Assembly: GCA_903813345.2 (NCBI GenBank)
Contig: CAIIXF020000006.1
Location: 36,182,436 to 36,246,435 of the forward strand
Reading direction: 5' to 3'
Source of the DNA: Owenia fusiformis
Lineage: Eukaryota; Annelida; Polychaeta; Sabellida; Oweniidae
DNA: 64,000 nucleotides
Of this stretch, positions 1-64,000 are shown piece by piece. Position numbers and translations under genes: made by a program. The first letter of the stretch is position 1. Each line of letters starts with the position of its first letter. The notes under the pieces were generated by a model, which had not been told where the DNA came from, ran no database searches, and saw nothing but the letters and a program-made list of their open reading frames with translations.

Positions 1-27
1 TTTTCATCTTAATAGTTACGAGCCAAA

Positions 28-1150
28 CGATAGGTATCGATATGGTGAATTAGAACTGAATTCAACAATGTTCTCTAAAGTGTCTCACATATTCGATCAA
101 AATTTGCCATGCAAACATGATAGTCTACTTTACTGGCCCCCCTTGCTGTAACAAGGAACACAAAACACATTAAAACGTAAACATAAACCAATTAGTCAGA
201 CGATCACTTCACTATGAAAGTTAGGGGTGTTCAAGGCAAATGTGTGCATGGACTAACACAATGTCAGTGGTCATTTACTGTGTCAACTTAGTAACCCTTG
301 CATATCGTGCTCACTCAAGTATTGAATAATTTTTTTTATAATCTAAATGTTTGTGGTTTATAAAAAAATGTGTAATATATTTTAGTTGGAAATACATTAA
401 TAAATATATTCATTCAAACAGCACTAGAATGCGGGAAGAAAGAGCAATGGTGACAAAATGCAGACCGAATTTTCCGTAAGGGTTTCAAACATTTCTGGAC
501 ACAATCATACATGTACTTCATGTGTACTGTTATTTTTAGTGCTGTATTTATAGATATAATTTCACGTATTAAAATCATATTTTCCAGCAATGACAAGCAA
601 ATTCGGAACCACCCCCATATCACATTTTCTTCAATAACTCCAAACATGTGTAAACATTGACCATGTGCATATAAATTCAGATTTCACGAGCTCATTCCTA
701 TTCGGGTACCTCATACACCCCTGCATGGATTTGAGTTGGATTCGCCTTTTCTACGTGAGCTGGTACACATCGCAAACGCTGATTGGATAAAGATTGCGAG
801 AATCTTTCAACCAATTATTGAAATCATTCTGTAAAACGCACGTGGTATTTTATGCAATGTTGACTGATTGACAACAAGTTAATGCGAAAATTATTGATAT
901 ACTATGTATGTTTTATATATTAACTGTTTCTGTTAACATTTTTAAAGCAATTGTTTTTTGTTCCTTTCTACCAATTCTTGAGAATAAAATAAAATGTCTT
1001 TCCGTTCCTTGTTGGAACAAAATAGCATTTACGACATTTTCTCAGACCTCACAATATTATAGTTATACAAAAGATAAAACTTTTATTTCACTAACAAAAT
1101 ACTTTCTTAAAATCGATCAATATTTCTTTTGTACAATATTTATCTGAGAA
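28..1150. mobile_element. Interrupted copy of a foldback element (TIR GGTATCGATATGG)
   Basis: Bases 36-78 carry the terminal motif GGTATCGATATGG followed by a stretch with GAACTGAATTCAACAATG. Bases about 803-1150 match, in reverse complement, the arm of the intact family member at 21830-22558 (for example GACTGATTGACAACAA). About 720 bases between the two parts are unrelated and look like a later insertion. No opposite terminus was found. Short open frames here are element sequence, not genes. Confidence 0.6.
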
Positions 1151-1180
1151 ATCACAAACTTCCATGCATACGTATTTCAC

Positions 1181-3379
1181 ATGATTGCACGGACAATGAG
1201 GAACATCCCAAGACGAACAACAACGTTGTTTCTGTTTATTTTGTTGACTTTACAACTTTTGGTTATTGTACCTAGTAAACAAACAATGAATTTGAGAATA
1301 ATAGAAAGAAAGAGGCTGCTCAGAACAGTGCGAATCACCATAAATCCCGAAATACATGCTCCAACCGACTCGACTGATCCGGATGTCGACGCTAAAACAA
1401 AGTCATTCGGTCCACAATTCGGCGATCAGACACAGCCAATCGATCTAGAAGTCGGCGCTCAAGCAACACATCCAGAAGATAACGCTAAAACAACTCCAAG
1501 CCATCCAAAGGTCGGCGCTCAAACAACGTCAATCGATCCAGAAGTCGGCGCTCAAACAACGCCAATCGATCCAAAGGTCGGCGCTCAAACAACGTCAATC
1601 GATCCAGAAGTCGGCGCTCAAACAACGCCAATCGATCCAGAAGTCGGCGCTCAAACAACGTCAATCGATCCAGAAGTCGGCGCTCAAACAACGCCAATCG
1701 ATCCAGAAGTCGGCGCTCAAACAACGCCAATCGATCCAGAAGTCGGCGCTCAAACAACGCCAATCGATCCAGAAGTCGGCGCTCAAACAACGTCAATCGA
1801 TCCAGAAGTCGGCGCTCAAACAACGCCAATCGATCCAGAAGTCGGCGCTACGATAGAACCAGTTGATTTTGACAATGTTTCTGCAATTACGACCAATAAG
1901 ACCAAGGAGTCAATAGAAGACATTGATCGATGTGCAAAAGAAAACATTGACCTTAATTGCACTTTGAATACATGTCAAGGTAGATGCGGTCAAGTTAACA
2001 ATTACACCGACTCGACATGGCTCTCTTTGTGTTCCTGTGATGACGAATGTAACGAATATGGTGACTGCTGCAAGGACTATAGAGACACTTGCGTCAATGA
2101 AACAACTATTACGAGAAATCAAAAACCACTTACACAAATCCATGAAGATGAACTGGCACGTGGGGGTTCATATGAATGCCGAAACATTGGCCCTGGTAGA
2201 TATGTTTACATGATATACTCATGTAGTCCTGGTTACAAGGACCACGATATCGTAGAGAAATGTCATTCTACATCAAACATAGAAAGTATGATACCAGTAA
2301 CCGATCAAATGACAAACGACATCTACCGAAACTATTTCTGCGCCTTGTGTAACTATGTTCACAATGTATCATTTTGGGACATTTTAACAAGTTGTAAAAA
2401 GCAAAACGCAGTCTACTTGATCGACAGTCGCGTTTTCTTCAGCTTACTAAACTTACACAATCTTTCAAGGTCTCGGTGCGTAGTAGAAAAAATATCAACT
2501 GGGACCCCAAATATGCGAACATGCTTTCCGGTCGATGATACATGTTCTCCAAAGTGTAAAACCAATCGATTGATACAGGCTTGTAAAAGAGGACCATTCG
2601 ACGTCCAAGCTTACCAAAGTACAATTACAGGTGAAAATGCGTATGCGAGAAACAAACATTGTCTACAGTGTAATCCTGGGGGTATCTGCAACACAAATGC
2701 CTCATTTCATGGAAAAACTGATTTGATTTTACCGTTTTTATCTTATTCTTTATTAGCCGATGTTCGTACAATGGGAGATCCTGGCTTGAATATCCAACTG
2801 AAGACTCAGTCGGGCATGGGAAGACTAGATTTACGCTTCAAGATAAACGGAACACGGGCCAGTCTTCTTAAATGTTCCCTGCCATTTGTACTTGCCGATG
2901 GTCGATGTATTTTGCAAGAAATGGCGATAGCGTGTCGCTGTTTGATCCCATTTGATGGTAACCTCACACATGACGTCATCGTAGCTGTAAATAGAGTCAT
3001 TTTAACCATTTTTAAAGTTGTCGGAGTTGTCTTAATAAGAAGTTTTAAAGAAAGTCCAACAGTGTTGACAACAGAATTTTTCGCGACAGTCTCTGATGAT
3101 TCCGTCACCAATTGGAGAAGCCCAATGATTCATAATGAGAAAGTGCTCCAGTCTGTATATCCTCCATTGGTGTCCAATACACGCTACTGTACATTCAGAA
3201 ATACTACAACAGGGAAAATACCCCAGGGACAAATTAATGGTGAAAAGGAACTGAAGAATATCGACAAATGGACAACCCCCACAAGCAACGTAAGTGATGA
3301 AGCCCAGCTTGCGTCGAGCTTTGGTAAATCATTTATCTTCTTAAGTGGACTTTATGTATTCATAGAGCTGTCTTTCTAA
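1181..3379 (+). CDS. Secreted or GPI-anchored somatomedin-B domain protein with 11-residue repeats
   Basis: This is an intronless 732-residue protein. Residues about 14-31 form a hydrophobic signal peptide after an Arg-rich start. Residues 111-220 are ten exact-length 11-residue repeats (VGAQTTPIDPE or TSIDPE). Residues 251-304 contain a somatomedin-B module with the usual eight cysteines (C265, C269, C284, C286, C290, C296, C297, C304) and the family signature CCKDY. A second Cys-rich region with CALCN follows (about residues 332-460); similar regions occur in the ectodomains of invertebrate methuselah-like receptors. No seven-helix domain is present. The last 15 residues are hydrophobic after a small-residue stretch, so a GPI signal is possible. 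Alternatively this is a receptor ectodomain that lost its membrane part. Function is unknown. A partial copy lies at 17505-18444. The start was chosen because it gives the signal peptide. The 5' flank is transposon sequence. Confidence 0.75.
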   Translation: MIARTMRNIPRRTTTLFLFILLTLQLLVIVPSKQTMNLRIIERKRLLRTVRITINPEIHAPTDSTDPDVDAKTKSFGPQFGDQTQPIDLEVGAQATHPEDNAKTTPSHPKVGAQTTSIDPEVGAQTTPIDPKVGAQTTSIDPEVGAQTTPIDPEVGAQTTSIDPEVGAQTTPIDPEVGAQTTPIDPEVGAQTTPIDPEVGAQTTSIDPEVGAQTTPIDPEVGATIEPVDFDNVSAITTNKTKESIEDIDRCAKENIDLNCTLNTCQGRCGQVNNYTDSTWLSLCSCDDECNEYGDCCKDYRDTCVNETTITRNQKPLTQIHEDELARGGSYECRNIGPGRYVYMIYSCSPGYKDHDIVEKCHSTSNIESMIPVTDQMTNDIYRNYFCALCNYVHNVSFWDILTSCKKQNAVYLIDSRVFFSLLNLHNLSRSRCVVEKISTGTPNMRTCFPVDDTCSPKCKTNRLIQACKRGPFDVQAYQSTITGENAYARNKHCLQCNPGGICNTNASFHGKTDLILPFLSYSLLADVRTMGDPGLNIQLKTQSGMGRLDLRFKINGTRASLLKCSLPFVLADGRCILQEMAIACRCLIPFDGNLTHDVIVAVNRVILTIFKVVGVVLIRSFKESPTVLTTEFFATVSDDSVTNWRSPMIHNEKVLQSVYPPLVSNTRYCTFRNTTTGKIPQGQINGEKELKNIDKWTTPTSNVSDEAQLASSFGKSFIFLSGLYVFIELSF
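1511..1840 (+). repeat. Coding minisatellite, ten 33-bp units
   Basis: Ten head-to-tail 33-bp units begin GTCGGCGCTCAAACAACG. They differ mainly at one codon (CCA or TCA, Pro or Ser) and one Lys/Glu change. The unit is a multiple of three, so copy number can change without a frameshift. Diverged half-units flank the array on both sides. Confidence 0.95.
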
Positions 3380-3702
3380 ATTTAGGAATATGAACATGTC
3401 AATGATAGTTTTGATGTTAAATGCAAAATGTGAAAACGAAATAAGGAAAATTAAGACTTTATAAATTGAAAAAGCATGTGAAGACATAACTAAAGACCTA
3501 TAATGACTTATTAGTATGATCACATCATTGAATGCAGAAATCTCATATTTGAGAAACAAATGCTCACTAAGATGCTCACTGTTCGTTGTCATTCACTTAT
3601 CCTACCTTTGAAAGCTTATGTGCGATAAACAGATGATTTGAAGTTAAAACAAATAGGCCTACATGAAACAGATACATTTCTATCTCTGACTGTCATTTTT
3701 AC
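3380..3702. other. 3' flank of the somatomedin-B gene, no gene seen
   Basis: AT-rich sequence between the stop codon and the transposon stack. It probably includes the 3' UTR, but no canonical AATAAA site is clear. Nothing else was recognised. Confidence 0.5.
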
Positions 3703-4245
3703 TTAAGCTACGTTCACACCAACGGCGAATGCCACGCTTAAAGGCCCCCTCACATATGAACGAATCCACCAAACGCAGCCTGACGCATGTGGTAAATTAG
3801 TCATTTCTGGCGAATATTGAGCGAAAATGTTTAAAAATATGTTACATAATAGAAAACATAACGAATACTAATGTAAGGTAACTATTTGTTGCGAATGTTT
3901 TACGAAGTGTGACGAATTACTACTTTTCTTCGCTAAGATGCGTTGCGTCTCGCAAACAACCTTTGACATCCCCTTCAGCGAGTAATAACGCATACATGCG
4001 AAATAAAGCGTAATTATGCGCATTCTTCCGAATCTGAACAAAGCCTTACGGAAAACAGGAGGCGTCAGCGATTCCCGTCAGCGATTAACAACGCATACAT
4101 GCAAACCAAAGCGCAATTGTGCGCATGCTTCCGAATCTAAACGAACCTTTGCGAAAACTGTAAAGGTCAATTTACTTGACAACACCACACTATCATATAT
4201 AAATCAAGCAGATTTTTGGCAATATGTTCTGTTGCCGTGGCAATA

Positions 4246-4711
4246 TACAGGGTGACACAAAAAATGCCAAAAAACTTATTCTGGAATAACTTTGTCAATA
4301 ACGACGGAATCTTCGTAATTTTTTATCAAAGATTGATGTACTTGAATTGCATAAAATACAATTTTCTGAAATTGAGATTTCTTTCTTAGCCATTATTTGT
4401 GTCATTTCTGTATTGCTTTCACATATTTTATCATTTAAATGTCATATCTACCCATTTTCCTTCATAATTTGTGCTATATTTGAGGAACTGACTCACTTTT
4501 TAAGTAAATTTAAAAAAAGAAAGATTTCTAAATTACATTTTCGAACGATTCTGTGTCAGAGCATGCCTCCGCGGAAAATGTGATATCTCTTTATTCTTAG
4601 TTATTGATGCAATGCAAGCATACCAATCTTTCTTCCATTGAACACTCTATCTACACATAAAAGAAAGTCATTCTGAAATAAGTGGGTGGCATTTTTTGGT
4701 GTCACCCTGTA
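4246..4711. mobile_element. Mariner-type MITE (TIR TACAGGGTGACAC)
   Basis: Inverted ends TACAGGGTGACAC are extended by AAAAATGCC and imperfect pairing over about 50 bp. The element sits at a TA-rich site. There is no transposase; it is 466 bp long. Confidence 0.85.
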
Positions 4712-4713
4712 TT

Positions 4714-5711
4714 TACAGGGTGTCCAAAAAAAACAGGACCGTAAGAAAGTTGAATAACTCGGTCGATTTTGCATATTTTGCCTTGGAATTTCAGAATTAT
4801 TTAGTTCATTCAATGTGAATTTTGTTGTGAAAGTTTGATAATAATCTACTGATTGAGTCAAAAACTACTGTAACAGCTCCTTACAAAACATGCCCCAAAT
4901 GTGCAAATCTCATCTTTATGCACAATTCAATCCGGCGAACAAAGCTGTTGATGATCCTCCTACACACATATCTTTCTGAATGGACAAGTTTGTTCCAAGA
5001 ACAATTGCTACTGGGGCTTACATCCTCCTGATGAAGTGTTACAGCATCCATTGCATTCTGAACAATGCACTCCCTGGGTGGCAATGAGGAAACATGGAAT
5101 CATTAGTCCCTTTTGGTTCGAAGGTGACTGGGGACTTGCTATCACCATGAACAAGGACCAGTAAGTTCTCACCAAGTTTTGGAGGTCACTAAGCACCTGA
5201 AGGGACATCTAAGGAGATAATTAAGCAGCGGTTTCAACAAGCCAATACCACCCCAACACTGCAAATGATATGCTGAAAGGCAATCCTTTGGTGGTCAGCT
5301 CATCAGTTGCAGAACGCAAACCATATGGGCAGCTCATTCGCCTGATCTAATCCCCCAAATTTTTATCTTTGAGGAATTCTCAAAGCCGATGTGTATACTG
5401 ACAGGCCCCTAACAATCTTAAGAGGGCAATAACTACCCCAATATTTACCATCCACATTAATGTGTATAGGTAAGGGTCATTAATAACTTTGTTCACAGGG
5501 TTCGTTTGTGCATAGAGAGGAGAACTGCCCACTTTGAGCGTGTTTTGTAAAGGACTGTAGTTTTTGACACAATAAACAGATCATCATCAAACTTTCAGAA
5601 CAAAATTCACATTGAATGAACTAAATAATTCTTAAATTTCAAGGCAAAATATGCAAAATTGACCGAGTTATTCAACTTTCTTACGGTCCTGTTTTTTTTG
5701 GACACCCTGTA
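4714..5711 (+). mobile_element. Mariner-type element (TIR TACAGGGTGTCC) with decayed transposase
   Basis: Near-perfect inverted ends of more than 100 bp start TACAGGGTGTCCAAAAAAAA and continue through AGGACCGTAAGAAAGTTG. Only two bases separate it from the previous element. The interior holds a broken transposase. Confidence 0.9.
5085..5430 (+). pseudogene. Mariner-family transposase relic
   Basis: The plus-strand frames contain family-typical pieces: FWFEGDWG with MNKDQ near 5110-5160, and NPPNFYL followed by GILKADVYTDRPLTIL near 5345-5425. The latter matches the PDLxPxDFFLWGxLKxxVY region around the last catalytic Asp. Stops and frame changes separate the pieces, so no protein is made. 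Confidence 0.75.
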
Positions 5712-6986
5712 ATATGGCTCTTCTGACATTTCTAACATAGTCTATCTTAATTAAGAGGTCGTAGTCAACACAGATTTGAAATTCATACAGTGATCATCCA
5801 TTGGGAATGTTATTAACACGTACAATTGGTTACCATGCCAAGCAATTATTGTAATTACTTCAGTTTAAATGAAATATCCCTATGTTTTATGGTTTTGGGT
5901 CGTAATATTTGATATTAGAATGGAAGGGGAGGGGTGTTGGACACTGTTTCTTTTGACGCTTGAATTTCATTTGGGATAGTTGGGGTTTGTTTTTAATGAC
6001 AATATTCGCTTAAAGTCCCCATCTAAAGTTTAAACCACTTTGGCTTATATTGTAGTCTTACCCAATGTTATCAAAGTGTGATATGTGAAACTTTTTTTTT
6101 AAATTTCAAAAAGTGGTTTTTGATAGACTTTTTGTTCCAAAATTTGTGAATTTATTTAAAACTAACTTTTAGAGGTCACACATATCTTTTAATTAGCCAT
6201 AACTCATACCAATGCATAGCATTCATCCTCGCATGTTTTTTGCCGAAAATATTAAGAAAATTGGTTCATAAATAAGCGAGAAATGAACTTATCAGTGCAT
6301 GAAAATGGTTCCAAGAAAAATGCATTTAAAAATTCTAGTTCACATATAAACCAATGGTACAATGATATCTAAAACATAATATATTCTTCCTTTTAACCTG
6401 GTTAGACAATCAACATTGGTATATTATTGAAGTCTAGCATATTTAGAAAAGATTGACATCGAAAAATGGTGCAAAATATTTTTGATATGCTAAAACTTTG
6501 AAGTGGCCCATTAAATATGGCATTTTATTATTGAAATAGTGTGTCCTTTGATCAATCTTTGCATTGGTGTTAAAAAGATAATCTTTTTCGAAATGCATTA
6601 AGAAATATTTTATGATTAAAAAATTTCAACTTTTTTTGAAAAATGGCGGGAAATTTGAATATTTGAGAAATGAAATGCTCACAACTTTTTTTTCAAAAAA
6701 TATTTTTCTTTCTAAAATCTCTAGAATAACTCAAGTCATGACAAATAGTAAATGAATGATAAAAAAATATTTTCAAACTTTAGACGGGGACTTTAAAGAT
6801 TTTGTTTCTCTTGTGTTTTCTGATCATGTTTGGTATTTTCCCTTTGATATTATATCAATACATTTCTTATTATTAGACTCGTAAAACAAAAATACGTTTA
6901 AACTAGTTTTTACACTTTATGTCAGGCAAATTACACTTAATTTCAAGTTGACACAGTGCTTTAGATTATTTCTCAAAGTCCAACCT
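5712..6986. other. Non-coding interior of the Harbinger element
   Basis: AT-rich sequence with homopolymer runs between the mariner insertions and the transposase 3' end. No coding potential or further repeat was recognised. Confidence 0.5.
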
Positions 6987-8728
6987 TTAATTTGGCACGA
7001 TCCTGTCTTGCCATGGTACACTTCCTGCTGGAGAGTTGCTCCAGAGCTTCAGAGTATTTCTCACAATCTTCCCCTTTTTGTTTGCTGTGTTGTGGCCTCT
7101 GATATTGACAGCCCTGACATCTTCCAAGTTGCAATCTCTCCTCCATTCCCCAGGAACCATGTCGCCTCTTCTGTCCTCTTGGTCAATCAGTGCATTTTGC
7201 ATTGTAGGGTACCTCATTCTCATCAAGTTGTGGAGAATGCAGCATGTCTTGACTATCAGCCTCGCTGTGGATGGCTTATGGTTCATCGTTGAGAGGAGTA
7301 CCTGAAATGTCATTATGCGTTAAATTGAATTAATTTGAAAATACGGATTAATAGTTAAACTGTTATAGGTCGAATGTGGAACTCAGTTGGTTCCAATTTA
7401 TGCGCATCTTTCAAATTATTTATCAAACAAAACATACTATTTTCATGTCTCAATTAGCGGAAGTTCGAATGAAGTCTCATTTACTCGAAGTCGAATAAAC
7501 GTATCTAGATAGTCCCAGGAACTTGGAGTTTAACTGTTTGTTTCGCCGACAAATATTATAAATTACAATGTACCTGGAATCGGTTGGCCAAAATTCCAAA
7601 GGCGTTTTCTGAAACCCTCCTAGCCCTCGATAACCGGTAGTTTAGAATTCTTTCCTCTCTAGTGAGGGTTCTATGTCCATAGGACTTCAGCATGTGATCA
7701 CTGAGGCAGAATGCGTCATCCCCTACCAAGAAAAAAGGCATATCAACGGTGTCGTTGGGAAATGGCTGTTGGTGTGGAAATGCGATCGAACCATCCTGCA
7801 CCATCTCCAAGAATTCCGATGCATTATAGATCCTGGCATCTCCACTTGAACCATATCCTGAAATTATACAAGAGTAAGAGGATAAAATATTGTCAGTATA
7901 CATTGCAAATATAGATATAATTGTATTAAATCTATATAATTACAAAATTAATGCAGTAACATATGTAGAGTTTACTCACCACCCAGATCACACCACACGA
8001 ACTTGTAGTCTGAGTCGACAATTCCCAGTAAGATGATGCTGTAGAAACCCTTATAATTATAATATAAGGAACCAGAGCTATTAGGCTTTCTGATGGCTAT
8101 ATGTTTGCCATCAATTGCAGCAACGCAATTTGGAAAGTTCCACTTCTCGAGGAAACCATCAGCCAATTGTTTCCATTCTTCAGGTGTGGAGGGGGCAGTC
8201 ATGACCTCATCAACATATTCGTCACATATAGCTTGACAGACTTCTCTTACCACTACAGAGAGGGTATTCTCAGCAACCCGCCAGGAGTACTGCATGTCAG
8301 AGTACTTGGCACCAGAAACCAGGTGGCGAATAGTGGCAGCTAGTTTGAGGCCTGGACCTAAAGGCTCTCTACCAGCTATGTTGTTTCCATAGCCGAGGAC
8401 GGACCCTCTCAAAGATTTCGTCATACATTTCTGTTGGCATACAGAGGAACTTTTTGAATGGTCTGGGGTCCTCTCTTCTCAGCTCCACCATGAGCTGATC
8501 ATATATGCCGAATTGGCGCCGTCTCTCTGGATTCAACCATTGTCTCCTCCAGATGCCACGTCCTCTGACTCCCCTTTTCCGCCTAAAACGGCCTCTGATG
8601 AACTCATGAATGTTAAGTTGCTGCGTTAAAACTTCTTGCTGGGCCATAGCAGCCACATACTGCAGCCTCAGTCGATCTGTGTCTTCCATGACAAAAGAAT
8701 TATTTGATTTAATTTGGTATTCTCTCAA
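6987..8728 (-). pseudogene. Harbinger (HARBI1-like) transposase, one frameshift
   Basis: Three exons run right to left: 8728-7980, 7857-7574 and 7301-6987. Splice sites are GTGAGT/CAG and GTACAT/CAG, with phases that keep the frame. All three residues of the DDE nuclease triad are visible: Asp in VAAIDGKHIAI, Asp in FFLVGDDAFCL, Glu in RRVSENAFGIL. DLGGYGSSGDARIYN across the first intron and TCCILHN in exon 3 are family signatures. The N-terminal part (RGRFRRKRG region, probable start at the Met near 8689) is one base out of frame with the nuclease; the shift lies between VRPRL and REPLGPGL, near 8400. The nuclease is otherwise open, which suggests recent activity or that active relatives exist. 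Confidence 0.85.
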
Positions 8729-9681
8729 TTATTCAGCTTAACGTAGATCCAATTCGTAAGTATTCGTTCCACTGCGTACAAGGTTGCAAACTGCCGCAAT
8801 GGTTCGTAATGGGATCGTCGTCAGTCGCTTGATATGCAAATTATGGGGATACGACCTCATCCCCAGCGACCTGTAACGTCACTTGACGAAGCCAATGCGA
8901 AGGTTAACCGATCGTTAACGCATTGAAACGAATTTCGCTGCAATTTGTTGAACATGTTCAAAATTTTCCGACGAAAAAGACTAATTTCAACCGAGGTAAA
9001 CGCTGATAAACGCATCTATACGAACACTGCGACGTACTGTCACGAACTCGTACTAATGAGAACGAATTTGACTAATTTCCTATTCGCCACTATACGCAAG
9101 TTGACGTAAAGGGGTTTTCGTTCATATGTGAGGGGGGCTTTAAATCGGCGAGCAAAGCGCCGTCATTTTTGTTCATACCAACGGCGCTTTGATGGCGCTT
9201 TAAAGCGGCTTGTAAAGCGGCACCAAAGCGTAACAAAGCTTGATTAAAGCATCGGGGTCGTATTTGGTCGTAGAAAAGCTCGGAGTAAAGCGGGATATTC
9301 GGCAAGAGCGCCAAAAAATGTTAAACTGTTTAAAAATTTGGGCGCTCTATTACGAATTGATTAAAGCGCCGAGAGCGTATCAAAGCTTAACAAACCGTAA
9401 CAAAGCTCAGAAAAGCTTGATCCAAAGCGTAAGAAAGCTTAACATAGCTCTGATAGGTTCCTCACGCTTTGATCCCGCTTTGACCAGGCTTTGTTACGCT
9501 TGAAATCACGCTTTGATAAGCTTTGATAAGCATTATTACGCTTTGATTCGATAATGACGCTTTAAATCAGGCTCTGATACGATTACCAAGCTCTGTTGTG
9601 CATTGTTACGCTCTGTTTAGCTCTGTCACGCATTTGAAAATGTCGAGATCGCCGATTTCATGCCACTTTTGATCCAATAAC

Positions 9682-9689
9682 TATATAAA
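9682..9689 (+). promoter_or_regulatory. TATA-like box inside the foldback element
   Basis: TATATAAA lies 55 bases before an ATG in good context, in the unique central part of the foldback. Inferred from sequence only. Confidence 0.35.
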
Positions 9690-9736
9690 GATGCAGTAGA
9701 TCCATAAAACCATTGCATCTTTGACTCGAGAACACG

Positions 9737-9880
9737 ATGGCAGAACAACAAGATCCAGAAATTCCAGGTGGACCAGAGCATGACCTATCTGATGAAGACA
9801 TGATGTTTGTCACACGGCGTGATATAGCGTGTGGAAACTTGTCAAGCGTAACAAAGCCTAGCAAAGCGTTTCAATCCTAG
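9737..9880 (+). CDS. Small acidic open frame in the foldback centre (possible captured first exon)
   Basis: A 47-residue frame starts MAEQQDPEIPGGPEHDLSDE and ends when it runs into the AAAGCG-type repeat sequence. The first 32 residues look like an ordinary acidic protein N-terminus, and a TATA-like box lies just upstream. The frame has no family match I can name. It may be the promoter and first exon of a host gene carried by the element, or chance. Confidence 0.25.
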   Translation: MAEQQDPEIPGGPEHDLSDEDMMFVTRRDIACGNLSSVTKPSKAFQS

Positions 9881-10363
9881 ATTAAAGCGTCTCAATTCGT
9901 TGGAAAGCTTGAGAGTCCTTCATGAAAATGTAACAAAGAGTGTCAGATATTGATAAAAGCGTCTGGCCTCGTGTCAGATCTTCATGCCAGATCGTAGCAA
10001 ATCTTGAGACATCTTAACGAAGCGTATGAAGTGGTAACAGACAGTGAAGAGACTGGGGTCCCCGCTTTGAACTAAGCTCTGTAAAGCTTTCCTACGCTTT
10101 GGGTCAAGCTTTGCTGAGCTTTGTTACGGTTTGCTAAGCTTTGATACGCTCTCGGCGCTTTTATCAATTCGTAACTGAGCGCCCAAAATTTTTAAACAGT
10201 TTAAACGTTTTTGGCGCTCTTGCCGATTATCCCGCTTTACTCCGAGCCTTTCTACGACCTATTACGATCCCAACGCTTTAATTAAGCTTTGTTACGCTTT
10301 GGTGCCGCTTTACAAGCCGCTTTAAAGCGCCATCAAAGCGCCATTGGTGTGAACGTAGCTTTA

Positions 10364-10962
10364 GTAAACAAAGCAAAATGAACTGGATTTGGGGATTTTG
10401 TCTCAGGTTAATATTTATTTATCGAATTTTATCCAGTGAGAAATTGTAGCTTTCTGATATTAATATACTTATTATAGACTTCTGAGCCTAAATAACGCAT
10501 AAATATCATATACGGCATCCCCAGGATTTTCCTAAGGGTCTACGAGTAAGAAAAAAAGAGTTTCCCTCTCATCATATAGCTTGCACTTGGAAGTCTAGCT
10601 TCTTCATCTTCTTCGCCAGACCACATGTAGTTCTTTGCTCCGAGTGATATCGTCAGTACTGTGAACAAAATCCCCGGGGAAGAGTAAAATTCGCTCAAAA
10701 AGAGGGGCGTGGTCGCATGTAACGCGCCACCCCTAGGGAGTCGGGAACGCCAAATGCTCTGTTTGAAGTATTTTGCGTCTTGGGTATTTAACACTTGAAC
10801 TAATTTAGATAGTCCTACATCAACCATTGATACTTTCATTTGTCTTATTCGAGTCATTCATGGACCAAAAGTTTTTGTTTTATACTAGTACTCAGATTCA
10901 TCGAATAATACATTACTTCTACTTATTAAATTTTATTCAACGTTTCAATTCAAAATGTGAGG
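10364..10962. other. Intergenic, no recognised gene
   Basis: Contains a 105-codon minus-strand open frame (10857-10540). Its C-terminal part begins after a plausible acceptor (TTGTTCACAG) and reads WSGEEDEEARLPSASYMM. I cannot connect it to a partner exon or a family, so it is not called. Confidence 0.3.
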
Positions 10963-13540
10963 TTACCCAGAGAAGTATTTTGATTTTTTACACAAGAGTT
11001 TCTGATCCACAAACTAATACGGTGATGGGACGAAAAATAATCGTAAACGTCGTGGTCGTGCGACAATGAAGTATTAGCGGGTGAATGGTATTTTTCACTG
11101 GCCTTGGGAAGTCGGTGAAAACAGTCCTCAATGGAATGGGACGAGTATTGAACTTTTGTTCTAAAATTCTTATTATACCAATTCATCATTGTCAGGGAAA
11201 ATTTGCTGAAAAGCTAGAAAAAACTATAAATGTTGATCATTTTTGCATTCAAAGGTACCGAAGTGTTTTCCATTCCACTGATTCCACTGTCTATATCATA
11301 ATATTAGAAAATAACTAAATATAAACATTTTTACCTCTGGTATATTTCTAACGAATTATCAATGCAATACAATCTGATTCCATGTGAATATGACAAAATA
11401 ACTATATCTGAGGATATTGATACAAGAAATATCAAGAAACATTGTTCCTAATAACATACCTTGGCTATCTTTTGATGAAGTAAATGGACAGCGGATATAT
11501 TGCCGGTTCTATATTCCATATATTCAGAGGAAGCATTTCGCACCACATGCGATCTACTACCACATTTCAAAATCTGAAATGGTAGCGCCTATGTGGTTGA
11601 TGATTCCTCACAGTACATTAGAATAAGACATCTGATAAAACAAAACATATATCAGTGTACATCTACATTGGTATACACACGGAATATGTCTTTAATATCC
11701 ACAATCAAATATATTTAGGGTTATGTACTGGGAGGTTTTGGATATGGGGTTTATCCAGAGGGAGATATGCATATCTACCTGAGGGACCGTAGGGACCGAA
11801 GGTAGATGTGTATATCTCACGAGGGATGAACCCAATATTCAAACCGACCGTACATAACTTCTTTATCCTATACAAAGTAGAGTTTTCTAATTTTCTTTCA
11901 ATTTTTTTTTATTTTTTCAATTTTTTCACATTTTTCTAATTTTATTTTTAATTTTTTCAAATTTGTTTCTATTTTTTCCTTTTTTCAATTTTTAATTTTT
12001 CAAATTTTTTTTCGAAGCGGGAAGATATGCCCTGGAGCGGGAGATATGGCGGGAGATATGGAGGTTCAGGATCAAAATTAGGATACGGGATTTATTTTAC
12101 CAAGTTATCTCCCTAAAACTCTACTTGGCATAGGATAAATATCAATACTTTGACAGAGAGGGTACATTATTTTTTAATTAATCGAGTTTGTTTGGAACCA
12201 TACGCATCTAACTAATAATTTTCAATTCTCCTCAAAATAAATTTTTTCATTCCATTCGTCTCTAATGTAAGCGACTAGAAACTCTTATTGTCTTTTTGAT
12301 ATGGACGTTTTAGTTAAAAGTGTGTAAAACATCCAGTTCGGGGTACATATCTGTATGAACGAACGTCAGTACTCCCTGGCTAGTGCAGTATTGCATAATC
12401 GATAGGATGGAAAACACACTTTCAAGTAGAATGCCCTTATTTTATTTTTTACACTCCCCACTGTTCGATGCATCACCGCCAACGTCATTGTCACATGGTC
12501 CAACTTTTTCAGCTACCTGAAATTTTGAATGGTGAATAACTTTGACAACTTGACCTTGTTTTATTCTGTAGTCATGGAACCATATGTTTTAAAATGACTC
12601 ATATTAAAACAATATTACTCAAATTTGTAAATGAAAAGATATTGAATGTCACAAATTGTGCAAGGACAACGCATACAAAAATTCATAAGCTAAAACCTCT
12701 TTTTCTTCAGTATTTTTCAAAGTATGTCACAAAAACTTGTGTAGGGTACTATATATACTATAATATATTTTTACTTATCGTGTCATTATCCATGTCAATC
12801 AAAAATAAGTTTGAATTATAGATACTTGTACAACATATGTATACCTTAGAGCCAGCATAAGCAGCCGTCGTTCCAATTACCACTTTGGTCACAATCCCGA
12901 GTCCTGCTGCACCAGCTGATTGCGCTAGCACAAATAAACAATCAGAATGTTATCTGCTTGTTGCATTCAGTCTTTGAATGGAAGGGGGGGGGGGTATTTC
13001 TACAATGTGTTACCTCGATGAAAAATTGCCAAACACACGTCACGAAAAAATCGTTGATAAATGTTTACCATTTTAAGTTGTGCAAAATTGGATAAATACC
13101 TGCAGCGACTGCCCCCGCTCCCACGCCATATGTAGTTGCTGCTGACATTGCACTTGCAGCGACAGACCCTGCTGCTATTCCAGCACTTGTGAATCCTGCA
13201 GCTGTTAGAACAGCGGGGGCTGCTGCAACAGCACCAACACCTCCTATTACAGCGCCGCCTATCTTACACCAAGTTGGCCCTGAAATACAAGAGCACATTT
13301 TTACAAAAGGCGCCGTGTTAAGGTACAGATGGAACGCGATGTTAAGGAACTGGTGGAACGAAAACATTTTTGAAAATATTGCTTTAACTGCCCATGTTAT
13401 TTTCTGGTACAAAAGAAAGTGTTTCTTTTCTTGCTTTTTTCTGGGACGTATCATTACGATGTTTTCTTTTAGTAAACCCGGAAACAACATGAAATATTAT
13501 CATTTCCTGGACTTGTTATTGACCTCTGACCAGGTTAACT
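10963..13540. repeat. Segmental duplication, copy A
   Basis: From TTACCCAGAGAAGTATTTTG onward this matches 20586-23590 closely, including ISG12 exons 2-4, their introns and the left half of a shared MITE. Copy A has a private insertion at 11714-12127; copy B has one at 21830-22558. Confidence 0.9.
11714..12127. mobile_element. Insertion private to duplication copy A
   Basis: Copy B reads straight across this position. The inserted DNA starts near TTAGGGTTATGTACTGGG and ends CTTGGCATAGGATAAA. An inner inverted pair, TTATCCTATACAAAGTAG at 11869 and its near inverse at the right end, suggests a composite of two short elements. A T-rich low-complexity block fills the middle. Confidence 0.65.
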
Positions 13541-16458
13541 AAAGGAAGCCTGAAAAAGCATGGAAATACACACATGCCTTCATACTTTATTTTGTTCTAA
13601 AAATAACATGTGCAGGTATATAGTTTTTTAATGTTTTCGTTTCACCAGTACAGTACCTTAACCAATATCCAGAACCAACATTAAAACAAGTAGGATTGGC
13701 TCCCAGGATGCAATTCCGATATTCTGCCATATAGGGGCATCATCGCTGTGTATGAAATTCAAATTTTAAACAGTGGCCATTTCTCAATCTTTCTCCATTC
13801 AGAATTTGAATTGCGAGTTTTGGTACTTATTACAAAAAAATTCAAACACGCAAGAAGAGATCAAGATATTAGTTCAAATTGTTTGGTTGATGATTGTGAA
13901 TTTATAGCCAAATAAATATCAGTCAATAAGGTAGCATTTCAAAAGATCAACGTCAGAAAATCAACTGTATTTGAACAGTTAGAGGGAGGGGGTCAATAAC
14001 CTTAAAAGTTATTTACCGACATTGAATAATTATAATTAGTACTATAATATATAGTGTGACCAAGGGAAAGATCAATACCCGGTGATTTCAGCGGGAAGTG
14101 GCGTTTCGTTCATTGGATGAGCTGCGCGCGCACGCATAAATGTGATTATCCAATATAATTAGGGGAGGGCTATTTGAAGTAGTTTTTGGTCTCAGGCGCG
14201 ACCCAGGGCTGTTGTCTTAAGGACATTTCGTTGAAAATGAGCCATTCGGCTGATAATTGGTAAGAGTTTGCGATCTTATAATGTATAACTGTTACTCAGA
14301 CACATATTTTGACACGATTCTGTTGGAAATAAGCTTTGAACCGAGAGATATTCACGATTGATATGCACATTTTTGATTGTGCCATTGCTTTTCTATTGCA
14401 CAACCCATGTATTGATAGAAGAAACATTAATAATACAGATTGGTTTACCTTCAATACATGGCAGACACTACATATCGGTATATTAATACCAGTTTGTGCC
14501 TTAAATAGTTTTATATTTCCATCCACGGCCTGGAGCCTGGGTGTGTTTGTCTCTTATGTGTATGCTTGTGCATTGACTTCTAATCACTAGCAGAATTTAA
14601 CATGATGCAAACTCGACATTATAACTCATGCTGTAACATTTTGACTTCGCTGGAAAACAATAGGAATTATTTTTCTTGCCAATCAATCATGAATCACAAT
14701 CAAAATTTCAGAATGATCAATCAGGCAATGATCCAAATCAAGTTATAACATTATATGATATTCAGCAAGAAGTCCGGTAGAAATACAGAATATTTAAACA
14801 TCAAAGCTGAAAGTTAAAAGCTAATCTGTCAATTTTCTGTCTGCAAAAGAGCGTCCCAAGAGCGTTTACATTTGACACAATAACAGACTGAGGCCTTGAA
14901 ATCTAGGATTCCCCAGGAAAATATGACGTCATACTAATTAGCATAAGGATTTCCCTATTGGGCTGGGTCGAGCCTTGTTCGAAAACACAATCCATAAATA
15001 CATGCTAATTTCTAAGGAGATAGGAAGTGTATAACGTGTTTATCGATTTTGTTTAAAGATTTAATCAATTATCAAATTGTTTAAGTGGATAAAGTGGTCA
15101 CACTTGCTTCAATTCATAGCGAAATCGACGGATAGAAACTGACCGAATTCCCGATATCCTACCCCGTATTACTGTAGGCTATAAGCACAGTGACCTACAG
15201 AGGGCGCTATCACAAACAAGTACTGGACGAACCGATAAATTCCCGGGTATTGTAACGCCCTTGGTGTGACCAACGAAATCAACACTTCTTAAACACACTA
15301 ATGAGAGGTCACAGATTAACTGTCGTATCCAGTGATCCTGGCCCTATCGTAAAAGGAAAGCTTCGAATGTGTTAAAGCCTTTAGAAATGTATATATTTTC
15401 CATATATGCAACTAGAGTTTGTGCACATACCTTATATCGATCGATAATGGCAAAAGAAAATCCTCTATTTCTTCGTCTTCGCCATTTTTATTAAACCAGA
15501 AGTTTGTTCTCTAACGTCCGTGCAATATTTTTTCACTTTTATTTCAGATTACGCTTTGGATTCGACTTTTAATGCTTTCTAATAATTATTACCACCTTGC
15601 CGGGCCAGTTCTAGGGGTTTTGGTGCTAGTTTAGAAGGCGTTCATTTTACTTTATCGACCTGAGAAATGTGTGACGTCATAGTGGTGGTCCATATGGACC
15701 GGTCTAGAATATATTCCGGACCGGTAATTTTCCCCGGGAAATGAGATATCGTTCAATGCGTACGATTTTTTTGCTGTTTCAGTCCTGGTCGTTAACGGTG
15801 GTAATAATACTAATAACGTCATTTCTGCGAGCAATATAGTGAAATATTGGACCTTCGGCCTTCGGCCCTCGGTCCGATATTTCACTATATTGCCCTTAGA
15901 AATGACGTTATTGTACTATTGTCAAGCGATTTCTATGAGAAACGTTTTCATAAAAAGACTCACACTATCAGAGATTTTATCGATTCAAGCAGCCAGAAAA
16001 ATTAATTTGACCCGCTGGTTTGTTTGTTTGTATCCTTTTCTAGGTGTTTCGACGTCGACTTGTAGTCCAAGGTATGAAATCTCTAGGACGTCTAATAAAG
16101 GAGCTGGTAGCACACTATAGCGCAGCGATATTTGACCTAACATTAACATACCTACACATGTTCCCCAATAATTTTATTATAACCGTAAATAATATAATTC
16201 TAGCTTTTAGGCTGAATTATGCCTGCCATTAACAGAGGTCAAAAATTTACCAAAAAACAGTAAATGGCGGTTATTTATCGTTATACTACGTTCGTTGTAT
16301 ATCGATAAGGTTATAAATGATTTACTTAATAAGAAAAACACTAAAAAAGATTCCCCGATTGCTAATAACTTACAACCATCGTCATCTTTCTTTGCCCCTG
16401 CAACTGTTCCTGTCAACAATAAGACGAGGAACATAGTAACTTCTAATTTCCTATGCAT
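12442..16458 (-). CDS. ISG12 / IFI27-IFI6-like protein, copy A, four exons
   Basis: Exons are 16458-16374, 13279-13100, 12924-12845 and 12516-12442. Together they give 420 coding bases (139 residues and a TAA stop) with matching phases at every junction; donors include GTAAGT and GTATAC. Exon 1 encodes a signal peptide (MHRKLEVTMFLVLLLTGTVA) and an acidic KKDDDG stretch. Exons 2-3 encode the Gly/Ala-rich ISG12 domain, from WCKIGGAVIGGVGAVAAAP to AQSAGAAGLGIVTKVVIG. Exon 4 gives a hydrophilic tail with two cysteines. Members of this family are small hydrophobic membrane proteins (ER or mitochondria) linked in vertebrates to interferon response and apoptosis; an immune role here is inference. 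AATAAA overlaps the stop codon and could serve polyadenylation. Intron 1 holds several transposons. Confidence 0.85.
13318..13661. mobile_element. MITE of the TTAAGGTACAG family in intron 1
   Basis: Ends TTAAGGTACAG and GTACCTTAA are inverted. Internal sequence (TTTTAGTAAACCCGGAAACA, ACATGCCTTCATACTTTATT) matches the complete copy at 55432-55841. A left half of the same family sits at the equivalent place in copy B (about 23238-23600). Confidence 0.75.
14053..15273. mobile_element. Probable DNA element with imperfect ends (CCAAGGG / AATACCCGG)
   Basis: The left end has GACCAAGGGAAAGATCAATACCCGG-type sequence, and the right end has the inverse arrangement with CCGGGTATTGTAACGCCC and TTGGTGTGACC. 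Pairing is imperfect and no target duplication is clear. No coding sequence inside. Confidence 0.45.
15806..15912. repeat. Short palindromic element
   Basis: AATAACGTCATTTCTGCGAG and AATATAGTGAAATATTGGAC pair with their inverses around a CCTTCGG-rich centre. The arms are about 50 bp, capable of a stable hairpin. Probably a small MITE. Confidence 0.75.
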
Positions 16459-16619
16459 TTTATGGTATAGAATTAAAATGAGAACTGATGTGTACTGTAC
16501 TTTGTAAATTGCAAATAATAAGGTGCAAACTGCTGAGAATTGATAAACTTCCTGCTTCGTCGAAATAGGAGAGCCCCGATGGTATTCAACCGGAGATAGC
16601 CGAGCGTGCCGATTCTTTT

Positions 16620-16740
16620 TTAGATTAAAGTTAGTGTTAGGGTTAGAGATAAGGGGAAGTGTTTTTTGGATATAATTAGGGACTAGGGTTTATATATTAG
16701 CAATATATTAGGAATATGTTTAGGGTTAGGGTTGAAAAAT
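16620..16740 (+). repeat. Interstitial telomere-like motifs
   Basis: Scattered GTTAGGGTTAG-type sequence: one block near 16634-16645 and TTTAGGGTTAGGGTT near 16718-16733. Too short and diverged to be a telomere; may be an old repair scar. Confidence 0.45.
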
Positions 16741-17037
16741 TTTCGGCCATCTTCGTCTGGAAGCCAACATTGTTACCCTCGTCGAAATAATCAAGGGCGA
16801 ACACAGTACCAGAACGTGCCTCGTTCACAAATTCAATTCAATTCCGATAAAAATGTATATATTAGTATATAAACACCTCCGGTCGATGTTATTTTATTTT
16901 AGCAAGCAAGATATTCTTAAAAGCATATAACAGCGAAATGTGTATATTTAAGCAAGGGAGTTTATCTCTGAAGATAGACGTCCTTGATAAGAAAGTTATT
17001 TAAGATAATAAAATATAAGAAAAGTGGTCCTTTCAAA

Positions 17038-17197
17038 TATTAACTAGTTTAATGCATTAACATTGTGGATTGCACCTGCAAACAGCAAATAAACAATGGA
17101 CTCAATTGTGCTCAGTAAAAATCTGGTAAATTTTTGAGAAATAAATGTTCTGCGTACGATTAACAAAGATTAAAGTTTTTGATCACCCTGTATGTTT
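17038..17197. mobile_element. Half copy of the TACAGGGTGGTCC mariner-type family
   Basis: Matches the right half of the complete element at 32030-33096 (ACTAGTTTAATGCATTAAC onward) and ends at CACCCTGTA. The left terminus is missing. Confidence 0.6.
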
Positions 17198-17326
17198 AAA
17201 GAGGAACGTCCTATAATTCAATATTTTGCCAAAATCGGAAGACTATGCTGAAATAAAATCAGAACTGTCGGACTTTTGAGAAAATAGGCTTGACATGGAA
17301 TAATATTAGCAAAGTACTGCAAAACT

Positions 17327-17439
17327 TAGCCTTGCCCAAGTCGGTCTCTTTTACTTATATTGATTTCTATTATGACCGCCGGTAATAATTCCAGATCAGA
17401 TTAGTAAAAAAAAAATACCGCCTTGGACAAGGCTATGCA
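17327..17439. mobile_element. Palindromic MITE with 9-bp target duplication (Mutator-like)
   Basis: Ends TAGCCTTGCCCAAGTCGG and its near inverse CCGCCTTGGACAAGGCTA are flanked by TGCAAAACT on both sides (17318-17326, 17440-17448). A 9-bp duplication suits Mutator-type transposases. A larger relative lies at 34583-35156 and a fragment at 37249-37300. Confidence 0.8.
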
Positions 17440-17504
17440 TGCAAAACTGTGACAATGTTTTTTAAGCCCCCAACCAGAACTTCTTTGACTTATTTATTTG
17501 CTAA

Positions 17505-18444
17505 GATTAAATGTTATTTCAAAGACTCAATGTGTAGTAGAAAACATCCAATAGGCACCACAAAGATGCGAAAATGCGTACCTGTCGATGTAAAAATATG
17601 TTTTCCAAAATGTAAAAACAGCAAAACCGGGCTGTTCGACGTCCAAGTGTATCAAAGTAAAATCACAGGTGAAACTAGGTATGCGAGAAACAAAAATTGT
17701 CTACAGTGTATTGATAAGATTCATATGACAATTTGCAACACAAATGCCTCGTTTAAAGGGTTCCGATAAGCATCCCGTATAAAAACAATATGGCCGCTCC
17801 AGGCGAATCAACTGGATTAGTCCATTTTTAAGAAATAAGGGGAGTTCTGTAAAATCCAGTTTATAGAAATTGTCTTTGAGATAAAGTAATCCGTTTATAA
17901 TGATTTTGAAAACGTTATCCATAGAGTGATTGCGTTCAAAGAATACGTGTACAACAGCCAATATAAATTATTGTATTAGAACTGCTTTGTTTCATTTGTA
18001 GGATATTTCATATGCCAAGCTGTGTGCTATTACGTTATGGCGAAATTTAGATGCCAATTTTTCCTTATTATACACAAATAGAAGATCCTGAAACTTCACC
18101 CATAAATGTGGAATTGATTTGTCAAAATAAAAATCACCCTTTTATAAATGTGTGACGATCTATAATATACTTATGCTATATAACAGTTAGAGGTGTTGAC
18201 ACAACGACATCGAACCTGTGAACCCTTGAGTATTATTCGGGATCGGGCCTTTTATACTAAACGGTGAGCAACACCAGAAACGAGCGTTCGATTTGCTAAA
18301 CGATATGCGTCACCCTTTAATGGAAAAACTGATTTGATTTTACCGTTTTTATCTTATTCTTTATTAGCAGATGTGCGTACAATGGGAGATTCTGGCTTAA
18401 ATATCCAACTGAAAACTCAGTCGGGCATGGGAAGACTAGATTTT
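17505..18444 (+). pseudogene. Partial duplicate of the somatomedin-B gene, broken
   Basis: Bases about 17505-17756 correspond to residues of the Cys-rich region of the protein at 1181-3379 (shared pieces: FDVQVYQSKITGE, YARNKNCLQC, ICNTNASF). Bases 18317-18444 match the next part (GATTTGATTTTACCGTTTTT onward) and stop at GACTAGATTT. A 560-bp transposon splits the two parts. The 5' and 3' ends of the gene are missing, so it is a fragment without function as protein. Confidence 0.85.
17757..18316. mobile_element. 560-bp element at a TTAA site inside the gene relic
   Basis: Flanked by TTAA on both sides (17753-17756, 18317-18320), with short inverted ends AGGGT/ACCCT. The uninterrupted parental gene defines the boundaries. 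TTAA duplication is used by piggyBac and some other superfamilies; the ends are too short to decide. Confidence 0.7.
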
Positions 18445-18599
18445 ACTCGGGGTGGAAAATTTTCTAAGAGGCTCCGTTAAGGAAAAAATGACTTTTTGAG
18501 CTGGATGGAATTTCTGTGTATTTTCTATTCTATTAGGGTGTCCTGCATAAAGGATTTCGCCTGCGAAGCATATAACTCTTGCGAACATATCTAAATACT

Positions 18600-20290
18600 G
18601 GTCCGAAGAAGACATACCTTGAATTTTTTAGAAAAAATTGGCTAAAAATGGAAACTACAAGAAGTCAAAATGTTCAACTCAAACAAAGTTGTAGCTATTC
18701 TATATCAATATTTTGTGTTATGTAAGGTTTCTCAGATGTTTCAAGACCTTCATTAGTATACTTGTGTCTAGAAATGTGACATTTAAGGACAAAATTTTGC
18801 ATTTTTAATCATTTTCGCTTTCAGCATTTACATATAGTTCCTTATATCTCAAGTTTAAATGCTGACTGGTTGTTGCTTTTTTGATTAAATCTGTGCTTTT
18901 ACATGTGTTCTTCCATTTAAGGTATAGAAAATGTATAGTGGACAACCAATGCTCGTATGAGAGCTTTCAGATCTCCCCTACCCCATTTATTATGGAAAAT
19001 TACCGAAAAATATAAAAAAATAAAATAACTTGAAATTATAAACTTTAACAAAGTTGTAGCTATTCTATGTCAATATTATGTGTTATTTAATGTTTTCAAG
19101 ATATTTCAGAACCTATATCGGTATACAAGTGGCTAGAAATGAGACATTTAAGGACAAAACTTGGCATTTCTTTTCATCATTTTCGCTTTCAGCAGTAATA
19201 TATAGTTCCTCATATCTTGAGTTTTATGCTGTCTGATTGTTACATTTTCAATCAAATCTGTTTTTGTGCATGTCTTCTTCCATTTAAGGTATAGAAAATG
19301 TATAGTAGACAAACAATGTTCATATTAGAGCTTTCAGATCTCCCCTACCCCATCAATTATGGAAAATAAACGAGAAATATGAAAAAATAAAATAACTTGA
19401 AATTATAGAATTTCATAAAGTTGTAGCTATTCTATATCAATATTATGTGTTATTTAATGTTTTTAATATTTTTCAGAACTGTTATTGGTATTCAAGTGGC
19501 TAGAAATGAGACTTTGGACAAAACTTGGCATTTTTAATCAATGCTGCTTTCGGCAGTAACATATAGATCCTGATATCTTGAGTTTTATGCTGACTGGTTG
19601 ATGCATTTTTGATTAAATCTGTTCTTGTACATGTCTTATTCCATTTAAGGTACTGAAAATGTATAGTGGAGAAACAATGTTCATATTAGAGCTTTCAGAT
19701 CTCCCCTTCCCCATTTATTAGGGAAGATGGCCGGAAAATATAAAAAATAACTTCAAACTACCAGTATAAACTTTAACAAAGATGTAGCCATTCTTTATGT
19801 GTTATTGAATGCTATAATTATTTTTTTAGGACCTTCATTAGTATACTAGTGTCGAGAAATTAGACATTTAAGAACAAAACTTGTAATTTTTCATCATTTC
19901 AACTTTTAGTAATGACATATAGTTCCTTATATTTATTTTTTTATCATTTCAACTTTTAGCAATAACATATAGTTCCTTATATCTTGAGTTTTATGCTGAT
20001 TGGTTGATGAATTCTTGATCAAATCTGTTCTTTTGCCTGCCTACTTTGATTTAAGGTATTTAAAATGTATATTGGAAAGCCTGTCATTATATTAGAGCTT
20101 ACATATCTCCCTTACCCCATTAATTTTGAAAAATAACCAGAAATATAAAAACCAAACAATTTCAAAGTATAGACTTTAACAAAGTTGTCGCTATTCTAGT
20201 TCAATACTAAGTATTATTTGATATTTTTCAGTCCAGATGTGTCAGAAACTTCATGAGTATACAAGTCTAAAAATTAGACATTTAAAGTTG
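18600..20290 (+). repeat. Tandem array, about 4.5 units of 365 bp
   Basis: The landmark GTTGTAGCTATTCTAT recurs at 18688, 19053, 19420, 19781 and 20184 (diverged in the last two). Units share ACATATAGTTCCTTATATC, AGAGCTTTCAGATCTCCCC and ACCCCATTA. The last full unit is longer because about 50 bp is repeated inside it (TCATTTCAACTTTTAG). Non-coding. Confidence 0.9.
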
Positions 20291-20585
20291 AGTTGCAAAT
20301 GGGGCGGGTATTCTCTATCTTTGTCCATTGGGCTTTTCTGGTTATAATATGTTGCAAACTGCTCATGAATCTATGCAATTATAGAAGAACACTTGGAATA
20401 TATTTAAAGTATGTCATGGTCAAACTCCAACTCGAAAATAATAAAATTTGCTGACTCAGCACTTTTGAGCCTGCTTTGCAAGGGTTCACAAACTTTTTTT
20501 TACATGCCTTGGGGTCCCCTACAAGAATCTAAAGTCAAATTGAATCTAGGTGTTTTGGACACAAATCGCCTTGGCCGTAGCACTA

Positions 20586-23500
20586 TTACCCAGAGAAGTA
20601 TTTTGATTTTTTACACAAGAGTTTCTGATCCACAAATTAATACGGTGATGGGACGAAAAATAATCGTAAACGTCGTGGTCGTGCGACAATGAAGTATTAG
20701 CGGGTGAACAAATGGTATCTTTCACTGGCCTTGGGAAGTCGGTGAAAACAGTCATCAATGGAAGGGGACGAGTGAGTATTGAACTTTTGTTCTATAATTC
20801 CCATTATACCAATTCATCATTGTCAGTGAAAATTTGCAGAAAAGCTAGAAAAACCTATAAATGTTGATCATTTTTGGATTCAAAGGTACCGAAGTGTTTT
20901 CCATTCCACTGATTCCACTGTCTATATCATAATATTAGAAAATAACTAAATATAAACATTTTTACCTCTGGTATATTTCTAACGAATTATCAATGCAATA
21001 CAATCTGATTCCATGTGAATATGACAAAATAACTATATCTGAGGATATTGATACAAGAAATATCAAGAAACATTGTTCCTAATAACATACCTTGGCTATC
21101 TTTTCATGAAGTAAATGGACAGATATATGCGGATATATTGCCGGTTAATATTCCATATATTCAGAGGAAGCATTTCGCACCACATGCGATCTACTACAAC
21201 ATTTCAAAATCTGAAATGGTAGCGCCTATGTGGTTGATGATTCCTCACAGTACATTAGAATAAGACATCTGATAAAACAAAACATATATCAGTGTACATC
21301 TACATTGGTATACACATGGAATTTGTCTTTAATATCCACAATCAAATATATATCAACACTTTGACAAAAAGGGTACATTATTTTTTAATCAATCGAGTTT
21401 GTTTGGAAGCATATACGCATCTAACCAATAATTTTCAATTCTCCTCAAAATCAATTTTTTCATTCCATTCGTCTCTAAGCTTCTAGATCTTATTGTCTTT
21501 TCGATATGGGCGTTTTAGTTAAAAGTGTGTAAAACATCCAGTTCGGGGTACTTAACTGTATGAACGAAAGTCAGTACTCCCTGGCATGGTGCAGTATTGC
21601 ATAATCGATAGGATAGAAAACACACTTTCAAGTAGAATGCCCTTATTTTATTTTTTACACTCCCCACTGTTCGATGCATCACCGCCAACGTCATTGTCAC
21701 ATGGTCCAACTTTTTCAGCTACCTGAAATTTTGAATGGTGAATAACTTTGACAACCTGGCCTTGTTTTATTCTGTAGTCATGGAACCATATGTTTTAAAA
21801 TGACTCATATTAAAACAATATTACTCAAAGAATGGGTATCGATATGGCGAACTTTTTGAAGACACGTTTCTCTTAAACCAGTCATCAAAAATTTCTGAAA
21901 ATCTTACAAATAGTCAATTTAATGGCCATCTTTTGAGTGGTAACAATATAATTTGAAATAGATATACATACTTTCATCTATATTGTTTTAAAAAACACAC
22001 CGATCACTTGTTTTGTTCTTGGTATCATCTTTCAAGAATGAAATGAAACATCTTTCCGAACCTCATTGGAACAAAACGACATAAACACAACATGTTTAGG
22101 TCTCTCAATATTGTAATTGTACAAAGGAAATTTTGGTTGATTTTTAAAAAGTATCTAGTTAATGAAATAAAAGGTTTTTCTTGATTTTTATCTTTTTTGG
22201 GGATTTTGTTTTAATTTTTTGAATACTTTTTTAAAATCAACCAAAAATTCATTTGTATAACTTTAATACTGAGAGGTCTAAAAACACGTTGTATATGCTA
22301 TTTTGTTCCAACAAGGTTCGGAAAGACATTTTATTTCATTCTCAAGAATTGGTAGAAAGGAGCAAAAACAATTGCACTAAAAAAAATGTTAACAAAAACA
22401 GTTATATAAAATATTTCTAAATAATTTTCGCATTAAATTGTTGTCAATCAGTCAACATTACATAAAAGATCATGTTTTTTACAGAATGTTTTCAATGATT
22501 GGTTTAAGAGAAAAACATTGTTGAATTCAGTTCTCCATATCGATACCTACCTGTATCCTTTGTAAATGAAAAGATGATGAATGTCACAAATTATGCAAGG
22601 ACAACGCATACAAAAATTCATAAGCTAAAACCTCTTTTTCTTCAGTATTTTTCAAAGTATATGTCACAAAAACTTGTGTAGGGTACTATATATACCATAT
22701 TATATTTTTGCTTATCGTCATTTTACAACAAATTCCATGTCAATCAAAAATAAGTTTGAATCATAGATACTTTATGTACAACATATGTATACCTTAGAGC
22801 CAGCATAAGCAGCCGTCGTTCCAATTACCACTTTGGTAGCAACCCCGATTCCTGCTGCACCAGCTGATTGCGCTAGAACAAATAAACAATCAGAATGTTA
22901 TCTGCTTGTTACACCCAGTCTGGAAGTGGGGTATATTTACAATTTGTTACATTAATGACAAATGCCAAACACTAGTCACGAAAAGACGTTGATAAATGTT
23001 TAAGTGGTGCAAAATTGGATACCTGCAGCGACTGCCCCTGCTCCCGCGCCATATGTAGTTGCTGCTGACATTGCACTTGCAGCGACAGATCCTGCTGCTA
23101 TTCCTGCACCTGTGAATCCTGCAGCTGTTAGAACAAAGGGGGCTGCTGCAACAGCACCAACACCTCCTATTACAGCGCCACCTATCTTACACCAAGTAGG
23201 CCCTGAAATGCAAGAGCACATTTTTACAAAAACCGCCGTGTAAGGTACTGGTGGAACGAAAACATTTTTGAAAACATGCTATACCTGCACATGTTATTAA
23301 ATCTGGCACAAAATAAAGTATGAAGCCATCCATGTGTAATTGCCTTGTTTTTTCAGGAAAGTATCATGACATTGTCTTCTTTTAGTAAACCTGGAAACAG
23401 GTCAATGGTAACTTAACTCAAGTGTTGTCAGGAAACTTTGAGAAAAAAATTGGAAAATTAGAAAGCATGAAATATAAGCATCAAACTCCCACCGAAATTA

Positions 23501-23590
23501 ACATTTATGAACTGAATAATTCTGAAAGGCAGAGTATGCAAGATCAACTGAGTTATTCCACATTGTCAGGTCTATTTTCTACAAATCCCC
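20586..23590. repeat. Segmental duplication, copy B
   Basis: Counterpart of 10963-13540. Homology starts at TTACCCAGAGAAG and includes ISG12 exons 2-4 with unchanged exon lengths. Confidence 0.9.
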
Positions 23591-26500
23591 AATTCACACC
23601 GGATTAGCCTGACTACGGTAAAGTCAGATGCCGTTGTCACAAATGGCGGACATAACCGTCGATTCAACTCTTCAATCACTTGATCCTCGTTTCTTGGGAG
23701 CTTATCGTAGCTAATTCTGTGCATGTATTAAGCTCTTGTGATAATGTAATATATGAAATTCCGATTTCGATCAAATGGTGTCGTGAATCGCCACAATATA
23801 ACGTCTTCGATATCGTCAATGACAACGGAATCTGAATTCCCAAAGACAACGGCATATGGTTGTATATGACAACGGACTATGGTGGATATATTGCATTGGA
23901 ACATTGGAGATATGACAACGGAAACTAGACGTATGAGAAGTTGAGTGTAAATGACAATTTTTGTTAGCTTCTATTTGAAAAAATAATCTTAGGACCCCTA
24001 CTTATTCCACCTAAAGCAGGATTTTTTTTTTCTACATTTAGCCACAGTAGTGCACATGTACATGTATTCCTATTAGTTTTTAAAACCTAGGCCTTAATAC
24101 AACCAAGGTAAGATAAATCCGGTAGTTATAATAGCATGTGCTGTCTAATTTTTTCTCAGTGCATTTTACTTTTCAGATAGCAGGCCCACAGGGCGACCCC
24201 CCCCCCCCCCCCTGGCAAAAATTTCTTTCAAAGAGTCATGCAGTTTCTACTATTCTGGACACTTCTCGGGCCAATTTTGTCAAAAGTGAACCCCCCGGAC
24301 CGTTGGATAAATTTTATCTTTTTTGATGAGGCTAATATTTGGTGAATTCGTACGATCCTAAGATTTGGGGGAATCCCTAAGATTAAAATGGAATTCGGAA
24401 AAAAATTTATCCAAAAAGAAATCCACCTCAATAGGTGGATTGGGATTTATACCGGGGATTTAGGCTAAGATTATTCCCAGGATCGTACGAATTCACCGAT
24501 TTTTGGATTAATTCTACAATCCCACAATGCATCATTAGCGAAATTTATCAACTATTACAACATTTAACAGAAATGGATAACAGTCATGCGAAGGCAAAGT
24601 AACAGAGGAAGAGGTTTTGGAACAAATTTAAGCTTTAAAAAATAATAAATCCCCGGGATCAGATGGCTTCACAAGTCAATTTTATAAGCACTTCAAAAAT
24701 GACATTGTAAATCTTATAAAAGAAAGCTTTAACTTTTCTTTTCAAAACGGCGAAATGTCAACATAACAAAGACGTGCTGTCATATCTCTACTTCCAAAGA
24801 AAGCTAAAGATATTTTGGACTTAAAAAATTGGCGACCAATAAGTCTCCTCAATATTGACTTTAAAATCGCTACAAGAGCTATAATCAAGATGGACCAAAC
24901 AGGTTTTATTTAAGGCCGACACAATGGAGAAAATATACGATTAATTATTGAGAGCATGGAACATTTGGAAATACATCACACATGGGGAATCATCACGCTC
25001 ATTGATTTTGAAAAAGCTTTTGATACCATTGAATGGGACTTCATACAAAAAACTCTCGTGTACTTTAATTTTGGACCAGATATATGTTAATTGGTCCAGA
25101 CATTCTATAAAAATGCAGTAAGCACCGTAATAAATAATGATTACACATGCGACTACTTTCACGTCTCAAGAGGAGTACGCCAAGGGTGCCCACTGAGCCC
25201 ATACCTATTCATTCTATGCCCTGAAATATTAACAAGATATATGAATAGAAGGAGTCAAAGCTGATGACACAGAAATAGAAAATATCCCAATACGCTGATG
25301 ACACTACACTGTTACTTAGGTCAACAGAATCAGTGAAAAACGCAATAAATTTATTCCAAAAATTTGGAGAAACTTCAGGTTTAAAAATAAACAAAAACAA
25401 AACGAATGTCGGTATTATTGGAGATATAAGCTTAGAACCAGAAGCACAACAACAGACAGAACAAACATGTAGAGAACTAAATATTAAATTTACAGCAGAT
25501 AAAGTAACCATGATTGGGATCACAATACCTTTATCAAACAGACAACTCATTGCAGACCTGAATTACCCAAAAGCTAAAAAGAGAATTAAAGACATAATTA
25601 AGTCATGGAAAGGAAGAGACATTACTCCACTTGGAAAAATCACCTTAGTTAATCTTTACTTCTTTCCCAAATTACTTACATGGCAACAGTTCTACCAATG
25701 CCAAAAGAAGACCTTATTCAAGACATAGAGTCAAGCTTCTATAAATTCATATGGAGCAACAAACAAGATAAGATAGCACGACGTACAATAATGGGAAACA
25801 GAGAAGAAAGTGGACTGAAAATGGTCCATCTCAATCCTACATAGAAGACCTAAAAATCAAATGGATCGCAAAGCTCACACAAACAGAACCTAAAAATAAA
25901 TAGGCTAAATTATGGAAAATATATATTGGAAAATTTAATACAGAACACATTTGGAATTTTAATCTAAGAGAATTAGACCGAAAAGTTCAAAATAAGTTAC
26001 GATTAAACTCTTTGAAAGAGTATATAACTTATAAACTGTGTTAAAAATGAAAAAACTCCTTACCAATGTGACATCTACCTTTATTTTCTTTTTTTTTCCG
26101 GCGCAAGTTTTTTCTACTTTAATATATTATTATGTATATTGTGTATAATGTAAATGAAATAAATGGGCTATAAAAGCCGAAAAATAGCGAAATTTATCCG
26201 GATCGCCTCGCGGATCGTACGAATTCACGGCACCTAGATTTTTTAAAAAGAGAAATCCCCTTCAAATTCTTGCTATGGGCCTGGATAAACTTCAATTGAG
26301 TACTTTAATTCCGGTCTTACTAGTTCATCAAAATCAAAATACATTTCAGTTTGTCTAATGGCTAGCCTATTTTACTGAGTCTCTATCCAAATTACTTCTG
26401 AATGCATTGGTCACATATGCTCCGATCCATCAGCCGACGCCCGGCCGATTGAGTGTTTCGTTCAATATTGTATTCAATTTTGAACAAAATACTCAATCGG

Positions 26501-29500
26501 CCGGACGCCGTACTGAAAATCGGCGCAAATGTGACCAAGGCAGTTCTTGGGCTTAAAATGAGATAGCTATAACTGAGATGAAATTATCGTTCAAATGCGA
26601 TTATATTTTTTGAATCACTCGATATATCAACCTTTCTGAATAAGTTACATAAACACCCTTGGTATACGCAGCTAACGAAAATTGACCGGTACGGGTCAAA
26701 AGCTGGACCGGTACGGGTTAACGGTTTTATTTGAATTTAAAACAGCCATAACTTGCTCAATATTGACTTCCTCGTGTCTAATTTGAAATATATGATGCCT
26801 CCCGATGCTTTTAAGTACCTCAAATTTTTACAAATTTTTAAACGGACCAAAACTCTCTAAATGCGCATTTATGCTCTTTTCCCTCGAGAATGACTGTCTC
26901 ATTTTCACGATAACTTTTATTTAGTACTTCTAACATATAAGATCTATTTTTCCCCATCAAGGTATGATGTAAATGACATGCTATTTACATCTTGTGAGTT
27001 TCAATGACGCGCGTTTGATTTTATAAAAAATGCCAAACTTTGTGACAAAGAATTTCATCAGCTATTACCCTGAACCGGTCCGTCTTCTCGCTGCAAGCAG
27101 GATGAAATTCTTTGTCACAAAGTTTGGCATTTTGTATAAAATCAAACGCGCGTCATTGAAACTCACAAGATGTAAATAGCATGTCATTTACATCATACCT
27201 TGATGGGGAAAAATAGATCTTATATGTTAGAAGTACTAAATAAAAGTTATCGTGAAAATGAGACAGTCTATAGACACGAGGAAGTCAATATTGAGCAAGT
27301 TATGGCTGTTTTAAATTCAAATAAAACCGTTAACCCGTACCGGTCCAGCTTTTGACCCGTACCGGTCAATTTTCGTTAGCTGCGTATACCAAGGGTGTCT
27401 ACTGAGTGTTGACAGTTGAATACAATAGCATCACTTGTAATTGTAAAGTCAATATATAGATATGATATCTCATTTTAATTGTCATCAAATCTTAGGCTCA
27501 AGTATCAGTGTTATCAACTGAAGTTTTTATTTGCATATTTAGAAGTAATACATGTACATCTAGATTCACAATCTTGAAATGTTGAAAAGCACAAAGGGCA
27601 TGTTAGAAAAACACAAATCAAAGAATAGATTGTTTAATTAACTACATGTATACAAATACTAAAGTAGGTCAAAAAGGCAGCTTACTAAGTACTTGTAAAC
27701 CCGGCCTTGAATGAAACTTGATAGAATTCTACAATAAACAATATATGCATACATATCAGAGTCAAAAGTAAATCCACATGTGTGTTCTTGATTTATATCT
27801 GTATGCTCTTTTCTAGAACTTTTTCAGTCAATGCTTTTCTAGTTTTTTTGCAATTTTGCTTAAAGAAACGTGAACAATTTTATGTTTTACATTGTGTTTA
27901 ACCTTTACTAGTTTCAATTTGTATGAGCAAAAAGGCAGTAAAAGAATAAAACAATTTGTCTTAAGGTTTGAATATACCATTAGAAAGATAATGGTTTCTT
28001 GAATACCAATATTGACCTTTGCTTTGTAAAAATTGATGAAAAACAACATTGAGAAAACATTTTAAAAAATCAAATTAGTCCTTTTCCACAAAAAATGAGT
28101 TATGAAGAAGTAAAAATTATACCACAGATGACCTTTAACATATGATTTTAAATCACTACCATGCCCATTTATAATCATTACCATGCCCATTTTCTGTCAA
28201 GCATTCTTATTTCAGACTCTGAAATGTATGGTTACCATGTAGAAATGTTCAATGTGCCACTTTCAGGTATAAAACATTAAGGATGGGAGATAAAAACACA
28301 TACTTGAGTCAGTCACTTTCATATTTGTTGATCTTTGAAGATCTTCAGTATGCAACCTCAATCCTCATATATTTTTAAAGCATATTTTTTGTGTAGCTAT
28401 AATAAGGATGGCCAAATATCAACAAAAATCAAAGTGATTGACTCAAATCTGTGTTTTTATCTCCCATCCTTAATGTTTTATACCTGAAAGTGGCACATTA
28501 AACATGTCTACATGGTAACCATACATTTCATTGTTTGTATATGTCCAAGTTTGTAGTCTCGTTCAAACAAGAATAATAGCATTGCTTAGTTATCTTTGAC
28601 AATGGTTTTTAAGTTAGTTGAACATAACATTTCTTCGTTCAATATGAAAGCTACATCCACTTTATAATGTGAGAATAGCTTATGCATATTTTACATGAAC
28701 ACTGTGTGTATGTACTGACTACTGATGATAGCTCAAGAATTTTTATAGAGAACCTAACTTTTGGGATTAAAAGATTTGAATTTTTAAAATTCAATAGAAT
28801 TCAAAAGTGAAATGTCCACTTTTTCAAACTTATTGCCAGATAGCATTCTAATTAATCTTTACATTGGTGAGATATATAAAAAATGTATGATAGCAATAGT
28901 GTTTGAACACAGATTTTACTGTAGTATGTTCAACAAACCATCTCAATTGATGATTCTCAGAATGGATGGGCCATTTGTGGCATCAAGAAAGTTCATGTCT
29001 AGTCTGCGTGATCGATATCTTTGTCAAACATCCAACATTTCGTCCCCTAATTTCCACATTGTCATAATTGCATTTTTGCTGATATTGAGAAATCAGAGGT
29101 TGAAGATTCGGGGCTTCATAACTTCTGAGTAGTAATTTCTAGAAACTTCTTTTTTTGTTTGGGTAATCATGTGTATATGTTAGCCTTGCAGAGCAAAAAT
29201 CACTGATGAACAATTAATAAAACACATCTTTTTTTATGGTTTCTTGTTTTTGAAATAACAAAATAACCCTGAAAACTGAATTTTTATTCACTTCCATTTT
29301 GTTATTGTCCGTTTACCATTAGTCTGCCCATCTAATTATACAGAATATTATTCATGTTCCATTTTGACTGGTAAAGGTATAACAGGTCAGTAATTGATTA
29401 AGTTCACCGAATGAACTTTTATTTTGTTTATAAATAATGTGCAAATCTGCTTTCTTTTGTTTGTACTACATGTTTAGTGTCATGATTTTTGATCTCCTTT

Positions 29501-30923
29501 GTTAATTACCTACAAAATAAACTAGTAAGTGATTGTCCCATTATTTCCATATTGTTATAACTATTAGTCACATGATCATAACTATAAGTCACATGATCAA
29601 ACTTATGTAATCTGATTGGCTCTGCTGCGGATATGACAAGGTGGGCCTGAAGTTTTTTCCTCATTTTGCCCTTATAACAATGTGGCACTGTATATCTCCA
29701 AAAGGAGATGAGATCCATTGAAATGGACCTCAGAAATGAATTCCTCGTGAAAAATTGTGAAAGATAGTATCCTTATCTCAAAACCTGCAAAAAGTGAGTT
29801 ATAACATGGGCTTTCAACTAGAAGGGTATGCAACTCTATGTAATAACATGAGACCTTCAAAATGAGCAATGACATGCTTCCCCTTTATGGTAATATTTCA
29901 AAAAGTATTAGATAAATGTATATGTTTTAGTATTATTTTGAATAAAAATCAATTTTTAATATGATTTAAGCATAAAATATATTCAATATCACATAAAAGT
30001 AAACAAAAGAGACCATTAAGAATAAGAGTTATCAAGATGTTCTCTTTGAGTGTTGCATTGTGGGTAATTATTCAAGAACACATTCCAATAAAAACATAAT
30101 TTGTGGGAGAATGTTCACTTTCTGTACTAAATAAAAGTTATCGTGAAAATGAGACAGTCATTCTCGAGAGAAAAGAGCATAAATGCGCATTTAGAGAGTT
30201 TTGGTCCGTTTAAAAATCTGTAAAAAATTGGGGTACTTAAAAGCATCGGGAGGCATCATATACAAATGTATTTCAAATGTATTTCAAATTAGACACGAGG
30301 AAGTCAATATTGAGCAAGTTATGGCTATTTTAAATTTAAATAAAACCGTTAACCCGTACCTGTCCAGCTTTTGACCCGTACCGGTCAATTTTCGTTAGCT
30401 GCGTATACCAAGGGTGATAAACATATCTTTAATAGAACAGGGTTTGATTTCAGTCTAAGTTATTAGTTAGAGGCTCAAGTAACTCCAGAGTCAAGACCAT
30501 ATTGCTGAGGCAAGTTACAATCATTCTTCCATGTATAACTACATGCCGCATATGACATATGTGACCCGTTGCTCTGCTCAACGTGTCAGAAATTTCATGA
30601 CCATGTGCTATTTTCACTAGATAAACATAACTCATTCAACACCGTCACATGGTCTAACATCTTCCATTTTTGCACAAAATGTGCACTAAATAATTAGTGT
30701 ACCCAGATATTGTAGATATTGCAAAAAATCGTACTCACTTTCCTTACTTTGGAATGTTGCTACGTGTACTTGTACCTTCCATGTGAAAACCGATCTAAAG
30801 CCCTGGATTCATGTGATGATAAAATGCAATTGTCAATAACTTACAATTATCGTCATCTTTCTTTGCCTCTGCAACGGTCCCTGTTACTAAAAGAAACAAG
30901 ATAACGTAGAGTTTCCTATGCAT
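21648..30923 (-). CDS. ISG12 / IFI27-IFI6-like protein, copy B, four exons
   Basis: Exons are 30923-30845, 23202-23023, 22872-22793 and 21722-21648. The sum is 414 bases (137 residues and stop), in frame at each junction. Exon 1 encodes MHRKLYVILFLLVTGTVAEA and KKDDDN, then the same GTAAGT donor as copy A. Exons 2-3 carry the ISG12 domain (differences from copy A include AAPFVL, FTGAG, AGIGVATK). Exons 2 to 4 have the same lengths as in copy A. Intron 1 is about 7.6 kb and contains a LINE and large palindromes. The exon 1 assignment rests on phase and similarity to copy A, not on transcript evidence. Family role as for copy A. Confidence 0.8.
21830..22558. mobile_element. Foldback element private to duplication copy B
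   Basis: Ends GGGTATCGATATGGCGAACT and GTTCTCCATATCGATACC are inverted, with arms of about 300 bp (ATGAAATGAAACATCTTTCC pairs with the right arm). Copy A reads across the site without it. The same family is found at 28-1150. Confidence 0.85.
23238..23610. mobile_element. MITE half-copy (TAAGGTAC family) and following sequence
   Basis: The left arm of the family complete at 55432-55841 is recognisable (CTATACCTGCACATGTTATT, TTTTAGTAAACCTGGAAACA). The right arm is not found. Its position matches the copy in duplication A. Confidence 0.65.
23611..24339. other. Intron sequence with recurrent GACAACGG and a poly-C run
   Basis: GACAACGG occurs several times between 23820 and 23925, and related ACAAC sequence nearby. 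A run of about 17 C lies near 24197. No gene recognised. Confidence 0.4.
24340..26229. mobile_element. TIR element (GTGAATTCGTACGATCC) interrupted by a LINE
   Basis: GTGAATTCGTACGATCC at 24340 pairs with inverse copies at about 24482-24498 and 26213-26229. A LINE with its own target duplication lies between the last two, so the element was complete before that insertion. Confidence 0.65.
24550..26184 (+). pseudogene. 5'-truncated LINE (L1/Tx1-like reverse transcriptase), decayed
   Basis: Flanked by the 14-bp duplication TAGCGAAATTTATC (24536-24549 and 26185-26198). Reverse transcriptase motifs occur in order on the plus strand: NNKSPGSDGFTSQFYKHF, LKNWRPISLLN, LIDFEKAFDTIEW, GVRQGCPLSPYLF, then a YADDT-type motif near 25293 just outside the longest open frame, and GRDITPLGKITLVN with FYKFIWSN near the end. 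Several stops and frame changes break it. The 3' end is AAATAAATGGGC followed by an A-rich tail. Confidence 0.85.
26407..26538. mobile_element. 132-bp palindromic MITE
   Basis: TTGGTCACATATGC at the left pairs with GCAAATGTGACCAA at the right, and GGCCGATTGAGTGTTTCGTT pairs with the centre-right arm. No coding capacity. Confidence 0.75.
26656..27408. repeat. Large near-perfect palindrome with CCGGTACGGGT repeats at both ends
   Basis: Two inverted arms of more than 300 bp begin CACCCTTGGTATACGCAGCT. Each outer end holds two copies of ACCGGTACGGGT. The spacer is about 40 bp (around GAACCGGTCCGTCTTC). The right arm has lost about 130 bp relative to the left. A third arm lies at 30125-30418. Confidence 0.9.
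27409..30124. other. Intron sequence, no gene recognised
   Basis: AT-rich. Contains the palindrome at 28222-28533. Open frames here (for example a 106-codon plus-strand frame at 28812) show no motifs or splice context and are treated as chance. Confidence 0.5.
28222..28533. repeat. 312-bp inverted repeat
   Basis: GAAATGTATGGTTACCATGT and AATGTGCCACTTTCAGGTAT at the left reappear inverted at the right (GGCACATTAAACATGTCTAC, GGTAACCATACATTTC). The arms are about 110 bp. Probably a MITE. Confidence 0.8.
30125..30418. mobile_element. Single arm of the CCGGTACGGGT palindrome family
   Basis: Matches the right arm of 26656-27408 and retains the stretch deleted there (CATTCTCGAGAGAAAAGAGC). Ends TATACCAAGGGTG. 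Together the copies show that the family has a long TIR. Confidence 0.75.
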
Positions 30924-30953
30924 TTCAAATGGCGGCCTTGGGAGTTTGGAATA

Positions 30954-30961
30954 TGACGTCA
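30954..30961 (-). promoter_or_regulatory. CRE-type site TGACGTCA upstream of ISG12 copy B
   Basis: A perfect 8-bp CRE palindrome lies 31 bases upstream of the exon 1 start codon. A GCCGCCATTT motif (YY1-like) lies between it and the ATG. Copy A lacks both in the same place. Inferred from motif only. Confidence 0.35.
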
Positions 30962-31139
30962 AAATGTTATTCATAGTTTTGAGGAACCCTTCAAATAGAT
31001 GCAATTATAGTGCTGCATAGCAAATGTTATTTAGAACTAATCCTCTATAATCTTAGTTACTAAATCACTCACTGGGAACGGTTAATACACATAAAGGAAG
31101 GCCCCGGTGTGTTGTGAGTCACATTTCACACTAGAATCA

Positions 31140-31257
31140 TTGAAAATACATGAACTTACCTGGCAAAATAGAGCCAAATAGGATAGCGATATACAGCTTC
31201 AGGCGAGGGATTCCCATTTCTCTATCTTATTTTGCCAGATAAGTTCAGGTATTTTCA
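31140..31257. repeat. Short palindromic element
   Basis: TGAAAATACATGAACTTACC and TGGCAAAATAGAG pair with the inverse at 31225-31257, around a 50-bp loop. Confidence 0.7.
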
Positions 31258-31540
31258 ATTCAAGTCACTTCAATTCAGTTCAAGTTCATTGTTTCATTAG
31301 AACATTTGCTTTGCAGCTTTAAATGGCAATAATGCCCGGCCGAAAATTACCCGAAATATCCGAACGAATTCTTTGCAAAGGTGGGTTTCAATTTTTTTAG
31401 TAGGGCTAAATTCTTCACATCTCTTCTTGATTTGATCGTTATAAAATAGCAACCAATCAATATGTTCTTAATTAAACATTTCGAAAGAAAGAAAGGAACG
31501 TCTTTTTTCAATTTTTCGCCAAAAAATCTTTCATATTATA
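31258..31540. other. Left flank of the Transib-like element
   Basis: Bases about 31493-31520 (GGAACGTC, TTCAATTTTTCGCC) resemble 17200-17235, which continues without the insertion. No gene recognised. Confidence 0.5.
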
Positions 31541-32029
31541 CACTGTGGCTAGTCGATCTATGTGGATGCAGTCATTTATATGTAATGTATCGTGGGTACT
31601 CGCGTACATTATAGGGAATGGGATCATTGCAAAAATATGACAGCAAATCGAGGTAAGTGATCTCAGAGTTTCTACTTAACATTGTGACTTGAAATCTTGC
31701 ATACATATTCAATATACATAGTATGACAATGTGTGAAAGTTTCAGCTACCATATTCCTGTTATAGGGAAGATATTTGAAAAACATTTCGTAAACGTCAAC
31801 ATATATGTATAAAATGGATGCACCTATGTATCATTTGGATTCAGAACGGTAACAAATGGATGCTTTAATAAATTATACTTTTATCATGATGATTTATTTA
31901 CTGATGGACAACTGGCCAGATTTTCTTTGTATCCATTGTTTGGATAAACATTCCTCATTCAGTAAAGTAATTAGCCACCCCATTACAAGTAGTCTAAAGA
32001 CACCCTCATGAAAAATTGAAAATACTATA

Positions 32030-33096
32030 TACAGGGTGGTCCAAAAAAAATTGGAACATTTGATAATTGAACTTAAAATCTTTATTTTTTCTCTAAAATG
32101 CACCAAAATTTTACTGAGTATTGTTCAATCACTTATTTATCTGATGTAAAGTTTATAGGTGCAAACAACAAAGTTAATGCATTAAACTAGAGAATGTTTG
32201 ATATGACCCCTTTTCTCCTGAATTACAAGTTGAAGCCTGGGACTCAGTTTTGAAATGATTCATTCACTTTGCTGTTCGTTTGATTTTCTGCAAACCATCT
32301 TGATTAAAAATTCAGCTTGAACAAACTACTTATATGTTTGCCTTGGAAGATCAAATATATGAACATATTCCACATTTTTTACCCAAATTGATGGGTATCA
32401 AGCATATTTTGATGGCTATTTTCGGATATATTACTGGTTGAATATTCTCCAGAAAGGGGCCAGGGCAGTCTGTTTTGACTGGTAAATGAACCCACTCCCC
32501 TTTCGTGTTCTAATATGAATAATATTTATTGGATTTATCAATATATGTATATCAATATCATAAATGAGTTTCCCAGAACACAAATTATATATAATGTGTA
32601 CTTAGAGGTGGTCTTTAATAAAGCCTTGTAAATAACTAGTCAGTTTCCCCTCTACTGAAAAATGGAAACAATGATTTTGTCAGTTTAGTAGCTGTATGGG
32701 TGATGCAATCACTCACCTCTGACATGTTCTTTCTTTCCTACTCTTAAATAAAATTTAGGGTATTCTTAAGTTGACAATAACACAATAGTTTTCCAGTAAA
32801 CCATAGATGTTAATACCTCATGTCAACAAAATATGATTTTATAAATGTGTATACCAATCAACAAAGAATACTTGAAAAAGTAGCTGCGAAATTGACAAGT
32901 GTATATTTAAGAAAAGGGGGTCATATCAAACATTGACTAGTTTAATGCATTAACTTTGTGGTTTGCACTTATAAACTTTACATCAGAGAGATAAGTGACT
33001 GAACTATGCTCAGTGAAATTTTGGTGCATTTTAGAGAAAAAATAAAGGTTTTGTGTTCAATTAACAAATGTTCCAATTTTTTTGGACCACCCTGTA
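32030..33096. mobile_element. Mariner-type element, TIR TACAGGGTGGTCC
   Basis: Inverted ends TACAGGGTGGTCCAAAAAAA at a TA site, with arms of about 180 bp (TAAACTTTACATCAG and inverse). No transposase recognised in the middle. Confidence 0.85.
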
Positions 33097-33109
33097 TAAA
33101 CCCATCAAC

Positions 33110-33994
33110 TGGAAAATACCATTACAGATGAAATAAAGGACCCACGGTCCTGTGCTCACACAGTGTAGAACCTTCAGAGGAATGTATATCCTGATTTTCA
33201 AACAAAGGTATTAGTAAATATGAGATCAATAAAAGATGAGTCATTTGTTGTTGGTTCAGCTATGATTTGTTGTAGTCAAAGGAAAAACTATGAATTTGAC
33301 CTAGATTTTGACCTAGGCCTTTTAGTGTACACATTTTGAAGGAAAGTAGATTTTGAGGACGGCTTCTATTGTAGATTCTTATTAAGTTGGCTGCATCCAA
33401 GCTGTATCTAGTGTTGTGTTGTTACAATTGATAATTTTCTCAAGCCCCATTGACTTAACATGGGATACCAAAATAGCGATTTTTGAGATTTCAAAATGCC
33501 ATAACTTCCGAACCGGAAGTCGGATCAAAATCTGGTTTGCAGATTCGGATTTCTTGGACAATTCTGCACATATTTCATAACTTATACATTCCAAAAACTT
33601 TTTATTGTGACCTACTTTTCGGATGCCATATCTCAAAAACGGTAAGAGTGATCAAAAAAAACTTGCCTGTAGGGATTAGCTTTTTCCCAAGGAACATGAT
33701 TTAAAAAAACGGAGCAAAAATATTGAAGGACGACTGAGAAAATTGAAAAAAATGAAAAAGTACTGGATTTGACCTAGTTCTTGACCTAGATTAAACCTGA
33801 TTAGACCTAGATCTGGACTTGGACCTGAACTGGACCTTGACTTGGACCTGGAAATGAACTGGACTGGTATTTTTTCAATCTTGTCTTCACTTCTCTTGAC
33901 TTTCTATAAGGCTATCATCAGATCGATTTTTTTTTTAAATCAGCAAATTCTCGGAAACCGGGCAAACTTGGGAAATGGCGATGATAGGTCAAAT
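33110..33994. other. Interior of the Transib-like element, GACCTAG-rich
   Basis: Recurrent GACCTAG, GACCTGG and GACTTGGACCTG between 33298 and 33860 suggest a decayed simple repeat. No gene recognised. Confidence 0.4.
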
Positions 33995-34454
33995 CTGTAG
34001 ATTGGGTTAATTTGGCGCTACTTAATTTGGCGATTTTGCCATTTTTGGCATATTGGCGGCTATTTAATTTGGCGGATATGCAAAAAAAATGTTTGGCTAT
34101 GTTCTTTTTTTCTTTTGAGAACCACTGGCGATATTCAACACGTTTGTACATTTTTGTGAGATCATCCTTTACATTTTGCACCTTGATCGATGCTGCTACC
34201 ATACCACGCTTTTCCTTTCTAGTTATTCCCTGAGTATTAATGAGTGACTGACCAGTTCTGAGCCAATTTATGAGAGACAGTTCATATTTTTGGAAAAAAA
34301 CTAAACCGGAAGTGACCTAAATACACTGGACGAAATACCCTAGACAATTCCCCGGGATTCATTCTAAATTTTGGCGAAGATTTATATTGGCGAATTTTTC
34401 AGTTTTGCCAAATTCGCCAAATTAAAGCGGGCGCCAAATTAACCCAATCTACAG
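33995..34454. mobile_element. MITE with perfect 24-bp TIR, TTTGGCG-rich
   Basis: CTGTAGATTGGGTTAATTTG (continuing GCGC) is repeated exactly in inverse at the right end. AATTTGGCG and GCCAAATT recur just inside both ends as subterminal repeats. No coding capacity. Confidence 0.85.
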
Positions 34455-34525
34455 TAGACAGTATGGATATGCATAAAATGAAGGTGGAAATGACTCAATC
34501 CGAATAGCAGTTTTAATTTGTGCAG

Positions 34526-35331
34526 CCAATGTTGACAGACGGACGGACCAACGGACAGACAGACGGACCAAATCAAGTTTCATAGCCTTGCCCAAGTCGG
34601 TCTCTTTTACTTATCTTGATTTCTATTATGACCGCCTTGTACCCAAGAGAAAGCCACGTGCTTTACCGACCAAATGTTTTTGTCGGTAAAATTTGACAAA
34701 TCAACGATGGCCCTACATTCTGGACTAGGTCTTTGTGTATTTCCATCGCGAATTTAGTTTTGATTTTGAATCAACATTGAATTGCATGATTTCATTTAGA
34801 CGAGTATTAATGACTGCTTACATTCCAATGTACATTTAATAATATAATATATTGTAACTCTCAAGAAACACTCGATCAGATCATTGAATTTAAAGTCCTA
34901 GACGGGTAGTTTGCTTTTTTTTGCAGGTCAACCTGATAACGTTTTGATTGGTCAATCAGCCTGAAGTCACACGTTGTGTCCATGTCCATATTGTCAATCA
35001 ATATGGTTTTGCGATACCCTTAGGTAGCCTAGGTATTATTGGAATCTCGAAACCGCTGAATAACTTAGCATAATATCAGCGATGATGCATTGGATTGTAC
35101 AAGGTGGTAATAATTCAAGATCAGATAAGTAAATAAATACCGACTTGGGCAAGGCTACAAGTTTCAGAGCCATTAACATTCCTTGAAAGTGACAATGAGC
35201 AGCCAACAGATGGACCATCCGTAAATCTTGATGATTTTGTCAGGTCAGCTGAACGAGCCTCCAGATTCCTTGAAACAAATGACCATAATTCAAGAATAAT
35301 ATTATCTATTTACAATTTTTTTGAAATCGTG
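34526..35331 (+). pseudogene. Possible coding exon split by a Mutator-like MITE
   Basis: After the acceptor TTTTAATTTGTGCAG an open frame begins, is cut at CAAGTTTCA by the element 34583-35156, and continues in the same frame once the element and one copy of the 9-bp duplication are set aside. The second part reads SEPLTFLESDNEQPTDG, then NLDDFVRSAERASRFLE, and ends at a strong donor GTAAGT (35332). The composition looks like protein and the donor is good. I recognise no family. It lies inside the Transib-like element, so it may be a carried exon or chance. Confidence 0.25.
34583..35156. mobile_element. Mutator-like element with 9-bp target duplication
   Basis: Ends TAGCCTTGCCCAAGTCGG and CCGACTTGGGCAAGGCTA, flanked by CAAGTTTCA on both sides. 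Same family as 17327-17439. Confidence 0.85.
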
Positions 35332-35934
35332 GTAAGTGGAATCTTTCCAATTACCAATATAGCATTATTATTGTTTTTGGACACTGTGGATTAAAATATT
35401 AAAAATACACACATTCAAAATGATTTAATTGAAACCTAGCCAGTCTGTTCAATGAATCCAATCAGAACGTCTACTAATCCACATGATACATCATAATTAA
35501 ATTGCTTTTTTAAAGCGGATATTTCATACCATAACCCCAAAAATATTATAGAACGCATTGTATTTGTATTTTACTTCACACAGACATATTTGTGTATGTG
35601 AAATAATTATATTACTTGAATTTTTTATTCCCCATTACAAGGTAAACCTATGGCAAATTATACATACCTTCTCACAGCTATGAGCGAGATGATAAAACTG
35701 GTCGAGTGAACTCGTTTGAGTTATCTATTCTCCGTAAAAATATCAGAGAATGTGTGTTTATAGCGTAGCTTTGGTTTTGTAAATCAATGAAGTATGATAT
35801 ACACGGATGAGTAAATATAGATTATTTAAACAGAAGTGCAAAATTCTTCCATTGAAAAGTACAGAGGCGGGCACTCACGAAACATTACATGTGCCTGACT
35901 GCATCCACATGGATCGACTAGCCACAGTGTTATA

Positions 35935-36373
35935 TGTAAAATCGGAAGACTATGCTGAAACAAGATTACCGTCTCAGCTTTTTCGAAAATAAGCGTGTCA
36001 TGGAATAATGTGAGCAAAATACTGTACAATTGCGACACGGCGTTTTTAAGCTCTCAAATCGTATATATCCGACCAGAAGTTTCATTAATTGTTACTCTAT
36101 TTGTGCATAAGGTGTACGTAGGAACGGAAGGTGAAAATCATGAGACTATGTACTTCGACGCATTGAATAAAGACATTAAATTAGTAGAGAGTAATAAGAT
36201 ATTGGTGATTTTAGGTGATACTTTTTGATAACAAAATCAGATAAAAATCTTCTTACCATATATTAATGAAAATTAGATCGCATCTATATTTGATTTCAAT
36301 TGCTGTAACTTGATTAATTGCCCGATTGCAGACAGAATAGCTTCCTCGATAAATTGCCATTTGATTTCAGAGA
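35935..36373. other. Paralogous low-copy sequence, no gene recognised
   Basis: 35938-36060 matches 17234-17480 (AAAATCGGAAGACTATGCTGA, CATGGAATAAT). 36135-36345 matches 41625-41820 (GTGAAAATCATGA, TAGCTTCCTC). These look like old local duplications that later received transposons. Confidence 0.6.
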
Positions 36374-36560
36374 TAGAGTGAAACCTGTCTTAGAAGTGGA
36401 ACATTTCTATTGCCTCTAGGCTAGGTGTTCCACTTGGGAGGTGTTCCACTTAGAGGTTCATTTAACATAAGTCAGTTGGTCTTGAGACTCGGAAGTGTTC
36501 CATTAAATTAACAGAGGTGTTCCACATCTAGAGGTGTTCCACTTTACAGGTTTCGCTGTA
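36374..36560. mobile_element. Short element with repeated GGTGTTCCACTT
   Basis: Ends GTGAAACCTGTCTTAGAAGT and the inverse CTTTACAGGTTTCGCTG are flanked by TA. GTGTTCCA occurs five times inside. Pogo/Tigger-like MITEs look like this; assignment is by TIR shape only. Confidence 0.6.
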
Positions 36561-37248
36561 TTCTTTAGGAGCTCCATAGATGGTTTCTATTTATAATTAT
36601 CTTGAAAACCATTTGTCCAATTATATTAATTCTTGCTTGGAACACTGATGAATCGAATGCAGGAGAGAAAATAATGTGTTATGCATTGTTACCGTACGTG
36701 TTGTATTTGATAATAGAGAGGTTTCGCAAAACGAATTAGCTAAAACGTATCCGCATCCGTATCTCGTTACGTTTACGGATACGTATTTCGATAATTTTCG
36801 TTTCTCAGTTCGTTTTTTGAAGTACGTAATTATAAACGCATCTCAATCTCAATCAAATAGTAGTGAAAACTAGGGTCAAATAAAAGGCGTCATCTGCACT
36901 AAGATTTCAAAACACCATTGGGAGTGTCAGCTTTCAGAATCACAACTCCAAAAGTATTTTTGGTGAGTGCAAAAATACATCTTAACCCTTTCATCCCTAA
37001 TTTATTAATTTCATGACATCAAGAATATCCTTTAGACCAGAAAAGATTATTTCTAGGTTTACAATAACCAATTCAGTGTCAAATTATACTTTTGGGAAAA
37101 TTTAAGGGTTTGAAAACAGATAGGCTAATAGTGGTCATTACGTGACGTGCAGTGACTGCATAAGGCCACAAAATGCGCAAACATTTCTAAAATCACTTGC
37201 CATACTGCACATGGACCTTTAATTTCAAGTCTTTGCAGCTGTATATTT

Positions 37249-37300
37249 TGGTAATAATTCAAGATCAAATAAGTAAAAAAATAGCGACTTGGGCAAGGCC
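37249..37300. mobile_element. Fragment of the TAGCCTTGCCCAAGTCG family
   Basis: TGGTAATAATTCAAGATCAA followed by GCGACTTGGGCAAGGCC matches the right end of 34583-35156. Confidence 0.6.
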
Positions 37301-37301
37301 A

Positions 37302-38479
37302 GGGCATTCGGAAACCATACGTTTTCACACAAGCCACCCCCCTTTCCTCATACATGGGCTTTAGTTGAAAACCCATGCCTCATATAAACTAAGGAGGGGA
37401 GCAAAGTAACATATTTGATCATAGAAAGCGACACAAATATATCATTTATGCAATAAAAGTATGTTTTGTATGAGATATCAACAAAAAATATATTATGTAA
37501 AAAGATAAATTAGCATTGTTTTTCTTGAATTCATTGAACAACAGGGGACCAGCTCATCAGAAAACGACGCGAAGCTAACGCATATCATACCAGTTGAATA
37601 TCTCACCATCATAATACACTATTTTCCCTTTGGGGTCTACACAGAATCAACTGATAAACCAACAACATAATACCCTAAACCGGTGTGAAAGAAATTATGG
37701 TCCCCTAGGGATTATGGTCCCCTTTCTAAACGGCCCTTATTGGCCCTGATTGTGTATAAGATAATAAGGGAAAGGGTTGTATTTAGGTCACCATATAAAT
37801 CAATGGAGAGTAGGACCATAATTTGAGAGGACCTCCTACCCTTTTACACCTTCCTTTGTTTCTTAACCCAATAAACACCACAACCTGATCGGACACAGCC
37901 CACATCTCGACATATATAACCTATTACAACCAAACACAATCTTAATCACCAATCATGCAACATTACAATAGAACATAAGGTATGAGTAACGTAATCCAAC
38001 ACCAAATTCGAAAATTCAGAACAATACTTTGCACATATGGCGTTCCTGATCAACTATAAAATGCTTACCCCCAATAGTGTTATATATCGAAATGTACCTG
38101 TTCATATAGGGGTTCGATTGATCTACATCAAATTATAGGGAGTCAGGTTACTTTTTGAGATATCAGCGTCCATTTATTGTAACTCGCATTTGCTACCATT
38201 CCCTCAATTCTGACATGAAGGGCAAACGCGTAGTAAACATGCTCACGTCAGAACTATTTTTGACCTACATCGCTATTTTCGTAATTCAAATGAAAGCTGA
38301 ACTCCTCCTCTTTAATTTTGATACCCAATAATGGCATACTAGGTACCCTAGAAGCCAACTATGGCGTGATTTAGAACAAAACCACAAGTTTTTAAATGGA
38401 CTATATAGGGGTCATACCTTTTGGCGGATGGATATGGAACCTCATACCATAACCCAGTGTCAAAATACGCAGAACGCAA
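37302..38479. other. Interior of the large TIR element, no gene seen
   Basis: No coding frame or clear repeat apart from ATGGTCCCCTAGGGATT and a second ATGGTCCCCT near 37690-37725. Confidence 0.45.
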
Positions 38480-39310
38480 TATAGCATAACCCAGCACCAA
38501 AGCCAGCATAACGCAATCGACTTACAACCACCAAAAACACAACCAACTGTCAGATTAACACAATATGTCACAACCCAAATAATAAGACAACAAAGACAAA
38601 CACATTCACCAATTGTTGAATTAACTCAACACAATTGTGCACAATCCAACACTAAAGAATAAAAACACAATCAGGCACAACCAATAAAATACAACTAAAC
38701 TAAAAACCATGAAAACACATCGAACTGTGAAATTATCACCACACAATTTGGCACAACCCAATGGTAAACCAACAAAAGCAAACACAGCCCATTGTTCAAG
38801 TAACACAACACAATTTTTCAAAACCCAAAACCAAACAATCAAAACAAAATCAGGCACGGGCAAAAAACACATTAAAATTGTAATACCGAGATACACAACT
38901 AACTTAACCCAATTGGAGACAACGCAAATCAGACAACACAATCAGACACAACACCCGACTAGCCACAACCAGCTAGCCAACCAACATAACATATTCACAA
39001 GAGAAAACAACCCATGATAAGATTAACATAACACAATGGGACACAACTCGATACTTAATCACCAGACTAACAACCATCAAAAGAGAACCGAGTCTCAAAC
39101 GTACACAACACAATTCGGCAAAACCTATACCTACTTGACACTAATCCACCATTACACAACCAGGCTTAACAAAATACTCAATCGAGTCACATAGCCCATC
39201 AAAACACAATCAGGCACAACCAATAAACCACAACGAAACGTTGATACCGATTTACTCAACTAAGTTATTCCAACTGGAGACAATCGCACAAAACAATCGG
39301 GGACAACCCG
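38480..39310 (+). repeat. AC-rich decayed satellite, about 180-bp period
   Basis: The plus strand is dominated by A and C, with recurring CACAATTTGGCACAACCCAA-like and CACAATCAGGCACAACCAAT sequences at intervals near 180 bp. Long hydrophobic or Thr/Gln-rich open frames here reflect the composition and are not genes. Confidence 0.7.
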
Positions 39311-39689
39311 ATATCTACTGATTTGTACTTGAATAACAACCCCCCCCCCCCTTCCCTATCATCACAAGGCTGCTAATGAAGAACACATCATGGACCACTA
39401 CCAAAGAGTTAGGAACATCTGGGTTCCCTACCGTGACTGTGTAAGAGAGAAGATCTGATACAGGATCTGGATGTCAGCCCTGTCTTTACAAAAATGAAAA
39501 TAGGAAATGATACGCCAATATCATCATCCTAGGATCAAAGAAATATACTCTACCTGTTCTATAATCACTGACGTTGGTTCGGGGAAGCTTGGGCACTAAG
39601 CTTTAGGGCACTAGTCTCCCTGGACCCCCAAACGAGGCCGCTTACTATTTGACATAGATCGCATGACTCGATGCGTGTTCAAGTCTTAC

Positions 39690-39999
39690 CACGGGAAGAA
39701 GCTACCTGGCTAGAAATTTTCTCAAAATCATTCAGTTTTTCATCATACTGAGCACTTTTCGGGAATTTTAAGCCAAAAAGCTCCCCCTTGCCACAAGCTG
39801 GATACGGGCAAGAGTGATGCAGGGCGCCATCTTTAGAATCAATATCATATTCATTGTCGAGGTCAGGACCAAGTAGTTCAACGTCGTTAAACTCAATAAA
39901 GGTGTTCTTTACTATTAGGAATTTTCTTGGGGCCGTTATTGAGTTTAACCTCTTCACTATTCTTTCCTTTGATGCAAGTTCTGGATCCATCGAAACCAT
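39690..39999 (-). CDS. Probable first coding exon of an unknown protein inside the large TIR element
   Basis: From the ATG at 39999 the frame reads MVSMDPELASKERIVKRLNS and continues for about 103 residues, with a Cys pair in SCPYPACGKG and balanced composition. It is open upstream of the ATG too (to 40047). Two donors are possible: GTAGCT after CAG (exon end 39706) and GTAAGA (exon end 39690). TTTATATTATT, 30-45 bases above the ATG, could be a TATA box. No later exon was found before the element end, so it may be a broken or captured gene, or the element's own protein. I do not recognise the family. Confidence 0.4.
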
Positions 40000-40047
40000 T
40001 TTGCCGCGATAACATGCAATTGATACTTGACAATAATATAAAAACAC

Positions 40048-41089
40048 ATAACATCAAGCGATATAACACAATATTATTGTGTTAAATGTTCATTTATACT
40101 CGTAAAATGAGGCTACACTTACCGATCTCTAAAATGACATTTCCGCATGTCCGTCATTGTGTCTGTTCGTCCGAGTGTCCCGGATCGTAAAATTAAACTA
40201 CTAGCGAAACGAAATTGTTGTCAAATAGATTGATAATTATTATCGCGATTACTCGCATTAAAAGATAAATTTTGAGGATAACAGGTATCTCTGATTGATT
40301 TATATAGCGCGTGTATACACGCAAAATAGTTATTAATTGCAAATCTACTGTTTGTAAATGCAGTGCCGCTATGACGGTTAATTTCTGATACGATTTGCAA
40401 TTTCGATGTTACCGAAACTGACCGACATTTTCGTTATATTCCAAACCTGTCTCCAATATTTTCGTAATTATGCATCAATAGGGTCTAAGGGGGATACGGA
40501 ATGGTGTGTATGTATTAATAAGGTATGTATGCATGCTTGAATCACATTCTTTCTGTAATATTCAGGGTTTAATTAGTTCCGCTTGTCGAAACCTGCGGAA
40601 CGATTCAATTAACGCATCAAGGGCAAAATGATCATGGAGGTTAGACCTAGCCGGGGCCATAAGACATGTCAGATAAGAAACGAGGCCCAGGCTTGGTCTA
40701 ATGTTGTTGGACTAAGGACCAAGCTACTTTACTCAAACTAAGCCCAAGACCCTACTCTATATGAATTCGCAGCGTGACTAAGGCACAAAATAAATATTCA
40801 GGTGATAGACCTTACATCTGCCTATTAGCAAATGTGACTAAAGCTTTATTCGTAAAAATTGCAGGCCCCTAGCTCGCTTAAAATCAAATTTATTGGCAGA
40901 TAAGGCTATTACTTCATCAAAATTAGCACGAAACACATGATAACATATGTTGGTTACTAAAATTATACATTTAGGGAAAATTTTATCAAGATTTGAAGGA
41001 CAAAATAGATACGGAGACAAAACGCACAGAAAGTGTTAGTTTACGTACTTTCGGTATTGCTGTTGGTATCATAAACGTATTGAGTACAC
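40048..41089. other. Upstream part of the unknown exon, no gene seen
   Basis: AT-rich. Includes a small perfect stem (AACACAATATTATTGTGTT near 40066). No coding signal. Confidence 0.4.
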
Positions 41090-42084
41090 TTTTGCTCCAT
41101 CGATGCGTTACGGATTTTGATACGTATAGCTAAAACGTTGTGCGAAACATGTACATTGTAATTATTGCAATACCATTCAATACAGTGTAAAATGAATTGA
41201 ACATACCATTTGAAAAACTCGATTTATTTCAAACAATAAACAAGTTCACTCACCAAATTTTAGTCAACTTATACACAGCACACTGTGCTTGTTCATATAG
41301 TGATACCTTTAGAACTAAAAACAATATAATCGAAGGGTAAAATCGGATACGTAAATGACCAACGTACAAAAGCCTCATTTTTCGTGTTTTCCGTATTATT
41401 TCACGTATAAATTGAACTGACTACGCATAAATCTGGTAAATACGTTACGGATACGGATACGTGGAGCTAAAAAACGTTTTGCGAAACCTCTCTGGTCTAA
41501 AACTCTAAACGTTTGTAAATATTTGAAAATTATGAGATGGAACAACTTTTGTTCAAATAATGTCTCAGATAGTTTTTAAAATCATCAAAAGTTTTATTAT
41601 ATATCGACGGTAGGTACACAATAGTGAAAATCATGATAACATGTAGTTCGACGCAGATATAGAAAAATACAAAAAATATATCGGTCAATAGTATCGCCGG
41701 GTGATTTTTTATTGAAATAAAAATCCTCTTACTTATTAATCAAAAATTTGATCGCATAGATATTTAATTTGAATTGCTGTAACTTTACCTAATTCCAAAG
41801 GCGAAATATAGCTTCCTCACTACATTTTAGAGAGCCCTCTAGATGTTATGATTTTAATTCCAAATATTTATTTTACAAACTACACTTTAGAGAGAGAGCG
41901 TACATCAAACCCCTTTCCCTAATTGACACGTTCCTGCTCTTAAGTGTAGTCGTGATAAATAAGGAAACAACTTAACATAAAGTGTTTCACATTTGAAACT
42001 GCTTCTTAAAAAGTTAAAAAAGAAATGGCATATTTTAGAGAAAGTTACCCTGGTGCCGCTTTCAAACGCTTTTTCTCCTAATAC

Positions 42085-42803
42085 TAGCCCAATTTACACT
42101 ACGCGCAGCATTCCAAGACGTTTTTGCTAAAACGTTTTAGAAAAATTAAGTTGAGTTTACATCACCATTTTCAAGACGTCTTAGGAAATAAGATCGAGTT
42201 TACACCTGTTTTCCTAAAACGTCTTAGAGATATGTAGGTATACATGTAAAATGAAAAAAAGCAGTTCAGCACTGGTTGAAGGACGGTTCAGTCAATATCG
42301 CTATTCCTTTCCCGCTTTTATACTTTGTACCCGACTTTGTACTAAAGAATGCATCGGTTTCAGAAAAATATGTCCTAAAGACAGCATTGTTAAAAGCATG
42401 AAAGAGATCAGGAAGATTTTAGGATGCAGGATTATGATAAATCGCCAGGCAAATAAGTTCTTCTCAATAATTTTGGGATGATATTGGTAACAAGGGATAA
42501 GACAAAATAAAGGACCATGCGACATATGTAAATGGAAAGTTTCAAATGTTTCGTTCGGCGCAACGCAAAAAACGGGCTAAGAGCTCTTAGCTAAAACCGA
42601 TGGATTTACACTTGCTTGTAAAACGTTTTAACGCTAAGACGTCTTGGCAATGACTAGGGTCCTAAAACGTTTAAGCTAAGCGCTCTTAGCCGAGAGCTCT
42701 TGAGTAAATTTGGATTTACATTACATTTGTAAAACGTTTTAACGCTAAAACGTTTTAGCTAAGACGTCTTAGCGCGCTAGTGTAAATCCACCAATTATTA
42801 GGC
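42085..42803. mobile_element. Element built of palindromic 10-mers (AAAACGTTTTA, AAGACGTCTTA, AGAGCTCTTAG)
   Basis: Ends AATTTACACTACGCGC and the inverse GCGCTAGTGTAAAT. Within 150-250 bp of both ends the palindromes AAAACGTTTT, AAGACGTCTT and GAGCTCTTAGC recur many times. TTTACACT-like spacers sit between clusters. An open frame of 76 codons (42251-42481) lies in the unique middle, without recognisable motifs. Confidence 0.7.
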
Positions 42804-44175
42804 TTCAAATGGATCTGAAGGGTTACTCTCAAATGATACACCAACTGCACGGAGTATGATTTAAAATGATTTTTGAAGTTTTCCAAATGTTTTAATGAAA
42901 TATAGCATACTCCCCCACGGTGGACAATCTTTCGATGAACCCGTGGTAGTCTAGTACTAGATATATGTGTTTGGGGAGATTCAATACAGTATTGGCAGAT
43001 ATAGTACTTTTATGGTAATAATTAAATGCAAAATAATCATCCAATAACATATTAAATGGTATGCTATAGATAAAATGTTTAACATTGTTATATAATTTCT
43101 TGAATTTCTTATTTTTTACTAAAGCAATATTAACCCTGGGTGGTATTACATTGTGTTGCTATAGTAACCATCATAGAGCAAATCAAATTGCTGGATTTTT
43201 AATCTTGATGTAGAAGTTCGATTTTCTTGAAGAAAGTGTGGATCATGTTTTAACAAGGCATTAGCATGCAAATGTTAACATCTGCCATTTGTTAAAGAGA
43301 GAATCAGATCTAGCGAGCAGGCCAACAAAAAATAGCTTCAATTTTAGAAAATTTCTGGCTCATGTCATTCCTTGTCATGTCTATTTTTCTAAAAATCCCC
43401 TAAGTGCACTCTTTATTTCAGGAATTTGGAGATATTATATTTGAGATTGTAAAGAACAGCTTAATCAGTTAATAGGCCAATTGTACATATTACTTGTAAT
43501 TTTTTCACCCACTATAGATCTGATTCTGCCTTTAAAGAAGCCGACTGCCAACGCCAACCAACGCCACAAAAAGTTGGAGACTTTGACATAAAAAAGTGAT
43601 CACAGCCGTCTGTCAGTGCCCCTCATTCTTAGCAAGGCAAACTGGCAAAGATGGTCTTAGTGTCAGATGAGTTTCAAAATGATTGTTTCATTTGCATTGA
43701 AATGGCATTATCTTTGGACCAAATACGAAAATATGATTATAATTATTGCAAAATACTTCTTGTATGATCAAAAATTGCTACGAGAACTACCAGTGTACAA
43801 AAAATTCGAAATGTATTTAAAATACTGTAAAGAAAATGATAATAAGATATGGAATGAATGAAGAAGGATGTGTGTGAAATGGAGTGAATGTGTAAAACAT
43901 ACTTTGTAAGAATATATTACAGAAGTCAATATGTTTTTTTAAATAAATAAAAAATAAATAAAAAAATAAAAAAAAATAAAAAAAATAAAAATTATCTTTG
44001 AACTTACTTCTCAGTGTAAACAAAACTATTGCAGTGAATTTCAAAAACATTCATGTATTTTTCTTGTAAAAATATAAAACTATACAACACCTTGGCTTAC
44101 AGTTGACGATTTTACAATAAGATTTTACAATAACACCACAAATTATTATAATGAAGAGTCTAATTCAATACTGAT
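42804..44175. other. Intergenic, no gene seen
   Basis: GAATCAGATCTAG near 43310 and its partial inverse TAGATCTGATTCTGCC near 43515 suggest another decayed element. An A/T low-complexity tract of AAATAA units lies at 43929-43992. Confidence 0.45.
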
Positions 44176-45222
44176 TTAACTTATTAACTTTTCTTGTTCA
44201 TTCCATATTTTCCACAGGTCCATGCCAAGGACCTCATGCATGGCTATAGTGTCTCTATACGCTTCTTTTGTGTATGGTACATTGTAGTAATGCATATGTT
44301 CAGAGTGTGTCAATCGTATTCCAAGTTTCCATGCCACTATACCAATGAAAACATCATCAAAACGCGTATATTTAGTATATAACATTGCTATGTTGAATTT
44401 GTGTATAGTTTCCATAGTAACTAAGTAAGAACCAGCGGTTGGATATGGCGGCCAATAAAAATATGGATATTCCTCAAGCGTCACATACCACTTGGAGTTT
44501 TTTTGTCGCAAAGGTCTTGCATATGTCCATATATAGCCTGCGATGAAATTTTTACGTTTTGATTCTGGAACTGTGTGGATGAATTTTTTCAGATTCCTAT
44601 TTGAGACGTAATAATCGTCATCCAAGAAAAACGCATATTTGGCATTACTGCAGTATTGTTCAACCCATTTAAAAGCCAGCATTGTTTTAATTGTGTTATT
44701 CCAATAACTATCTTTGAAAAAATACTGCACGATGTCATGGAATGCTACATTTTCTTCATGAATTTGTTGCTGTAGTTCTTGGTTAAGAGGATCAACACCG
44801 ACTACAAATACTCTACGCGTCCTAAATCCTAAATCGTTCATTTCCAGGCCCCAAGTTCTACGAATCATGTTCCTATTTTCAAAATGATTCATCGCTGATT
44901 TTATAACTAAAACTACATGGAGATCCCCAAATACGCCATTAAGACATTTGTCTTCTGCGTTTGACACTTCAGGATGGATCAGTCTATTCAAGGGTCCTAC
45001 CCAAGGTTTCTTACCACGCTCAAACGCAGCAACTAACTTAGGCATATCGACCTCATGTGGATATTTGAATTCACTGAATGATTCAGATCTTGCCATAAGA
45101 TATATGCCAAAATAGTCAAATATAAAGTGCACTGGTATCAATAGTATAAAAATGTAAATATATCTAAATCGCCAGTTTCTCATTCTTCTCCGAGCCATTT
45201 CAAAGGAAGATTCTTGTTCCAT
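44176..45222 (-). CDS. Brainiac-like beta-1,3-N-acetylglucosaminyltransferase / galactosyltransferase (GT31)
   Basis: A 348-residue single coding exon. Residues 21-43 form the transmembrane anchor of a type II Golgi enzyme after a basic cytoplasmic tail (ARRRMRNWRFR). GT31 motifs follow in order: RRTWG (121-125), RRVFVVG (136-142), KYAFFLDDDYYV with the metal-binding Asp triplet (201-203), YPYFYWPPYPTAGSYLV (252-268), and FDDVFIG (288-294). PLRQKNSKWYV and the WPPY loop resemble Drosophila brainiac, which acts in glycosphingolipid synthesis; donor and acceptor here are not certain. All key residues are present. Upstream, 45223-45295 is probably a 5' UTR exon part, because TTTTACTTTCAG precedes it as an acceptor. 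Usual length for the family. Confidence 0.9.
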   Translation of the reverse strand: MEQESSFEMARRRMRNWRFRYIYIFILLIPVHFIFDYFGIYLMARSESFSEFKYPHEVDMPKLVAAFERGKKPWVGPLNRLIHPEVSNAEDKCLNGVFGDLHVVLVIKSAMNHFENRNMIRRTWGLEMNDLGFRTRRVFVVGVDPLNQELQQQIHEENVAFHDIVQYFFKDSYWNNTIKTMLAFKWVEQYCSNAKYAFFLDDDYYVSNRNLKKFIHTVPESKRKNFIAGYIWTYARPLRQKNSKWYVTLEEYPYFYWPPYPTAGSYLVTMETIHKFNIAMLYTKYTRFDDVFIGIVAWKLGIRLTHSEHMHYYNVPYTKEAYRDTIAMHEVLGMDLWKIWNEQEKLIS

Positions 45223-45362
45223 TAGGCAGAATTGTATTTCTTCACAATATCATTTCATAGAAGGTACATCAGCAGAGTCATCATGGGCATTGAGCCTGAA
45301 AGTAAAAGAATTTTCAAAGAATAACATTTACAATGTAAAATTTCTGCACATGTATCATGTAT

Positions 45363-45529
45363 CAGTGATCTCCCCAGCGTTAAGCAAGTGGGCGCACACC
45401 CACCTGAGATTTCGGAAATAGGCTTGCACCCACCTGAAAATCCATTTGCACCCACTTACCAATTTTGGTCTAAATTGTGAAAATGAGAATTTTGCACCCA
45501 TCTCAGAAAATACCATGGGGAAATCACTG
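45363..45529. mobile_element. hAT-like MITE
   Basis: CAGTGATCTCCCC at the left and GGGGAAATCACTG at the right are inverted. GCACCCACCTGA-type motifs recur inside. CAGTG ends with CCCC suggest hAT, but a clean 8-bp duplication was not seen. Confidence 0.5.
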
Positions 45530-46329
45530 TGCATATAGGCAGTTTTCTAGTATATTTCCTGAAATTGCTTCAACAGCTCAAGTCAGGTAGGGTCAAAGAA
45601 AGTGCAGCTACTTGGACTTCCTCTTTGCTAGCCTGCCAAATTCAGACCATGAAAAGGTTATTTTCCAAAGTGTAAGCTAAAGATTAAGACTGTCACTTAT
45701 CCTTCCAGATGTTAGTAAGCATTCATGAATGTGACTCTATCAGCTTTATTTCGTTGATCATGATGCATAAGGACAGTAGGCTATCTGATAAAAATTAATT
45801 TTAATCGTTTCAATGATCCATTGTTTGAGGAGAGGCAATCTGTGCAAGGTCACTGATGCCTTTTGCTGGTTCGGTTTGCATGTGCAAATAAAAAAAAATT
45901 CATTCAAAGATTGCAACGCCATCTAAATGTGAAATAGTTTAAAGTGATTTACATGTGCCTTCATGAAATCGATTCAACAATTTGTTCAAAATAATATGAT
46001 TTTACCCCAGCAAAACCTAGCCATTTTGAAACCAAACAGCCTATCAATGTAATGGTGCAAGAATGTTTAGATTAAGGTAAGGAGCTCTGAGAAAAGTCAA
46101 AAACTTCAGATTTTGAGTTTTTCATGTTCTGAACTTTTGGAAAAATAAAATGGCGGAAATGCACCTCTGGGCCAGTGACAAATCTCATATATAATAATTA
46201 AGTCCCAGAGGTGCATTAATGCACCAACTTACTGTATGACAGTGAGAGGTAAACTCGTTATTATATAGGTATGCTAGTAGTTGAAATTAAACACTGAATG
46301 ACCGAAAAATCCCTATATGAAAAAGGATA
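45530..46329. other. Intergenic, with one small stem-loop
   Basis: AATGCACCTCTGGG (46158-46171) and CCCAGAGGTGCATT (46204-46217) form a perfect 14-bp stem with a 32-base loop. No gene recognised. Confidence 0.5.
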
Positions 46330-46800
46330 TATGTAGAATAAAGTCTTCGAGAAAATACAAAGAGGAACACGTATAGTTCCCTCACTTAAAGTTCTACCCT
46401 ACCCTTAGAGACTAAAGGCACTAGACCTTGCAACACTTGCCTATAGACGCCTACATGTACATGGAGATATGATAAAGACTTTCAAATATAATAACTTGTA
46501 CTACGATGCCGGCACAACAGCAACATTACCCAATTTCCAAGCAAGAGATACACAGTGACATAATAGAGGGGGAAAGTCCCCACCACTCCAGAAAGTCCAC
46601 TGCAAGACCTCAATGAGACAAAATATGTTCAGCCAGAGTAACAAACAACTGGAGCAGTCTCCCAGATTACGTAGTGAAGTCAGCCCATGTTGACCAGTTC
46701 AAAAACTGCCTTGACGCTCACTGGTATCACCACCCACTAAAATTCAACTTTGAATTTGCTGGCGTACAAGTAGCCCCCAAGCTACATTAGTTCAAAATAG
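46330..46800 (+). pseudogene. LINE 3' remnant (CR1/jockey-type)
   Basis: Translation in shifting plus-strand frames gives RGTRIVPSL, YP then RLKALDLATLAYRRLHVHGDM, then NNWSSLPDYVVKSAHVDQF-like sequence and LDAHW. This matches the C-terminal region after the reverse transcriptase in many non-LTR elements (RATKLVPxLxxxxYxxRLKxLxLxTLxYRRxRGDM). An ATAAT-rich tail follows. Inactive. Confidence 0.75.
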
Positions 46801-47419
46801 TATCAGAACTGTCATACAGGCAACATCTGCCTAAGATGGAAAATTACTAATAAACTTATAATAATATTTGTACTTCACTTCTAAAAGAGAACCGAGCCAA
46901 GCAGAGTTCGTCGTCGAAATACAGACGACTTTCTATATGGCCATTTCCTCTGACATCCCAACATAGACTCTGCGCGCAGCTCTATAACTAGGGGGTTCTG
47001 ACCATTTTAAAAAATACATTCTTTTGATATCAAATCACTCTCATTAGATGCAGAATTTTTTTCTGAGTCCTATGCTTTTTACGGAATCAGAATCGGTGAA
47101 AAAATGGCCGAATAATGTCAAATATAGTGGTTGAAATCCATGGATATGGAACGGACATTTTAATCCCATTGAAAATACATGGGATTCATTGAAATACATT
47201 GAAACTACATGGTTCCAAAATGGCCCTTAAAATGGCCTAATATAAGTGTCATTCAGTGGTAATATTCATATTTAACAAGTTTGAGTTGAGTAATTGATCC
47301 CAAATTTTCACCGTTTCACCTTCTCATGTTTTTCTATCAGATTATAAACAATTGAAAAAAATTCAAGATGGCCGCCTTAGTAACAAGCACAAATAACAAA
47401 ATGGCTGCCGATATTTGAA

Positions 47420-48290
47420 AATTCCTATATATTTCATCTTAAATAACCTACATTTGTCAATCTCTGTTCTGTTAAAACACAACATACAGACTTGAAATGT
47501 ATCATGTTTTCACTATTTTGATGAAGAATCATGATTAAGTAAAATAAAGCACCTCTGATAATATAATGGTTGCCATGGTAACCCCCATAGTAGCCCGACC
47601 CTAAGCAACAGAAACAATGTACAAAATGGCAACATTTGTCCACACAACTAATATATAGTATAATATACTATCTTTGTTCAGCAATACAGAACTTGGTTCC
47701 TTTAAAATTCAAAATACAATACTGACAATTATTTTTGTTGCCAAGCAACGGGATAGCAACCATTTATGTCAATATACCTAGATTTATTTAAAAAAATGAT
47801 TTAGCATAACATTATTAATTGCTTTGAATAATGTTATTTTTAATATTTGTAGTTGTACAAAGAACCATAATAAAGAACTGGTGATAATATAGTGGTTGCC
47901 ATGGTGACCCCCATGTTCAACATTTCTCTATATTTATTTTGGTAGGCCTAATTGTGGTAGACATAATTGTGAAATATCTTTGGTCAGCAATAGATATCTT
48001 ATCTCAATCCTGGTTCTTTTATGGTTAAAAAACAATACTAAAGAAACCATGTTTTGTTGCCAAGCAACTGCATAGCAACCATTGTGTTGATATACTAGTA
48101 CCTAGATTTATTTTAAAAATGATTGTAGCACAAACTCTATTCTGTTGAAATGTATCATGTTTTTACTGTTTTGATGAAGAACAATGATTCAATAAAATAA
48201 AGAACTGGTAATAATATAATGGTTACCATAGTAACCTTCTAGGTAGCCCCACCCTAACCAAATGAACAGCAACATTTCTTGTTGAAAAGG
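47420..48290 (+). repeat. Tandem array, about 2.7 units of 326 bp
   Basis: The landmark GGTTGCCATGGTAACCCCCAT (with changes) starts at 47568, 47894 and 48221. Shared GTTGCCAAGCAAC and CCTAGATTTATTT confirm the period. Non-coding. Confidence 0.85.
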
Positions 48291-48970
48291 GGACTGTTTG
48301 TTTGATGACATTTGCTTATTTACAACAGCTTACCTTGAATTCGGATGAAATGCCTTTAAAACCGTTGAAATTGAAGAGGCTCTATGCCATAGGATAGCAC
48401 AATCAAGACACCTCTGGACTTTTTTTGCATATTTAGTTTCACTACATATATTTACCAAAAAAGATGTCCCAAATCCCCCTCTTTCAATGTTAATTTTGCG
48501 ATTGTGCTGGCCGATGTAATTATTTTTGAAGAAAGTAATTCAATCTGAAGTTCGAATATTCCGGGAAAGTCCTCCTGATTGGTCGTTGAATTTGTTTATC
48601 ATAAACCTTGTTGGCTCCCTGTTTCAAGGGCTTATGGGTGCTTGTGGGGATTCCCCTCGATAGCCTAGAAATCGATTGCGTTTAATTCTGCAGTTTGATT
48701 GTTCTGTTGATTATATCCGATATTTCGGCAATAATATAACCAAAAGTTAATCTCAAGATATATCCATGATATGTGAGATATTGTTTGAGCAATAACAAAA
48801 GGACATCATTGATTGTCTTGGGGAGAAAACTATGGCATATTGCATCTTTAATAGCCATGTCTTCATTTGAGCAATGTGTAAGTGTAGAAAATGTCCATTG
48901 TGTTTCCTCTGGTTTGTTCGAGCGTTAGCATCCCCTGCCTCTAGTCGTATTGTCTAACAAAAAACCTTTT
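48291..48970. other. No gene seen
   Basis: AT-rich sequence without recognisable coding signal or repeat. Confidence 0.4.
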
Positions 48971-48973
48971 TTG

Positions 48974-49076
48974 GGGTTGTCGCGTTGGCTGAGAGGTCTT
49001 GAGCGCCAGCACATTCCAGCTAGGTATATGGGTGCCTTAAACCAAGAGGTTGTGAGTTTGAGATGTGTGTGCTCCT
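48974..49076 (+). mobile_element. tRNA(Leu)-like SINE head
   Basis: TTGGCTGAGAGGTCTTGAGC resembles the A box and D arm of tRNA-Leu, followed by GCGCCAG, a long variable-arm-like part, and GGTTGTGAGTTTGAGATG as a decayed B box (compare GGTTCGAATCC). The 3' acceptor pairing is poor, so it is not a functional tRNA. tRNA-derived SINEs start in this way. Confidence 0.55.
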
Positions 49077-49502
49077 TGTGTTAATCCATTCATTAGAAAT
49101 GACCATGCTTCTCTTTCACAGCCTGAAAAAATATTATGAAGAGTTACAAGAAGTCACACTTATTACTGAGAGTACAGTAAAATAGAGTACCTATAAGTAT
49201 GTATGTACAATTTATGAAAAAACTTTTAGAACATACATACATAATCTAGTAGTCTACTGCTTATTGCAATAGATCTCCACAAAACAAAATAGTAGCTTTA
49301 GATTTTACACTTACATATGTCAAAATGAACACAACTGGGAACAACCACGCCTCAGAGAGCTTCTATGTAAGACACTGAAAAAATAAAAGTAGACCTTCAA
49401 ATTCATGGGGAGTTAGTCAACCCTCCCTCTTATATTCTCTAGCCTATATTATTTTATAAAGATAATTTTGGAGGGGGGATGATTTACTCTCCATGTGAGA
49501 CA

Positions 49503-50274
49503 CTATCAGTTGCAAGACTAACGCCTGGCGTAACCGTCACCATGTTATTGAATATTCAGCGTTTTTAAGTAGCGCAGGGATCCTGCCATGACCGTGGTAA
49601 TGTTATCGTGAAAGCCTGGTATAACCGCACATTACCACGGTCATGACAGGCCTTGCAATATAATACAGCGTTGTCACAGTTATACCAAGCTTACACAATA
49701 ACACTGCATCGGTCATGGCATGGTCTTTGCGCTACTTAAAAATACTGAATAACATGGTGACTTACTTCGGTCCAAAGCCTTCTCTATATTCCGGCTTTGA
49801 GGAGGAAGATTGAGCTGCCTTAGTATTATAAATATTGTAAATCATTGTGTCACACGCACAGTAAATATGGCATAATAATATGAAATATACCTTTATGTAT
49901 AGATTTGAAGAACATCAGCTCACATCCCCGTCTGAATCTATTGTTATATTTGATTTCTTTAAGCGAGAATAATTTCAAATGTTATTCACGTCCAGAACCG
50001 GAAGCCATTTTTAGCTACAGCGAGAAAATTTCACCATGTGTCAAAACTCCGAAATGAAATTTTGAAATATCTAAATCCAGACAAGCAACGCTTCATCCTA
50101 AATATGATTAATATTCTTAAAAATATTTATAAAATTTATTAAAAATGAGTTCTAGGTGCGTGTAGGTGCGTGTAGCACAGTACATACGAAATCAATGAAG
50201 TTTCGTCTAGCTCTAAGCTAGAGACTCGAGTAAATGGTGACAGTTACGCCAGGCGTAAGTCTTGCAATAGATAG
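49503..50274. mobile_element. TIR element of the GCAAGACTAACGCCTGGCG family
   Basis: The left end CTATC...TTGCAAGACTAACGCC and the right end (inverse, TTGCAAGACTTACGCC) pair over about 45 bp. GCCATGACCGTGGTAATG and its inverse recur just inside. No coding sequence. A larger member lies at 56568-60225. Confidence 0.8.
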
Positions 50275-51277
50275 CATGTGCTCCATGTTCATATTTAGGA
50301 AAATTAGTCAGATATTATTTTTCAAGTAAAGTATTTTTCTATAAGTCAATAAAATAGGTCCCATTGATTGAGACAGAAAAAAATTCAATGTCAACAAACA
50401 GCTGATCAGGGGAAAAACTGGGTCACTTGCGACTTTCAATGATTGAAATTGCATTCACTCAGTGTCACCAGGAGTTTGTACAAAGATCACATAGGAAGGG
50501 AAGTAACATGATGTTATAGGTGTGCTCAAAATTCTACAATAGTATTGTTTAAAGAATTAGATCTCGGCTAGAGTTGTACATTTTGAAATTTAAAAATCAT
50601 TCGAAAATAGATTTAAATTTCCCGTTTATTTTCCACTAATTTCGCATTATATGAGCGAGCGGGGCTCAAGACAAATGGTATATTGTTTCTATATATACTT
50701 GTTTATGTAATTAATCAATAATTTCTTTGAAATACAGACTAATAACTTTGTAAACTCACCTTTAATACGACGAGACCAAAAATTAAATTCAAATCCAATA
50801 TGGCGGGAAATCTACATCCGGGACTTTCGTCAATCTACAGCTTTAATATCTCGACACCACTTTTCAGAGCAAAATGGGCATGATGTGGTCATAAATAAAT
50901 TGGCGATTTATGATGCTATTTTATCCGATATATACTCAATTTCATTAGAATGAGTGAAGCACTCGGAAAAAACTAATAATATGAGCTAGGCCTCAAAAAG
51001 ACCAAATCACTAGTAGGCTACTTCAAACTACCAATTCACCTCTTTCTACTCTTTTTTTGCACTTGCTTCACTCGATAAATTAATTTTTAGCATATTTGAC
51101 TTTTGCATGCGAGATTTCAAGTCATATAGTTAAGTATTTGTACTGCCCATTTTTACTCGAAAACTTCTGTCATTTTTCTGAAGGTAAGAAATTTAGGGGC
51201 CACCATCTTGAAATACGAACGTCATAAAAATGTAATCAAAATTCATATTTTTCAACAAATATGCGGTACTAGGACAT
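50275..51277. other. No gene seen
   Basis: AT-rich. ATGGCGGG and other scattered GC-rich motifs only. Confidence 0.4.
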
Positions 51278-52040
51278 TAAGGTCTCATGGAAGTTAACAG
51301 GAAATGACAAAACAAAAAATGACAAAGCCATGCTGGATTTTGAAAATTTTTTGAACCAAGATAACAGAGTTCTCTTTGGACCTCCAGTCAGTTTAACTAG
51401 TTCCACATATCATTTACATGACCTGGAACACAATTGAAATGGTCAGAATGACCATAAACATGATAAAATAACCTTTTTAGCCCTCTGAAAATGTGACTGA
51501 AAAATAGCTAAGAGTCGGTGCTCAGGAGAGGTCACTGAACAGAATCTTTTAATTTTTTCAGAAAATGTGCCCAATATATTGCTTTAAATGATACAATCTT
51601 TGAAATTTTTAAAAATCGTCTGAAACAATAATGGCTGGAGTAAAAAGGAAAATAGATCGATTTTCAATTCAGTTTTTTTCATTTTTTTCTTTTTCTAAGA
51701 ATGATATCAAATTTTTTTAAATTGTATCATTTAGAGCAATATATTGGGCACATTTTCTGAAAAATTCAAAAGATTCTGTTCAGTGACCATTCCTGAGCAC
51801 CGACTCTTAGCTATTTTTTAGTCACATTTTCAGAGGGCTAAAAAGGTTATTTTATCATGTTTATGGTCATTCTGACCATTTCAATTGTGTTCCAGGTCAT
51901 GTAAATGATATGTGGAACTAGTTAAACTGACTGGAGGTCCAAAGAGAACTCTGTTATCTTGGTTCAAAAAATTTTCAAAATCCAGCATGGCTTTGTCATT
52001 TTTTGTTTTGTCATTTCCTGTTAACTTCCATGAGACCTTA
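51278..52040. repeat. 763-bp palindrome
   Basis: TAAGGTCTCATGGAAGTTAA at the left and its exact inverse at the right. The arms of more than 320 bp are nearly identical (CAGTTTAACTAGTTCCACAT and inverse; GGTCAGAATGACCATAAACA and inverse). The spacer is about 100 bp. Low divergence means it is young or maintained. Confidence 0.9.
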
Positions 52041-52658
52041 AACGTACAACAAAACTATCAGTTTGTGTAAGTAGTGTATATTTATTTAATAATATTCATT
52101 TTTACGGTATTTTATAACATATTTCATGGATAAAATGGATCATATTCAGGTTGTCCGTGGATAATTGCGAACGTCAGAACCCCCTAGTACTATAACAAGA
52201 AAAAAAATAAAATTAAAAGTGAAGTGGGCGATAATATAATATTCACAACTTGTTCTTCGATAAATCTCTTATTCAAAGTACAAATAGGCTTACCTATTTA
52301 ATCACAGATAATTTGGGTATCTCTTGTGCACCTCAAAGGCTATTTACCTAACTTAGTCTTACAATTCATTTTAAAACAACATTTAGATCTACCACTTCCG
52401 CTATTTTGAGCATGCGTGCTTGCACTCATCCGGGTTAGTTTATCACCCTGCACGTTTTGTGAAATTTTGCAATAACTTTGCATTTATTTCGTTGTTTCTA
52501 GAGATTTACGCATTCCTAAGGTATGGAAATTTATGTTCATGTCACATATTATTACTACAGTTGATTTTCTCGCTAGATTTAACTCAATTGAAAAGACGAG
52601 GCCCAAGCACAGGAAGTTGTAAGCTTATCAATTTTTCAATTTTTGGTCCTTTCTTACC

Positions 52659-52748
52659 ATAGGCCAAGGGTAAAGTAATACTAAGCTGTATATAGAAGAG
52701 ACTGTCTCTTCTATATACGGCTTACTATTACTTTTCCCTTGGCCTATG
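52659..52748. mobile_element. 90-bp hairpin MITE with 9-bp target duplication
   Basis: ATAGGCCAAGGGTAAAGTAA pairs with its inverse at the right end. TTTCTTACC flanks both sides (52650-52658 and 52749-52757). Confidence 0.85.
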
Positions 52749-53780
52749 TTTCTTACCTTATTCTTCGGCCAAAGTGTGGCCTTACGCTTATCATGGACCA
52801 CAGAGGTTGAGGCTTATTTTCAGCTCGTATCTGTTCACATGTTAAATTATGAAACTTTACAATTTATTTTACAATAAACTATTGCACCCAATTCCATGAA
52901 ATCGGTCTCAAATTAATAATTAATCAAGGTTTTACCATTGGGTATTTAATATGTAGCGTAACCTGTCTTGTGCTGATTGTTATGAAGCAAAATATGAGAG
53001 AGGTGAAACCATTTTCGCCGCCATTTTCGAAAATTTTTGTTGACATTGGCAATTCACCCAAGTTTTGATGACCATTTTTTGAATGATAAGGGGACAGATA
53101 ATTACTCTCAATACATCGAAATGAAGTAATAACATGTGAAATATTTCACTTTTGTTCAGTTTTGCCCAAATAAACGCTTACAATTTTTCGAAAATTGAGT
53201 TTGAAGTGGAGCATATTTTTGACTGAACTATTGCACATTGTTTTACTCCCCGTCAACTCCATGTCAAAAGCTCAATCGCAAGAAAAGTCACCTTTCTTTT
53301 GAAATTTATAAAAATAAATTTAAAAATCAAGTGATCCCGGTGTGCACCGTTGATTTAAAAAAACGCAGGCTACTTCCGCCATATTGTTTTGGATCTACTT
53401 CCGCCATTTTGTCATGTTCAAGATCAGTCACTCAGTCAGTCTTCTGGCCAAAATTTATGCAAGCCTGTCAGCATATTTGGTTTAAGATATATGCTACCTA
53501 CCTCTATAAATTCATCTTAAGGTCTGTATCACATTTATTTGATCAGGAAAGCAGAAGAAAGTTATAAATTTTTGCAAAACGTGACTTCCGGAAGTGGGCG
53601 ATAATAGGGTCAAATTCACTTCAGTCAATTTGAACTACCCTTGAACTTAATTGTTAATAACGTTTGTTAGTCTTATCATATATCATTTAAATGATAATAT
53701 AAGAAACTAAATATGATTCAAATTCATATTATTTTGCATGATGTTGTTGATTAATCCAAAATTAGAACTTTTGGGAATTA
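52749..53780. other. No gene seen
   Basis: No supported coding frame. A 109-codon plus-strand frame at 53238 has no motifs. Confidence 0.4.
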
Positions 53781-54535
53781 AAGAGGCATAATCTGATTTT
53801 CTAAGAGGCACATACGTATTATCATGGGCTCTATCAGAGAGTGGTAGAGCCCATGGTATTATGATTATGCTTCTGCTTGAAGAAATACTTACCAGCTGCA
53901 CATCTATTTCTATTTGATTGGAGTGACACACAATTATAATTGAGATTGATAACCATCTGACTATTTAAAGGCACAAATTGGCCTTTACATTTGTATTTAT
54001 TCAAGATATTAAAAGAGGCAGAAATAATCACATTGCTCTTGCTACTCATCAACAAGGCAACATTTAATCAAAAGGTTAATAATATTTGAGAATTTAATTT
54101 TTGTATCAGCAATATTTTGAGCCATTTACTAGACTTAAACTTTTTGAAAATACAGAATAAACATAAAGAGGCACATCTAAATTAGACTTCTTATTGATCA
54201 TGCCCAAGCTTAAGATGCACTTACTCATTTCTACAAGCATTCCTACTTGTCTTGAACAGCACATGATGATTATGGATTATTAATAAAGAGGCACAAGTTG
54301 ATCTCTATAATTGAAGGTATTATTTGGGAGGCAAATTTTGAGAGCCAAATAATACTTAGTAGTAGTCTCATTGCTCTTGCTACCCATCAAAAAGATCTAA
54401 AAGGTATCTTGTTAATATTAGAGAGGCACAAGATAAATCACAATACCTAAATCATAAATGTCGAAATAAATAGCCTTTATATTTCATGATTTATTTATTC
54501 AGGCTGCTTAACTTATATGTAAATAAAGAGGCAAA
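53781..54535 (+). repeat. Dispersed AAAGAGGCAC motif series
   Basis: AAAGAGGCAC or close forms occur near 53779, 53801, 53967, 54011, 54165, 54283, 54419 and 54523, at intervals of roughly 20-165 bp. ATTGCTCTTGCTAC followed by CATCAA occurs twice (about 54030, 54370), so part is a decayed tandem repeat. A 12-bp stem (CATGGGCTCTA) lies at 53823-53855. Confidence 0.5.
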
Positions 54536-54659
54536 GCCTGAGTTTTGCATCAAGATAAAAATATTCCTCACACCATCCTACATGTCCTAGTAGCTGTAAA
54601 ATATAATTTTGAATGAATTGATCAATATACTTGACTAAACAGAATTTAAATATCAGTGA

Positions 54660-55262
54660 CAAATATCAGTGACATCATATATGACATACTGTGTCATATG
54701 ACTATTATAACATATACTTTTTGACATTTTTTTTTAGTTTTCTTTCATCTTTAGACCCCTATAACTTTTTAATCATTCAACCTATCAATTTGAAAATGAT
54801 TTCATTGCCTTTCTTAGCCAATTTTACACATATATGTAGATTTTTCAGATTTTTTGCTGCATAGTTTAAAAGATATTTGTCTTCCCCACCCTGATACACT
54901 TATAATGAAAACTTCAAAGAAATACTTTTTTTATGATAAAAACACACTTTTCTTGTTTTTGTTATAAAAATTGAAACAATAATGCTATCTACATTTGTTT
55001 TTCAGATTAATAATGCCTTTTTTGTATACTTTGAGAAAATTAAAAAATATGACACTCATCAGTGACTAAGAATATGACATCCCATGTCATGTGACACACA
55101 CTTTTTGACAAAACTTTTTTTTCGATTTTCCATCTTTAGACCCCTATAACATTTTAATGGTTCAAGCTACAACTTTGGGAATGGTTTCATTGATTTTCTC
55201 AGCCAATTTTACATAAATATGGATTTTTTCAGATTTTTTGATGCATTTTTTAAAAAACCTCT
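54660..55262 (+). repeat. Two direct copies of a 220-bp sequence
   Basis: 54660-54880 and 55060-55262 share TCTTTAGACCCCTATAAC, AGCCAATTTTACA and TTTTTCAGATTTTTTG in the same order, about 380-390 bp apart. Confidence 0.75.
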
Positions 55263-55431
55263 GTGGTCCCTATTATTATGAAGCCCGCTATCTCTCATGA
55301 ACTCTCATCGATTTATTTATTTTTATCCGTGAAAGATTCTGCCCCGTCGATTCCTACTTATTAGTAATAACTGAAGGTCATCTCAAATCAAAAAAATCTT
55401 GATTTCATTACGATTTATTATATTATGTGAC

Positions 55432-55841
55432 TAAGGTTCAGCTGGAAAGTAACATTTTGGTAAAAAATTGCTATACCTGCACATGTTATTTTCTGGTACA
55501 TAATTAAGTATGAAGGCATGTGTGTATTTCCTTGCTTTTTTCAGGAAAGTATCATTACATTGTCTACTTTTAGTAAACCTGGAAACAGGTCAATGGTAGC
55601 TCCTGTGTTGTCTGGAAACTTTGAAAGAAAATTTGGAAAAACAGGAAGTGTGAAATATCAGAATTCCCTGGAGTTCCCTTTGAACGCCAACCAGATATTC
55701 TAAAAGAAGACAATGTAATGATACTTTCCTGAAAAAAGCAAGGAAATTGATACATGCCTTCATACTTTATTTTGTACCAGAAAATAACATGTGCAGGTAT
55801 AGCAATTTTTTACCAAAATGTTACTTTCCAGCTGTACCTTA
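55432..55841. mobile_element. Complete palindromic MITE, TAAGGT-CAGCTGGAAAG family
   Basis: Arms of about 190 bp are almost exact inverses (GGAAAGTAACATTTTGGTAA; GCTATACCTGCACATGTTAT; TCAGGAAAGTATCATTACAT). It gives the reference for the copies at 13318 and 23238. Confidence 0.9.
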
Positions 55842-56023
55842 AATAGCCTACACATGTATATTTTTACGCAGTGTGAAGGAAACATTACCAGGGAAACACT
55901 GGACTTCGATATTATGATTCAAAGCCAATAGTACTGCCCATTTCACTGTATTATTTCATCAGTCAAACCCCAAAAATTAGAAATCAGGAGACCATTGTGC
56001 AATAATATCACATGCTATCTTAT

Positions 56024-56562
56024 CCCGATCCCGGACTATAGCCTGCACTGATCGCATTCATTTGCCTGTACGATTACAACTTGGGAGAATTATCTACGCC
56101 CCTTACACTTAAGATACCTACCTCAATGCATTATAGAACTCAAGATGTAACTTCTAATATATTGGAACCGCCGATTGTCTGGGTATATCGGCAGAACGGG
56201 AACATTTTCTCTTTTTCATTGAGAGAGATTCCATCACTTTTCAAAATGGCGGTTTGATTTAAAAGGGGAATCCCCCGTTTGGCTGTCCCGGATGTAGCCC
56301 GGAAGTACCAATATGGAGGAATTTGACGGTTGAAATAAGTTAAATGTTACACGCAAATATTACGATCAAAAACGAAAATGTCTTCGTTCTGCCGATAAAC
56401 CCAGACAATTGTGGATTCAACTACACGAAAAGAATGCTAAATTACCAAGGAATCTATTGAAGTAGGTATCTGAAGTGTAAGATCAGTAAAAAATTCTCCC
56501 ATGTTGTAATCGCACAGGCAAAAGATTGAGATGTTCACAGGACCATAGTCCGGGAACGGGAT
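56024..56562. mobile_element. Foldback element next to the composite element
   Basis: TTATCCCGATCCCGGACTAT, TTTGCCTGTACGATTACAAC and GTCTGGGTATATCGGCAGAA at the left reappear in inverse order at the right (TTCTGCCGATAAACCCAGAC and so on). No coding sequence. Confidence 0.85.
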
Positions 56563-56789
56563 AAATGCTATCTATTGCAAGACTAACGCCTGGTGTAACC
56601 GTCACCATGTTATTCTGTGTTTTTTAAGTAGCGCAAGGATCCTGCCATGACCGTGGCAGTGTTATTTTGTAAGCCTGGTATAACCGTGACAACGCTAAGG
56701 CCTATCATGACCGTGAGTGTTATCGTGGAATGCTGGCGCGACCGTAGCATTTACGTTTAATTAAAGATTTTTTTACTGTTGTTTATAAA

Positions 56790-57615
56790 CACAGGCTGGT
56801 ATCGAAAGATTTGTCCGCTGAGTTTGCTATTTTTCATAAAAACACTAAAAATGCTTCACGATTTATTTTTTAACTCATATGTTTCGTTATATCAAAGATA
56901 ATTACTTACTCCATCCAATGGATATATCATTTGCGTGTAACCTTCACTTCTGTTTGAAGTTCAATAATGCTAGGAGTAAAATCTATTGAAAACGGCGCCA
57001 GAGTATCAAACTCTAAAATGTACCATTTCTTTTTTAACTTTTTAATGGCATGATATAGTGACACGATAATATTAACATATGTTTTAAGCATAACTCTGAA
57101 TGTACTAATGAGATATTAATGCATTGGGTCTTTTTAATTTTTTTAATAAAAAATAATATTAATATTTTTTGTCCGCTGTGACGGAGCATTTTCACAGTTC
57201 ACATTTGCAACTGCTCCGTCACAGCGGACAAAAAAATTAAACATTATTTTTTATAAAAGAATTAAAAAGACCAAATACATCAACATCTCATTTATACCTT
57301 CATAGTTATGCTGAAACCATGTGTAAATATTATCGTGTCACTATATCGTGCCATTAGAAAGTTAAACAAGAAATGGTACATTTTGAAGTATGATACTCCG
57401 GCGCCATTGTCAATAGCTTTTCTTCCCAGCGTAATTGGACTTCAAACAGAAGTGAAAATTACCCGCAAATAATATATCCATTGCATGGAGTAAGTAATTT
57501 TGTATGGTATAACGAAACATACGAGTTAAAAAATAAATCGTGAAGTATTCTTAGTGTTTTTATGAAAAATAGCATGCTCCGTCACAGCGGACAAATATTT
57601 CGATACTAGCCTGTG
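56790..57615. mobile_element. Nested palindrome (CACAGGCTGGTATCGAAAGA)
   Basis: Arms of about 390 bp. The left end CACAGGCTGGTATCGAAAGA pairs with its inverse (TATTTCGATACTAGCCTGTG). TTTGTCCGCTG and TGCTCCGTCACAGCGGACAA occur near the ends and again at the centre. Confidence 0.85.
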
Positions 57616-57994
57616 ATTAATCGATTTGTTTACTATCCACTTTTAAAAATTTGTAAATTTTATGTCTCCGGTCTAAATTGTTCATTATCGTGATACAAAT
57701 AAGTTGTCTTATTCTGTGTAAATGATTAATTATTTGAAAATATGCGGAAAATAATGTGAATATAATGTCAGTAGTAATTTTGATATAAACATGATTAAGG
57801 TAGTTAAACACCATGATCATATAGTGTTAAACTGTTAAATTGTATAGTATGATTATAATGACGATCACTTAAAATTGTTTAAGGATATTTCTGACATTAA
57901 TGTGATACATATTTACTGTGCCCTAGTACTAGTCATTGCAATACATTATCACGGATTAAGCCTAAATTTCTACATGACCACCCACATATGTGGC

Positions 57995-58570
57995 CTTGCA
58001 ATACTATATTACATTGTCACGGTCATGGCAGGCCTGTCATGACCGTGACAATGCTATATTATATTGCAAGGCCTGTCATGACCGTGGTAATGTTAAAGCC
58101 CCGTATGACCGTGACAATGCTTGCAAGGCCTGTCATGACCATGGTAATGCTATATTATATTGCAAGGCCTGTCATGAATATGGTTGTAATGCCTGTCAAG
58201 ACTGTGCTAATGCTGAAGCCTGATATGACCGTGACAATGCTTGCAAGGCCTGTCATGACCGTGACAATGCTTGCAAGGCCTGTCATGACCGTGACAATGC
58301 TATATTATATTATATTGCAAGGCCTCTCATGACCGTGGTAATGTTAAAGCCCCGTATGACCGTGACAATGCTATATTATATTGCAAGGCCTGTCATGAAT
58401 ATGGTTGTAATGCCTGTCAAGACTGTGCTACTGCTGAAGCCTGATATGACTGTGACAATGCTTGCAAGGCCTGTCATGACCGTGACAATGATTGCAAGGC
58501 CTGTCATGACCGTGACAATGCTATATTATATTGCAAGGCCTCTCATGACCGTGGTTGTATTTAAAGTAGC
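57995..58570 (+). repeat. Minisatellite of GCAAGGCCTGTCATGACCGTG units
   Basis: More than ten units of TGCAAGGCCTGTCATGACCG with GTGACAATGC or ATATTATAT spacers, including a higher-order repeat of about 240 bp (58080-58310 against 58325-58550). The core CATGACCGTG is also in the element's TIR. Open frames (AMTVTMLARPVM-type repeats) result from the unit length and are not called as genes. Confidence 0.9.
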
Positions 58571-58729
58571 ATGAGAACACCGTAATGACAATTTTTCTTC
58601 GTGTTTAACTACCTTAAAGATGTAAATAAAGACTACTAAAAATGTGTATTAATTATCCCACCGAACAAAGTTCGAGAGGGATATAGGAAAGCCGTACGTC
58701 CGTTCGTCCGTCTGTCCATCCGTCTGTTT

Positions 58730-59800
58730 GTCCGGGCGATAACTCAAATACCGTTTCACGGATTTGATTCAAATTTTATAGGCTTATGCCTTATGGGTGT
58801 AGGACCTCTGCTCGAGAAGGAATTTTCAATATGGCAACTGAATTCAAAATGGCCGCCATTTTTCGTAAAAAATGTAATCTTTAATAACTCAAATACTAGT
58901 TTGCAGATTTGGTTCAAATTTGATAACTCAAATACCAGTGAACGGATTTGGTTCAAATTGTATATGATAATGCCAAGGGACACAGTGGATCTGTTGTAGT
59001 TACAATTTTCAAGATGGCCGCTGAATTTCAAAATGGCGGCCATTTTTCGTAAAAAAACGTTATCTCTGGTAACTCAAATACCAGTGAACGGATTTGGTTC
59101 AAATTTTATTTGATGATGCCTAGGGACAAAGGAGCTTCGCTCAAGATGGGATTTTCAAGATGGCCACTGATTGTCGAAATGGCGGCCATTTTTCGTAAAA
59201 AAACGTAATCTTTGATAACTCAAATACCAGTGAACGGATTTGGCTCAAAATTTATATGATAATGCCTAGGGACACAATAGATCTGTTCAAGAAAGAATTT
59301 TCAAGATGGCGGCTTGATATTAAAAATGGCGGCTTGATATTCAAAATGGCGGCCATTTTTCGTAAAAAAAGGTAATCTTTGATAACTCAAATACCAGTGA
59401 ACGGATTTGGCTCAGATTTTGTATGATGATGCCTAGGGACAAAGGAGATCTGTTTGAGAAAGAATTTTCAAGATGGCGGCTGATATTCAAAATGGACGCC
59501 ATTTTTCGTAAAAAACGTAATTTTTGATAACTCAAATACCAGTGAACAGATTTGGCTCATTTTTTATGATGATTCCTAGGGACACAGTAGATCTGTTCGA
59601 GAAATTTTTTTCAAGATGGCGGCTGAATTTCAAAATGGTAGCCATTTTTCATAAGAAAAATACCAGTGAACAGATTTGGTTCAAATTTTATATGCTGATG
59701 CCTAGAAACACAGTAGCTCTGTTCGAGAAAAAAATTTTAAGATGGCGGCTGATCTTCAGAATGGCTGCCATTTTTCATTTTCATTTTCGTAATCTTTGGT
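58730..59800 (+). repeat. Tandem array, about seven units of 126-184 bp with AAAATGGCGGCCATTTTT
   Basis: Each unit has AACTCAAATACCAGTGAACG, TGATGCCTAGGGACACAG, TCAAGATGGCGGCTGA and AAAATGGCGGCCATTTTTCG. GCCATTTTT starts at about 58855, 59039, 59185, 59352, 59498, 59641 and 59767. A GTCCGTCCGT-type simple repeat precedes it (58697-58733). Confidence 0.9.
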
Positions 59801-60225
59801 AACTCAACTGCCGTTCGTTGGGATTTGCTACTCCGTGGAGTTGCTGTTTTTCTAGTTTCACAACGAAAACCTAATTTTTACTCATAAATAATTTGCGAAC
59901 AAACTATATCTCTGCTCTCATTCAAGGAGCTTTGATTCTAAAGCATATACTTTCTATAATGATCAATTAATAAGATTTATCCATAAAAAATACAAACAGC
60001 AACGGGCGAAACATAATGTCATATAAAGGTTATACGGTCGCGCCAGGCTTACACGATTACACTACCACGGTCATGGCAGGCATTTTAATATAATACAGCA
60101 TTGTCGCGGTTATACTAGGCTTTCACGATAACATAACCACGGTCATGGCAGGATCCTTGCGCTACTTAAAAAACACCAAATAACATGGTGACGGTTACGC
60201 CAGGCGTTAGTCTTGCAACAGATAG

Positions 60226-61436
60226 GGTCTCAATAATATATGGAAAAGTATATTCATATTGTGCATGAATGCGCTGCTGAGTAGTTAGTAGTCTTTGTTC
60301 ATATATGTCCATCTACAACGGCTTTTGTTTAATCTTCTTGGGCTTTCAACAGACAATATTTTGAAAAGAATGGTGTGTATTCTGCGGACAACGATCCGGA
60401 TCCGGCAGGTTATCTCACTGCGCCTATGCCGTGTCTTTGTTCAGATATATATATCACAAGAATATATGTTATATCATTTCGAAACAACAGCTATTAATGG
60501 TTACTAAGCTTTATTTTTAATCTATGAACTATGACTATGATAGTGATCCTAACTCTTTTTTCTGACTACGAGTTCAACTGCCACATTAGGCACTGAAGCC
60601 ATTATTTCATTCAATTTCTTGTGTTAAATCGATCGCATATTTTTGCATAATTGAACAAAATGAAAATCGCATCAATTTGCATAAGATCCAGAATTTTAAA
60701 AATTCCATCGCATAATTTGAGATTTTTTGCATATATATAATTTTTTACATAAAATTATGTTTAGACGAAAGCATGCAATATCTCACAAAGGACAGTGTTC
60801 GTTTTGATGAAATATTCTCATAACGATTTTTAAAATAACATCTTAGTAAAATCTATTTTTCTTCAGAATAATCGTTTTCACTAGCGCACAGTTAATGATC
60901 CAATAGACTGAATATCTTGAAAATTCAGTCTATTGATCAGTATGTCCCTTTGGAAATAAAGCTAGGGGAAGTAACAAATATGCAAGTTAATTTTTCTCCA
61001 TCGGCCATTTTGAATGGCACTTTCTATGGAAACAAATATATATGAAAATATGATCACATGAACAATCATGAGCACTTGCTCTCTCTCAGCTGCTCATGCA
61101 CAAAATTAAATTTGAAATTGTAGTAGAAATGGTGTTTCAACATCATCATTTCATAACTGCTGTAATACTATTTCATTTACTCGATCCAAACTTGTAGAGA
61201 ATACTATAGTACTCATAAAACAACTTTCTGAGATCAATTTCAATGGCAAACGTGGCCAGCAGTTTATAAAATTTGTTTTCGAACGTGCCAATACCTGTGC
61301 TCATTTTTGGGAAACCCCCCTCCCTGATGAATGAATAATGTTTCTATTGGAGTTTGCCATTCATACATGGTGAACATGTCCAAAATCTTTTGTTAAATCT
61401 TAACAACTTGTAACTCTACACTTACTGTACTTTCCA
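60226..61436. other. Upstream region of the XTBD locus
   Basis: No supported exon. A short perfect stem (CAATAGACTGAAT and inverse, about 60901-60936) is present. CTTACTGTACTTTCCAG just before 61438 is a good acceptor, so an upstream non-coding exon is likely but not located. Confidence 0.45.
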
Positions 61437-61497
61437 GGTAGCCAGGTATGCCTAACTAGCTCAACATTGCCATACAACTACATTGAGAGCACACATC

Positions 61498-61788
61498 ATG
61501 GATGGGGAGTCTAACTTAGATCAGTATCGCATGGAACACGAGAGCAATACAGAGTGGGATATGCGAAGGAAATTCCTGGAGCTTAACATTGGAAAACTAC
61601 CCCAGGATAGATTGATCTGCCTATCACAGTGTCTCATCAACGCTGAGTTCTACGGCTGCAGGTACCCACAAATTGTACACGACCAACTCAAAGAGCTATC
61701 GGAGGATATCTTTCACGATATTCAAACTCATCGTGATAAAGTTCAAGTTTTGCATTCTGTAAAGTTCATGAAGGAGGGTACCAAATAG
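61498..61788 (+). CDS. Small XRN2-binding (XTBD) protein, CDKN2AIPNL-like
   Basis: 96 residues from the ATG at 61498 (MDGESNLDQYRMEHESNTEW; Kozak-like, G at +4); an ATG 15 bases upstream in the same frame is an alternative. The protein is one XTBD domain: EHESNTEWDMRRKFLE, LPQDRLICLSQCLINAEFYGCRYPQ. XTBD proteins (CDKN2AIP, CDKN2AIPNL, NKRF, worm PAXT-1) bind the nuclear 5'-3' exonuclease XRN2 and control its stability and location. The length is near that of CDKN2AIPNL. A second XTBD frame starts 83 bases after the stop, in a different frame, so the two may share a transcript. Confidence 0.75.
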   Translation: MDGESNLDQYRMEHESNTEWDMRRKFLELNIGKLPQDRLICLSQCLINAEFYGCRYPQIVHDQLKELSEDIFHDIQTHRDKVQVLHSVKFMKEGTK

Positions 61789-61871
61789 TTGCATGTTGAT
61801 AGAAAAACAATAAGCAATTGCGAAACAAACAAAACGTTATCTTGAAACACTAGACACAATTTTATGGTAAT

Positions 61872-64000
61872 ATGAGTAAAGGTATTCGAGTTGATCCTCA
61901 ATATTATTCAACACAAAGTTACATGCGCAAAGGTCAAAAAAATTTACCCAACAATGAACATTTTACTCCTGATCCTAGCCACCAGGCAAAAATTGCCCCC
62001 GTCTCTACTAACCCTCCCACAATAGATGACGCCTATGATGATGCCTATGGATATGATTTAAACGAACCATATGAATATGAAAACAAAGTTGAGGAATATA
62101 ACGCTCATCAAGGCTTCCTTGAGAAAGGATTTGATGTCGAGGAACTGCGCATGGAACATGAAACCGCAAACGAATGGATGATGCGACGTAAATTTATAGA
62201 TGCTCATAGATTTAATTTCCCTAAAGATCGACTTATCTGTTTATCAAGCTGCTTTGTAAATATTGAGAAATATGGTGCCAGGTACCCCCAACAAGTAATG
62301 GATGACATTAAAAGGTTAACTCAAGGAATGACTGAAGAACTTAATAAACATAAACAAAAAGCAAAGGACTATACAATGACAAATTTTGTAAGGTCCAGTG
62401 GTACTGAAAACAAGAAAGAAGACCCAAGTCAAGCACTGAAAAGGAAATCTGCCGAAGGGGCAGCATATGCTGCAAAAAAGTCTAAGATGTTATTTGTTAA
62501 AGCAGCTGGAGAATTTCAAAGTACTGATGTTACACATGCAAATGAGATCTTATCAGGTGATGCTGATGAAATCTTTAACAATATGTCTGCATCTAAAGAA
62601 AGAATGAAAGATGCTAAAGAAACTTACACGGGCAACCCCATGTCAGACCCAGGAGCCATAAAAGTGTTGTGCTATAAATTCCTCAGGTTGAGTAAAAAGT
62701 TGAACAGTTTCACGGATAAGTCCAAAAATGCTGTTGAGCACATTCATAATGCATGTGCAAGGACACATATGCAGCATAGGGCGGATATAAGACACAGCTG
62801 GGAGTCATTGCCCATTTGCTTTGTATGTGAAGTATACATCAATGAGGTCCTTGTTGGAGTTGGAAGAGGTCAAAAAAAGAAGGACGCAAAACATAATGGA
62901 TATGCGAATGCTCTAGTGACAATAAAGAAAAAGTTTCTCATAGTTTATAAAAATGAGAAGCCAACCCATGGTCGGTTAGAACTGAGAAGTTCGGATGATC
63001 CATTTGACAATGCTGTGTTTATTAACAAGAGGGATATTATGGAGACCATAGAGCCTCCTAAACCCCCGACCCCTCCACCATCTGAAGAGTCAGAGCCCAC
63101 TCCTGTCCCAGAGCCCAGTAAGCCCACTCAAGAAGATCCCAAAAAGTTGAAACCAACAAAGAAACAGCCACTCCCAGCAAAGGAATTTGTGACGCCACCA
63201 CTTAACCCCGATCCTGCCATGCAAACTAAAGATCTCCCAGTTATCAATCCAAATCCCTTCCAAGACCCTTCCCTCCCTGCTCCAGATATCATGTACACCA
63301 AGAAACCTGCTATTAAAATTGCTGCAAAGTTTAAGTCTGCTTCACTTGTTCCTCAACCGAAGAAACAAGAGGACACCAGGCCTTTGACAGTACAGTGGCG
63401 AGATAGGGCCAACAATCATTCCAATCCTAAGATTGCGAATTTTGTCATTAAGGAACCAATGGAGGCTGAAGATGGGTCTGCAGAACCACTAGGTGTGCTG
63501 GTGAACAGTATATCTGCGGCTCCACAATGTGATGGTAATTTCTCGGTGAAGCCAGGGCAAGATGGCCATGTTGGAGTATTCAGTCTTGGTGGTGAGGTAA
63601 GGCTAAACTGGACCTTATTATCCTGAAATAAAGTTAGAAAATGTGTTGAGAAAATAGGGTTGACAGTTGACATGATTATGATGACAATTTGTTCAAAATT
63701 TACGATTTATGTCTCTCATCTCTGCATCTTTTTTATCCACTCAACTTAAATATTCATAAATAATCTCTTATTAACTGTTACTCTATCAGTCGCAGTCAAT
63801 GAAGCAAGCCACAAGAATTAAGTGCATGTACATGCCTGATTAGATTTGTCAAAAAAAATAAGTACTTTTACATATTTTCTGTAGAGAAAACTGTCCAGGC
63901 AGAAAAACCAATCAAAAAATGTTGTGAATTTTGAGCATATTTATTGTTAATTTCAGGTTATTGCTGTAGGGAAAGGAGCCACCCCAAAGGATGCTAAACG
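61872..64000 (+). CDS. NKRF-like protein, XTBD plus dsRNA-binding-like domains (incomplete at window end)
   Basis: Exon 61872-63596 (575 residues), donor GTAAGG; the next exon starts at 63957 after TTAATTTCAG and runs off the window, phase 0 (SLGGE then VIAVGKGATPKDAK). Reading on past 63596 would be intron. Domains: acidic Tyr-rich N-terminus; XTBD at about 94-150 (MEHETANEWMMRRKF, DRLICLSSCFVNIEKYGARYP); basic segment RKSAEG...KKSKM (about 190-206, probable nuclear signal); first dsRNA-binding-like domain about 290-355 (FVCEVYINEVLVGVGRGQKK); Pro-rich linker 395-475; second one from about 515 (PKIANFVIKEP, GVLVNSISAA), continuing into the next exon. This order resembles vertebrate NKRF, which recruits XRN2 and DHX15 in nucleolar rRNA processing. 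G-patch and R3H domains would lie beyond the window. CDKN2AIP is the main alternative. Confidence 0.8.

Follow-up and report, generated by a model that had tools for sequence, protein, structure and literature searches.

A YqaJ-nuclease protein as the likely transposase of a DNA transposon family with RSS-like ends in Owenia fusiformis

A 64,000-nt stretch of the Owenia fusiformis genome (GCA_903813345.2, CAIIXF020000006.1:36,182,436-36,246,435, forward strand; hereafter the window) contains a transposon copy at 31541-35929, bounded by an exact TTATA duplication at both borders, as the preliminary description of the locus had stated. Given its RSS-like CACTGTG ends, that description related the copy to Transib and RAG. 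This raises the question of which family the copy belongs to, and which protein mobilises it.

The inverted CACTGTG ends, initially put at about 70 bp, extend over ~75 bp: counted inward from the tips, the two ends agree at 57 of 75 bases and at 33 of the outermost 34. An inverted-repeat search paired the ends at 81% over 75 nt, a value that takes in some flanking bases. CACTGTGGCTAGTCGATC begins the element, and its reverse complement terminates it (Table 1). The preliminary description had proposed looking for further copies of the repeat, and these are abundant: the 18-bp end has 331 exact occurrences in the 498-Mb assembly (161 forward and 170 reverse; 100 of the 331 sites were listed), while the same pattern read backwards has 0. 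Therefore, the matches are not due to chance. The window flank has a second match at 80%.

Table 1. Anatomy of the transposon copy, in window coordinates
Feature	Position	Strand	Basis
Left target-site duplication TTATA	31536..31540	.	exact sequence match
Left terminal inverted repeat, CACTGTGGCTAGTCGATC...	31541..31615	+	end pairing; 331 genomic 18-mers
Left end common with L033	31541..32023	+	92% to L033:111-583 (alignment)
First-exon start with C2H2-like finger (...FLCIHCLDKHSSFSKVISH...)	ORF 31853-32011, within 31541..32023	+	ORF list
Nested insert of ~1.06 kb, TATACAGGGTGGTCCAAAAAAA ends	32032..33094	.	arms 32028-32214 / 32913-33098
Small remnant of first exon	33095..33136	+	88% to L033:596-637
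Nested insert of 460 bp, 24-bp perfect inverted ends CTGTAGATTGGGTTAATTTGGCGC	33995..34454	.	repeat pairing, alignment
Segment with inverted ends (TAGCCTTGCCCAAGTCGG...), splits first exon	34583..35157	.	repeat pairing, alignment
Putative transposase first exon, second part	35158..35393	+	97% to L033:780-1015; ORF 35137-35394
Right end common with L033	35393..35929	.	94% to L033:8816-9351
Right terminal inverted repeat	35855..35929	-	pairing with left end
Right target-site duplication TTATA	35930..35934	.	exact sequence match

The window element is non-autonomous and disabled, and the DNA transposon family to which it belongs is of the cut-and-paste type. The longest stop-to-stop frame in the element has 132 codons, and neither this frame nor the 85-codon frame at 35137 has a match above the Pfam cut-off. 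Compared with a longer relative, L033, the copy joins positions 1015|8816, so that all it retains is the two ends and fragments of the first exon, the remaining coding interior being absent. The earlier view of a non-autonomous or decayed member with no visible RAG1-like core was thus correct. The ~1.06-kb insert is lacking at the same point in the other compared copies. The segment that splits the first exon is also present in L013 and therefore predates the insertion of the window copy.

Target duplications were tabulated for 31 of 34 copies, L028, L031, and L032 being excluded because their two ends could not both be located. The duplication is 5 bp long in 23 of the 31 and 6 bp in four, and the other four have none; the targets are AT-rich (16% GC). 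Hence the 5-bp duplication, suggested from one copy, holds for 23 of 27 duplications but not for the whole family. As most copies were picked for well-preserved ends, these statistics are biased to young copies. In one more copy, L045, outside this tally, the duplication TCAAA was assigned by eye. When 27 copies were compared with the fetched loci and the window, single-unit paralogous empty sites were found for three, with identities of 96.5% (L018/window), 91% (L003/L027), and 75% (L034/L039).

We considered the ~3-kb class as the autonomous form and rejected it, since it has no long ORF, the longest stop-to-stop frame being 116 codons (7/11 copies examined). Two copies, L015 and L034, owe their length of 7 kb to nested insertions whose ORFs look like reverse transcriptase when the translations are read by eye, and other large inserts are present in L16_17, L023, and L024. 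Codon-position differences in exon 1 were mixed: in counts that are not independent, the third position differed most in two of three groups and the first position in the 3-kb group.

A variant of the end, the A-variant, occurs at 26 places in the genome and led to finding L033. It is a subfamily mark and by itself is not diagnostic of autonomy. L033 is a 9.24-kb relative with the family ends and a TTTAA duplication, ~96% identical to L018 in both end regions. It holds a multi-exon gene whose protein, of ~1,500 residues, comprises a C2H2 finger, a conserved N-terminal domain, a YqaJ domain of the PD-(D/E)XK type, and, towards the C terminus, a region in which D-G-Q, D-x-x-H, and E motifs are conserved. 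In addition, a convergent ORF (L033:7993-8424, minus strand) encodes C2H2 zinc fingers (Pfam, 2.6e-13).

The interior L033:1498-7224 was seen in only one copy bearing family ends, and the YqaJ exon or the next exon is found at high identity at a single genomic locus, as would be predicted for one source with many derivatives. Four copies differ from L033 by an internal deletion, of three distinct kinds: 1498|8614 in L021, 736|8208 in L020 and L024, and 628|7224, with more gaps, in L045. Therefore, both edges of the coding interior are part of the element.

Six diverged loci of the same genome, L035 to L040, encode homologs of this protein. The protein models of all seven, L033 included, are joined ORF pieces with some parts missing. 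Three of the six (L035, L036, and L037) align colinearly and on a single strand to L033 492-7240, the first aligned block being the exon retained in short copies, and the C2H2-like finger is found in L033, L035, and L036. The YqaJ Pfam domain (PF09588) matches L033 (1e-5), L035 (1.3e-8), and L036 (9e-6), and has no match in L037. Residues E661, D703, E726, K728, and Q750, which we take to be the YqaJ active-site positions (D, E-x-K, Q), are identical in all seven homologs, as are D957-G-Q959, E1485, and E1517, whereas D1337 and H1340 are identical in all six that cover them, L039 being without the D-x-x-H part. L037 has E in place of D906.

Apart from YqaJ and zinc fingers, no significant Pfam domain, including any transposase domain, was found in the scanned ORFs of L033 and its homologs. 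PDB searches with the protein yielded only weak unrelated matches and no transposase, and a literature search yielded no report of a YqaJ-fused transposase. Homolog scans confirmed 0 of 154 pattern matches in viral contigs and 0 of 165 in genome contigs. Around the six homologs, the repeat search revealed only weak or non-flanking pairs and no convincing inverted ends, the same being true of the family-end search around L035-L037, and no close copies were seen. The mobility of the gene family therefore rests on L033. For L036, the best other match is at 44%, so there is no sign of recent mobility.

Taken together, these observations suggest, with a probability of about two in three, that the family has a full-length form of ~9.24 kb, that its YqaJ protein is the likely transposase, and that the window copy is a deletion derivative. 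The ends, duplications, empty sites, full-length relative, and internal deletions, together with the domain order and conserved residues of the protein, are direct observations; we infer from them that the protein is the transposase, what its fold and catalytic triad would be, how the nuclease takes part, and that copies move in trans. The protein would bind the CACTGTGG ends, perhaps via the finger, excise the element, and then insert it into a T..A-type target that is cut with a stagger of 5 or sometimes 6 bp. Trimming or cleavage of the second strand would fall to the nuclease domain, comparable to the help that TnsB receives from TnsA in Tn7. The window copy and other deletion derivatives, in which the ends survive along with portions of the first exon, would be mobilised in trans.

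In the L033 protein, a YqaJ nuclease is fused to what is probably a transposase of a new type, and the window element belongs to an apparently undescribed cut-and-paste superfamily. More tentatively, and at slightly less than even odds, this superfamily could be defined by one ~1,500-residue chain fusing a zinc finger, an intact YqaJ nuclease, and an unrecognised strand-transfer domain, and could be a eukaryotic counterpart of TnsA-TnsB, in which case the six diverged homologs may be domesticated host genes. The TnsA-TnsB system of the bacterial Tn7 has a PD-(D/E)XK nuclease alongside a transposase and makes 5-bp duplications, although its proteins are separate or otherwise arranged.

The kinship with Transib or RAG-like (ProtoRAG) elements did not hold up. 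It would require that L033 carry its gene as unrelated cargo and that a transposase of the RAG1 type act in trans, which we consider very improbable, although CACTGTG matches CACWRTG and the duplications are mostly 5 bp. The targets of Transib and RAG are GC-rich, in contrast to the AT-rich ones found here. RAG-like elements also have two convergent genes, according to the available part of PMC7204232, as does L033, but here the second is the C2H2-finger ORF rather than a RAG2-like partner, and the protostome RAG-like consensus given there, CACTWMCAAAC, does not match CACTGTGGCTA. No RAG1-type protein was found: RAG1 Pfam matches are absent from eight L033 ORFs (E<=1) and three homologs (E<=10). 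A genome search with the RAG1 Pfam domain (PF12940) gave 0 matches, but so did the control genomes, and hence absence is not shown. Transib, RAG1, and CACTA transposases have two motifs in common, C(2)C and H(3-4)H (PMC12730594, in part). All seven homologs lack this signature if D-G-Q is assumed to be the second D and E to lie C-terminal to it: past residue 900, no column has Cys in at least five homologs, and the sole column with His in at least five of seven is that of D-x-x-H. The preliminary description had itself set other duplication lengths and a different encoded protein against its reading, and both occurred, as 6-bp duplications in some copies (4 of 27) and as the non-RAG1 protein of L033. 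We therefore reject membership in Transib/RAG.

Known superfamilies can share such ends, as CA..TG termini with 2-5 bp duplications are widespread and occur throughout the CMCT clade (CACTA, Chapaev, and others), while hAT5 makes 5-bp duplications (PMC12730594, in the part available). Accordingly, a CACTA/Chapaev-type, hAT5, or other known transposase might act in trans, L033 being a short copy with a captured or interrupting YqaJ gene, and the coding interior is indeed found in L033 alone. We regard this as unlikely: the first exon of the gene sits in the portion common to short copies, the three deletions described above have edges inside the coding interior, and the scanned L033 ORFs have no known-transposase Pfam match, though Pfam detects DDE_Tnp_4 elsewhere in the window (7972-8478). 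As to membership, CMCT is rejected by the missing C(2)C/H(3-4)H signature, with D-G-Q again as the second D, and hAT5, despite the 5-bp duplications (23/27), by the absence of hAT Pfam matches in the scanned ORFs of L033 and homologs. ISL2EU (PHIS superfamily) elements likewise have a YqaJ exonuclease protein, but in most of them it is a second ORF next to a DDE/THAP transposase, and their ends usually start with GG, with A|AT|T as the target. Here, YqaJ lies within the long protein, the ends are of the CACTGTGG type, there is no AT duplication, and none of the 10 scanned L033 ORFs matches DDE_Tnp_4; ISL2EU membership is therefore rejected.

Somewhat less probable still is a very divergent P-element-type transposase (D..D..D(2)H..E) with an acquired YqaJ domain, the family then being a remote offshoot within the P superfamily. 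P elements and THAP9 likewise have a D-x-x-H motif and, after it, a conserved glutamate that is part of E-x-x-F. The conserved motifs here, D-x-x-H-(L/I)-(L/F)-x-N-x-R together with E-x-x-F, recall the P signature [C/D](2)H (PMC8230255, in excerpt). With hhalign, these motifs aligned to P-like proteins encoded in the same genome at E 0.021 and 0.077, but the probabilities were below 3%, and the profile of seven homologs gave a non-significant E of 0.17 and left the D-x-x-H motif unaligned. Neither a TNP-like Pfam match nor a THAP domain was found in the scans. P elements make duplications of 7-8 bp, as opposed to 5-6 bp here. Moreover, the spacing differs, as D(2)H lies 380 residues past D-G-Q (957 to 1337 in L035), compared with 36 for the P transposase of Drosophila (D303, D339; the same portion of PMC8230255).

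Should the YqaJ protein prove to be the transposase, RAG or Transib ancestry could hardly be argued from RSS-like CAC ends and 5-bp duplications alone, a point that bears on how V(D)J recombination is claimed to have arisen. Animal genome papers count YqaJ gene families as virus- or transposon-derived (PMC7826175, PMC10225492, as far as the available text of each goes), and the family described here might account for some of them. It would also add a type of transposase with a built-in PD-(D/E)XK nuclease and raise the question of how the second strand is cut.

The element lies where the preliminary description placed it, with CACTGTGGCTAGTCGATC starting at 31541 and the inverse of CACTGTGGCTAGTCGATC finishing at 35929, and the TTATA duplication at both borders was confirmed. 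The two ends are identical at 57 of 75 bases, and at 33 of 34 in the outermost stretch. The copy is 4,389 bp long and consists of a ~3.05-kb common unit and two later nested inserts, one of which (~32028-33098) by eye resembles a non-autonomous element of the Tc1/mariner type.

The 498-Mb assembly contains the 18-bp end 331 times and the reversed pattern not once, and hence the family is large and dispersed. The common unit was derived by pairing ends from two 100-bp searches, with the best 40 places scored in each; 11 of the 17 copies compared, window copy included, were 2.86-3.11 kb long. As the longest frame in the seven of these eleven units examined was 116 codons, the ~3-kb units encode no transposase. 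Among 31 copies with both ends located, duplications were of 5 bp in 23 and of 6 bp in four; the remaining four had none, three of them being old and diverged. The 23 five-base duplications had a G+C content of 16%, compared with 35% for the window, with T at position 1 in 20 and A at position 5 in 17. The flanks of 27 copies were joined and matched against the fetched loci and the window; for three copies an unbroken paralogous site holding one unit of the duplication was found: L018 (window 17840-17953, a repeat, 96.5% identity), L003 (in locus L027, 91%, one mismatch within the duplication unit) and L034 (in locus L039, 75%). The duplications and empty sites are the expected footprint of staggered-cut insertion.

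A subfamily of ends at 26 places led to copies in which an open frame in the left part reaches as many as 231 codons, and for which 155 matches were reported in the genome. A large gene spans the full-length relative with the same ends, L033. Relative to L033, four copies (L021, L020, L024 and L045) carry three different internal deletions, and the window copy aligns to L033 at 111-583, 596-637, 780-1015 and 8816-9351; these differing deletions and retained parts together imply that L033's interior edges are part of the element. On these alignments, the short forms most plausibly represent deletion derivatives. A convergent ORF of L033 (7993-8424, minus strand) has four C2H2-finger stretches, and pieces of its region recur in L020, L024, L045, L046 and L047. 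L045 (G000:C4:17006500-17011500) also shows a partial tandem duplication, in which the two left ends are separated by 1,254 bp and have the same flank before them.

Features of the window and of related loci in the Owenia fusiformis genome (G000)
Feature	Location	Strand	Details
743-codon frame	window 1148-3379		Somatomedin B domain; ~10 near-identical GAQTTPIDPEV repeats
Harbinger-type transposase	window 6987-8728	minus	broken across several frames; DDE_Tnp_4 8.2e-6 in ORF 7972-8478, 0.0068 in 6987-7319
Nested insert 1	~window 32028-33098 (32032-33094)		ends TATACAGGGTGGTCCAAAAAAA; 171-nt arms 91% complementary
Nested insert 2	window 33995-34454		460 bp; 24-bp perfect inverted ends CTGTAGATTGGGTTAATTTGGCGC
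Probable host gene, galactosyltransferase	window 44176-45249	minus	
Probable host gene, XTBD/dsrm protein	window 61854-63626	plus	
L033	G000:C6:5362100-5371510		9,241 bp end to end; duplication TTTAA
L021			retains L033 104-1498, 8614-9359
L020 and L024			retain L033 110-736, most of 8208-9358
L045			retains L033 109-628, 7224-7609, 7807-8483, 9154-9358
L035-L040	G000 C11, C5, C11, C7, C3, C5, respectively		homologs of YqaJ protein

Distant homologs of the L033 ORF that carries a YqaJ nuclease domain occur at six loci in the genome (L035-L040, 29-33% identity), and at three of these the open frames run to 1,221-1,467 codons; a seventh match covers 82 residues at 40%. The proteins of L035, L036 and L037 align collinearly to L033 492-7240 on a single strand. 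By our own division this alignment may comprise nine exon-like blocks, the first being the exon retained by short copies; some block borders, but not all, have GT/AG sites nearby. Among the four loci scanned, YqaJ was matched in L033, L035 and L036 but not in L037. Residues E661, D703, E726-x-K728 and Q750 (L035 numbering), which we take to be the YqaJ active-site positions, are identical in all seven homologs, as are D957-G-Q959, E1485 and E1517. D1337 and H1340 are identical in the six homologs covering them, L039 being without that part, and D906 is replaced by E in L037. An N-terminal C2H2 finger is visible in the models of L033, L035 and L036; the other four of the seven begin later or show none. 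For L035-L040, neither convincing inverted ends nor close copies were seen, and these loci are possibly domesticated host genes.

Transib and RAG targets are GC-rich. From the CACTGTG ends and 5-bp duplication, the preliminary description had assigned the element to this type, an assignment that did not hold: Pfam gave no RAG1 match, nor any transposase match, in the ten L033 ORFs or the homolog ORFs scanned, and the C(2)C/H(3-4)H signature, which Transib and RAG1 share with the CACTA group (PMC12730594), is absent from the seven-homolog alignment. A genome-wide RAG1 Pfam search found nothing, with no match in any control genome either, so that it does not establish absence. The Pfam library does recognise the DDE_Tnp_4 remnant in the window. 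At E<=10, none of the PDB matches was to a transposase. P-like proteins encoded in this genome align to the YqaJ-protein homologs too weakly to decide on kinship (E 0.021-0.17); P element duplications are 7-8 bp. Two loci, L042 and L043, encode P-element-like proteins with open frames of 427 and 573 codons.

The YqaJ-domain protein would itself cut and join the element ends, its nuclease domain helping to free the element, and the window copy would move solely in trans. Against this protein as the transposase stand the single full-length copy, the lack of a recognised strand-transfer domain, the homologs' lack of convincing ends and a mixed codon-position signal. In Tn7, the TnsA nuclease works with the TnsB transposase.

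The nearest described case, ISL2EU, differs in that YqaJ sits in a separate ORF, the targets are AT and the ends GG (PMC4482050). Since, in addition, no YqaJ-fused transposase is reported among the open-access literature matches listed, the family probably represents a new superfamily.
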